Below are positions 1 through 37,202 of a stretch of DNA of 37,202 nt, piece after piece. The DNA comes from Anaerolineae bacterium. GTDB lineage: Bacteria > Chloroflexota > Anaerolineae > Promineifilales > Promineifilaceae. The stretch is taken from NCBI GenBank assembly GCA_024762395.1, contig JANTHP010000003.1, forward strand, positions 1 through 37,202, given 5' to 3'. The translations under genes and the position numbers were made by a program. Under the pieces are notes generated by a model, which saw only the letters and a program-made list of their open reading frames with translations, ran no database searches and had not been told where the DNA came from. Numbering within the stretch: position 1 is the first letter of the stretch; each line of letters starts with the position of its first letter.

Positions 1-2
1 CC

Positions 3-611
3 GGCCATTTACAACCGGCAGGCATTCTGGTTTTAGCCAGCTACATTCTGGACGTTTTCGATGGCGCATTGGCGCGTAAACTTAAAGCCAGTTCCGAATT
101 TGGTTTGCAGTTGGATTCATTGGTGGACATGGTAAGTCTGGGTACGGCCCCGGCCGTTCTCGTCTTCATGCACTTGCAGATGGATGGGCTGACGATGGGC
201 TGGATATGGCCGTTTGTTGTCATGATACCATTGGCCGGCGCTTTTCGACTGGCCCGTTTCAATTTGCTGCCGCCTAAAAAAAGCGGTAATTCCGATTCTG
301 TTGGCCTGACCATTTCCACGGGCGGCGCAACGCTGGCCCTGGCTGTTCTGGCCGATTTAGCCATTCCCAGCGAATGGATAAACGATTATTGGTACATCCT
401 TTTGCTTGCTGTTGTGGCCGTTTTAATGGTGAGTACCATCGAATTTCCTTCTCTTAAGGGCGTTTTTTCAGGATGGCGTAAAAGCGCCATTATCCTGTCG
501 CTCTTTGGCGTATCGGTAACGCAAATGCCAATTTTTGCTGCTTGGTTCTTATGGACAAATGCCTACCTGGGTCTTTACGTAGCCCGCGCTGGATATAAGC
601 GATTAAGCTAA
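3..611 (+). CDS. pssA: CDP-diacylglycerol-serine O-phosphatidyltransferase, 3' part
   Basis: Makes phosphatidylserine from CDP-diacylglycerol and serine in the inner membrane, the first step toward phosphatidylethanolamine. The gene is cut by the window edge, and the reading frame is open from base 3, giving 202 visible residues. The CDP-alcohol phosphatidyltransferase signature DGx2ARx8Gx3Dx3D is complete near visible residues 20-42 (DGALAR ... GLQLDSLVD), including all the metal-binding aspartates. Several hydrophobic segments follow (a Trp-Pro-Phe-Val segment, a Leu/Ala-rich segment and two C-terminal ones). The FGLQLDSLVDMVSLGTAP stretch is typical of PssA rather than PgsA. The N-terminal 20-50 residues are missing. 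A TTG at 69 could be mistaken for a start, but the signature begins upstream of it. Family certain; serine as acceptor likely. Confidence 0.85.
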   Translation, partial: GHLQPAGILVLASYILDVFDGALARKLKASSEFGLQLDSLVDMVSLGTAPAVLVFMHLQMDGLTMGWIWPFVVMIPLAGAFRLARFNLLPPKKSGNSDSVGLTISTGGATLALAVLADLAIPSEWINDYWYILLLAVVAVLMVSTIEFPSLKGVFSGWRKSAIILSLFGVSVTQMPIFAAWFLWTNAYLGLYVARAGYKRLS

Positions 612-979
612 TACACAAACAAGTCCTGATGGGTAGCGGAGTCGAGGCTTTAGCCGGTGGCTCCTCTGTAAATGTAGGTCAAGTTTGCAAACTTGACCTA
701 CGACAACATGCTATTTTCATTCATTCGTGGCGCTCCGAAGGCGTGCGGTGGCTCCTCTGTAAATGGGACACGGATGAACACAGGTAAGAGGTGCGTCTCA
801 TTTTTATTTATTTGATGGTGGGCAATTGCCTGTGGCGTCTTCTGTGTAAATGTAGGTCGGATTGGCAATCCGACTTACGATATTCATTTATTCATGGTGC
901 GCCGCAGGCGCGTGGCGTTTTCTGTGTAAATCGAATTGGCAATTCGATGCCCGATTTACCAAACTTGGGGTGAGCATAT
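612..979. repeat. Intergenic region of degenerate direct repeats and palindromes
   Basis: No credible gene is seen here. Imperfect direct repeats recur: GGTGGCTCCTCTGTAAATG at about 655 and 746, with relatives ending TTCTGTGTAAAT near 840 and 920. The blocks at about 716-764 and 882-929 align over some 48 bases. Nested in them are palindromes at 674-701 (perfect, 28 bp), 852-878 (near perfect) and 930-948. The palindromes belong to the same family seen elsewhere in the window. A 60-codon reading frame at 791-973 is built of repeat sequence and looks non-coding. Confidence 0.7.
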
Positions 980-1651
980 ATGACAAGTTTTCGGGATAAA
1001 CTTAGTGGAAATGCGCTTTATTGGCTGTCCCAGATAGCGCGACGAAGCGGCCGTTATCAAGTCAGCGGTTTGGAATATCTACAAGCGGCTCAGACCAGCG
1101 GTAAGCCCCTTGTTTTTGCCACATGGCACGGCATGACGATGATGCTGGTTGGCTTTTTTGCTAACCAATATGACCTCAGCAAGCTGGTCTTGCTCATGCC
1201 TGACGATTGGCGCGGCGAAGCGTTACAAGTGTTCGCCAACAAATTGGGTGCGGAGCCGTTCCCGATGGATTTGAAAGGGGAAGCCAATATGGCGACCGCG
1301 CGGCGGCTGGCAGCTTTGGTCCGTCAGGTCAAAGCGGGTAAGGATGCCTACATTACGCCTGATGGCCCGGAAGGGCCGGCTTACGTTATCAAGCCCGGCG
1401 TCGCCTACATTGCCCAGAAGGCAAAGGCGATTATTTTGCCTTTGGGCGCTTATGCCCGACACGGTTACCGCCTTAACCGTTGGGATCGTTATACCATTCC
1501 CTATCCGTTTAGCCGCATTTCGGTGGTGGTTGGGGAGCCGATGATGGTGGAGAAGGGGGTGGAGTTAACGGCCGTTACCCGCACCCTCACCGACAAACTC
1601 CACCGCATCACCGCCCAAGCCGCCGCCAACTATTACGAGAAAACAAAATGA
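980..1651 (+). CDS. DUF374 lysophospholipid acyltransferase family protein, copy 1
   Basis: Member of the DUF374 branch of the glycerolipid acyltransferase superfamily (223 aa). Such proteins are thought to move an acyl chain to a lysolipid or glycolipid at the membrane; the substrate is not known. The catalytic-type histidine is at residue 50 in ATWHGMTMM, and the DUF374 hallmark PDGPEGP is at 127-133, followed by KPGVAYIAQKA and a PYPF segment near 178. This is close to family length. ATG at 980 follows GGGGTGAG. Its stop overlaps the ATG of the next paralogue (ATGA), so the two are translationally coupled. Together with pssA upstream it suggests a membrane-lipid cluster. Function beyond family level is inference. 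Confidence 0.85.
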   Translation: MTSFRDKLSGNALYWLSQIARRSGRYQVSGLEYLQAAQTSGKPLVFATWHGMTMMLVGFFANQYDLSKLVLLMPDDWRGEALQVFANKLGAEPFPMDLKGEANMATARRLAALVRQVKAGKDAYITPDGPEGPAYVIKPGVAYIAQKAKAIILPLGAYARHGYRLNRWDRYTIPYPFSRISVVVGEPMMVEKGVELTAVTRTLTDKLHRITAQAAANYYEKTK

Positions 1652-2319
1652 CTGATCTAGGCACACAATGGCGTCAATTTGAAGGCAAAGCGTTGTTCGC
1701 TTACCAGCGCCTTGTTACACGCACCACCCGCTGGACATTTACCGGAAAAGCAAACCTTACCCAGGCCAGGGCAAACGGCCGTCCCGTCTTATGGACAATG
1801 TGGCATGGCCAGGTCATGCCCTTCCTCGTCTATGGCGATAGATTCTTAGACCCCAACCGCTTTTGCATCATCACCGTCGGCGACGACCGCGGCGACACAT
1901 TGGCCACATTAGGCGATGAAATGGGCGCAAAAATGTACAAAGTAGATATGCAAGGTAACCCCGTCGCTGCCGGACGCGCTGTTTTGCGCGTCATCCAGGC
2001 CATGAAACAGGGGAACGACTCCATGATCGCCCCCGACGGCCCCGACGGCCCGGCTCATGAACCCAAAGGCGGCGTAGCGATGCTGGCGAAAAAATCAGGA
2101 GCGGCCGTTATGCCCATTGGCTTGTGGACGCGGCAAGCCTATCAACGCAAACGATGGGATGGCTACCTTGTTCCCTATCCCTTTGCCCACATACACGTTG
2201 CCTATGGTCCCCCCATTTTTGCCAAACGCAGCGCGCCGACCGACGAACTATTGGCTCAAATCTCAGAGGCGTTACATGTAGTTAGCGCTCAGGCGCGGCA
2301 ATCGGCCGGCGTAGATTAA
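1648..2319 (+). CDS. DUF374 lysophospholipid acyltransferase family protein, copy 2
   Basis: Second DUF374 protein (223 aa, exactly the same length as its neighbour). Catalytic-type His53 lies in TMWHGQVMP, PDGPDGP is at 129-135, and a KRWDGYLVPYPF segment matches the equivalent position of copy 1. Sequence between the motifs has diverged widely, so this is an old duplication or two subfamilies, not a recent copy. The start overlaps the upstream stop by ATGA. Only 10 bases separate its stop from the stop of the convergent ABC permease, and no terminator hairpin is visible in that gap. It likely acts on the same or a successive acylation step as copy 1; this is inference. Confidence 0.85.
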   Translation: MTDLGTQWRQFEGKALFAYQRLVTRTTRWTFTGKANLTQARANGRPVLWTMWHGQVMPFLVYGDRFLDPNRFCIITVGDDRGDTLATLGDEMGAKMYKVDMQGNPVAAGRAVLRVIQAMKQGNDSMIAPDGPDGPAHEPKGGVAMLAKKSGAAVMPIGLWTRQAYQRKRWDGYLVPYPFAHIHVAYGPPIFAKRSAPTDELLAQISEALHVVSAQARQSAGVD

Positions 2320-2329
2320 GGGAAGCAGG

Positions 2330-3742
2330 CTACCCGCCAAACACCCGCGCCATCACAACCGGCGTCACATACGATTCTACCAGGGCGGCCACCAGCAGCA
2401 GTGGCAAAACCACCCCCACAAACAAGCGGAAATAATCGGCGGCGGCAGCAATGAAGCCCTCGCTGAGGGTGCGCTCCGGCGGCGGCGAAATAATCGTCGC
2501 GTGCCAGCGCAAGGCGGCGGCGGCGGCAATTAAAATAGCCGGCAGTTCAAAAATTGCATGGGGGATGATGGTCGCCAGCAAAAAAGACAAAGGATTTCCC
2601 CCGGCCAACCCAAACTGGGCGGCCGCAAATCCCACAATTCCCCACGGCAGCATAAAAACAAAGATGCCAATCACGCCAAAGGTGAAAACGCCCAGCAGTA
2701 TTTGCAGCAGCAAAACGCGCACGTTGTTGAGGAAGATGAATGTTGGCAAGGCTCCGGCCAAAATTTGCACGTAGCTCAGATTTTCAACCAGGTTGTCGCC
2801 GGTTATGGAGGCTTGCAGGTCTGGGGAGAAGGGGTAACGGCGGGCTACAATGACGCTGGCGATGATGGCAGCCAGCATGGCGATGAGCTGCACTAGTATG
2901 GGCAGCCGCAGTTGGGGCAGGATGGCCAGGGTTTCTTTGTACCAGGCGCGGGGGCGGGGATAGGGCTGGTCTTCTTCGCGCCCGCTAAATCGCGCCCAGA
3001 ACTGCCGCCAAATCCAGCCCAGCCGAATCTGATCAATTTCGTTGCCCATCAATTCTTCCCGGTTAAAAATCCGGGTTCCCATGCGCATGAGCACCAGGGC
3101 GGTGATGATAAGGGCCAAAATCAGCCACCACAATCCGGTATGGTTGCCCCAGAACATCGCTGCCGCTTCGCCTTGAATGAGCAGGGCCATTGGCACGATG
3201 ATGAAGCTGGCTAACAGGTTGGCGGCGCGCACGCTGGTGGTCTGGCTGGAAACGATGACGGCGCCGGCCACCATGATGATGCCTTGTACGGTTGTTAGCA
3301 GGATGGTTTGGATAAATAATGGCAGTGTGGGCGACCAGCCGACGCTCACGCGCAGGCCAATCATGTAGACGGCCATGCCCAGGTAACTGGCCATGAGCGG
3401 CGGCACAAGGGCGGCCATCATTTTGCCCAAATATAGTTGGAAATCGGTGAGCGGGGTTGCCAGCAGGGGTTCCAGGCTTTTGCGTTCGCGCTCGCCGACG
3501 AAGGTTTCCAGGGCGATGACGAGGGAGAAGGACATAGGGAAGAAGCCGACGACGAGCAGCAGGAAGGGGATGAGCTGGGTGGCGATGATGTCGGCGCCGT
3601 AGTTTTCGACGAAGGTGAGCAGACGGCGGGCGGTGAAGTTCATCAGGGCGGGGAAGAAGACGGTGAGCAGGATGACGGGGATGATGATGCGCCAATCGCG
3701 GAAGGAGTCGCGGATTTCGCGGCGGGCGACGATGAGCGCCAT
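2330..3742 (-). CDS. ABC-2 type permease fused to a SpoIIM-like membrane domain
   Basis: Membrane subunit (470 aa) of an ABC exporter whose ATPase is the next gene upstream. Residues 1-235 look like a NatB/ABC-2 permease: a cytoplasmic MALIVARREIRDSFRDWR start, a TM segment at 19-33, the coupling-helix motif GERERKSLEPLLATPL at 83-98, then further TM helices. A loop rich in charge (235-275) leads to a second membrane block (about 285-470) with the SpoIIM-family pattern: FLNN ... G ... PHAIFELPAI (394-403) and VESYVTP (455-461). ATG at 3742 was chosen because upstream in-frame codons, including an ATG at 3790, lie in a simple repeat between the genes. No good ribosome site is seen. Substrate unknown; the SpoIIM part does not by itself imply sporulation. 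Confidence 0.8.
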   Translation of the reverse strand: MALIVARREIRDSFRDWRIIIPVILLTVFFPALMNFTARRLLTFVENYGADIIATQLIPFLLLVVGFFPMSFSLVIALETFVGERERKSLEPLLATPLTDFQLYLGKMMAALVPPLMASYLGMAVYMIGLRVSVGWSPTLPLFIQTILLTTVQGIIMVAGAVIVSSQTTSVRAANLLASFIIVPMALLIQGEAAAMFWGNHTGLWWLILALIITALVLMRMGTRIFNREELMGNEIDQIRLGWIWRQFWARFSGREEDQPYPRPRAWYKETLAILPQLRLPILVQLIAMLAAIIASVIVARRYPFSPDLQASITGDNLVENLSYVQILAGALPTFIFLNNVRVLLLQILLGVFTFGVIGIFVFMLPWGIVGFAAAQFGLAGGNPLSFLLATIIPHAIFELPAILIAAAAALRWHATIISPPPERTLSEGFIAAAADYFRLFVGVVLPLLLVAALVESYVTPVVMARVFGG

Positions 3743-3751
3743 GCGGAAGTT

Positions 3752-3834
3752 TAGTCGGGTAGTCGAGTAGTCGAGTGGTCGGGTAGTCATTGGTGGAGTA
3801 GTCCTTAGTCGAATAGTCCTTAGTCGAATAGTCA
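3752..3834. repeat. TAGTCG-type degenerate simple repeat
   Basis: Imperfect tandem units of the type TAGTCGAATAGTC and TAGTCGAGTAGTC fill the spacer between the ATPase stop and the permease start. The same family fills the nuoK-nuoL spacer (18725-18766) and part of the leuS leader (22293-22443). Confidence 0.75.
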
Positions 3835-4758
3835 TTAGCTGCTGGTTTCGTCGGCGACGACGCGCAGGTAGACATCTTCCAGGCTTTGGGTGACTTCGCG
3901 CAGGGTGATGACGCCGAGGCCCATGCCGCTGAGGCGGCGCACAAGCTGCGGGTTGGCAATGGTTGGCTCTTCGGTTCGGTAACGGATGGTGTCGCCGCGC
4001 ACCCATTCGATGGTGATGAGGTCGTCTAAGTCGGTGGTTTGGCCGTTGAGGGGGCGGTCGAGGCGGATTTCCAGTTGGGGATGGCCGAGGAGGTTTTGTT
4101 TGAGTACGGCCGTTTCCCCTTCCGCTACAATTTCCCCTTGTTTGATGATGGCAATCCGGTCGGCTAATGATTCGGCTTCGGCCAGATTGTGGGTGCAGAG
4201 GATGATGGCTCGTTTTTCGCTGCGTAGTTCCATGATGGCGTCGCGGACGAGTTTGGCGCTGTGCGGGTCCATTGCCGATGTGGGTTCGTCCAGGAGCAGG
4301 ATGTTGGGGCGGTGCAGCATGGCGCGGATGAGGCCTACTTTTTGCCGCATCCCTTTGGAGTAGGTTCCCAGGCGGCGTTCGGCGGCTTCTATCATGCCGA
4401 AGCGTTCGAACAGGCCCAGCCCGCGTTTTTTGATGGCGGTATCGGATAGGCCGTAGAGACGGCCGTAAAACAACAAATACTCCAACCCGCTCATCCGTAA
4501 ATAGAGGCCGGGCTGTTCTGTCAACATGCCGATGGCGTGGCGTACTTTGTGCGGTTCGGCCACAACGTCATAGCCGTTGACTTTGGCTGTGCCGGTTGTC
4601 GGTTTGAGGATGGCGCCCAACATGCGCACGGTTGTCGTTTTACCGGCTCCATTCGGCCCCAGCAGGGCCAGTAGTTCGCCTTCGGCTACGTACAGACTGA
4701 GATTGTGAACGGCCGTAAACTCATCAAATGTTTTACCCAAGCCATGCGCTTCAATCAT
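3835..4758 (-). CDS. ABC transporter ATP-binding protein (CcmA/NatA type)
   Basis: Nucleotide-binding subunit (307 aa) that powers the permease encoded just downstream. Walker A GPNGAGKT is at 34-41, the Q-loop glutamine near 82, the signature region YSKGMRQ at 133-139, Walker B ILLLDEPT at 153-160, and the switch histidine His190 in LCTHN. The C-terminal 80 residues resemble the DUF4162 tail of multidrug/Na+ ABC-2 ATPases. ATG at 4758 is preceded by GGAG at good spacing; a longer frame to 4803 lacks one and breaks family length. Order ATPase-permease on one strand indicates a two-gene export operon. The substrate cannot be told from sequence. Confidence 0.93.
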   Translation of the reverse strand: MIEAHGLGKTFDEFTAVHNLSLYVAEGELLALLGPNGAGKTTTVRMLGAILKPTTGTAKVNGYDVVAEPHKVRHAIGMLTEQPGLYLRMSGLEYLLFYGRLYGLSDTAIKKRGLGLFERFGMIEAAERRLGTYSKGMRQKVGLIRAMLHRPNILLLDEPTSAMDPHSAKLVRDAIMELRSEKRAIILCTHNLAEAESLADRIAIIKQGEIVAEGETAVLKQNLLGHPQLEIRLDRPLNGQTTDLDDLITIEWVRGDTIRYRTEEPTIANPQLVRRLSGMGLGVITLREVTQSLEDVYLRVVADETSS

Positions 4759-4837
4759 GATTATTCTCCAGGCTGGCATTTTCCATCTAAACACCACACG
4801 CAAGCGTTTAGGTGACAGTTATTCTTTATTTCAGTCA

Positions 4838-4868
4838 GATTAGTCCAATCTTCAAGATTGGACTAATC
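4838..4868. repeat. 31-bp near-perfect palindrome
   Basis: Arms of 15 bases (GATTAGTCCAATCTT and its exact complement) flank a single central base. It lies in the 154-bp spacer between lgt and the ABC ATPase gene. There is no T-tract, so it is classed with the window's intergenic palindrome family rather than as a terminator. Confidence 0.75.
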
Positions 4869-4912
4869 TCAAACAGATTATCAGATTATGAAACAAACTG
4901 GCAATAGGGCTT

Positions 4913-6091
4913 TCAGGCTGTTGCCCGATATCGAGCAATCAGACGCCAAATGATTGCCGCCAGGGCAACGAGGATGGAAACGAAGGTAGCGATGGCCATG
5001 TTTAGCTGTAAACTGCCTAAATTAAGCATTCGGCTGTCCAAACGCACCGTTTCTAACAAGGAACGGCCGACAGCGTAAAAAACCAGGTACAAAGCCATCA
5101 AATCGCCTGTTAATAATTTGTGGAACCGCCGCGCCAACGTGAGCAAGACAAAAAATGCGAATAAGTTCCACAAGGATTCGTACAAAAAGGCGGGGTGGAA
5201 ACGGCTGAATTCGCTGTAGGCGGGCAGACGGTAAATAGGGTCTATGGTCACGGCCCAGGGCAGGGTGGTGGGACGGCCGTACAATTCCTGATTAAAAAAG
5301 TTTCCCCAACGGCCCAAAAACTGCCCCAACGCCATGCCCACGCCGGCCAAATCGGCCCAACCAATCGTCGGCAGCCGATGTTTGCGCGTATAAATCCATA
5401 ATCCCAATGCGCCGCCGGCTATGCCGCCATAAATGCCCAGCCCGCCATTCCGCAAGTTGATAAGTTGGTACGGATGGCGAAAATAATCCATTGGCGAATG
5501 GATGCCGACAGCGGCCATGCTGGGCGATGGCGTCATCACATGATACAAACGCGCCCCAATCACGCCCAAAATCAGCGCCCAGCCAATTCCGTTCCAGGTA
5601 TGGTCAGGGTCCCACACGCGCCAGGGCGCGTCTACCAGCCAGGTTCCGTCAATTTCAGGCGCTTTTTCCAACTGTTGGCGCACCAGGGTGATCCCCTCCC
5701 GGTTCAAGCCCAGCCCGCGTGGATTAAATCCCCAGCGCAGCAGCAAATCGCCAAATGTCGTGATTTTTTGTTTTGTTAAAATCTGCTGAATTTCGTCAGG
5801 CAGCGCCAAATCGGAAAGGGGTTTATGTTGTAATTTCGCCGGTACATTTTTGTTGAATGATGCCAACGCCCGTTCTCGCGCCAGGCGGGAAACAACGTAA
5901 GCGCCCAGCGCAATGCCGCCGGTAATCCAGATGCCGTACCAATATATGTCGAAGTTCAAGCCGGGGATGTGAATGGCGACCCGGTCTGGCGTTTGGCCGG
6001 TGATGAGATGAGTGAGGTAGATGACGGCCGTTACCAATATCGCCAGTCCGATCAAAACCCAATACGGTTCAATTTTTGATTTCTTAATCAT
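4913..6091 (-). CDS. lgt: Prolipoprotein diacylglyceryl transferase with an inserted cytoplasmic-type domain
   Basis: Transfers diacylglyceryl from phosphatidylglycerol to the lipobox cysteine of prolipoproteins, first step of lipoprotein maturation, in the inner membrane. The Lgt signature GRWGNFFNQELYG is at 260-272, and HPAFLYE at 299-305 is also typical. It has 392 aa against about 260-300 in the family. The excess is a soluble insertion at about 75-165, after the second membrane segment. Its core (about 93-145: LALPDEIQQILTKQKITTFG and following) reads like the helix-hairpin-helix C-terminal domain of RNA polymerase alpha. ATG at 6091 overlaps the upstream TAA (TAATG), giving translational coupling to the phosphatidyltransferase gene; a TTG 24 bases earlier is less likely. 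Confidence 0.92.
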   Translation of the reverse strand: MIKKSKIEPYWVLIGLAILVTAVIYLTHLITGQTPDRVAIHIPGLNFDIYWYGIWITGGIALGAYVVSRLARERALASFNKNVPAKLQHKPLSDLALPDEIQQILTKQKITTFGDLLLRWGFNPRGLGLNREGITLVRQQLEKAPEIDGTWLVDAPWRVWDPDHTWNGIGWALILGVIGARLYHVMTPSPSMAAVGIHSPMDYFRHPYQLINLRNGGLGIYGGIAGGALGLWIYTRKHRLPTIGWADLAGVGMALGQFLGRWGNFFNQELYGRPTTLPWAVTIDPIYRLPAYSEFSRFHPAFLYESLWNLFAFFVLLTLARRFHKLLTGDLMALYLVFYAVGRSLLETVRLDSRMLNLGSLQLNMAIATFVSILVALAAIIWRLIARYRATA

Positions 6092-6711
6092 TATGATGGG
6101 CGCGTTTGTTTCCAAACGTGATACATGCGCTGGAAAGCGGTGAAATAGGTAAAGATTGCCAAAATAATCAAGGCTACATGCGGTAGTTTAATAACCATGA
6201 AAAACATCATGACAGCGTATCGTTCAACGCGGCTTAAGACGCCGATTTTGGCATTCAAACCCAATGCTTCAGCCCGTGCCCGCGTGTAACTGACCATGAT
6301 GGAGCCGGTGATGGCGATGTAGGCGATGGCCAGCATCATTTCATTTTCCAGGCGTACATAATAAAAGATAAACCCGCCGAAAAGGATGATTTCGGCAAAT
6401 CTGTCCAATGTTGAATCCAGAAATGCGCCAAATCCGCCTTTCTCACGGCCTAATTTTCGAGCCAACGCGCCGTCAAAAGCGTCTAAGGGGACCAGGAAGA
6501 ACATGGCTATGGCCGCCCACTGCATTTCCCCCTGTCCAATAAGCCAGGCGAAAAAGAAGTGGAACAACATCCCCAAAACGGTTAGTGTGTCTGGGGAAAA
6601 GCGGTATCGGGCCATGAATGTTACGATAGGATCGATGAAAAATTTTGTGTTTTTACGCAAGAAATCCGTCAGGGTAGGCTTTTCTTGCGTGTTTATGTCT
6701 GATTGGTTCAT
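6091..6711 (-). CDS. CDP-alcohol phosphatidyltransferase family protein (PgsA/PIP-synthase-like)
   Basis: Integral membrane enzyme (206 aa) that swaps CMP on a CDP-linked lipid for an alcohol headgroup. The signature lies near 79-101: DGALARKLGREKGG then FGAFLDSTLDR, with the four aspartates in place and a spacing of nine residues between AR and G, as in actinobacterial-like inositol-phosphate enzymes. SPDTLTVLGMLFHFF near 39 is the usual entry to TM1. SYTRARAEALGLNAKIGVLSRVER resembles phosphatidylinositol-phosphate synthases, so the acceptor may be inositol phosphate or glycerol phosphate; this is not settled. It is coupled to lgt (TAATG), which consumes phosphatidylglycerol, a reason to consider a PG-pathway role. 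Confidence 0.82.
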   Translation of the reverse strand: MNQSDINTQEKPTLTDFLRKNTKFFIDPIVTFMARYRFSPDTLTVLGMLFHFFFAWLIGQGEMQWAAIAMFFLVPLDAFDGALARKLGREKGGFGAFLDSTLDRFAEIILFGGFIFYYVRLENEMMLAIAYIAITGSIMVSYTRARAEALGLNAKIGVLSRVERYAVMMFFMVIKLPHVALIILAIFTYFTAFQRMYHVWKQTRPS

Positions 6712-6788
6712 AATGTTTTCTCGTTTCCAGGGGCTGGTTGTGTCAGGGTGATGCTATCGAAACTATGTACGGCTGTCAAGACGGCCGT

Positions 6789-8033
6789 TTACCCATCCAG
6801 CCGGAAACCAAGCCAGGGGACTTGCATCTCGGCGCGGGTCATACCGCCGTGCCGTCCTTGCATTTTATCCGCTTTTTTGACTTCTTTAGTTGTTAATAGC
6901 ACATAACCCTGCCGCATTGTTACGATCACATCCCCGATTCGTTCGGCGGCCTGGGCGGCATGGGGCGGGGGGCCAAGCAAACCGGAAGCCAAGGCTTCAT
7001 TGGCCGGGAAAGCGACCATTGCGTGGGCAAGATGGTTTTGAATGTAGGCCATAATGTCGGCTTGACGGCCGTGTTTGGCATACAAATAGGCGGTGCGCGG
7101 TTCACCGGACGGCCGCATGAATAACATCTGCTTCAATTGAGGATGGTCGTCTAACAAAATGCGCTGGCTGGGCGGGGTGACGACTTGACCATGATCGGCG
7201 GTGATGAAAACGGCCGTATCTTTCCGCGCCGCTGCGCTCAATTTGCCCATCAATTCCGTCTCCAGCAGCGTCAAAATGGCGCGTAGTTCAGCCGCTACCG
7301 AGTCGTGATTCCAGCCATAAATGTGGCTCAACGTATCTACCACAGGCCAATACGCATTGATGTACAACCGTTGGCCCACTTTTGCTTCCAGCAGTTGGCG
7401 CATTTGCACAAACATATCTGCCAATGAGGAAACACCATGATCGGCCGTTACGCCCCGGTCGTGCATTTTGCTCAAAGCCGAATCAACAATCTCCCGGCCT
7501 TTGAATGCGTGAACGTCAACGCCTACGGCCGTTAACTGCTCCGCAAAGCCGGGGACAGCCAAAAACGTCTCAGGCTTCAATCCTGCATCAATCAGCGCAT
7601 CGGGATATTTGCCGAAGGTGGGCGTGAAATGAAGCATCTGGGTAATGACGGCGTAATCAGGCATGAAAAGGCGCAGCCCAACCATACTATGCTGCGCCGG
7701 CGCCACACCTGTCCATACGCTGCTTAACGCCGCGACCGTCGTTGAGGGGAAAATGGATGTCAACTGACCCTGAACCGCTGCTTTTGACAATAATCCGTTA
7801 ATCCGACTCCGCTCTTGCTCCAATAAATTCCAGCCCCACGCATCTACAAGCAGCACAATCACCCGCTTCACGCCGGCTAAGGGCTGCCACATCGCTTCAT
7901 CTAGCGGCGGCAAGCCGATAAATGGCGCATCCAATAACTTTGCTGCTGTAGCTGGTATGTTGGCAATGGAACGGCCGTCATAATCGGGCCATAAAAATTC
8001 ATCAGGGATAGGTAAACGCTTTTGATTCTCCAT
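6789..8033 (-). CDS. Alkaline phosphatase superfamily protein (type I phosphodiesterase/nucleotide pyrophosphatase)
   Basis: Metal-dependent phosphoryl hydrolase of 414 aa. It has the metal aspartate in VIVLLVDAWGWN (Asp64), the nucleophile region FPSTTVAALSSVWTG (Thr98/Thr99), and a late ADHGQVV metal motif, all in the order expected for the phosphodiesterase/nucleotide pyrophosphatase family. A HDSV segment in the middle fits the family's second metal site. No signal peptide is visible, so a cytoplasmic enzyme is likely. ATG at 8033 follows AGGA; an upstream TTG is weaker. It is 78 bp upstream of the phosphatidyltransferase-lgt pair and may be co-transcribed with it. The substrate is unknown. 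Confidence 0.85.
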   Translation of the reverse strand: MENQKRLPIPDEFLWPDYDGRSIANIPATAAKLLDAPFIGLPPLDEAMWQPLAGVKRVIVLLVDAWGWNLLEQERSRINGLLSKAAVQGQLTSIFPSTTVAALSSVWTGVAPAQHSMVGLRLFMPDYAVITQMLHFTPTFGKYPDALIDAGLKPETFLAVPGFAEQLTAVGVDVHAFKGREIVDSALSKMHDRGVTADHGVSSLADMFVQMRQLLEAKVGQRLYINAYWPVVDTLSHIYGWNHDSVAAELRAILTLLETELMGKLSAAARKDTAVFITADHGQVVTPPSQRILLDDHPQLKQMLFMRPSGEPRTAYLYAKHGRQADIMAYIQNHLAHAMVAFPANEALASGLLGPPPHAAQAAERIGDVIVTMRQGYVLLTTKEVKKADKMQGRHGGMTRAEMQVPWLGFRLDG

Positions 8034-8168
8034 GTTATTATTCCTGTAAGCCTTAAAAACCAAGGGCTAAGTATAACCTACTTCCTGTCGCTGACAGCCC
8101 CATTTCGTTTATAATTCAGCCATGTCAAGGTTTTCAAGACTTTTCCGATAGCTTGATAGGAGGCTCAA
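8034..8168. promoter_or_regulatory. Divergent intergenic region with a candidate -10 box for the AIM24-family gene
   Basis: TATAAT at 8110-8115 stands 53 bp before the plus-strand start. No clear TTGACA-like box lies 17 bp upstream, so the promoter is tentative. AGTATA at 8070-8075 read on the minus strand (TATACT) could serve the phosphodiesterase gene. Confidence 0.4.
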
Positions 8169-8852
8169 ATGCACTATGAAATAGCAGGGACAACCCTACA
8201 AACATTAGATATTCGCCTGAATGCGGGCGAATCAGTCTACACCGAATCAGGCGGCATGGCCTGGATGCGCGGCAGCATCGCCATGAGTACCGACACAAGG
8301 GGCGGCTTACTCAAAGGATTAGCCCGCTCGCTGGCTGGCGAATCGCTTTTTCTCACCACCTACACCTGTAAAAGCGGCGACGGAATGATTACATTCACTC
8401 CCGAAGCGCCCGGTTCCATCTTGCCGGTGGATTTGCGCGGCGGCGAGAGCCGTATCTGTCAAAAAGATGCTTTCATGGTTGCCCAGGAAACGGTTACTTT
8501 AGAAGCACACTTTCGCAAAAAGCTGGGCGCCGGTCTTTTTGGCGGCGAGGGGTTTGTGCTGCAGAAGCTCACCGGCCCCGGTCTGGCTTGGGTGGAAATC
8601 GCCGGCGAAGTGCGTGAGTATGAACTCCAACCCGGCGAAAAGATGAAAATAGACCCCGGTCACATTGCCATGTATGAGCCGTCGGTCAATTACGATATTC
8701 AACGGGTGAAGGGCGCGAAAAACATTTTATTTGGCGGCGAAGGGTTGTTCCTGGCAACGCTTACCGGCCCCGGCAAGATATGGCTGCAAAGCCTCCCCCT
8801 TTCCAATTTAGCCGCCAAGTTGATGAAGTATATGCCTGTTAAGAGCAGTTAG
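8169..8852 (+). CDS. AIM24/TIGR00266 family protein
   Basis: A 227-aa protein of the TIGR00266/AIM24 family, an all-beta fold of unknown biochemical function (the eukaryotic namesake is mitochondrial). Family features seen are the opening YEIAGTTLQTLDIRLNAGES, SGGMAWM near 28-34, and two repeats of the type GGEGxxLxxLTGPGxxW (about 123-140 and again about 195-212), the expected internal duplication. No membrane segment or signal peptide is seen. ATG at 8169 follows a strong AGGAGG. The gene stands alone on the plus strand between two minus-strand units and ends at a strong terminator. No role can be assigned from its neighbours. Confidence 0.88.
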   Translation: MHYEIAGTTLQTLDIRLNAGESVYTESGGMAWMRGSIAMSTDTRGGLLKGLARSLAGESLFLTTYTCKSGDGMITFTPEAPGSILPVDLRGGESRICQKDAFMVAQETVTLEAHFRKKLGAGLFGGEGFVLQKLTGPGLAWVEIAGEVREYELQPGEKMKIDPGHIAMYEPSVNYDIQRVKGAKNILFGGEGLFLATLTGPGKIWLQSLPLSNLAAKLMKYMPVKSS

Positions 8853-8877
8853 CGCCACAGTTTGTAACATAGAAAAA

Positions 8878-8907
8878 GGCCAGGGACGGCGTTCCCTGGC
8901 CTTTTTT
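8878..8907. terminator. Bidirectional rho-independent terminator
   Basis: Stem GGCCAGGGA / TCCCTGGCC (9 bp) with a 6-base loop, TTTTTT after it and AAAAA before it. It sits between convergent genes (the AIM24-family gene and atpF) and can end transcription from both sides. Confidence 0.9.
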
Positions 8908-9010
8908 ATAGCGTGGGGGCGATACGGCCGTATCCGACCGCATCTATAATTATTCTTCTCAGCCTCTAACGAGAGTGGGCAAAATACTTTTGCCTGTGAA
9001 ATGTTTTCGC

Positions 9011-9715
9011 CTATTTTAAGGATTCGCCCATTGCCGCCATCTGGCTGGCAACGCTGCTATCCACAACCTGATCGCCGGCCCGTACAATCAAGCCGCCCAA
9101 AATACTGGGGTCAACCTTGAATTCAACGGCGGCGCCTTTCAGCGACTTCGTCAAATTGGCTTGTTCTTCATCCGTTAACGGCAGCGCGCTGGTGACAACA
9201 GCCTTATCGGCAGACATGTCCGCCAATCCAGCCGGCGCTTTAGCAAAGAAATCGGCAATAATGGCCCGTTGACGTTTTTCATCCAACGCCTCGCCAACCA
9301 GCTTGTTCGCTGCTGCAATCGAAATCGAAGCAACCTGCCCGCGCAGCTCGGAGAGAATACGGTTTCGTTCCGCTTCCGCATCCTGCGCCGCTGCCGCTAC
9401 AATCGCTTTAGCCTCTTCACGCGCTTTGGCTTCAATACCTTTGGCCGTCTCTTCCGCTTGCACAGCCGCATCAGACCGCGCTTTGGCTGCTTCCGCACGA
9501 GCCGCATCCAAAATCTTCTTAGCCTCCGCATCCGCATTATCGCGGGCGATAGCTGCCTGCCGTGCATCTTCCAGTCCCTTGGCAATACGCGCCTTGCGTT
9601 CTTCCAAAGTCTTGAGAATTGGGCCGTAAGCATAGTTCGTCATCACCAACAGTAGAATGACGAAGAGCAGAATCTGCATCAAAAGGTAGCCTAAATTAAT
9701 ACCTAGTGCATCCAT
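9011..9715 (-). CDS. atpF: ATP synthase Fo subunit b fused to the C-terminal domain of delta
   Basis: Peripheral-stalk subunit of F-type ATP synthase, 234 aa. Residues 8-29 form the single membrane helix, and 35-150 a long Ala/Glu/Lys/Arg coiled coil typical of b. Residues about 165-234 leave the b pattern and match the delta/OSCP C-terminal domain: VVTSALPLTDEEQ, then EFKVDPSILGGLIVRAGD, then VVDSSVASQM. The delta N-terminal helical domain, which normally binds the alpha subunits, is absent, so this is not a complete b-delta fusion like that of mycobacteria. It is last of the Fo genes (atpZ/I-B-E-F); no F1 gene follows, because a convergent gene on the other strand begins. ATG at 9715 starts MDALGINLGYLLMQ. 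Confidence 0.88.
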   Translation of the reverse strand: MDALGINLGYLLMQILLFVILLLVMTNYAYGPILKTLEERKARIAKGLEDARQAAIARDNADAEAKKILDAARAEAAKARSDAAVQAEETAKGIEAKAREEAKAIVAAAAQDAEAERNRILSELRGQVASISIAAANKLVGEALDEKRQRAIIADFFAKAPAGLADMSADKAVVTSALPLTDEEQANLTKSLKGAAVEFKVDPSILGGLIVRAGDQVVDSSVASQMAAMGESLK

Positions 9716-9760
9716 AGTTTTAAACCTCTTTTAATAGGTAACCGCTGTAACGCGATTTCT

Positions 9761-10009
9761 TTAGGCAACAAAAATGAGGATCAAGGCTACCACTAGTGCG
9801 TAAATAGCCACCGCCTCAGCCAGAGCAACACCCAAAATCATGTTACCCGTAATTGTACCGGCTGCATCGGGGTTGCGGGCAATACCTTGCACCGCGCCGC
9901 CAACAACAATACCAACACCGGCGCCAGCGCCAATCGCGCCTGTCATTGCCAACCCGGCGCCCAACAATTTTAAGCCTTGCGCAATCGCTTCAGCTGCTTG
10001 TACATCCAT
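9761..10009 (-). CDS. atpE: ATP synthase Fo subunit c
   Basis: Proteolipid of the rotor ring, 82 aa, two membrane helices joined by the polar loop ARNPDAAG. The ion-binding carboxylate is Glu65 in ALAEAVAIY. The residue after it is Ala rather than Ser/Thr, and the helix-1 position that is Gln in Na+ enzymes is Val32, so proton coupling is expected. ATG at 10009 follows GGAGGA; a longer frame upstream is not needed. It lies between atpB and atpF; the 189-bp gap to atpB holds a MITE-like element, which may affect the relative expression of c, needed in excess over a. Confidence 0.95.
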
Positions 10010-10090
10010 GTTTATAATCCTCCGAACGGTATTTTCACCAAGATTTTTAACCAGACAAAGCCGGTTCACTTAACAAATAAATGTCGTATT

Positions 10091-10185
10091 GTAACTATAC
10101 AGGTGACAGTCACTTTTTCCAGAGGTATTAGCCAAAGCCACGATGTTTAGTAAGTGACTGTCACCTCTGGTAGCTGTATAGTTGC
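10091..10185. mobile_element. 95-bp MITE-like inverted-repeat element, copy A
   Basis: Ends are GTAACTATACAG and CTGTATAGTTGC, inverted. Inside, GTGACAGTCACTT pairs with AAGTGACTGTCAC. The core CCAGAGGTATTAGCCAAAGC recurs in copy B at 27738-27832 with very few differences and the same length. No coding capacity. It lies between atpB and atpE. Confidence 0.8.
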
Positions 10186-10198
10186 GTCGTATTAAAAC

Positions 10199-11278
10199 TT
10201 AATGTTCTTCACTATGTCCTTGCGTTGCCATAGACATGAACGTTAATGTCAACAGGGCAAAGACGGCCGCTTGCAAAATGCCGACAAAGAACTCCAAATG
10301 CCAGAATAATAAGTTACCAATCGGCAGCAGCGCCCCGATCACAAACAAGAGAATCTGGCCGGCAAAGATGTTACCCAAGAGCCGGAAGGCGAAGGAAACA
10401 ATCTTGAAAATTTCGCTGATGAACTCCAAAATACCAACGCCGGAATCCATAATTGCCAGCGGGTTTTCTTTGATTTTATCGCCATCCCAAACGAAGAACT
10501 TTTTCCAGTATTTCATTCCCAGCGCTTTCATGCCGTAATACTGGGTCATTACCACAGAAATGAGGGCGATAGCCAGGGTGAAATTGAGGTCTGTCGCCGC
10601 CGCGCGCACATAGGGGACGATCGTCCAATCGGCGTCGGCTGGTTTTTCACCGGCATCGTTAAGCGGCGCTTTAGTAAGGAGAATGCCCTGCCGCATGTCG
10701 CCAAGGTTCGCTTCGTCGGCTGTGTGGTGGGCCTCTTCCTCAATATGCTTGATTTCGTCTTCGCTAAGATGTTCGCCTTTTGCCGCTGCGTCAGCCTCGG
10801 CTGCCTCTACGGCCAGTTCTGCCGTGTGGTGGGGTAAGTTTTCCCATTTGCCAAAGGAATCTACAAATGGGACCAACTCCATCCAGTTAGCGACGACAAT
10901 CCATAAAATAAAGGTCATGAAGAAGGGGAAAAAAGCTTTGGCCCACTTACCGGCCGCATTTTCGACATAGCCGTAAGCAAATTCGACGATTAGCTCAAAG
11001 AAGTTGTAGCCGCCGGTGGGGACTTCATCGGCGGTACGCGATTTGGCCTTCAGGCTGAAGGTCATCGCTAATAAAATGATCAAGGTGAGCAGTGTGGCCA
11101 GGAAGGTGTTAGTGAAACCGCCGCCAAATAAACCGCCGAGAAACTCTTTGCCGCCTGGCCAAGACCACAAAATCTCACCCGGCAGCTGAATCACCGGCAG
11201 CACCGGCGTTAGCAGAGGGATGACACTTTGTAGCACGAGCACAATGAGCGCTGCATAAACGATGTATCTTTTTTTCAT
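10199..11278 (-). CDS. atpB: ATP synthase Fo subunit a
   Basis: Proton-channel stator subunit, 359 aa against about 240-270 usual. The essential arginine is Arg299 in SFAFRLLGNIFAG, with the GNIFAGQILL helix and the C-terminal helix FFVGILQAAVFALLTL as in the family. The extra length is a hydrophilic, His/Glu/Ala-rich insertion at about 142-222, directly after the NWMELVPF segment, placed in the loop between helices that flank the channel entry. There is also a long N-terminal part before the first conserved helix (about 56-76). It overlaps the upstream small gene by ATGA and heads the core Fo genes. The fold is certain; the insertion's role is unknown. Confidence 0.95.
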   Translation of the reverse strand: MKKRYIVYAALIVLVLQSVIPLLTPVLPVIQLPGEILWSWPGGKEFLGGLFGGGFTNTFLATLLTLIILLAMTFSLKAKSRTADEVPTGGYNFFELIVEFAYGYVENAAGKWAKAFFPFFMTFILWIVVANWMELVPFVDSFGKWENLPHHTAELAVEAAEADAAAKGEHLSEDEIKHIEEEAHHTADEANLGDMRQGILLTKAPLNDAGEKPADADWTIVPYVRAAATDLNFTLAIALISVVMTQYYGMKALGMKYWKKFFVWDGDKIKENPLAIMDSGVGILEFISEIFKIVSFAFRLLGNIFAGQILLFVIGALLPIGNLLFWHLEFFVGILQAAVFALLTLTFMSMATQGHSEEH

Positions 11279-11556
11279 GTGTCCGTTTTTACCTCCGGAT
11301 CGTTGGATTCTTGAGGTTGGAGTGCGTCTTGGGCGCGTTGAACGGCCGTTAAACTCAAGCGCACTGTTAAATACAAGGCAACAGGAACGCTGCCTACCAT
11401 CAGTAAAACTGTAAAAATTCGCGTTTCCAGATATTTATCAATTGCCATACCCGCGCCCAAAGCAAGGCCAATAAGGATTACAATAAGACACCCCACTTGA
11501 CCAACCACACTGGCCATTAACGCCGCTTGATTGATTTGTTTAGGAGATTTTTCCAC
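11275..11556 (-). CDS. AtpZ/AtpI-family small membrane protein of the ATP synthase operon
   Basis: A 93-aa protein with two hydrophobic helices (about 19-36 and 45-65) separated by DKYLETR, like the AtpZ/AtpI group found in front of Fo genes, which helps c-ring assembly or Mg2+ supply. The start is GTG at 11556 preceded by GGAAGAG; its stop overlaps atpB (ATGA). The C-terminal tail is acidic. The exact subgroup (AtpI or AtpZ) cannot be fixed by eye. It is the first gene of the atp unit, behind the promoter at 11587-11614. Confidence 0.78.
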   Translation of the reverse strand: MEKSPKQINQAALMASVVGQVGCLIVILIGLALGAGMAIDKYLETRIFTVLLMVGSVPVALYLTVRLSLTAVQRAQDALQPQESNDPEVKTDT

Positions 11557-11586
11557 AATTCACTCTTCCAGCATACGGGCTTGCGC

Positions 11587-11614
11587 ATTATATCACAATG
11601 ATGATCATTGGCAA
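11587..11614 (-). promoter_or_regulatory. Sigma-70-type promoter of the Fo operon
   Basis: Read on the minus strand: TTGCCA (11614-11609), a 16-bp spacer, TATAAT (11592-11587). About 30 bp then lead to the GTG start of the AtpZ/I gene. It lies between the nuoN terminator and that gene. Confidence 0.65.
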
Positions 11615-11615
11615 T

Positions 11616-11689
11616 TCAAAAATAGCAAGATGTTGGAGATAGAAACAGAGGAAGAATTTCATCTTCCTATATTTCTTGCTCTATCTTGC
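11616..11689 (-). terminator. Terminator hairpin after nuoN
   Basis: On the minus strand GCAAGAT (overlapping the nuoN stop) pairs with ATCTTGC, and an inner AGGAAGA pairs with TCTTCCT around a 6-base loop. TATTTTTGA follows. It separates the nuo and atp units. Confidence 0.6.
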
Positions 11690-13186
11690 CAAAACAAAGA
11701 AAGCGTCGGCGGCTGTCCGGGTCCATTCAAAAATGGGGCCGGCAAAAATACCCAGGTAAAAAATGAAAAACAGGGAAAACGCCAATCCTACTTTTGCCCC
11801 GCGCGAGACGGGGATGGGGTCGTCTTCGTTTTCTGAGCGATACAGGTACATATATTTGACGGCCGATAAGTAGTAGTACAACGCCACAAACGCATTCAAA
11901 ATACCCAGCAGCGCCAGCCACCACAAGCCTGCATTCACGGCCGAGCGGAATAGGAAGAACTTGCCAAAGAACCCGGCCGTTGGCGGGATGCCACTCAATG
12001 AAAGCAGCGCAAACATCATCACCAGCGCCAAATAGGGCGAGCGGCGGCTCAAGCCGGAGAAATCCTCCAACTCATCCGAGCCGATGCGGTTGCTGACAAT
12101 GGTAATGACGCCAAAGGCGGCAATGTTGGTGAAGATATACATCAGCAGATAGTACATCGTCGCGCTGGAGCCGTCCGGAGACAACGTAACCAGGCCAATC
12201 AAAGCGTAACCGGCCTGGGCGATGCTGGAATAGGCCAACAGCCGTTTGAAGTTTTTCTGGAAGATGGCGACAAAGTTCCCCAGTGTCATGGTGATGACAG
12301 TTATCGCGATCAACATGGCCCACCACATACTGGCATCGCTTGGCTCGCCCAAAACGCCGGTAGTGAAAACGCGCAAGAAAACGGCAAAACCAGCCGCCTT
12401 CGATGCAGTTGAAACATAACCGGTGAACGGTGTCGGCGACCCTTCGTACACATCGGGCGTCCAGAAGTGGAAGGGAACGGCCGATATCTTAAAGCCAAAC
12501 CCAACCATAATCATTACGGCTGATAAAATCACAACGGCATTTACTTCAGTTGGAATTTGCTGGAAACCGCCAAAAATACTGCCTAAGATGTACAGGTTTG
12601 TTTGCCCCGTTAATCCGTATAGCAAACTCATACCGTACAACATGACGCCGGTGGCAAACGCGCCGTAGATAAAATACTTCATCCCCGCTTCTGAGGAACG
12701 CGGATCTTTGGTTGCAAATCCGGCCAGGATGTATGAGGAAATGCTGGCTGTTTCCAACGCCACGTAAAGCATAATCAGGTCTGCCGATGCGCCCATAAGG
12801 CTAAAGCCGATGGCGGCCGTAATAAGCAGCGCATAATACTCGCCTTTTTGTAAATGTTCTACGTCCAGCGAGAGCAAGGCCGTTAACATCAAGGCAACGA
12901 GAAATATGACATGGAAAACAAGCGCAATCAAATCAAACCGAATCATGCCGCCCCACATCAAGCTGGTTCCGATGTCGGTGGCGTTGTTAGGTTCGCCTGT
13001 GGCAAGCCACAACCCCAGCGTGGTGACGAGGATGGCAAACGCGCCCCAGGCCGTCAGCAAACCAACGCGGCGGCGTTCTTCCGGCTTAACCAGCCGGTCG
13101 TATAGCAAAACGGCCGCTAACAAAATAACCAGGCCAATTTCTGGCACAAGGGCCAATACCCAGGATTGGGTGATATTGGGACTCAC
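11681..13186 (-). CDS. nuoN: NADH-quinone oxidoreductase subunit N
   Basis: Antiporter-like proton-pumping subunit of complex I, 501 aa, about 14 membrane helices. The key motif GFGFKISAVPFHFWTPDVYEG (about 235-255) carries the TM7 lysine, and the TM5 glutamate lies in LYVALETASISSY. GTG at 13186 directly follows the nuoM stop (TAA then GTG); its ribosome site GGAGGT lies inside the end of nuoM, so the two are coupled. It is last of the nuo membrane-arm genes here. A hairpin overlaps its stop codon. Normal family length. Confidence 0.95.
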   Translation of the reverse strand: MSPNITQSWVLALVPEIGLVILLAAVLLYDRLVKPEERRRVGLLTAWGAFAILVTTLGLWLATGEPNNATDIGTSLMWGGMIRFDLIALVFHVIFLVALMLTALLSLDVEHLQKGEYYALLITAAIGFSLMGASADLIMLYVALETASISSYILAGFATKDPRSSEAGMKYFIYGAFATGVMLYGMSLLYGLTGQTNLYILGSIFGGFQQIPTEVNAVVILSAVMIMVGFGFKISAVPFHFWTPDVYEGSPTPFTGYVSTASKAAGFAVFLRVFTTGVLGEPSDASMWWAMLIAITVITMTLGNFVAIFQKNFKRLLAYSSIAQAGYALIGLVTLSPDGSSATMYYLLMYIFTNIAAFGVITIVSNRIGSDELEDFSGLSRRSPYLALVMMFALLSLSGIPPTAGFFGKFFLFRSAVNAGLWWLALLGILNAFVALYYYLSAVKYMYLYRSENEDDPIPVSRGAKVGLAFSLFFIFYLGIFAGPIFEWTRTAADAFFVLAR

Positions 13187-14824
13187 TTATGCACCTCCAA
13201 ACCAACTGAAAAGCGTTGTTGCAGCCGTCTGCACTGTGTCCAGGAACGTCACTGCATGCTGCGCATCGGTAATGCGATCTACGACCGGCGCCATACCCGA
13301 TTGGACTATCGGAGCGATGACGGCCGGAAAAACGCCGATCACAATCAAAATAACAGAAAACATAATCAAGGCGACCTTATCCAAAGCGAACAATGGCCGC
13401 ATATCGTGCCATTTTTCGCCCTGGTATTCGCCGAAGAACACTTTGCCCACCGCGCGTAAAATATAGGCGGCGGTAATGATGATGCCCAGCGCGGAAATAA
13501 TGGCGATGATCGGGTAGTAATTGGCCGGATTGAGGCCGAAAACTGCGCCCGAAAGATTCAGGCTGCCGCCCTGCCAAACGCCCAGGAAAATGGGGAATTC
13601 AGCCAGGAAGCCGGACAAACCGGGCATGCCCATGCCGACCAAACCGCCGATGATGAAGGGGACGACCAGCCAGGGCAGCGGTTTGCCCATGCCGTCCAAA
13701 TCGTCCATATTGCGCGTGTGCGCCCGGTCGTAAATCATACCGACGACGGAGAAGAAGAGGGCGGTCATGACGCCGTGGCTGACCATCTGAATGCCGGAGC
13801 CGAGGAACCCTTTGGCGTTGAGGGCGGCAAACCCCATGGAGACCAGCCCCATATGGCTGACGCTGGAGTAGCCGATGAGATATTTCATGTCTCGCTGGCG
13901 CATGGCAACGAAGGAGCCGTAAACGACATTGATAAGGGTCAAAAAGATGATGAAGGGCATCCAGTAGACGGTGCCTTCGGGCAAAATCTGAATGCCGACG
14001 CGCATGGAGGCGTAGGCCCCTAATTTCATCAAAACGCCGGCATGAATCATGGAAACGGCCGTTGGCGCCGCCACATGACCATCGGGAGACCAGTTATGCA
14101 AAGGCCAGATACCGGCCAGCACGGCAAACCCCAGGAACAACGGCAAGAACCAGACCTGTTGGATGGCAAACGGGAAATTCGCCTCCGACCAAATCCGTAA
14201 ATCAAACGTCGGCGCAGTCGCCGTACTGTATTCCGGCAGTTGGAAATACAACACCAGGAAGGCGATGAAAGAGATAAAACTGCCGATGAGCAAATACAGC
14301 GTCAGCTTCATAGACGCATATTCGCGCCGCTCCTTCCAGCCCCAGATGACGATCATAATGTACATGGGCAGCACAGCCAGCTCATAGAAGAAAAAGAGCA
14401 AAAAGCCATCCACTGCCGCAAACACACCTTGAACGCCAGCCACCAGCAGCATGAAAAAGGCCATAAATTCGCGGGGACGCTCCGTAATGCCCCACGAAAT
14501 CATCACCCCGCCCAGGCCGACAATGGACGTTAGCAGTACCAACGTAGCGCTCAAGCCGTCCACACCTAGAATGTAATTGACGCCAATGCTGGGAACCCAG
14601 GCATGTTCCTCCAGGAACATGAGCGTATCGGCCCAGCGTGTCCCGGCCGGCGGCAAATTTTGGTTATAGGCCACATAAACGTATAACGACAAAATCAAAC
14701 CGAGGATCATCGTCGCTAACGCCAACATGCGGGCATTTTCCCCCCGCTCTTTAGGCATCAGCAGAATAATAGCTGCCGCTACCAGCGGGGATAACACGAT
14801 TATTGATAGAAATGGGAATTCCAT
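13187..14824 (-). CDS. nuoM: NADH-quinone oxidoreductase subunit M, second copy with altered TM7
   Basis: Antiporter-like subunit, 545 aa, about 14 helices. It keeps the TM5 glutamate (Glu148 in FFFYELAVLPMY) and the TM8 lysine (Lys267 in AGVLMKLGAY). At the TM7 lysine position, where the neighbouring NuoM has AFAIKVPIWPFHTW, this copy has GFAVLAGIWPLHNW, so Leu236 replaces the proton-relay lysine. WSPDG also replaces the usual WLPDA. It is clearly a paralogue, not a broken gene: the frame is intact and full length. The order nuoL-nuoM-nuoM-nuoN matches complex I forms with an extra NuoM reported in several phyla. Its contribution to pumping is open. Confidence 0.9.
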   Translation of the reverse strand: MEFPFLSIIVLSPLVAAAIILLMPKERGENARMLALATMILGLILSLYVYVAYNQNLPPAGTRWADTLMFLEEHAWVPSIGVNYILGVDGLSATLVLLTSIVGLGGVMISWGITERPREFMAFFMLLVAGVQGVFAAVDGFLLFFFYELAVLPMYIMIVIWGWKERREYASMKLTLYLLIGSFISFIAFLVLYFQLPEYSTATAPTFDLRIWSEANFPFAIQQVWFLPLFLGFAVLAGIWPLHNWSPDGHVAAPTAVSMIHAGVLMKLGAYASMRVGIQILPEGTVYWMPFIIFLTLINVVYGSFVAMRQRDMKYLIGYSSVSHMGLVSMGFAALNAKGFLGSGIQMVSHGVMTALFFSVVGMIYDRAHTRNMDDLDGMGKPLPWLVVPFIIGGLVGMGMPGLSGFLAEFPIFLGVWQGGSLNLSGAVFGLNPANYYPIIAIISALGIIITAAYILRAVGKVFFGEYQGEKWHDMRPLFALDKVALIMFSVILIVIGVFPAVIAPIVQSGMAPVVDRITDAQHAVTFLDTVQTAATTLFSWFGGA

Positions 14825-14913
14825 ATGTCTATTCCAGTTTCAAGAGCTGCAGGGTTGCGGGGGCGCGGAATTCTCTTGCTTCGCTTCCTCGCCGCTTCGC
14901 AACTGCGCAACTT

Positions 14914-16455
14914 CTAACCTAATATCTTTGTTACCGTATCGTTAATAAACACCACCAACCACTGCGGCCAAATGCCCAAACTGAGCATCAGCGCCATCAG
15001 CGGCCAAATGACCAGGTGTTCGCGCAAAGTCATATCTTTTAAGCCCAACCATTCCTTTTTCACCGGGCCGTGCAGCGTTTGGCCGATTCCTTTGAGGATG
15101 TAGGCCCCGGTCATGAGCAGGCCGAGCATGGAAAGAGCTAACTGAACCGTAAACACGTTCCAACTGCCGCGCACAACCATGAATTCGCTGACGAAGCCGT
15201 TTAAGCCGGGCAAACCAAGCGAAGCCATGCTGGTAAAAATCAGAATCGCGCCGTAAACGGGCAAAACCGTCCAGATACCGCCGAATTTCTTCAAATCGCG
15301 GGTGTGTGCGCGTTCGTAGATGACGCCGACGAGGAAGAACATGCCCGCCGCCGACAAGCCGTGATTGAACATTTGGAAGATGGCGCCGTTGGTTGCCAAA
15401 ATGGCGTCGTTGGTCAACGCTTCGCTGCTGCCGGGCATTCCGGCGACGTAAGCGTAAACGGCGATGCCCAGGACAACAAAGCCCATATGGTTGATGGACG
15501 AGTAGGCGACCAATCGCTTGAAGTCCCATTGACCGAAGGCGGCGTACCCGCCGATGACGATGCTGAGCATCCCCAACCAGGCTAGAACGAAAGCGGTCGT
15601 GTGCGCCTGTTCCGGGAAAAGGGGGATGACCAATCGCAAGAAGCCATACGCGCCTAATTTCAGCAAAACGCCGGCCAGAATCATGGAACCGGCCGTCGGC
15701 GCCTGTGTGTGGGCGTCGGGCAGCCAGGTGTGGAAAGGCCAGATGGGTACTTTGATGGCAAAAGCCAGCATGAAGGCCCAAAAGGCTACATTTTTAACTG
15801 TGCTGACCGCTAATCCCGTCCCTGGCAGTGTGCCGCCGTCCAAAGCTACCCACTTATCCATCAATTCAATGATGTCGAAGGTGCCGGTTGCCAGTCCTAT
15901 CACCTGAATGGAAAGGAGCAATCCGAGGCTGCCAGCCATCGTGTAAATGAAGAATTTGAAGGAAGCGTAATCGCGGTCGGCGCCGCCCCACAATTTGATG
16001 AGGAAGTACATGGGAACCAGCCCGAACTCCCAGAAGATGAAGAAGATGATGAGGTCGAAGGATGCGAATAACCCCAACATGGCCGTTTCCATCAATAGGA
16101 AAAGGAACATGAACATCTTCACCCGCTCTTTGATGCCGAAGGAGGCCAGAATGGAAAGCGGCGTCAATATCGTGGTGAGCAGGAACATGGGCAGGCTGAT
16201 GCCGTCAATGCCCATGTGGTAGCTGGAGCCGATGGCCGGGAACCACTCTTTCTGGACGACAAATTGCAAGTCGGCCGCCGCTCGGTCGTAGTTGAACCAC
16301 ATGACCATGACCAGCGCCAATGGGATAAGGCTGAGGGCAAAGGAGAGCCGCCGGATGAGTGTTTTTTCGTCTTCCGGCAGGAGAAAAATGATCAGCCCGG
16401 CCAGAAGGGGGAAGAAAATGGTTACGGTCAGGAGATTATCTTGAATAAAGTTCAT
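14914..16455 (-). CDS. nuoM: NADH-quinone oxidoreductase subunit M, canonical copy
   Basis: Antiporter-like proton-pumping subunit of complex I, 513 aa. All relay residues are in place: Glu143 in FIFWEFGLVPMY (TM5), Lys235 in AFAIKVPIWPFHTWLPDAH (TM7), and Lys266 in AGVLLKLGAYG (TM8). ATG at 16455 follows AGGAGA, and it is 13 bp after the nuoL stop. The next gene downstream is a diverged second nuoM, 89 bp away. This copy is the likely orthologue of E. coli NuoM because it keeps the complete motif set. Confidence 0.95.
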   Translation of the reverse strand: MNFIQDNLLTVTIFFPLLAGLIIFLLPEDEKTLIRRLSFALSLIPLALVMVMWFNYDRAAADLQFVVQKEWFPAIGSSYHMGIDGISLPMFLLTTILTPLSILASFGIKERVKMFMFLFLLMETAMLGLFASFDLIIFFIFWEFGLVPMYFLIKLWGGADRDYASFKFFIYTMAGSLGLLLSIQVIGLATGTFDIIELMDKWVALDGGTLPGTGLAVSTVKNVAFWAFMLAFAIKVPIWPFHTWLPDAHTQAPTAGSMILAGVLLKLGAYGFLRLVIPLFPEQAHTTAFVLAWLGMLSIVIGGYAAFGQWDFKRLVAYSSINHMGFVVLGIAVYAYVAGMPGSSEALTNDAILATNGAIFQMFNHGLSAAGMFFLVGVIYERAHTRDLKKFGGIWTVLPVYGAILIFTSMASLGLPGLNGFVSEFMVVRGSWNVFTVQLALSMLGLLMTGAYILKGIGQTLHGPVKKEWLGLKDMTLREHLVIWPLMALMLSLGIWPQWLVVFINDTVTKILG

Positions 16456-16468
16456 TAGTATCTCCTAA

Positions 16469-18724
16469 TTAAGGGATGATTGTGAATAACTGGTTGAACC
16501 AACCATAGTTAATCGCTAAAACGACAACGGCTAAGGCGACGGCGATGAGCATGGAAACCAGGGTGTATTCCTGGATGCGGCCGGTTTGCAACTGCCGGAA
16601 TTCTTTGGTCATGGCCAGGAATTGGTCTTTGAGCCAATCTACGCCGTCGCTGATGACGCGCTGTTCGAAGGTTTTGACGTACCCGCCAATGGTGTAAAAG
16701 GTGCGGGCGATGAGGTGCAGGGTTCCGTCTATCAAGCCCTTGTCCATGATTTCATAGACGATGACTTCGGAGAAGTAGATGGTGGGGTTGATGAATACGG
16801 CCTGGTATAGCTCGTCCCAATACCATTTGTTTTGCAAAAATTGGTGTAAGGGGCCGAGCGGAGCGATGAGGGGGTCGCGTTCGCCGGATTTGAGGGGTTT
16901 ACGGCCGTATACCCACCAGCCTAAGAACAACCCGCCTAACGCCACCACCAACGAGGTTGCCAATGGGAACCAGTTAAAGGGCAGCGTCTCTAATCCATGC
17001 GCCAGCAGCCCGGCATGTTCCAACTCACTTAATGAATGCTCAATCGTCGCGCCCACGTAATGGTGGAAGAAATTGTTGTTCACCATCGGCCCCAAAATCG
17101 GGAACTCTTCGGGGATGCCAGCCCAACCGGCGGCGACGGCGAAGATGGACAACAAAATCAGCGGGATTGTCATGTAGTTGTTGCTTTCATGGGCGTGTTC
17201 GGCCAGCGGCGTGCGCGGTTCGCCCAAAAAGGTGAGCGAAATCTGGCGCATCGTGTAAAACGCCGTCAGCAAAGCGGCAATCGCCAGCGTCCAGAAAACC
17301 ACCCCGGCGAACGCATCGCCGTGGCTGCTTTGGAAGAAGGCGTCGGCCAAAATTTCATCTTTCGACCAGAATCCGGCCGTCAAAATGGGGAAGCCGGAGA
17401 GGGCGAAGCCGCCGATGACGAACGTCCAGAACGTCTTGGGCATCTTTTTAGCCAGACCGCCCATGTTACGCATATCTTGCGGGTCGGTGTGATGGTCGTG
17501 AACGTGTCCCGCGCCGTGTTCCATGCCGTGAATGATGGAGCCGGAGCCGAGGAAGAGGAGGGCTTTGAAGAAGGCGTGGGTGATGAGGTGGAAGGCGGCG
17601 GCGACGTATGCGCCGATGCCGATGGCGGCGACCATGTAGCCCAACTGGGAGATGGTGGAGTAAGCCAGCACCCCTTTTACGTCGTTTTGGGCGACGGCGA
17701 TGGTGGCGGCCATGAAAGCGGTAAAGGCGCCGATGCCGCCGATGATGAGACCGACGTTGGGATTGCCTTCCATCCCCACCGCAATGAGGGGGAAGATGCG
17801 GACGATCATGTAGACGCCGGCGGAAACCATCGCGGCGGCGTGGATGACGGCGCTGACGGGGGTGGGGCCTTCCATGGCGTCGGGCAGCCAGACGTGCAGT
17901 GGGAACTGGGCCGATTTACCGACGGTTCCGGTGAAGAGGAGCAGCGCCATCACGCCGAGCATGGCCGGGCCAACGGCCGTTGCCGCCGCCTCTAACCCGT
18001 GTGCGGACAACGCTTCGCTAAAGTTGAGCGTGCCAAAGACGGAGTAGAAGTAGACGATGCCCAAGAGCATAACCACATCGGCGATACGGGTGGTAATGAA
18101 GGCTTTGATGCCTGCTTTGCGCGGGGTGATTTTCTTGGGGTCGTCGTAGTTGCGGGCGTACCAAAAACCGATGAGGGCGTAGGAGCAGAAGCCCATGATT
18201 TCCCAGCCGACGAAAAGCAAGAGCAGGTTGTCGGCGACGACGAGGGTCAACATGCCGCCGGCGAAGAGGGACATGAAGGCGAAGAAGCGGGAGAGCAGCG
18301 GCTCTTCCTGTCCATGATTGGGAACGCCGCGTACTTGGCCTTCCGGCTGTCCATAATTATGGTAGCCGACGCTGTAAATCATAATCATGGCGATGATGAA
18401 GGGGATGGCGAAGAGCATAACGGCCGTTAACGGATCCACCGCTACGCCCATTTGCAGCCATAATCCTTTGGCATAATCGCCAAACGGCAGCCAATCCACT
18501 GCGCTGTGAATGGCTGTGGGGTGTTCGGCCAGATGGTCGACATCGCGGCCAAACATATCAAAGGCTACTATCCAGCCCATCACCCAGGAGGCGATGATGG
18601 CCGCCCAGGCCAACAGCCAGCTCAATGTCTTGTTATGCTTGGTAAACAGCATAATCAAGAAGAAACTGAGTAATGGCATGGCCGGAATGAGCCAGGTCAA
18701 TAATTGAAGCGTTTGTTCTGTCAT
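16469..18724 (-). CDS. nuoL: NADH-quinone oxidoreductase subunit L, long form
   Basis: Distal antiporter-like subunit, 751 aa against about 610-660 usual. Core motifs: LLLFVGWEIMGFCSYALIGFW (TM5 Glu), FTGTVGKSAQFPLHVWLPDAM (TM7 Lys), and the His-rich MEHGAGHVHDHH loop near 420. The C-terminus carries the lateral amphipathic helix that clamps the membrane arm. Here the stretch from about 650 to the last TM (about 728-745) is long and includes YFSEVIVYEIMDKGLIDG and FEQRVISDGVDWLKDQFLAM. A longer lateral helix fits an arm holding an extra NuoM. The spacer before ATG at 18724 is a simple repeat with no ribosome site visible. Confidence 0.95.
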   Translation of the reverse strand: MTEQTLQLLTWLIPAMPLLSFFLIMLFTKHNKTLSWLLAWAAIIASWVMGWIVAFDMFGRDVDHLAEHPTAIHSAVDWLPFGDYAKGLWLQMGVAVDPLTAVMLFAIPFIIAMIMIYSVGYHNYGQPEGQVRGVPNHGQEEPLLSRFFAFMSLFAGGMLTLVVADNLLLLFVGWEIMGFCSYALIGFWYARNYDDPKKITPRKAGIKAFITTRIADVVMLLGIVYFYSVFGTLNFSEALSAHGLEAAATAVGPAMLGVMALLLFTGTVGKSAQFPLHVWLPDAMEGPTPVSAVIHAAAMVSAGVYMIVRIFPLIAVGMEGNPNVGLIIGGIGAFTAFMAATIAVAQNDVKGVLAYSTISQLGYMVAAIGIGAYVAAAFHLITHAFFKALLFLGSGSIIHGMEHGAGHVHDHHTDPQDMRNMGGLAKKMPKTFWTFVIGGFALSGFPILTAGFWSKDEILADAFFQSSHGDAFAGVVFWTLAIAALLTAFYTMRQISLTFLGEPRTPLAEHAHESNNYMTIPLILLSIFAVAAGWAGIPEEFPILGPMVNNNFFHHYVGATIEHSLSELEHAGLLAHGLETLPFNWFPLATSLVVALGGLFLGWWVYGRKPLKSGERDPLIAPLGPLHQFLQNKWYWDELYQAVFINPTIYFSEVIVYEIMDKGLIDGTLHLIARTFYTIGGYVKTFEQRVISDGVDWLKDQFLAMTKEFRQLQTGRIQEYTLVSMLIAVALAVVVLAINYGWFNQLFTIIP

Positions 18725-18766
18725 AGTTTAGTCTCGTAGTCGAGTAGTCAGATAGTCGGGTAGTCG
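18725..18766. repeat. TAGTCG-type degenerate simple repeat
   Basis: Units such as TCGTAGTCGAGTAGTCAGA fill the whole nuoK-nuoL spacer. Same family as 3752-3834 and 22293-22443. Confidence 0.7.
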
Positions 18767-19078
18767 CTAGTTTTTAAGTGTGTCCATTTCTTCGGCTACA
18801 ACCGAATCCCGATGGCGGTAGATGGAGATGATGAGCGCCAGACCAACGGCCGCTTCGGCTGCGGCCACCGTTAATACGAAGACAGCCCAGGCCAAACCAA
18901 CCGGTTGTTCCGGGAAACGGCCGTAACGCCAAAAAGCGACCAGGTTGATATTGACAGCGTTTAACATCAGTTCAACGCCCATCAAAATGGCTACGGCATT
19001 GCGGCGCGCCAATACTCCATACAAACCGATGGAAAACAAAGCGGCGGCCACGAGTAAGTACCAGGACAATGGAATCAT
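18767..19078 (-). CDS. nuoK: NADH-quinone oxidoreductase subunit K
   Basis: Small MrpC-like membrane subunit of complex I, 103 aa, three helices. The two conserved membrane glutamates are seen in GVELMLNAVNINLVAF and in AAAEAAVGLAL. ATG at 19078 overlaps the nuoJ stop by ATGA, so translation is coupled. Length and motif order are standard. The downstream spacer to nuoL consists of a simple repeat. Confidence 0.96.
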   Translation of the reverse strand: MIPLSWYLLVAAALFSIGLYGVLARRNAVAILMGVELMLNAVNINLVAFWRYGRFPEQPVGLAWAVFVLTVAAAEAAVGLALIISIYRHRDSVVAEEMDTLKN

Positions 19079-19617
19079 GATTCATCCTCCGTCTTGGGCC
19101 AGGCTACCCATATTGAACCAATGAGCGCGGCCAACAACATCACCGAGGCAACTTCAAAGGGCAGCACAAAGGCGTCGGGGCTGACAAAGTATTCCCCCAA
19201 TTTTGCCACGCTGCCCAGAATGATGCTTTTGTCAGCGGGCGGCATCGCACCTTCTCCAGCTCCCAGGGGCCAGAATTCGCGCATTTGCCAAAAGATGAAA
19301 GCAATTACGGCAAAAACGGAAACGGCCGTTATCCCCGCCAATCCCGGCTGAGAATTAAACGGCGACTCTTCCGTCTGCATCATGCGCCGGGTTAACATAA
19401 TGGCGAAAATAATCAAAATAGAAATTGCGCCGATGTAGACCAGCAGTTGTGCCATCGCCAAAAATCCGGCATCCAGCATCACGTACAGGCCGGCCACGCC
19501 TAAAAACGAGGCCATCAGCGCCAACGCCGCGTGGAACAGATTGTTGTTGGACACGACAATCCAGCCCATCATCAGCGTGAACAAGCTAATTACAATAAAA
19601 ATGATTTGCTCAATCAT
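19075..19617 (-). CDS. nuoJ: NADH-quinone oxidoreductase subunit J
   Basis: Membrane subunit of complex I, 180 aa, five helices. The conserved QLLVYIGAISILIIFAIML segment (about 58-76) holds the pi-bulge helix that moves during turnover. It overlaps nuoK (ATGA). The 36-bp gap to nuoH upstream is where nuoI stands in most operons, and there is no nuoI here. The loop between the last helices is long (about 120-150), but otherwise the protein is standard. Confidence 0.95.
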   Translation of the reverse strand: MIEQIIFIVISLFTLMMGWIVVSNNNLFHAALALMASFLGVAGLYVMLDAGFLAMAQLLVYIGAISILIIFAIMLTRRMMQTEESPFNSQPGLAGITAVSVFAVIAFIFWQMREFWPLGAGEGAMPPADKSIILGSVAKLGEYFVSPDAFVLPFEVASVMLLAALIGSIWVAWPKTEDES

Positions 19618-19653
19618 ACTTAATCCCTGGTCTCCTATCCCCAGTTTTCAGCC

Positions 19654-20895
19654 TTAGTGTGCAGCAGCGGTTTCTATGTCAGCGTTTTCTCGGACTTCTT
19701 CATGGGCTGTGCGTTGTTTACGGCCGTTCCGCCGCAAAATCTCCAGTGTCACCGCGCCTACAACAACATTACTTACAAGGTGAACGCCCGCCCGTGTCCA
19801 ATCATTCACGCCAACCGGCAGCGCTTTGTCAACCAAAGCCGCGACCAAAATCAACGCCAAAGACAGCGGTACCAAAAACTTCCAGTTAAAATCCATCATC
19901 TGGTCAATACGGAAGCGCGGCAGCGTACCGCGAATCCAAACCAACACAACGAATACCACAAACATTTTGACAAAAAAGGCAATCAACCCAATCAAATTAC
20001 CCAAAGCAAAACCGCTTGCAGTCTTAATCATTTCCAAGCCAAAGAAACGATAGCCGCCTAGAAAAACAGTCGTAAACAAGCCGGACATAAACAAGGCGCT
20101 GATATATTCCGCCAACATGAACATGGCAAACTTCATACCGCTGTATTCAATATGGAACCCGGCCACAATCTCCGATTCCGCTTCCAGCAAATCAAAAGGC
20201 GTCCGTCCCATTTCGGCCAACGATGAAATAAAGAAAATCAACGCTGAAATTGGCACCACAATAGCAAACGGAACCGTTTGCGCCTTAACGATATCTACCG
20301 AAGACATGGATCGCGCCAGGATAATGGGAATAAGCAGCGATAAAATCATGGGCACTTCATAGCTCACCATCTGAGCCACAGCGCGGAAAGCCCCTAACAA
20401 GGCATACTTATTATTTGAACCCCATCCGGCCAACAGCACAGTTACAACTGAGACCGAACTAATTGCCAGCACATAGAACAGGCCGACATTAAGGTCCACA
20501 CCAACCACGCCGGGAGCAAAAGGCATCACGGCCCACATCATCAAGGCCGTAATGACAATTAAAAAAGGAGCCAGATTGTAAGCCCATTTATCGGCGCCTG
20601 ATGGGGTGATAATTTCTTTCGTGAGCAGTTTCAACGCATCGGCAACGGGTTGCAAAAGCCCATATTTACCGCCTACGCGGTTAGGGCCAATCCGATCTTG
20701 AAAACGCGCAATAACTTTACGCTCAAGCCAAATAAGCACGAGGACGATTAATAAGCCAAAGGTAGCCACTAATATGACGCCAATGGCGTCTAATGTTGGA
20801 TCTACCCAGGGTTTAGCGCCCCAAACTTGACGCAGATATGTTCCTGTCGTCAACTCAACCAAACTTTTAAGAAACTCCAAAAAACTGAAGCTCAT
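19654..20895 (-). CDS. nuoH: NADH-quinone oxidoreductase subunit H
   Basis: Quinone-site membrane subunit that joins the two arms of complex I, 413 aa (E. coli about 325). Motifs: ERKVIARFQDRIGPNRVG (about 59-76), AVAQMVSYEVPM, and SLAEMGRTPFDLLEAESEIV with the loop glutamates next to the quinone tunnel. The extra length is a charged C-terminal tail (about 380-413) and a slightly extended N-terminus. ATG at 20895 follows GGAG at 7-bp spacing. It heads the nuoH-J-K-L-M-M-N run. nuoA is upstream but separated by a terminator-like hairpin. Confidence 0.96.
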   Translation of the reverse strand: MSFSFLEFLKSLVELTTGTYLRQVWGAKPWVDPTLDAIGVILVATFGLLIVLVLIWLERKVIARFQDRIGPNRVGGKYGLLQPVADALKLLTKEIITPSGADKWAYNLAPFLIVITALMMWAVMPFAPGVVGVDLNVGLFYVLAISSVSVVTVLLAGWGSNNKYALLGAFRAVAQMVSYEVPMILSLLIPIILARSMSSVDIVKAQTVPFAIVVPISALIFFISSLAEMGRTPFDLLEAESEIVAGFHIEYSGMKFAMFMLAEYISALFMSGLFTTVFLGGYRFFGLEMIKTASGFALGNLIGLIAFFVKMFVVFVVLVWIRGTLPRFRIDQMMDFNWKFLVPLSLALILVAALVDKALPVGVNDWTRAGVHLVSNVVVGAVTLEILRRNGRKQRTAHEEVRENADIETAAAH

Positions 20896-21011
20896 ACAAA
20901 TACTCCATCCGTAAAATTCTGGTAACCATTCAGCAACCCTCTTAGATTTGTCAAATTTAGCTCGGTAAACGCTTGGTCATGCTGGAAAATTCGACAAATC
21001 TTCTCGACAGC

Positions 21012-21024
21012 GCTGTATAGTTAC
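21012..21024. repeat. Isolated 13-bp match to the end of the MITE-like element
   Basis: GCTGTATAGTTAC equals the right terminus of the 95-bp element. It may be a remnant or a chance match, within the nuoA-nuoH spacer. Confidence 0.35.
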
Positions 21025-21054
21025 AAATTCTAAATATGGTAATGGGAGGAAACT

Positions 21055-21092
21055 AAAACAAAAAAAGGATAGAAGTTGTGTAACTCTACCCT
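21055..21092 (-). terminator. Terminator between nuoA and nuoH
   Basis: On the minus strand AGGGTAGAGTT pairs with AACTTCTATCCT (one bulge, one wobble) around ACAC, followed by TTTTTTTGTTTT. It is 18 bp after the nuoA stop, so it likely reduces or ends transcription before nuoH. Confidence 0.75.
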
Positions 21093-21109
21093 TTCTTTAT
21101 GCGTTAGGA

Positions 21110-21466
21110 TTATACCCACTCGAGGACGCCCCTGCCCCAGGCGTAAGCGAGCGCTGCCGTAAGGATTATGATGAATAATGCGATCTCGATGACGGCAAAC
21201 AAACCAACTTGCCCATAAGCAGCGGCTATGGGGAAGAGAAAGACGGCTTCGATATCGAAGATGACAAAAATCAGCGCGTAAATGTAGTATTGAACTTTGA
21301 ACTGCACCCAGGTGTCGCCCACTGTCTCAACGCCACATTCGTAGATTTGTTGTTTAATATAATTGGGTTTTCGAGGGCCGAGTAATAGGTTTATGCCTAT
21401 TGGTAAGGCCGGAAATAGTGGCGCCAGGACCACAAAGAATGCTATGAATCGCCAGTCACTTATCAC
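21110..21466 (-). CDS. nuoA: NADH-quinone oxidoreductase subunit A
   Basis: Small membrane subunit of complex I near the quinone entry, 118 aa, three helices. Motifs: KQQIYECGVETVGDTWVQFKVQYY (about 38-61) with the loop Cys next to the quinone tunnel, and FVIFDIEAVFLFPIA with the membrane Asp/Glu pair. GTG at 21466 follows GGAGGA. In most genomes nuoA is followed by B-C-D; here it is followed by a terminator and nuoH. A promoter lies about 50 bp upstream. Confidence 0.96.
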   Translation of the reverse strand: MISDWRFIAFFVVLAPLFPALPIGINLLLGPRKPNYIKQQIYECGVETVGDTWVQFKVQYYIYALIFVIFDIEAVFLFPIAAAYGQVGLFAVIEIALFIIILTAALAYAWGRGVLEWV

Positions 21467-21517
21467 GTGACATCCTCCAATCCTACTCCCGTTTGAGGGG
21501 GTGTGAAATTTGCCCTA

Positions 21518-21546
21518 TTTATAACACATGCCTGAAAGGGCGGCAA
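21518..21546 (-). promoter_or_regulatory. Sigma-70-type promoter of nuoA
   Basis: On the minus strand: TTGCCG (21546-21541), a 17-bp spacer, TATAAA (21523-21518), with about 50 bp to the GTG start. Confidence 0.55.
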
Positions 21547-21617
21547 AGGCAAATGGGCTTTGGTTTTTGTTAGCAATTCGTTTGCGTTACAAAGTTTTCG
21601 CCGCTTGTCTTGCATAT

Positions 21618-21683
21618 GTTGCGGGAATTTTAATTCCCGCAACTTTGCCTCTGGTAGGTATCGGGAATTCCAATTCCCGATAC
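21618..21683. repeat. Pair of GGGAATT/AATTCCC palindromes
   Basis: Two adjacent 26-bp palindromes: 21618-21643 (GTTGCGGGAATT ... AATTCCCGCAAC) and 21658-21683 (GTATCGGGAATT ... AATTCCCGATAC). The second recurs almost exactly at 27143-27168. Confidence 0.85.
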
Positions 21684-21960
21684 ACCGTCTATAAAGGGTG
21701 GTGAATAATTAAAGGCACTAACGCAATGCCAATTTTGAACGGTGTTTGGTAGGGACGGGATGGGGTAAGATGTTTTCTCGTCCGTCCCGCTCCTGCAATC
21801 GGTTGCAGAAGTTACAGCAATTCCAATTCTAAACGATGTCTGGTAGGGGCGAGATGGGCGGGATGGAAGGCCGTCTGTTTAGCCGCGATCATGACCCGCC
21901 CATCCCGTCCCTACCCATGTAAATTTCCAGAATTGGAATTGCTGCAGAAGTTAAATATGG
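21684..21960. repeat. Non-coding spacer with a 126-bp inverted-repeat element
   Basis: No gene is visible. GCAATTCCAATTCT at 21817-21830 is the exact inverse of 21929-21942. Inside, TGGTAGGGGCGAGATGGGCG is mirrored by CGCCCATCCCGTCCCTACCC. A diverged left half also occurs at about 21725-21765. The structure is MITE-like, without coding capacity. Confidence 0.6.
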
Positions 21961-21961
21961 C

Positions 21962-21990
21962 TTGACAATGGCAGAGGGCTGGGCTACTAT
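21962..21990 (+). promoter_or_regulatory. Strong sigma-70-type promoter of tRNA-Ala(CGC)
   Basis: TTGACA (21962-21967), 17-bp spacer, TACTAT (21985-21990), about 14 bp before the tRNA. It may also supply transcripts of the leuS T-box leader by read-through. Confidence 0.85.
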
Positions 21991-22004
21991 ACGCCTCGCT
22001 TTGC

Positions 22005-22077
<73 letters not shown>

Positions 22078-22082
22078 TGAGA

Positions 22083-22108
22083 AAACCGGGTTTGCAAAAG
22101 CCCGGTTT
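22083..22108 (+). terminator. Hairpin after tRNA-Ala(CGC)
   Basis: Stem AAACCGGG/CCCGGTTT with a 10-base loop and only a broken T-tract (CTATTT) after it. It is probably a weak terminator that could let transcripts into the T-box leader. Confidence 0.55.
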
Positions 22109-22130
22109 CTATTTACAACAGAATAGATAA

Positions 22131-22280
22131 AAGCTGTGAACAGGAGTAGTAGGCAAGTTTAATTGTCAATTGTTAATGGGTAATTGTCAATTGTCAATGT
22201 TTGTCAATGTATTGAAGAGAGTTGCGTCATTGGCTGCAAGCGCGACAAATTGTATGCTGAACTCGCCTGGAAGCTGTGGG
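22131..22280 (+). promoter_or_regulatory. T-box leader, Stem I (specifier CUC, leucine)
   Basis: Binds uncharged tRNA-Leu in T-box riboswitches. Seen: the 5' strand GAACAGGAGTAGTAGGC (22138-22154); AGAGAG at 22216-22221; the apical hairpin GTTGCG/CGCGAC whose loop reads ATTGGCTGCAAG, close to the usual UUGGUG-AAG; and the specifier side TGAACTCGCC, with CTC at 22262-22264 followed by a purine. GGC 22152-22154 can pair with GCC 22265-22267 below the specifier, and ACAG (22140-22143) with CTGT (22274-22277) at the base. CUC is a Leu codon and leuS lies downstream. The segment between the 5' strand and AGAGAG is unusually long (about 60 nt) and made of AATTGTCAATTG repeats. The matching antiterminator is at 22641, abnormally far away. 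Confidence 0.75.
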
Positions 22281-22292
22281 AGTGAAAATTAG

Positions 22293-22443
22293 TCCTGTAG
22301 TCTCATAGTCGCGTAGTCTCATAGTCGCGTAGTCTCATAGTCGCGTAGTCTGGTAGTCAGTTGTTGACTATTCGACTACAAGACTACCAGACCACCAGAC
22401 TATTCGACTACCAGACTACAAGACTACCAGACTATTCGACTAG
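22293..22443. repeat. Long hairpin of TAGTC-type simple repeats in the T-box linker
   Basis: The left arm has units TAGTCTCATAGTCGCG repeated three times; the right arm has GACTACCAGACTATTCGACTA-type units, so the two halves pair into a hairpin of about 150 nt around GTCAGTTGTTGAC. It sits between T-box Stem I and the tRNA-Ala(GGC) promoter. Confidence 0.75.
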
Positions 22444-22499
22444 CTCTCGCCGGGTAGCGCACGTTATGCGCTTGAGTGGATGGTAGCGCGAAAAAGGGC

Positions 22500-22527
22500 T
22501 TGCTTATCGCGTTTAACCGAGTATAAT
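22500..22527 (+). promoter_or_regulatory. Promoter of tRNA-Ala(GGC)
   Basis: TTGCTT (22500-22505), 16-bp spacer, TATAAT (22522-22527), about 19 bp before the tRNA. The tRNA therefore appears to have its own start inside the T-box leader region. Confidence 0.7.
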
Positions 22528-22546
22528 TCTCACGCTTTACACGCAT

Positions 22547-22619
22547 GGGCCTGTAGCTCAGTTGGGAGAGCACCACAATGGCATTGTGGGGGTCAAGGGT
22601 TCGAGTCCCTTCAGGTCCA
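22547..22619 (+). tRNA. tRNA-Ala (anticodon GGC), nested in the leuS T-box leader
   Basis: Cloverleaf with acceptor GGGCCTG/CAGGTCC (G3-U70 kept), D-arm GCTC/GAGC, anticodon stem CCACA/TGTGG around loop ATGGCAT (anticodon GGC, reads GCC/GCU), T-arm GTTCGAG, and discriminator A. CCA is not encoded. It lies between T-box Stem I and the T-box antiterminator, whose terminator would also end the tRNA transcript. Confidence 0.95.
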
Positions 22620-22640
22620 CTGAAAACTTTTACCATCAAA

Positions 22641-22692
22641 TCAGAGTGGTACCGCGGAACCCCTTTCGTCTCTGAACGAAGGGGGTTTTTTT
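22641..22692 (+). promoter_or_regulatory. T-box antiterminator and overlapping terminator of leuS
   Basis: AGAGTGGTACCGCGG at 22643-22657 is the T-box consensus with the TGGT bulge that pairs with the ACCA end of uncharged tRNA. TCAGAG (22641-22646) can pair with CTCTGA (22670-22675) to form the antiterminator. The competing terminator is AACCCCTTTCGT / ACGAAGGGGGTT (22658-22687), running into a T-tract to 22692. The canonical order is preserved. It begins only 22 nt after tRNA-Ala(GGC), leaving no room for a normal Stem III. Confidence 0.88.
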
Positions 22693-22744
22693 GTTTAATT
22701 ATGAATTGTGACCGGTGAATTGTGAATTGTGAGGTAAGCGCACA

Positions 22745-23362
22745 ATGTACAATTCGCAATTTTTTGTGATGGCTAACGAAATTTGGATTGAAACGGAGTA
22801 CGGGAAGGTGTTTGGGATGGTGGCTGGGCCGGAAAACGGCCGTACTATCCTCGCCATTCACGGTTATTCCCAACGCAACGGCTGGCACACCTGGGAGCCG
22901 ATGATGGCTCCGCTAGCTGAGGCTGGTTTCCGCGTTGTCAGCGTGGATATGCCCGGCTGGGGGCAGAGCGTCCCCACGCAGGGGCAGGTTGGCGGTAAGA
23001 CGGCCGTGATGACGGTTTTGCAGCTTTTGGATGGCCTGAGTGCGGAAACGGCCGTGTTAATGGGCAAAAGTTGGGGCGGAAAAGTGGCGGTAGAAACGGC
23101 CGTTTCCCATCCCCGCCGCATCGCCCATCTCATCCTTACCGCGCCTGCTCTGCGCGACGTAGAGCAGGCTAGAAAAATCAGCCAGCCCGTTTTGCTGGCC
23201 TGGGCCGAGGATGATCCAGTCATTCCATTTTCTTATGCAGCCCGGCTGGCGGCAGCGATTCCAAACTGCCAACTAGAAACTTACCCGACTGGCGGCCACA
23301 GCGCCGCCCCGAAAAATGCGGCCGACTTTGCGCCGAAAGCGATTAAATTTTTACAAAACTGA
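22745..23362 (+). CDS. Alpha/beta hydrolase
   Basis: Short alpha/beta-hydrolase-fold protein, 205 aa. The oxyanion region is HGY (39-41), the nucleophile Ser109 in MGKSWGG, the acid Asp156 or Asp157 in AEDDPVIP, and His185 in GGHSAAP, all in the expected order. The cap is minimal. The substrate is not identifiable; it could be an esterase or a non-catalytic-type relative. ATG at 22745 follows GAGGT at 9-bp spacing; an internal ATG at 22769 is possible. It lies between the T-box terminator and leuS on the same strand, so it is probably under leucine-tRNA control with leuS. Four ACGGCCGT copies fall within it. Confidence 0.85.
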   Translation: MYNSQFFVMANEIWIETEYGKVFGMVAGPENGRTILAIHGYSQRNGWHTWEPMMAPLAEAGFRVVSVDMPGWGQSVPTQGQVGGKTAVMTVLQLLDGLSAETAVLMGKSWGGKVAVETAVSHPRRIAHLILTAPALRDVEQARKISQPVLLAWAEDDPVIPFSYAARLAAAIPNCQLETYPTGGHSAAPKNAADFAPKAIKFLQN

Positions 23363-23365
23363 TAA

Positions 23366-23460
23366 ATTGTCAACGATCAACGGCTAATTGCCAATTGTCA
23401 ATGAAACGCGAAGACGCCGTTGACAATTAGTCATTGACAATTAACAATTGACAATTCTTA
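23366..23460. repeat. AATTGTCAA-type degenerate repeat before leuS
   Basis: Direct and inverted copies of AATTGTCAA/TTGACAATT, with arms around GACGCCGTTGACAA. The same family is found inside T-box Stem I (22156-22210). Confidence 0.65.
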
Positions 23461-23475
23461 ACCCGGAGAGTTGAA

Positions 23476-25920
23476 ATGAGTACGTACAATCCTCAAGAAA
23501 TCGAACCCAAATGGCAGGCCAAATGGGAAGAAACCGGCCTGTACCGGCAAGTCATTGACCACAGCAAACCCAAACATTACGCCCTCACCATGCTGCCCTA
23601 TCCCTCAGGCGACCTGCACATCGGCCACTGGTACGCCATGACCCCCAGCGACGCCCGCGCCCGCTTCATGCGCATGAAAGGGTACAACGTCATGTTCCCC
23701 ATGGGCTTCGACAGCTTTGGCCTGCCTGCCGAAAACGCAGCCATTAAACGCAACATCCACCCGCAAAAATGGACCTACGCCAACATCGAACGGATGCGCG
23801 GTCAGCTCCGCAGCATGGGCGCTATGTTCGATTGGGAACGCGAAGCCGTTTCTTCCGACCCTTCCTATTATAAGTGGACGCAGTGGTTTTTTAAGAAGCT
23901 GATCGAATTGGGGTTGGCTTACCGCAAACTGTCGGCGGTAGATTTTTGCCCCACTTGCAACACCACCCTGGCCCGCGAGCAGGTGTGGGGCGATGACCGC
24001 CACTGCGAACGCTGCGGCACGCCCGTCATCAAAAAAGATTTGGAGCAGTGGTTTTTCCGCACCACCGATTATGCCGAAGAACTGCTCGATTTCAGCCAAA
24101 TTAATTGGCCGGAACGGGTCAAAGTGATGCAGACGAACTGGATTGGCAAATCCACCGGCGCAGATGTGGTATTCAAGACGGAGCAGGGCGACGAGATGCC
24201 CATCTTCACTACCCGCCCCGACACGCTGTGGGGGGCGACCTTCATGGTGATGGCTCCCGAACATCCGCTGGTAGACAAAATCACGACGCCGGAGCAGGCG
24301 GACGCGGTGGCCGACTATCGCGCTGCCGCCGCCCGGATGAGCGACATTGACCGCGAATCGGCCGAACGGGAAAAGACCGGCGTTTTCACCGGCGCATACG
24401 CCATCAATCCGGTGAATGGCGAGCGTATTCCCATCTGGATAGCCGATTATGTGTTGATGGGGTACGGTTTTGGCGCGATTATGGCCGTTCCCGCCCACGA
24501 TGAGCGCGACTTTGCCTTTGCCACCAAATTTGGCCTGCCCATCATTGAAGTGATTCGGGGGCCGGAACGCAGCGATGATGACGGCCCGCTGACGGAGGCC
24601 TACATTGCCAAAACGGAAGGTCACATGATCAATTCGGGCCAATTCACAGGCACGCCGACGGCCGAGGGCATCGAAAAGGTGACGGCGTGGCTGGAGGAAA
24701 AGGGGATTGGCAAGAAGGCGATTAATTACCGCTTGCGCGATTGGCTCATCAGCCGCCAACGGTATTGGGGCGCGCCGATTCCGGTGATTTACTGCCCCGA
24801 ACATGGCGCTGTGCCTGTGCCGGATGAAGATTTGCCGGTGATGCTGCCGGAGGATGTGGAGTTTATGCCCACCGGTGAAAGCCCGCTGCGGTTCCATGAG
24901 GGCTTTTTGCACGCCGACTGTCCCATCTGCGGTAAACCGTCCAAGCGGGAAACGGACACGATGGATACGTTTATGTGTTCTTCCTGGTACCAATATCGCT
25001 ACCTCAGCCCCGATTATGACGAAGGGCCGTTTGACCCGGAGGAGGGGGCGTATTGGCTGCCGGTGGACCAGTACACGGGCGGCATTGAACATGCGACGAT
25101 GCACCTGATTTACACCCGCTTCTTCACCAAAGCGATGCGGGAGATGGGGCTGGTGGATTTCGACGAGCCGATGCTGGCGCTGCACAATCAAGGCATGGTG
25201 CTGGGCGAGGATAATGAGAAGATGTCCAAATCGCGCGGCAATGTGGTGGCTCCCGATAATTTGGTGCAGGAGTTTGGCGCGGATACGGTGCGGACGTATT
25301 TGATGTTTTTCACGAAGTGGGAGCAGGGCGGCCCCTGGAATTATGATGGCATTAAGGGGCCGCAGCGGCTGCTGCAAGATGTGTGGGCGATGGCGACGAA
25401 GGCGTATGTGCAGGGCGTGGTTAATGAGAAGGCTGATCGGGCGCTGCGCCGTAAGACGCATCAGACGATTCGTAAGGTGGGGGCGGATTTGGAGAGTTTT
25501 GGCTTTAACACGGCCGTTGCCGCCATCATGGAGCTGCGTAACAGCATCTTGGAAGCCCAACGCCGTGAAAATGTTTATGCCGAAAGCATGGATGAGGCCA
25601 TTGACAACCTGCTCCTGCTGTTGGCCCCCATCGCCCCGCACATTACGGAAGAGTTGTGGGCGCAGCGGGGTAAACCGTACTCCATCCACCAACAGCCCTG
25701 GCCCGAATGGGACGCCGCCATCGCCAAAGAGGATACGATGACGTTGGTGGTGCAGGTCAACGGTAAGGTGCGCGACCGCATTGAGGTTCCCGCCGGCACG
25801 CCGGACGAGGAGCTAAAGGCGCTGGCGCTGGCTTCGGAGAAGATTCAGAAGAATTTGGCGGGGCGGGAGCCGCGTAAGGTGATTGTGGTGAAGGGGAAGC
25901 TGGTGAATATTGTGAAGTGA
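23476..25920 (+). CDS. leuS: Leucyl-tRNA synthetase
   Basis: Class I synthetase charging tRNA-Leu, 814 aa, bacterial type. HIGH is at 48-51 (DLHIGHWYAM) and KMSKS at 582-586 (NEKMSKSRG). A zinc knuckle CPTC ... CERC lies near 157-180, and the CP1 editing domain contains TTRPDTLWGATF and a VPAHDERDF segment. The C-terminal domain ends VNGKVRDRIEVPAG, the usual LeuS tail. ATG at 23476 follows GGAGAG. Upstream are the alpha/beta hydrolase gene and the Leu-specifier T-box, so expression should rise when tRNA-Leu is uncharged. A terminator follows 41 bp after the stop. A long open frame on the opposite strand is a codon-bias shadow. Confidence 0.98.
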   Translation: MSTYNPQEIEPKWQAKWEETGLYRQVIDHSKPKHYALTMLPYPSGDLHIGHWYAMTPSDARARFMRMKGYNVMFPMGFDSFGLPAENAAIKRNIHPQKWTYANIERMRGQLRSMGAMFDWEREAVSSDPSYYKWTQWFFKKLIELGLAYRKLSAVDFCPTCNTTLAREQVWGDDRHCERCGTPVIKKDLEQWFFRTTDYAEELLDFSQINWPERVKVMQTNWIGKSTGADVVFKTEQGDEMPIFTTRPDTLWGATFMVMAPEHPLVDKITTPEQADAVADYRAAAARMSDIDRESAEREKTGVFTGAYAINPVNGERIPIWIADYVLMGYGFGAIMAVPAHDERDFAFATKFGLPIIEVIRGPERSDDDGPLTEAYIAKTEGHMINSGQFTGTPTAEGIEKVTAWLEEKGIGKKAINYRLRDWLISRQRYWGAPIPVIYCPEHGAVPVPDEDLPVMLPEDVEFMPTGESPLRFHEGFLHADCPICGKPSKRETDTMDTFMCSSWYQYRYLSPDYDEGPFDPEEGAYWLPVDQYTGGIEHATMHLIYTRFFTKAMREMGLVDFDEPMLALHNQGMVLGEDNEKMSKSRGNVVAPDNLVQEFGADTVRTYLMFFTKWEQGGPWNYDGIKGPQRLLQDVWAMATKAYVQGVVNEKADRALRRKTHQTIRKVGADLESFGFNTAVAAIMELRNSILEAQRRENVYAESMDEAIDNLLLLLAPIAPHITEELWAQRGKPYSIHQQPWPEWDAAIAKEDTMTLVVQVNGKVRDRIEVPAGTPDEELKALALASEKIQKNLAGREPRKVIVVKGKLVNIVK

Positions 25921-25961
25921 AACGTGATGCGTGATGCGTGAAACGTGATGTGTGATGTGTG

Positions 25962-25996
25962 ACGGCCGTTCCTCGTGTGGGGAACGGCCGTTTTTT
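25962..25996 (+). terminator. Terminator of leuS, built from two ACGGCCGT motifs
   Basis: Stem ACGGCCGTTCC / GGAACGGCCGT with a short loop, then TTTTT. Each arm contains one full copy of the window-wide palindrome. The 40 bp before it are imperfect GTGATGTGTGATG repeats. Confidence 0.9.
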
Positions 25997-26010
25997 ATCC
26001 AACTATCCAA

Positions 26011-27084
26011 TCATTTCAGCGGCAACGGCCGTTTTCCATGCCCATTTAGCGATACTGCAACCTCATTAGCCGGAATATCCCGTTCCACAGCCAGCGCTAT
26101 TGCCCGCATTTGCTTAACCAGCCGGGCAAATCTTTCTGGTTTTAGCGATTGACGGCCGTCCGACCACGCCTCTTCCGGTTGGGGATGCACTTCTAAAATC
26201 ACCCCGTCGGCTCCGGCGGCTACGGCCGCTTTTGCCGTTGCCCCCACATATTCCCATCGTCCCGTCGCGTGGCTGGGGTCGGCGATGATGGGCAGATGGG
26301 ACAAATTCTTGATGACCGGAATGGCATTGATGTCGAACGTATTGCGCGTTTCTGTCTCATTGGCCCGGATGCCGCGCTCGCACAGCATCACATTGTTATT
26401 GCCGTGGCTCAGAATGTACTCGGCGCTCATCAACCATTCCGTCGTCGTGCCGCTGAAGCTGCGTTTGAGCATGACCGGATGGCCTGACTTGCCGATGGCG
26501 TTGAGCAAGGTGTAATTTTGCATATTGCGCGCGCCCACTTGCAAAATATCGGCGTATTCGCAGACCAGCGGAACCAGCGCCGGGTCCATCACCTCGGTGA
26601 TGACGGGCATTCCGGTCGCTTCGCGGGCTTCGGCCAGGTAGCGCAGCCCTTCTTCGCCCAATCCCTGGAAGGAGTAGGGGGAGCTGCGCGGTTTGTACGC
26701 GCCGCCGCGCAGGATGTGCGCCCCCGCTTCTTTGCAGGCGTGGGCGACTTCCAGCAGTTCCGTGCGCCCTTCGATGGAACACGGGCCGGCCATGACGACT
26801 AAATCGCTGCCGCCGATGGTGACGCCGCCTACCTGGATGAGGGTGTCGTTGGGTTTGAATTCTCTGCTGGCCCCTTTGTACGGTTTGGAGATGGGCATGA
26901 CGGTTTCAACGCCGATCATGCGGCCAAGTTGGCGGCGGTCGAGGGTACGGCCGTCGCCAATCACGCCAATTACTGAACGGTCTTCGCCGATGATGACGTG
27001 GGTTTTACATCCAACTGCTTCGACGCGCTCGATGATGGCGTTTACATGTTCCTGGGTAGCGGCCGGTTTCATTACTACAATCAT
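26011..27084 (-). CDS. 3-deoxy-7-phosphoheptulonate synthase (DAHP synthase, type I beta)
   Basis: First enzyme of the shikimate pathway: condenses phosphoenolpyruvate and erythrose 4-phosphate. 357 aa. Residues 1-65 are a ferredoxin-like regulatory domain as in Thermotoga-type enzymes ([14 protein letters not shown] start). The catalytic barrel has AGPCSIE (99-105), [16 protein letters not shown] (126-141), the [10 protein letters not shown] lysine segment, and DPSHATG and [13 protein letters not shown] metal residues. The regulatory domain suggests feedback by Tyr or Phe. ATG at 27084 follows AGGAAG; upstream in-frame codons run through palindromic repeat and are rejected. The chorismate mutase gene is 167 bp upstream on the same strand. 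Confidence 0.95.
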
Positions 27085-27142
27085 GATTTCTCTTCCTTTT
27101 TGTAGGACGATTTGGCAAAGGGTGTGTTTCATCTCAGTTGAT

Positions 27143-27204
27143 GTATCGGGAATTGAAATTCCCGATACTTGGCTCAACGTTTCGGGAATTCCAATTCCCG
27201 AAAC
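27143..27204. repeat. Pair of GGGAATT/AATTCCC palindromes
   Basis: 27143-27168 (GTATCGGGAATT ... AATTCCCGATAC) and 27179-27204 (GTTTCGGGAATT ... AATTCCCGAAAC), in the spacer between the aroH-type gene and the DAHP synthase gene. They are the same in design and nearly in sequence to the pair at 21618-21683. Confidence 0.85.
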
Positions 27205-27251
27205 ACGCACTTTTCTCAACTCATTTGAAATGCACCCTTTAGCAAATCGTT

Positions 27252-27707
27252 TTACGGTTGCGGCACTAAGGCCATGAATTTTTCGATCTCTTCCGCCGGA
27301 ACGGGCGGGACATTATCTTTGTCGGGGCGAAGCGAGGCAGCTTCGTGTAAATAAATGTGCTTGAGTTCTTTGGGGGATTTGGTTGTGTTCCAATGCAGCA
27401 AAACGCGGATACAGTGGGGCAGGCCGTCGGGTACGTCCATTTCATGGCCGCACAGCAGCGCCACATCGTACCAACCGAGTTGACGCGCGGCCGTTGCCGG
27501 GTAGGTGGCGTTAATGTCTCGCGTTGTCGTGAAGTAGGCGCTGGCAACGTCATTGGGGTCTATGTCGTTGTATTGGATCATCGTAAACAGCAGTTCTCTG
27601 GATGCGGCCAGGATGGCTTCTTTGCTGTTTTCGGCGACGGTGGTTGCGCCGCGCAGTCCGCGACACATCATTGGATTTTGTGAGGGGGTACGGCCGTTTT
27701 CTTTCAT
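27252..27707 (-). CDS. aroH: Chorismate mutase, AroH type
   Basis: Converts chorismate to prephenate on the way to Phe and Tyr. 151 aa; the B. subtilis AroH is about 127. Active-site residues align with B. subtilis: Arg19 (Arg7) in [10 protein letters not shown], Cys86 (Cys75), Glu89 (Glu78), Arg101 (Arg90) and Tyr119 (Tyr108), with identical spacing. The extra length is about 12 residues at each end. ATG at 27707 follows AAGGGA. An internal ATG pair at codons 13-14 would give the B. subtilis N-terminus and is the main alternative. It is followed by the DAHP synthase gene, a two-gene aromatic amino-acid unit. Confidence 0.93.
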
Positions 27708-27737
27708 ATGGGTTCCCTTATCTAATGTAGCTTGGAT

Positions 27738-27832
27738 GTAACCATACAGGTGACAATCGCTTTTTCCAGAGGTGTTAGCCAAAGCCACGATGGTTAACAA
27801 GTGACTGTCACCTCTGGTAGCTGTATCGTTAC
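27738..27832. mobile_element. 95-bp MITE-like inverted-repeat element, copy B
   Basis: Ends are GTAACCATACAG and CTGTATCGTTAC. The interior CCAGAGGTGTTAGCCAAAGC and AAGTGACTGTCACCTCTGG match copy A at 10091-10185, with the same length. It lies just upstream of aroH. A short palindrome (27834-27851) abuts its right end. Confidence 0.8.
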
Positions 27833-27860
27833 GTTCGGATTGCCAATCCGACTTACAAAC

Positions 27861-27890
27861 AAAAAAAGACGCGGTCTTGATGACCGCGTC
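27861..27890 (-). terminator. Terminator, probably of asnA
   Basis: Stem GACGCGGTC/GACCGCGTC with a 5-base loop; on the minus strand it is followed by TTTTTTTG. It lies 278 bp after the asnA stop. Confidence 0.8.
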
Positions 27891-28168
27891 TTGTCAAGTT
27901 TGTTCCTTTGCCTCTGGCTTTTACCTACGACAAACAAACCTCCTCAGCCAATTGCGGTCTGAGCGGCGTTCCAAAAAAATAAAAGCCAAAGTAAAACTGT
28001 TTCTGCATGGCAAGCATGTTACCAGTTTGAAGGGGTTCAGTCAACCCTTGCAAAGGCGCAATTTACCTAAATAAATCCTCTGATTTTTGTTCAAAACGTC
28101 TAAATTAACGGGCTTTCAGATTGAATTGCGCTTCCCGGAGGTTGAGAGCCTCCGGGAAGGCGATTAAT
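27891..28168. other. Spacer downstream of asnA
   Basis: No gene is seen. It holds one strong hairpin at 28131-28159 (CTTCCCGGAGG/CCTCCGGGAAG) directly after the asnA stop, without a T-tract, possibly protecting the mRNA end. The rest is unremarkable AT-richer sequence. Confidence 0.5.
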
Positions 28169-29311
28169 TCACTCTAACACAAAAATCTTCCGCTCGGCGC
28201 ACATCTCCTTCAAAATGTCCGGCCAAACGGTGACGCTGACTTCGCCCAGGTGGGCTTTGCGTAACAGCAGCATCATTGTCCGTGATTGGCCGATGCCGCC
28301 GCCGATGCTCAATGGAATCTTGTCGTTCATAATCGCTTGATGGTAGGGCAGCTTGAGAAAATCCATTTGCCCGGTGATTTCTAGCTGCTGTACCAGTGTT
28401 TCTTTGTTGACGCGGATGCCCATTGAGGATAGTTCGTGCCGCCGCCGGGTGACCGGGTTCCAGACGAGAATGTCGCCGTTTAAGCCGTGCATGGGACGGC
28501 CGTCTTTAGAGACCGTCGGCGTTACCCAATCATCATAATCGGCGGCCCGCATCTCATGCGGAAAGCCGTCGGCCAGTGTCCAGCCGATGCCGTAGATGAA
28601 GATGGCGGGATATTTTTGGAGAACGGCCGTTTCTCGCTGTTTGCGCGGCAGGTCCGGGTACATCGCCAAAATATCCTCCGCGTGCAAAAATGTCAGTTCC
28701 TCCGGCAGATTGGGGTATTTGTCGTTTTTTAACTGCGGGAACAGTTCCTGCACGTGCTTTTCCGCGCCTACCAACACCTTCCAAATCTTCTTCACCACAT
28801 CCGTCAGAAAATCCAGATTGCGGTCTTCGGCCGTAATCGCCCGTTCCCAATCCCATTGATCCACATAAACACTGTGGTCATGATCAAGAAAATAATCCTT
28901 GCGCACTGCCCGCATATCCGTCAGCAGCCCCTCGCCCGGCTTCATCCCAAACTGATTCAAAGCCATTCGTTTCCACTTTGTCGCCGCCTGTACAACTTCA
29001 GCATCAATGGGATGCTGGTCGTAATCATTGGAAATGTGGAAGCCGACGGGCGTGCGCGAGCCGTCCCGGTCTAAATAATCATTGACGCCGCTGTGTACAT
29101 CAACAATGAGCGGCACTTGCACCCGAATCAGGTTCAATTCTTTGCATAAGTTGTCCTCGATGTAATCTTTGGCAGCGTACAAGGCGATTTGGGTTTCTTT
29201 GGGATCGAGTAAAGATTCGTAATCGGTAGGTAAGACCTTTGCCAAATCTGCATAATTACCGATGCCCGGCCCGGCCAAATCGGCTTGTTTGTTGGCTAAT
29301 AAATCTGACAT
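28169..29311 (-). CDS. asnA: Aspartate-ammonia ligase (ammonia-dependent asparagine synthetase)
   Basis: Makes asparagine from aspartate, ammonia and ATP; related to class II aminoacyl-tRNA synthetases. 380 aa (E. coli about 330), with small internal insertions and a longer N-terminus. Family motifs: RVQVPLIVDVHSGVNDYLDRDG (about 63-84), the catalytic core AVRKDYFLDHDHSVYVDQWDWE (about 134-155), and the motif-3-like SIGGGIGQSRTMMLLLRKAHLGEV near the C-terminus. ATG at 29311 follows AAGGAG. The gene diverges from rpoB. With leuS and the aromatic genes it makes an amino-acid and translation neighbourhood, but there is no common operon. Confidence 0.95.
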   Translation of the reverse strand: MSDLLANKQADLAGPGIGNYADLAKVLPTDYESLLDPKETQIALYAAKDYIEDNLCKELNLIRVQVPLIVDVHSGVNDYLDRDGSRTPVGFHISNDYDQHPIDAEVVQAATKWKRMALNQFGMKPGEGLLTDMRAVRKDYFLDHDHSVYVDQWDWERAITAEDRNLDFLTDVVKKIWKVLVGAEKHVQELFPQLKNDKYPNLPEELTFLHAEDILAMYPDLPRKQRETAVLQKYPAIFIYGIGWTLADGFPHEMRAADYDDWVTPTVSKDGRPMHGLNGDILVWNPVTRRRHELSSMGIRVNKETLVQQLEITGQMDFLKLPYHQAIMNDKIPLSIGGGIGQSRTMMLLLRKAHLGEVSVTVWPDILKEMCAERKIFVLE

Positions 29312-29464
29312 GGTTTGACTCCTTTGTCCAAGTGGGTTGTGAGATAATGCAAGTCGAAGGGTGAAATGCTGCTGCGGTGGCTCGCCTTGGCTCTTACAGG
29401 ATACTCAGGAGAGGGGCGGTTTGTCATGTGCCAAATGTCACCATTCCTTTTATGCGAAAATAAT
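29312..29464. other. Spacer between divergent asnA and rpoB promoter
   Basis: No gene is seen. It must contain the asnA promoter on the minus strand; a CATTAT box near 29350 is a weak candidate only. Confidence 0.4.
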
Positions 29465-29493
29465 TTGACAAGATAGGACGAGGTACATATAAT
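29465..29493 (+). promoter_or_regulatory. Consensus sigma-70-type promoter of rpoB
   Basis: TTGACA (29465-29470), 17-bp spacer, TATAAT (29488-29493): a perfect consensus. The expected start near 29500 gives a leader of about 200 nt. Confidence 0.9.
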
Positions 29494-29575
29494 ACCATTT
29501 CGCTTGTTAGGTATTATGCTTTTATGACAAGGAGCCCCAGACGGGAATGGCATTTTGATAACAAAGAGTTCCAGG

Positions 29576-29606
29576 GGGTGCAACAAGGCGGTTGCACCCT
29601 TTCTTT
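29576..29606 (+). terminator. Hairpin with T-rich tail in the rpoB leader (possible attenuator)
   Basis: GGGTGCAAC/GTTGCACCC around a 6-base loop, followed by TTTCTTT. It lies 97 nt before the rpoB ATG. In many bacteria rpoB is controlled through an upstream attenuator, usually behind the L7/L12 gene; here no ribosomal protein gene precedes it. Confidence 0.7.
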
Positions 29607-29702
29607 GTGCAGAATGCCTTTTTGCTGTTTGAGGCGAGAATATATCCATGATTAAGAAGGTGAACCGTTGTGTTTGTCTTCCAGGGAGCAGGTGAAATAT
29701 AA

Positions 29703-32700
29703 ATGGCTAAACTTCCGACCAAAAGTTACGCGCGTACAACCAATCCACTGAAATTACCTACGCTTATTGATGTTCAATTGAAATCGTTTGATCACTTTAT
29801 AAATGAAAGTATTGCAGCGTTGTTCGATGAGATCTCGCCGATTGAAAGTTATAATGGGAATTTGAAGCTGTTTTTCCCCAGTAATCGGCCGGAGGTGGAG
29901 GGGTTTGACCTCAAGTATTGGTTTGGTGAGCCGAAATATAATGTAGAGGAATGTGTAGAGCGCGATATGAGTTATGCGGCCCCGCTGCATGTGCGGGCGA
30001 TGCTCTACAGCGCTGATTTGGACCAGCCGGTTGTGCAGGAAATTTTTATGGGGGATTTCCCTTTGATGACGCCTGCAGGCACGTTCATTATTAATGGTAC
30101 TGAACGGGTTGTTGTTAGCCAGTTGATCCGCTCGCCCGGCGCTTATTTTGAGGTGGTGGATGAGCGGACGACGGGACGGCCGTTAGCCATGGGCAAGTTG
30201 ATCCCGGATCGCGGCGCCTGGATGGAGTTTGAAACCCGTAAAACGGATTACATTACCGTAAAGTTCAATCGGAAACGGACAGTGCCGATTACGCTCTTCT
30301 TGCGGGCGATGGCGGCTGTTGACGACGGGCTTGGCGACCCGCTGTTTAAGACGGGCAGCGATGAAGAGCTTTTGGCGCTTTTTGAAGATGTGGATACGAA
30401 CGGCGAACATCTTTACATTCAAGGCAGCCTGGAACAGGAGCCGGCCTGGGATGAGGATAAGCCAATTGCGCAGCAGGCGTTGATTGAGTTTTACAAGCGG
30501 ATGCGCCCCGGTGATCCGCCTACGCTGGATAATGCTACGCAGTATCTACAGGAACAGCTTTACGATCCGCGCCGGTATGATTTGGCGGCAGTGGGCCGTT
30601 ATAAGTTGAATAAACGCCTCGGATTGCAAGAGGTTGTGCCGCTTACGCATCGCACGCTGACTCAGCATGATTTGGTGCGATTGATTCGGCGTATGATTCA
30701 AATTAACAACGGGCAAGAAGGGCCGGATGATATTGATCATTTGGGCAATCGCCGCGTGAAGACGGTGGGGGAATTGCTTCAGGCGAAGCTGCGTGTTGGG
30801 TTGCGTCGTATGGAACGTGTTGTAAAGGAACGCATGTCTATTCGCGGCAATGAGAATGTAACGCCGATTTCGTTGATTAATATCCGCCCGGTGGTGGCGG
30901 CTGTGCGTGAATTTTTCGGCAGTTCGCAGTTGAGCCAGTTTATGGAGCAGGCGAACCCGCTGTCGGAGTTGACGCATAAGCGGACGCTGTCGGCGCTTGG
31001 CCCCGGCGGGCTGCGTCGGGAACGGGCCGGGTTTGAGGTGCGTGATGTGCATCATAGTCATTACGGCCGTATCTGCCCCATCGAGACTCCTGAAGGCCCG
31101 AATATCGGTTTGATTGGTCGTTTGGCGTCATACGGCCGTGTTAACAAATACGGCTTTATCGAAACCCCGTACCGTCGTGTGCAAAATACCATCCCCGGCG
31201 ACAGCGACGAATTAGTTAATCATGACGCCTTTGAAAACATCGTAGACCCCGAAACAGGCGAAATCATCGTCTCCGCCGGTGAAACTATCACCAAAAAACA
31301 TGCCAAAAGCATCAAAGCCGCCGGCATTGCCGAAGTGCGTGTGCAGCCATTCATTACCGACGAAATCGTTTATATGTCGGCTGACGAAGAAGACCCGTAC
31401 ACCATTGCTCAGGCCAATGCCAAATTGGACGAGCGCGGCCAGTTGATTCAAAGGCGCGTTTCCAGCCGTCGTAACCAGCAATTCCGGTTCACCTCCGTGC
31501 AGCGGGTTGATTTTATGGATGTAGCGCCGCGCCAGATCGTAGGTATTTCGGCCGCGCTCATTCCCTTCCTGGAACATGACGATGCCAACCGCGCCCTCAT
31601 GGGTTCAAATATGCAGCGTCAGGCCGTTCCGCTCCTTCAGCCCAATGTTTCTGTCGTTAGCACGGGTATGGAGCTGCAAGCTGCGTACAATTCCGGTCAG
31701 ATTGTTTTGGCTGGGGCCGATGGCGAAGTTGTCAGCGTAACAGGCGATAAAATTGTCGTCATGGAAGCGGGTGGCCCGCATACATACAACTTGCGCAAAT
31801 ACAATCGTTCAAATCAAAGCACTTGCATTGATCAACGCCCGGTTGTCATAAAGGGCCAGCGCATCAAAGCTGGCGAGGTGCTGGCTGACAGTTCCTCCAC
31901 CGAGTATGGCGAACTGGCTCTCGGTCAGGATGTTTTGGTTGCTTTCTTGTCTTGGGAAGGCGGCAACTACGAAGATGCCATCATCGTAAGCGAAAATATG
32001 GTGCGGAAAGACCACTTTACATCTATCCACATCGAAAAACACGAAGTAGAAGCGCGTGACACGAAATTAGGGCCGGAAGAAATTACCTATGACATTCCCA
32101 ATGTGAGCGAAGATGCGCTAAAAGATTTGGACGAACGAGGGATCATTCGTGTTGGCGCCGATGTAAATGAGAATGATATTTTGGTCGGTAAAATTACTCC
32201 CAAGGGTGAAAAGGAGTTAAGCCCTGAGGAGAAATTGCTGCGTGCGATTTTTGGAGATAAAGCGCGCGAGGTGAAGGATTCCAGTTTGCGTCTGCCGCAT
32301 GGCGCCCGTGGTAAGGTGGTGGATGTTCATGTGTTTACCCGTCAGCATGACCGCGATTTGCCGGCTGGTGTGGAAACGATGGTGCGGGTAAGTGTGGCGC
32401 AGCGGCGCAAAATCTCCGCCGGCGACAAGATGGCTGGGCGACATGGGAACAAGGGTGTTATTTCTAAAATTGTCCCCATTGAGGATATGCCGTTCCTGGA
32501 TGATGGAACTCCGATTGATATCGTGCTAAGCCCGCTTGGCGTGCCCGGTCGTATGAATATCGGGCAAGTGTTGGAAGCGCATTTGGGTTGGGCTGCCAGC
32601 CGCTTGGGTTTCCGCGCTATTACGCCGGTGTTCGACGGGGCTAATGAAAATGAAATTGCGGCTGAATTAGCACGGGCGTGGCTCATTGAGTACGCCTGGC

Positions 32701-33638
32701 AAATTGCATCAGATTGGGCTTGGGATTGGCTCCAGGAGATGGAATATGATCTTGAGTCGCTTGAGGATGATGATGCCGCGCGTAATTTGTTTATTACGGC
32801 CTGGTTGGGCGAACTCGGTTATTCTGTTGAACAATTGGAGATTGATTCTATGTATGCCCGGCGGGCTGTTGCCCGTGAATGGCTTCGTCAGCGCGGTTGG
32901 GATGCAACGGCCGTTTTCCCTGAAAACACCGAGGAAATGAGCAAGATGGACTGGGTTCCGTGCGATCAAGTCGCCATCGAAGCCGCTGTGCGTGAGTGGT
33001 ATACGCACATGCTGGAAACTTATGGCGACTCTTTGCCTGAGGCGGTTCATGTTGATCCTAAAACGACGGAGTTAGATAAGTTGCAAGAGCTGGCTGCTCA
33101 GATTACGGTTGCAACACACAGCCCGCTCCCAATTTTGGGTAAGGAAAGATTGTACAACGGTAAGACGGGACGGCCGTTTGACCAGCCAGTGACAGTAGGC
33201 GTCGTTCATATGCTCAAATTAGCTCACCTTGTTGAAGACAAGGCCCACGCCCGTTCCACCGGGCCATACTCCCTTGTTACCCAACAACCGCTAGGCGGTA
33301 AGGCCCAATTCGGCGGCCAGCGCTTTGGCGAGATGGAAGTGTGGGCGCTAGAAGCCTACGGTGCCGCCTACACATTACAAGAAATGCTAACCATCAAATC
33401 TGACGACGTACAAGGCCGCGTCAAGACTTACGAAGCCATCGTCAAAAACGAACCTATTGACCCACCAGGCATTCCCGCTTCCTTCCGGGTTTTGGTCAAG
33501 GAATTACAAAGCCTTGGCCTGGCCGTTGAAGCCATAACAAACTCAGGCGACGTCATACGTTTTGGCAAAGACGACGATAAGCGCCACCAGGGTTGGGCCA
33601 GAGGTGGCCTGATGGACTTAGTCCGCGATCGGCGCTAA
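29703..33638 (+). CDS. rpoB: DNA-directed RNA polymerase subunit beta
   Basis: Catalytic beta subunit, 1311 aa. The rifampicin-pocket region starts [10 protein letters not shown] (about 408-417) and continues to SALGPGG. Relative to E. coli, Asp516 is Glu415, Asn518 is Ala417 and Arg529 is Thr428. The conserved active-site blocks [21 protein letters not shown] and the C-terminal [39 protein letters not shown] pattern are intact. Between PVFDGA (about 974-979) and LYNGKTG (about 1149) lie some 170 residues where B. subtilis has about 20: an insertion of roughly 145, rich in Trp and acidic residues. ATG at 29703 follows AGGTG. rpoC does not follow; the next genes are rpsL, rpsG and fusA. Confidence 0.98.
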
Positions 33639-33660
33639 ATATCGAGTTAATAATTTACTC

Positions 33661-33692
33661 GCGGAATTTCCGAAAAAATCTCCGCTTTTGTT
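33661..33692 (+). terminator. Probable terminator after rpoB
   Basis: GCGGAATTT pairs with AAATCTCCGC (one bulged C), followed by TTTTGTTT. It starts 23 bp after the rpoB stop. Confidence 0.6.
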
Positions 33693-33719
33693 TGACAACA
33701 TAGACGATTGTGATAGAAT
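33692..33719 (+). promoter_or_regulatory. Promoter of the rpsL-rpsG-fusA-tuf operon
   Basis: TTGACA (33692-33697), 16-bp spacer, TAGAAT (33714-33719). It immediately follows the rpoB terminator and gives a leader of about 205 nt before rpsL. Confidence 0.7.
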
Positions 33720-33752
33720 GCCACTTCGTATGTCTGCCAACAATATTAGTTA

Positions 33753-33824
33753 GGTAACTCGTAGTTACCAATTGAATACGTGAAATCACAGAGGCCATCG
33801 AGTTGATACAACTACGATGGCCTC
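33753..33824 (+). promoter_or_regulatory. Structured leader of the str operon
   Basis: Two hairpins: GGTAACT/AGTTACC (33753-33769) and a strong GAGGCCATCG/CGATGGCCTC (33791-33824) whose loop itself pairs (AGTTG/CAACT). No T-tract follows. It could be a regulatory leader; whether a ribosomal protein binds it cannot be told. Confidence 0.5.
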
Positions 33825-33932
33825 CATTTGTCGGGAAGTTGTGATTGTTGTCAGCCAGACAACAAAAATCACAGAATTTATCATGGGTTGTTGCCATAAG
33901 AGCGACACAGACCGATAAGGAGATAGGTTAGA

Positions 33933-34349
33933 GTGCCTACAATAAATCAACTTGTGCGTAAAGGGCGCAAGACAAAGTCAAAGAAAAGTACAGCGCCGGC
34001 GTTGCAGTGGACATTCAATTCTTTTAAGCAGCGGCGTGTGCGTCAGTCCAAAGGCTCGCCTCAGAAACGTGGTGTTTGCACACAAGTAAAGACCATGACG
34101 CCCAAAAAGCCCAATTCGGCCTTGCGTAAGGTCGCCCGCGTGCGTTTAACGAATGGTATTGAAGTGACCGCCTATATTCCTGGTGAAGGGCATAACTTGC
34201 AAGACCACTCAGTTGTTCTGGTGCGTGGTGGGCGTGTGAAGGACCTGCCTGGTGTACGTTATCACATCGTTCGTGGCACATTGGATTCCGATGGTGTCGA
34301 GGATCGAAAGAAAGCCCGCTCGAAATATGGCGCTAAAACGCCCAAGTGA
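33933..34349 (+). CDS. rpsL: 30S ribosomal protein S12
   Basis: Decoding-site ribosomal protein, 138 aa. [14 protein letters not shown] opens the protein. The insertion before [10 protein letters not shown] is of the Gram-positive type (E. coli lacks it). [17 protein letters not shown] carries the lysine that corresponds to Lys42, and [24 protein letters not shown] is the second conserved loop with Lys87-equivalent. The residues usually changed in streptomycin resistance are wild type. The start is GTG at 33933 behind AAGGAG. First gene of the S12-S7-EF-G-EF-Tu operon. Confidence 0.98.
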
Positions 34350-34396
34350 GTGCGCTCACAGTAGTCGTGGTTTAGTAACAGACGGAGAATAGAGAA

Positions 34397-34867
34397 ATGC
34401 CAAGACGTTATCGTCCGGAAAAAAGAATTGTTGAACCTGATTTGCGCTACAATAATGTTCATGTCGCCATGTTTGTGAATCGCTTGATGAAAAGCGGTAA
34501 GAAGAGCACAGCGCAGCGAGTTTTATATGATAGTTTTGCAATCATTGAAGAGCGGGCTAAACGGCCTGCGGTTGAGGTGTTTGAACAAGCGCTTGAGAAT
34601 GTGATGCCGCGTGTTGAAGTTAAACCGCGACGGGTAGGTGGCGCTACTTATCAGGTTCCTATTCCTGTTGATGCGGCTCGTCAAACCTCTTTATCAATGC
34701 GTTGGTTGTTGGCTGCAGCTCGTAGCCGTGGCGGCCGGTCTATGGCGGAAAAATTAGCTAACGAGTTCATGGATGCTGTGAATAACCAGGGCGCGGCAGT
34801 GAAACGGCGTGATGATACGCACCGGATGGCAGAAGCCAATCGCGCGTTCTCCCATTTCCGTTTTTAA
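34397..34867 (+). CDS. rpsG: 30S ribosomal protein S7
   Basis: Primary 16S rRNA 3'-domain binding protein, 156 aa, standard length. Features: MPRRYRPEKR start, the FVNRLMKSGKKSTAQRVLYD helix region, FEQALENVMPRVEVKPRRVGGATYQVP (the beta-hairpin), and the C-terminal KLANEFMDAVNNQGAAVKRRDDTHRMAEANRAF. ATG at 34397 follows GGAG. It lies 47 bp after rpsL and 18 bp before fusA. Confidence 0.98.
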   Translation: MPRRYRPEKRIVEPDLRYNNVHVAMFVNRLMKSGKKSTAQRVLYDSFAIIEERAKRPAVEVFEQALENVMPRVEVKPRRVGGATYQVPIPVDAARQTSLSMRWLLAAARSRGGRSMAEKLANEFMDAVNNQGAAVKRRDDTHRMAEANRAFSHFRF

Positions 34868-34885
34868 TTTTGGTTGGATTTTCTG

Positions 34886-36967
34886 ATGAGTGATCGTTAT
34901 CCCTTAGATCGTGTTCGTAATATTGGCATCATTGCTCACATAGATGCCGGTAAAACCACGACTACCGAACGAATCTTATACTATACCGGCGTGATTCATC
35001 GTATGGGTGAAGTCCACGAAGGTACTGCCACCATGGATCATATGGAGCAGGAACAAGAGCGTGGCATAACGATCACCTCTGCGGCTACAACAACCTATTG
35101 GCGTAAACACCAGATTAATATCATTGATACGCCAGGCCATATTGACTTCACGGCCGAAGTGCAGCGCAGCTTGCGTGTGCTTGACGGCGGCGTCGTCGCC
35201 TTTGATGCAGTAGCCGGTGTTGAACCTCAGTCTGAAACCGTCTGGCGTCAGGCGGATGAATATAACGTGCCTCGCATCTGTTTTGTGAACAAAATGGATC
35301 GTGTGGGCGCCAACTTCGTTCGCACAATCAGCATGATTCGGGAACGTTTGGGCGCCAATCCAATTGCCATACAATGGCCGATTGGCGAAGAATCTGATTT
35401 CCGCGGCATTGTTGATTTGCTGACAATGGAAGCTTTTGTCTGGGAGGATGATGATTTGGGCGCAGACCCTCAGATCGTACCCATCCCTGATGATGTGGTT
35501 GAAGATGCTGAAAATGCGCGACAGACGATTATTGAGCGCATTGTTGAAACAGATGACGAGCTTATGCTTCGTTATCTTGATGAGGAAGAGATAACTGCCG
35601 AGGAGCTGCGGGCTGTGCTTCGTGCTGCCACAGTGAAAGGACAGGTGACGCCCGTCTTGTGTGGGACAGCCTTGCGTAACAAGGGCGTGCAGCGGCTTTT
35701 GGACGCGATTGTATATTACTTGCCTTCTCCTTTGGATGTCCCTCCCATTAGTGGCGTAAATCCCTTCACGGGTAGCGAAGAATCTCGTGCCGCTAAGGAT
35801 GAGGAGCCTTTATCCGCGCTTGTTTTCAAGATTGTGACAGACCCTTATGTGGGTAAGTTGGCGTACTTCCGCGTGTATTCTGGAGTTTTGAGAAGCGGTG
35901 ATTCGGTTTTGAATAGCGCCAAAAACAGAAAAGAGCGGATCGGCCGTATTCTGCGAATGCACGCCGATCGCCGTGAAGATTTGAAAGAAGTCCGGGCCGG
36001 CGATATCGCTGCTACCCTAGGGTTGAAAACTACCTTTACCGGGGAAACGCTTTGCGATATGAAAGCCCCCATCATTTTGGAATCAATTGACTTTCCAGAG
36101 CCGGTAATATCCTTAGCCATTGAACCAAAAACAAATGCCGATCAGGATAAAATGGGCATTGCCTTGCGTGCCTTGGCTGAAGAAGACCCCACATTCCAGG
36201 TGAAAACCGACGAGCAGACCGCTCAAACAATTCTTTACGGCATGGGCGAGCTGCATTTGGAGGTGTTGGTTGATCGTATGTTGCGCGAGTTTAAAGTAGC
36301 CGCCAATGTTGGTCAGCCGCGAGTAGCTTACCGTGAAACCATCACTCGCGTTGTTGAGAGGGCGGAAATGCGTTTTGTCCGCCAAACAGGCGGGAGAGGG
36401 CAGTACGCACATGTCGTTTTGCGGCTTGAACCATTAGAGCCTGGGGCTGGATTTGTTTTTGAAAATGCAATAGTTGGCGGCTCCATCCCCAAAGAATACA
36501 TTAAGCCTGTTGAGGCAGGCATTCGAGAGGCTTTGGGTGGCGGCGTAATGGCTGGTTATCCTTTGGTGGATATTAAAGCTGTACTTTATGACGGTTCATT
36601 CCATGAAGTTGACTCTTCTGAAATGGCATTTAAGATTGCGGGTTCAATGGCTTTAAGAGAAGGTGCGCAGAAAGGTGCCCCGGTTTTGTTGGAGCCAATT
36701 ATGTCTATTGAGGTCGTGACTCCTGAGGAATATACAGGAGATGTCATTGGTAACCTTTCGGCGCGCCGAGGGGCCATTGAGGGTATGGAAATGCGATCTG
36801 AAGGCCTTCAATCTATCAAGGCAAAAGTACCGCTGTCGGAGATGTTTGGATATGCTACTCGTTTGCGTTCTATGACACAAGGACGAGGAACCTTCACGAT
36901 GGAATTTGAGCATTATGCTCCGGTGAGTGATGCTATTGCGCAAGCGGTATTGAAGGGGAGTCTCTAG
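34886..36967 (+). CDS. fusA: Translation elongation factor G
   Basis: GTPase that drives translocation of tRNA and mRNA, 693 aa. G1 [13 protein letters not shown] is at 17-29, then the RGITITSAA switch I, DTPGH at 81-85, NKMD at 135-138, and a [11 protein letters not shown]5-like segment. Domains II-V follow, including VAYRETIT and [11 protein letters not shown] (domain IV) with GGSIPKEYI, ending in FEHYAPV. ATG at 34886 begins [12 protein letters not shown]; a TTG 12 bases upstream is less likely. No strong ribosome site is seen, and coupling to rpsG 18 bp away is plausible. tuf follows 72 bp downstream. Confidence 0.98.
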
Positions 36968-37039
36968 TTAGTAATCAAACGCCGGGAATCCGGTATTATG
37001 TTTTAATAATTGTTTAATTGGTAAAGAGGATAGGGAAAA

Positions 37040-37202
37040 ATGGCCAAAGAAAAATTTGTACGGGAAAAGCCACACTGCAATATCGGCACCATCGGTCACA
37101 TTGACCATGGTAAAACCACATTGACAGCGGCAATTACCAAAACCTTGTCACTGAAAGGCTGGGCAGATTTCTCAGCATTCGATGAAATTGACAACGCTCC
37201 GG
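37040..37202 (+). CDS. tuf: Translation elongation factor Tu, 5' part
   Basis: GTPase delivering aminoacyl-tRNA to the ribosome. The window ends after 54 codons. The visible part starts [19 protein letters not shown], with the P-loop [11 protein letters not shown] (residues 19-29), then GWADF and DEIDNAP, the segment just before switch I. ATG at 37040 follows AGAGGATAGGG. It is fourth in the rpsL-rpsG-fusA-tuf order. The 72-bp spacer after fusA has only a small CCGGGAATCCGG hairpin. Confidence 0.97.

Follow-up and report, generated by a model that had tools for sequence, protein, structure and literature searches.

Subunit b fused to the C-terminal domain of delta, without the delta N-terminal domain, in an F-type ATP synthase of the Anaerolineae

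The FO locus and the fused gene

The window, by which we mean the whole stretch of 37,202 nucleotides of Anaerolineae DNA that was analyzed, contains a minus-strand run of genes in the order nuoL-nuoM-nuoM-nuoN-atpI-like-atpB-atpE-(b delta tail), in which the fusion gene is the last.

9011..9715, minus strand: atpF-atpH' fusion, subunit b plus the delta/OSCP C-terminal domain, 234 aa (profile matches, relatives)
9242..9715, minus strand: b part of the fusion, residues 1-158 (NCBIfam b models reaching residue 158; predicted model)
9017..9223, minus strand: delta/OSCP C-terminal domain of the fusion, residues 165-233 (PF00213 and PDB fold matches)
9761..10009, minus strand: atpE, encoding the 82-aa subunit c, with its ATG at 10009 (profile match)
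10199..11278, minus strand: atpB, subunit a, 359 aa (PF00119, E 1.2e-37)
11275..11556, minus strand: atpI-like gene (ATPase_gene1; PF09527, 24.7 bits, just under the cut-off of 26.6; same place in relatives)
11681..13186, minus strand: nuoN, the complex I subunit gene immediately upstream of the FO genes (TIGR01770, E 2.8e-125)
13187..14824, minus strand: nuoM copy (TIGR01972, E 6.7e-132)
14914..16455, minus strand: second nuoM copy (TIGR01972, E 6e-155)
16469..18724, minus strand: nuoL (NF005141, E 3.5e-176)

Because a promoter-like site separates nuoN from the atpI-like gene, the FO genes are only possibly cotranscribed with nuo. The two nuoM copies form a tandem pair (13187-16455) between nuoL and nuoN, and one of them could encode a lineage-specific antiporter-like subunit. 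Subunit a (10199-11278) has a long acidic, histidine-containing insertion at about residues 135-220, a place where other Chloroflexota a subunits have loops of varied length. On the plus strand, an AIM24-family gene (8169-8852; PF01987, E 8.6e-74) has its 3' end facing the 3' end of the fusion gene.

The fusion ORF starts with ATG, ahead of which an AGAGG-like ribosome site could be read by eye. Two Pfam families match the encoded protein: PF00430 at residues 11-140 (E 1.5e-23; 83.7 bits, cut-off 28) and PF00213 at residues 165-233 (E 6e-15; 56 bits, cut-off 22.3). The second match spans positions 98-172 of the 172 in the profile and covers its last 75 positions, and a short linker joins the complete b to the delta tail. 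The delta N-terminal helical domain, which sits atop F1, is absent from the ORF as judged by the PF00213 profile. Read from its sequence, the gene is a complete b subunit running directly into the delta C-terminal domain, and both families were matched by 16/16 aligned relatives.

An AlphaFold2 single-chain prediction, made from 60 aligned sequences drawn from the window and from loci of public genomes, gave a model with a mean pLDDT of 86.4 and a pTM of 0.52. The model is laid out as a membrane helix, a long helix (8-140), a second helix (146-158), and then a small alpha/beta tail. When the model was compared by VIA-align with 997 chains picked by Foldseek, the predicted tail matched solved delta/OSCP tails from Chloroflexus (9itj_S), E. 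coli (6oqr_W), and human (8h9e_O) with Z of about 10, at 1.0-1.5 A over 65-66 residues. A mycobacterial b-delta chain of 445 aa was also among the structural matches. The flagellar protein FliH from the FliH-FliI complex (5b0o) matched the model with Z 6.5 over 85 residues, a modest value in a range where chance arrangements occur, and the fusion protein scored 19.8 bits against the Pfam FliH family, under the cut-off of 24.1. The fusion profile was colinear with the archaeal V-type E subunit over profile positions 63-237, also a modest resemblance. FliH and the V/A-type E subunit thus share with the fusion protein a colinear coiled coil plus delta-tail-like head but differ in their partners, which are FliI or the V/A-type head.

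The preliminary description had presented this gene as a subunit b with only the C-terminal domain of delta. The PF00430 match, the PF00213 match to positions 98-172, and the predicted fold bear this out; the peptides that it quoted occur in the translation of the ORF, and the tail does have delta similarity (residues 165-233, E 6e-15). Its contrast with the mycobacterial b-delta fusions, which hold the whole delta, also stands. Those proteins (PDB 7nkd, 7jg5) likewise have b and delta in one chain, but the chain is 445-448 aa long, with the whole delta, and is accompanied by a second, separate b, whereas the 234-aa protein here has the tail only and a single PF00430 match.

The F1 genes and the type of the enzyme

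The source genome (500 contigs, 94% complete) yielded one PF00213 match, which is the fusion, one gamma, and one alpha-beta set. The genes for alpha, gamma, beta, and epsilon lie together on contig C6, apart from the FO genes, and no delta-like gene stands beside them on that contig. An additional PF00006 match on contig C231 was identified by eye as Rho. By sequence, the F1 is F-type and is encoded away from the FO, and no other F- or N-type set was found in the genome. A single PF00430 match per genome was found in 18/18 class genomes tested, with no b/b' pair; given one b gene, the stalk must be a homodimer bearing two tails.

The enzyme could alternatively be an N-type ATPase, or its b-delta gene could derive from one. 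Delta is described as absent or fused to b in N-ATPases (ProAD, PMC11738941), where a delta tail on b is already known (ProAD, PMC11738941; COGcollator, PMC5706428), and it is fused to b here as well. N-type b subunits (TIGR03321; for example at L067 and L071) share the architecture of a b coil followed by the delta C-terminal tail, without the delta N-terminal domain, and TIGR03321 aligns over fusion residues 12-232, but with a score of 56.5 that is far under its cut-off of 224.7. N-type ATPases differ, however, in having their own operon order and an N-type alpha and in usually accompanying an F- or A-type enzyme as an additional one. The reported N-type order is beta-epsilon-X-X-a-c-(b delta)-alpha-gamma (PMC11738941), whereas the order here is nuo-atpI-a-c-(b delta), with F1 genes in F order (alpha-gamma-beta-epsilon) on another contig. 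In an alpha tree of 66 rows, two N-type alphas split off at 100/99, and the fused genomes, the alpha of this enzyme included, grouped together with weak support (63/79) inside the F-type alphas. The fusion tail is 34-54% identical to full deltas of the class and 36-51% identical to standalone mini-deltas, versus 29-42% for four N-type tails. Moreover, the class has five N-type cases that differ from the fusion genomes in having an alpha that is about 50% identical and adjoins the b-delta gene. On these grounds an N-type identity or origin is highly improbable. The five class members in question (G154, G155, G165, G172, and G190), in which the best alpha is N-type-looking and adjoins a b-delta gene, agree with a remark in ProAD on the Chloroflexota genus T78 (PMC11738941).

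The window enzyme is thus neither of the known forms, the delta tail on b of N-ATPases and the whole b-delta of mycobacteria. A limited literature search, covering titles and abstract openings, found no printed description of an F-type fusion of this kind in Chloroflexota or Anaerolineae.

Distribution of the fusion and stages of delta reduction

PF00213 was present in 146/151 genomes of the phylum and 280/297 genomes of the class. By hand count, 104 of these 280 encode a separate delta of normal length (E at or below 1.7e-23), and the remaining 176 have only a weaker, tail-type match; coordinates were inspected for part of the 176, which include F-type fusions, N-type b-delta genes, and standalone mini-deltas. 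A scan of named genomes returned 341 stretches encoding a relative of the fusion protein, and the best 80 were kept. Among these best 80 of 341, every locus encodes such a protein, in most cases matched across residues 1-234, and the taxa include Promineifilum, Ardenticatenaceae, Anaerolineales, and others. Of the 80, 73 have a nuo gene upstream, and the available stretch shows none for the other 7. No F1 gene was seen in the locus in 78; the two exceptions have beta-like matches of 588 and 346-382 aa, which we read as A/V-type subunits. The placement of FO genes directly behind nuoL-nuoM-nuoM-nuoN, split from the F1 genes, is conserved across the group. The fusion is also carried by Anaerolinea thermolimosa IMO-1 and Leptolinea tardivitalis YMTK-2, both cultured strains, each of which has a single PF00213 match (profile 104-172) and, at a distance from it, a single alpha. 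When viral contigs were scanned with the fusion profile, no such fusion turned up.

The tail-only fusion therefore recurs, at the level of sequence, in many families of the class, alongside standalone tail-only deltas. In some members of the class and of the phylum, deltas reduced to 83-120 aa occur in canonical operons (L054, L060, L064, L065, L068, L070, and L074, and also L184, L185, L187, and L188). The standalone deltas of 83-84 aa at L070 (8644-8895), L184, and L185 consist of the C-terminal domain only, in otherwise canonical operons. Chloroflexus-like genomes have deltas of 157-185 aa with a shortened N-terminal part. At L186 (genome G166) the order is nuo-a-c-b-delta; the tail-type delta there has not merged with b, and alpha is found on a different contig. 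The b stop touches or overlaps the delta start in L049, L054, L060, L064, and L070, so that fusion would need only a small change, and such unfused neighbors may show what preceded it. Because the Chloroflexus-like and mini-delta genomes occupy other places in the alpha tree than the fused genomes, the delta N-terminal domain was probably lost more than once. One class thus holds canonical, mini-delta, unfused-but-split, and fused stages, and it supplies a wide range of natural F-type enzymes that lack the delta N-terminal domain.

The apparent absence of this domain could have been due to an assembly error or frameshift that cost delta part of its sequence, the source genome being a draft in 500 contigs. 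Dozens of independent genomes, however, those of the two cultured strains among them, have the same fusion with hardly any difference in length. Since all 16 aligned relatives match both families and all 80 kept loci encode a relative, we consider chance or assembly error ruled out for practical purposes. Alternatively, a separate, strongly diverged protein might supply the N-terminal domain, and the preliminary description had suggested that a separate short delta may exist. The conservation of the alpha N-terminal helix despite the missing usual partner would fit such a protein. The single PF00213 match in the source genome, the lack of anything delta-like around its F1 genes, and the single match in 24/25 further genomes argue against it. 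These 25 comprise 18 fused F-type genomes, 5 N-type genomes, the unfused G166, and G355, which was dropped as it has an alpha fragment only; the exception to the single match is G155, an N-type case with a second PF00213 match at a contig end.

We also searched 24 genomes, at E up to 10, with a delta N-terminal profile built from 18 full deltas. Both full-delta genomes were matched (2.6e-9 and 4.5e-4); the sensitivity of the profile is limited, as the 4.5e-4 belongs to a true full delta (G357). In the 17 fused genomes, 3 of them in 1-3 contigs, nothing recurring or convincing was found within that sensitivity, the best matches (0.014 and 0.05) being interrupted by two in-frame stops and by one, respectively. 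From the other 5 genomes, whose delta is mini or shortened, came a single weak match (0.08). A separate short delta has thus not been borne out, and we regard a hidden N-terminal domain as unlikely.

Attachment to alpha and the number of stalks

The alpha N-terminal helix is what delta normally grips. By eye, 34/34 fused F-type genomes (16 of the first set and 18 of the further set) retain this helix, with its four hydrophobic positions at a 4-4-3 spacing; a count by regular expression (15/16 fused, 29/33 full) was too strict and was replaced by the count by eye. In ordinary F-type enzymes, delta is described as touching two alphas through its N-terminal region and one through its C-terminal region (PMC12229609). 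In the FliH dimer, one delta-tail-like domain is reported to bind FliI residues 2-21 and the other an arginine cluster (PMC9114704). Given the FliH-FliI precedent, the retained helix, and the ordinary contact between alpha and the delta C-terminal domain, we think that the tails grip alpha directly. Two fusion copies would pair through the b helix to give two C-terminal domains per stalk, one or both of which would grip the retained alpha helix in the way that the FliH dimer holds FliI. With no delta N-terminal domain to fill the central cavity atop F1, the enzyme might then no longer be limited to one stalk. Our main reading, with a probability of about 0.72, is that this is an F-type b-delta-tail fusion whose homodimeric tails grip alpha directly and in which the one-stalk limit is lifted. 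Comparison with these systems suggests direct gripping of the helix by the C-terminal domains as the most likely mode of attachment.

Whether the freedom to carry several stalks is used is a separate matter. The number of a subunits sets the protons spent per ATP by an ATP synthase. Engineering work published in 2025 showed the delta N-terminal domain to hold the enzyme to a single stalk and hence to one a subunit (PMC12229609). A PS3 enzyme from which this domain had been removed and whose tail had been joined to alpha assembled, made ATP, had single, double, and triple stalks and about twice as many a subunits, and had an H+/ATP ratio of 5.8 versus 3.0 (PMC12229609). This engineered delta-deltaN-alpha enzyme and the delta-alpha fusion of Acidaminococcus fermentans also lack the N-terminal domain and keep the tail, but the tail is joined to alpha, whereas in the window enzyme it is joined to b (PMC12229609). 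The authors of the PS3 work made the covalent link to alpha out of concern that the tail alone would not bind stably (PMC12229609).

A natural parallel comes from the same phylum. The Chloroflexus PDB structures (9itj and related), whose entry titles name Chloroflexus aurantiacus, contain 18 alpha chains in 6 entries, 12 delta chains in 6, 72 b chains in 18, and 36 a chains in 18; this is an alpha:delta:b:a ratio of 3:2:4:2 per entry and, taken with the titles, two stalks. The predicted tail matched that of the Chloroflexus F1FO at 1.4 A over 65 residues, and one of its delta chains, 9itk_W, is represented in the structure library by the tail only, with 70 residues. The feature that goes with several stalks there, a delta N-terminal domain that is reduced or missing, is found here too. 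The Chloroflexus delta (157 aa) is, however, a separate gene that partly keeps a shortened N-terminal part, whereas the fusion is without it, and the two stalks and two a subunits of that enzyme have been solved, whereas a second stalk in the window enzyme would be putative.

Lacking the delta N-terminal domain, the window enzyme should therefore be allowed several stalks. A large part of the class may have a natural multi-stalk F-type ATP synthase, in which two or three (b-delta tail) dimers, each with its own a subunit, would serve one rotor; by analogy with the enzymes above this is a tentative reading, somewhat short of even odds. If it is true, more protons would be spent per ATP, which would permit ATP synthesis at low proton-motive force and would suit the slow-growing anaerobes of the group. 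Nearly as likely is a single stalk (b2, a1) that uses both tails of one b dimer, each taking an alpha helix or the two pairing like FliH, so that the second C-terminal domain substitutes for the lost N-terminal domain. In its favor, the single b gene puts two tail domains on every dimer, and the two tails of the FliH dimer are described as playing different parts on one and the same ATPase subunit (PMC9114704). Against it stand the solved Chloroflexus enzyme, in which a shortened delta goes with b4, delta2, and a2 per alpha3, and the PS3 enzyme without the N-terminal domain, which allowed up to three stalks (PMC12229609). The question is directly approachable in cultured A. thermolimosa IMO-1 and L. 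tardivitalis YMTK-2.

Two further features of alpha were considered as signs that it had been re-tooled for the shortened delta, but neither correlation held in wider sampling, which counts against the main reading. Position -8 of the N-terminal helix is hydrophobic in 33/33 alphas from the phylum sample that go with a full delta, D/S/A in 16/16 fused genomes, and R in 9/9 genomes with a shortened delta N-terminal part and in 5/7 with a mini-delta. It is Q, A, T, or R, by eye, in 10/15 full-delta class members (L189-L203), and co-evolution with the domain loss was rejected; the polar residue appears to be a lineage trait. An insertion of ~50 aa before GGSLTALP, present in 16/16 fused alphas versus 0/51 other alphas of the first set, is missing from 8/18 further fused F-type genomes (26/34 in total have it), which ruled it out as part of the mechanism. 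An example of the insertion is found in the alpha at L038 (4973-6640), at about residues 313-362.

Follow-up and report, generated by a model that had tools for sequence, protein, structure and literature searches.

The window, the entire 37,202-nucleotide stretch of DNA analysed, encodes on its forward strand a leucyl-tRNA synthetase (leuS) preceded by a T-box leader, within which lies a complete tRNA-Ala(GGC) gene. A second tRNA-Ala gene, with a CGC anticodon, is located upstream of the leader, and an alpha/beta hydrolase ORF separates the leader from leuS. The features of the locus are as follows:

21962-21990, + strand: promoter-like site TTGACA-17-TACTAT upstream of tRNA-Ala(CGC) (sequence scan, p=0.005)
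22005-22077, + strand: tRNA-Ala(CGC), the upstream neighbour (ARAGORN and Rfam)
22127-22676, + strand: entire T-box leader, Stem I through antiterminator (RF00230)
22127-22277, + strand: Stem I (RF00230 alignment)
22278-22451, + strand: Stem II, its loop occupied by a repeat hairpin of 8-bp period at 22290-22442 (RF00230, repeat analysis)
22474-22478, + strand: RRRxG purine string GAGTG, a discriminator motif, before Stem III (sequence; PMC7583486, PMC7778990)
22479-22485, + strand: Stem III 5' strand, GAUGGUA (RF00230 alignment, folding, covariation)
22500-22527, + strand: promoter-like site within the Stem III loop, TTGCTT-16-TATAAT (p=0.02 against shuffles)
22547-22619, + strand: tRNA-Ala(GGC), complete, within the Stem III loop (ARAGORN and Rfam, 64.7 bits)
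22631-22637, + strand: Stem III 3' strand, UACCAUC, followed by AAA (RF00230 alignment, folding)
22642-22676, + strand: antiterminator with the T-box bulge (RF00230)
22656-22692, + strand: intrinsic terminator, 14 pairs and a T run (terminator search)
22745-23362, + strand: alpha/beta hydrolase ORF between the T-box and leuS (matches to many alpha/beta hydrolase families, below their cut-offs)
23476-25920, + strand: leuS, leucyl-tRNA synthetase (TIGR00396, 965.6 bits, for 23476-25917)

The leader matches the Rfam T-box family RF00230 over the complete model (positions 1-219 of 219; 22127-22676, 50.8 bits, E=4.6e-10, in permissive mode). The score lies under the Rfam gathering cut-off of 93 because of three insertions, which the alignment places in the Stem I arm (an AT-rich repeat, ~22155-22215), the Stem II loop (151 nt) and the Stem III loop (145 nt), the last consisting of the tRNA-Ala(GGC) and its flanks. 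Stem I contains AGUAGUA at 22145-22151, and GAACTCGCC of this stem is conserved among relatives. The specifier, CUC (CTC in the DNA, 22262-22264), is a Leu codon and matches the regulated synthetase downstream, confirming a preliminary description of this DNA that had proposed a leucine specifier in a T-box. GTGGTACCGCGG, the T-box motif, lies at 22646-22657, and the UGGN bulge, the antiterminator and the competing intrinsic terminator (22656-22689, with its T run) are all present. In PMC7583486 and PMC7778990, the discriminator is described as Stem III flanked by RRRxG...AA; here the corresponding GAGTG-Stem III-AAA arrangement spans the tRNA. Since every testable hallmark of a T-box is found, the leader is, as judged from its sequence, a Leu-specific transcriptional T-box. 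This copy could be weakened, as it scores under the Rfam cut-off and the loops of its Stems I and II have been invaded by repeats. The same genome contains six other T-boxes, none of which has a tRNA inside.

The simple repeats AATTGTCAATTG / AATTGTGAATTG are located in the Stem I arm (22155-22215) and directly 3' of the terminator (22696-22735). The repeat in the Stem II loop (22290-22442), TAGTCxxx with an 8-bp period, has similar copies scattered over many further contigs, both in this genome and in its relatives, showing that a dispersed repeat has invaded the riboswitch loop. Downstream of the leader, a T-box-to-leuS spacing of ~630-880 nt is observed in many members of the window's family. 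In genomes G003, G005 and G013 leuS directly follows the T-box, and thus the extra gene may have joined the operon. A second leuS-like protein, with ~50% identity, is encoded in G014, G003, G015, G021 and G023.

The preliminary description, which had passed over Stem III around the tRNA, the alpha/beta hydrolase ORF before leuS and the conservation in relatives, viewed the T-box as 'interrupted' by the tRNA and offered replacement of Stem III by the tRNA as one alternative. The first view is not borne out, as the tRNA occupies the terminal loop of an intact Stem III and the RRRxG...AA discriminator motif is retained; the second is ruled out by the RF00230 alignment and by covariation, the Stem III strands flanking the tRNA and covarying. 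Across 89 distinct loci, with the strands anchored by the flanking motifs and not by pairing, 5.17 of six Stem III positions are paired on average, compared with 3.40 when the 3' strands are shuffled (z=16.7), the highest mean among 20,000 shuffles being 3.81. Sliding the strands by one base reduces the pairing to 2.5-2.6, and both-sided changes are found in 15 to 42 sequences per Stem III pair. The loci are related, hence not independent; shuffling inside taxonomic groups, which addresses kinship in part, preserves the pairing excess (z=13.3). When the segment comprising Stem III and the tRNA is folded alone, it adopts Stem III with an internal cloverleaf; in minimum-free-energy folds of whole leaders the T-box fold is not the minimum. 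In the window the terminal loop of Stem III, between 22479-22485 and 22631-22637, houses both the tRNA-Ala(GGC) and a promoter-like site. The distance from the base of Stem III to the tRNA is only ~8-17 nt in Bacillota and in many Chloroflexota; in the window's family the Stem III loop spans 59-123 nt and contains promoter-like sites.

The embedded tRNA-Ala(GGC) is complete, as the preliminary description had stated, and the predicted gene displays the cloverleaf, GGC anticodon, G3:U70 pair and A73 that define a functional tRNA-Ala. G3:U70 and A73 are retained in all 139 nested tRNAs, which therefore look like working tRNA-Ala. In a search with a tolerant pattern, the nested gene was the sole tRNA-Ala(GGC) found here, as in most of the 20 genomes examined; two copies are present in Ktedonobacteraceae. 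A further tRNA-Ala, mostly with the CGC anticodon, is usually found ~25-130 nt before Stem I in Chloroflexota. At locus L091 (G018) the tRNA before Stem I (672-745 in leuS orientation) is Ala(TGC), not Ala(CGC).

Most members of the window's family, and seven further families of the class, have the block of tRNA plus terminator ahead of leuS. A pattern joining the tRNA T-loop to the T-box antiterminator was used to scan 84,980 species; among the matches listed are Ktedonobacteria, Thermomicrobia, Caldilineales, soil Chloroflexi and Bacillota, the last including Syntrophomonas, Thermosyntropha, Desulfotruncus, Desulfallas and others. The pattern matched in at least 38 of 400 Chloroflexota-group and at least 47 of 398 Bacillota-group genomes sampled, and its reversed form, used as a control, gave no matches in the same samples. 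These counts are lower bounds, as the pattern misses known cases such as G005. Each of the 139 T-box-linked entries, which include some duplicates of one locus, has tRNA-Ala(GGC) within the Stem III loop of a T-box with a Leu(CUC) specifier, across Chloroflexota/Thermomicrobiota and Bacillota, and leuS is present in the retrieved DNA for 130 of them. RF00230 matches enclose the tRNA in each of 20 further loci tested, 14 of which exceed the cut-off (up to 124.6 bits), and close relatives with the window's layout have T-box scores of up to 98 bits. Cultured species also display the nested layout (e.g. Dictyobacter kobayashii, Desulfotruncus alcoholivorax and Thermosyntropha lipolytica). No other tRNA or other T-box nested in this way was found, the five non-Ala matches to the pattern lacking leuS. 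Locus L311 contains two Rfam group II intron domain matches (~417-1375, minus strand) beside its nested T-box/tRNA-Ala, and has no leuS match within 1.5 kb downstream.

The nested arrangement is not obligatory, since in some relatives the tRNA lies outside the switch or precedes leuS without a T-box. Among 80 sampled leuS loci, 18 are nested, 17 have a T-box without a tRNA, five carry a tandem tRNA-Ala followed by a compact T-box, and 40 have no T-box as judged by pattern. The preliminary description had considered that relatives might possess a compact T-box elsewhere upstream of leuS. In the window's family the tRNA is inside the T-box; such a compact T-box does occur in other families, exemplified by f15 (L327-L331), where tRNA-Ala(CGC) and tRNA-Ala(GGC) lie in tandem upstream of it. 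At seven loci (L341, L343, L344, L348, L349, L361 and L385) tRNA-Ala(GGC) directly precedes leuS with no T-box recognised between them; six of these lack a T-box by pattern and one has only a T-box motif farther upstream. Such pairs reflect either loss of the T-box leaving the tRNA behind or an ancestral tRNA-leuS pair. On a leuS tree, a quick FastTree reconstruction with long branches and regex-based T-box calls, nesting appears at scattered positions in both phyla, with ~21 changes, and is more clustered than expected by chance. Such scatter would be expected if nesting is old and has often been lost, if leuS loci have been transferred, or both. The constant identity and position of the nested tRNA make a single origin with later losses, and perhaps transfers, the simplest view, though not a proven one.

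The positions of candidate promoters bear on how the tRNA is transcribed. In the window, the site at 21962-21990 is the only good candidate before the T-box and likely represents the start of a transcript running into it; scans of the interval between tRNA-Ala(CGC) and the T-box found no significant promoter and no terminator. The proposal in the preliminary description that the nested tRNA has its own promoter is plausible here (p=0.02), as promoter-like sites inside the loop recur across 11 genomes of the window's family (combined P=6e-7), but it does not extend to Bacillota, where the tRNA has no such promoter. The window's family has probably added a putative internal promoter, a lineage-specific addition, and, given the long 5' part of the Stem III loop with its promoter-like sites, the tRNA may also be made alone in this family. 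In Bacillota, a near-consensus promoter (often TTGACA-17-TATAAT) precedes Stem I at 44 of 44 loci, in every case outscoring all candidates within 110 nt upstream of the tRNA (mean best score of 10.5 before Stem I versus 3.0 before the tRNA, P=8e-9). Within the 110 nt scanned, a consensus promoter directly before the tRNA was found at none of these loci. With a single tRNA gene copy and a promoter only before Stem I, the tRNA in Bacillota would have to come from the leader.

We therefore propose, with good confidence, that the leuS T-box leader doubles as the precursor of tRNA-Ala(GGC), a bifunctional RNA with a nested gene in the Stem III loop. The proposal builds on the observed anatomy, its conservation, the covariation, the single gene copy and the promoter positions, and would entail that leader and tRNA are co-transcribed, that the tRNA is excised, that Stem III survives the cleavage and that control depends on leucine. 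One transcript would be initiated at the promoter before Stem I, or, in Chloroflexota, probably before the upstream tRNA-Ala, and would comprise, in order, Stems I and II, the 5' strand of Stem III, the tRNA, the 3' strand of Stem III and then the antiterminator/terminator. As the tRNA lies upstream of the terminator it would be made whether the switch terminates or reads through; attenuation of leuS thus need not alter tRNA supply, and 'aborted' leaders would be tRNA precursors. Stem III would be built from the tRNA's own 5' leader and 3' trailer, uniting the two discriminator purine strings on either side of the tRNA. The preliminary description had suggested that RNase P and 3' processing of the tRNA would cut the sensor from its switch; this may not follow, as Stem III pairing could still connect the two once the tRNA is removed. 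It is also possible that tRNA processing comes after the switching decision. Leader-trailer pairing near the cleavage site slows E. coli RNase P (PMC9433436) and, by analogy, the switch acting first would be favoured. In the window's family the extra promoter in the Stem III loop probably also makes the tRNA independently, such transcripts ending at the same terminator. The terminator at 22656-22692, whose sharing by T-box and tRNA the preliminary description had rightly raised, would stop the two transcripts alike. A more elaborate version, which we regard as doubtful, is that tRNA maturation is coupled to the riboswitch decision, such that leuS senses tRNA-processing capacity (or alanine tRNA status) in addition to leucine charging. 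The chance of the discriminator forming would then be altered when the nested tRNA-Ala(GGC) folds or is excised by RNase P, and Stem III would act as a splint that keeps the cleaved riboswitch working in two pieces.

The tRNA could instead be an independent transcription unit that resides in a tolerant loop, uses its own promoter and borrows the T-box terminator, Stem III being kept only for the T-box and the long transcript being useless for tRNA supply. The 59-123 nt Stem III loop with promoter-like sites in the window's family would fit such a unit, as would the two Ala(GGC) copies in Ktedonobacteraceae and the requirement of any T-box for Stem III (PMC7583486). We consider this unlikely, however, because the Stem III base and the tRNA are only ~8-17 nt apart in Bacillota and in many Chloroflexota, no promoter-like site was found before the tRNA at any of the 44 Bacillota loci, and the tRNA is single-copy where checked.

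It is less likely still that the window T-box is decaying, a remnant that surrounds a working tRNA gene, with leuS no longer under leucine control in this organism. Although the score of 50.8 against a cut-off of 93, the large repeat insertions in Stems I and II and the existence of related loci with tRNA-Ala(GGC) before leuS but no T-box could be read in this way, the leader retains an intact specifier, AGUA motif, antiterminator and terminator as well as the discriminator purines and Stem III pairing, every insertion is confined to loops or arms, and close relatives with the same layout reach 98 bits. Chance juxtaposition or misassembly of a T-box and a tRNA gene, conceivable for a window drawn from a 500-contig draft genome, has a negligible probability: it is refuted by dozens of genomes, assembled independently and including named isolates, that share both this order and this tRNA, and by the absence of matches to the reversed control pattern. 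An artefact of one genome is likewise ruled out by recurrence among relatives and in both phyla.

Stem III has long been treated as a linker. The nested loci indicate that it can host a 75-nt independent RNA and, as nesting recurs across two phyla, a single leader RNA seems to serve as regulatory switch and tRNA precursor alike. If a regulatory leader is the only source of a needed tRNA, the riboswitch 'off' transcripts would not be waste, and a kinetic problem arises in that RNase P must excise the tRNA without disabling the switch. The nested layout also constrains the age and mobility of T-boxes. Its wide occurrence in two phyla, cultured species included, makes these proposals testable. 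A T-box expression platform that hosts a tRNA gene appears to be new, although earlier notice is possible: no description of one was found in PMC7583486, PMC7778990 (the TBDB paper), PMC2494555, PMC4695836 or PMC4052509.

With known leuS T-boxes the leader shares the Stem I specifier loop, the Stem II/IIA-B region, Stem III with RRRxG...AA, the UGGN antiterminator, the intrinsic terminator and leuS downstream; what sets it apart is the complete tRNA-Ala(GGC) gene, of another amino-acid specificity, in the Stem III terminal loop. tRNAs can be processed from longer polycistronic or mRNA transcripts. In Clostridium acetobutylicum a two-codon T-box (Saad et al. 2013, cited in PMC4052509) is likewise a T-box leader that involves two tRNAs, both of which are trans ligands read by overlapping codons; in contrast, the leader here itself encodes the second tRNA, for which no codon was identified. 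rRNA precursors have a leader-trailer helix (PMC10250234), and resemble tRNA-bearing transcripts and the present leader in that a structured RNA is cut from a longer transcript whose flanks pair as a closing helix. In the leuS leader, unlike these precursors, the closing helix would be Stem III, a working part of a riboswitch expression platform.
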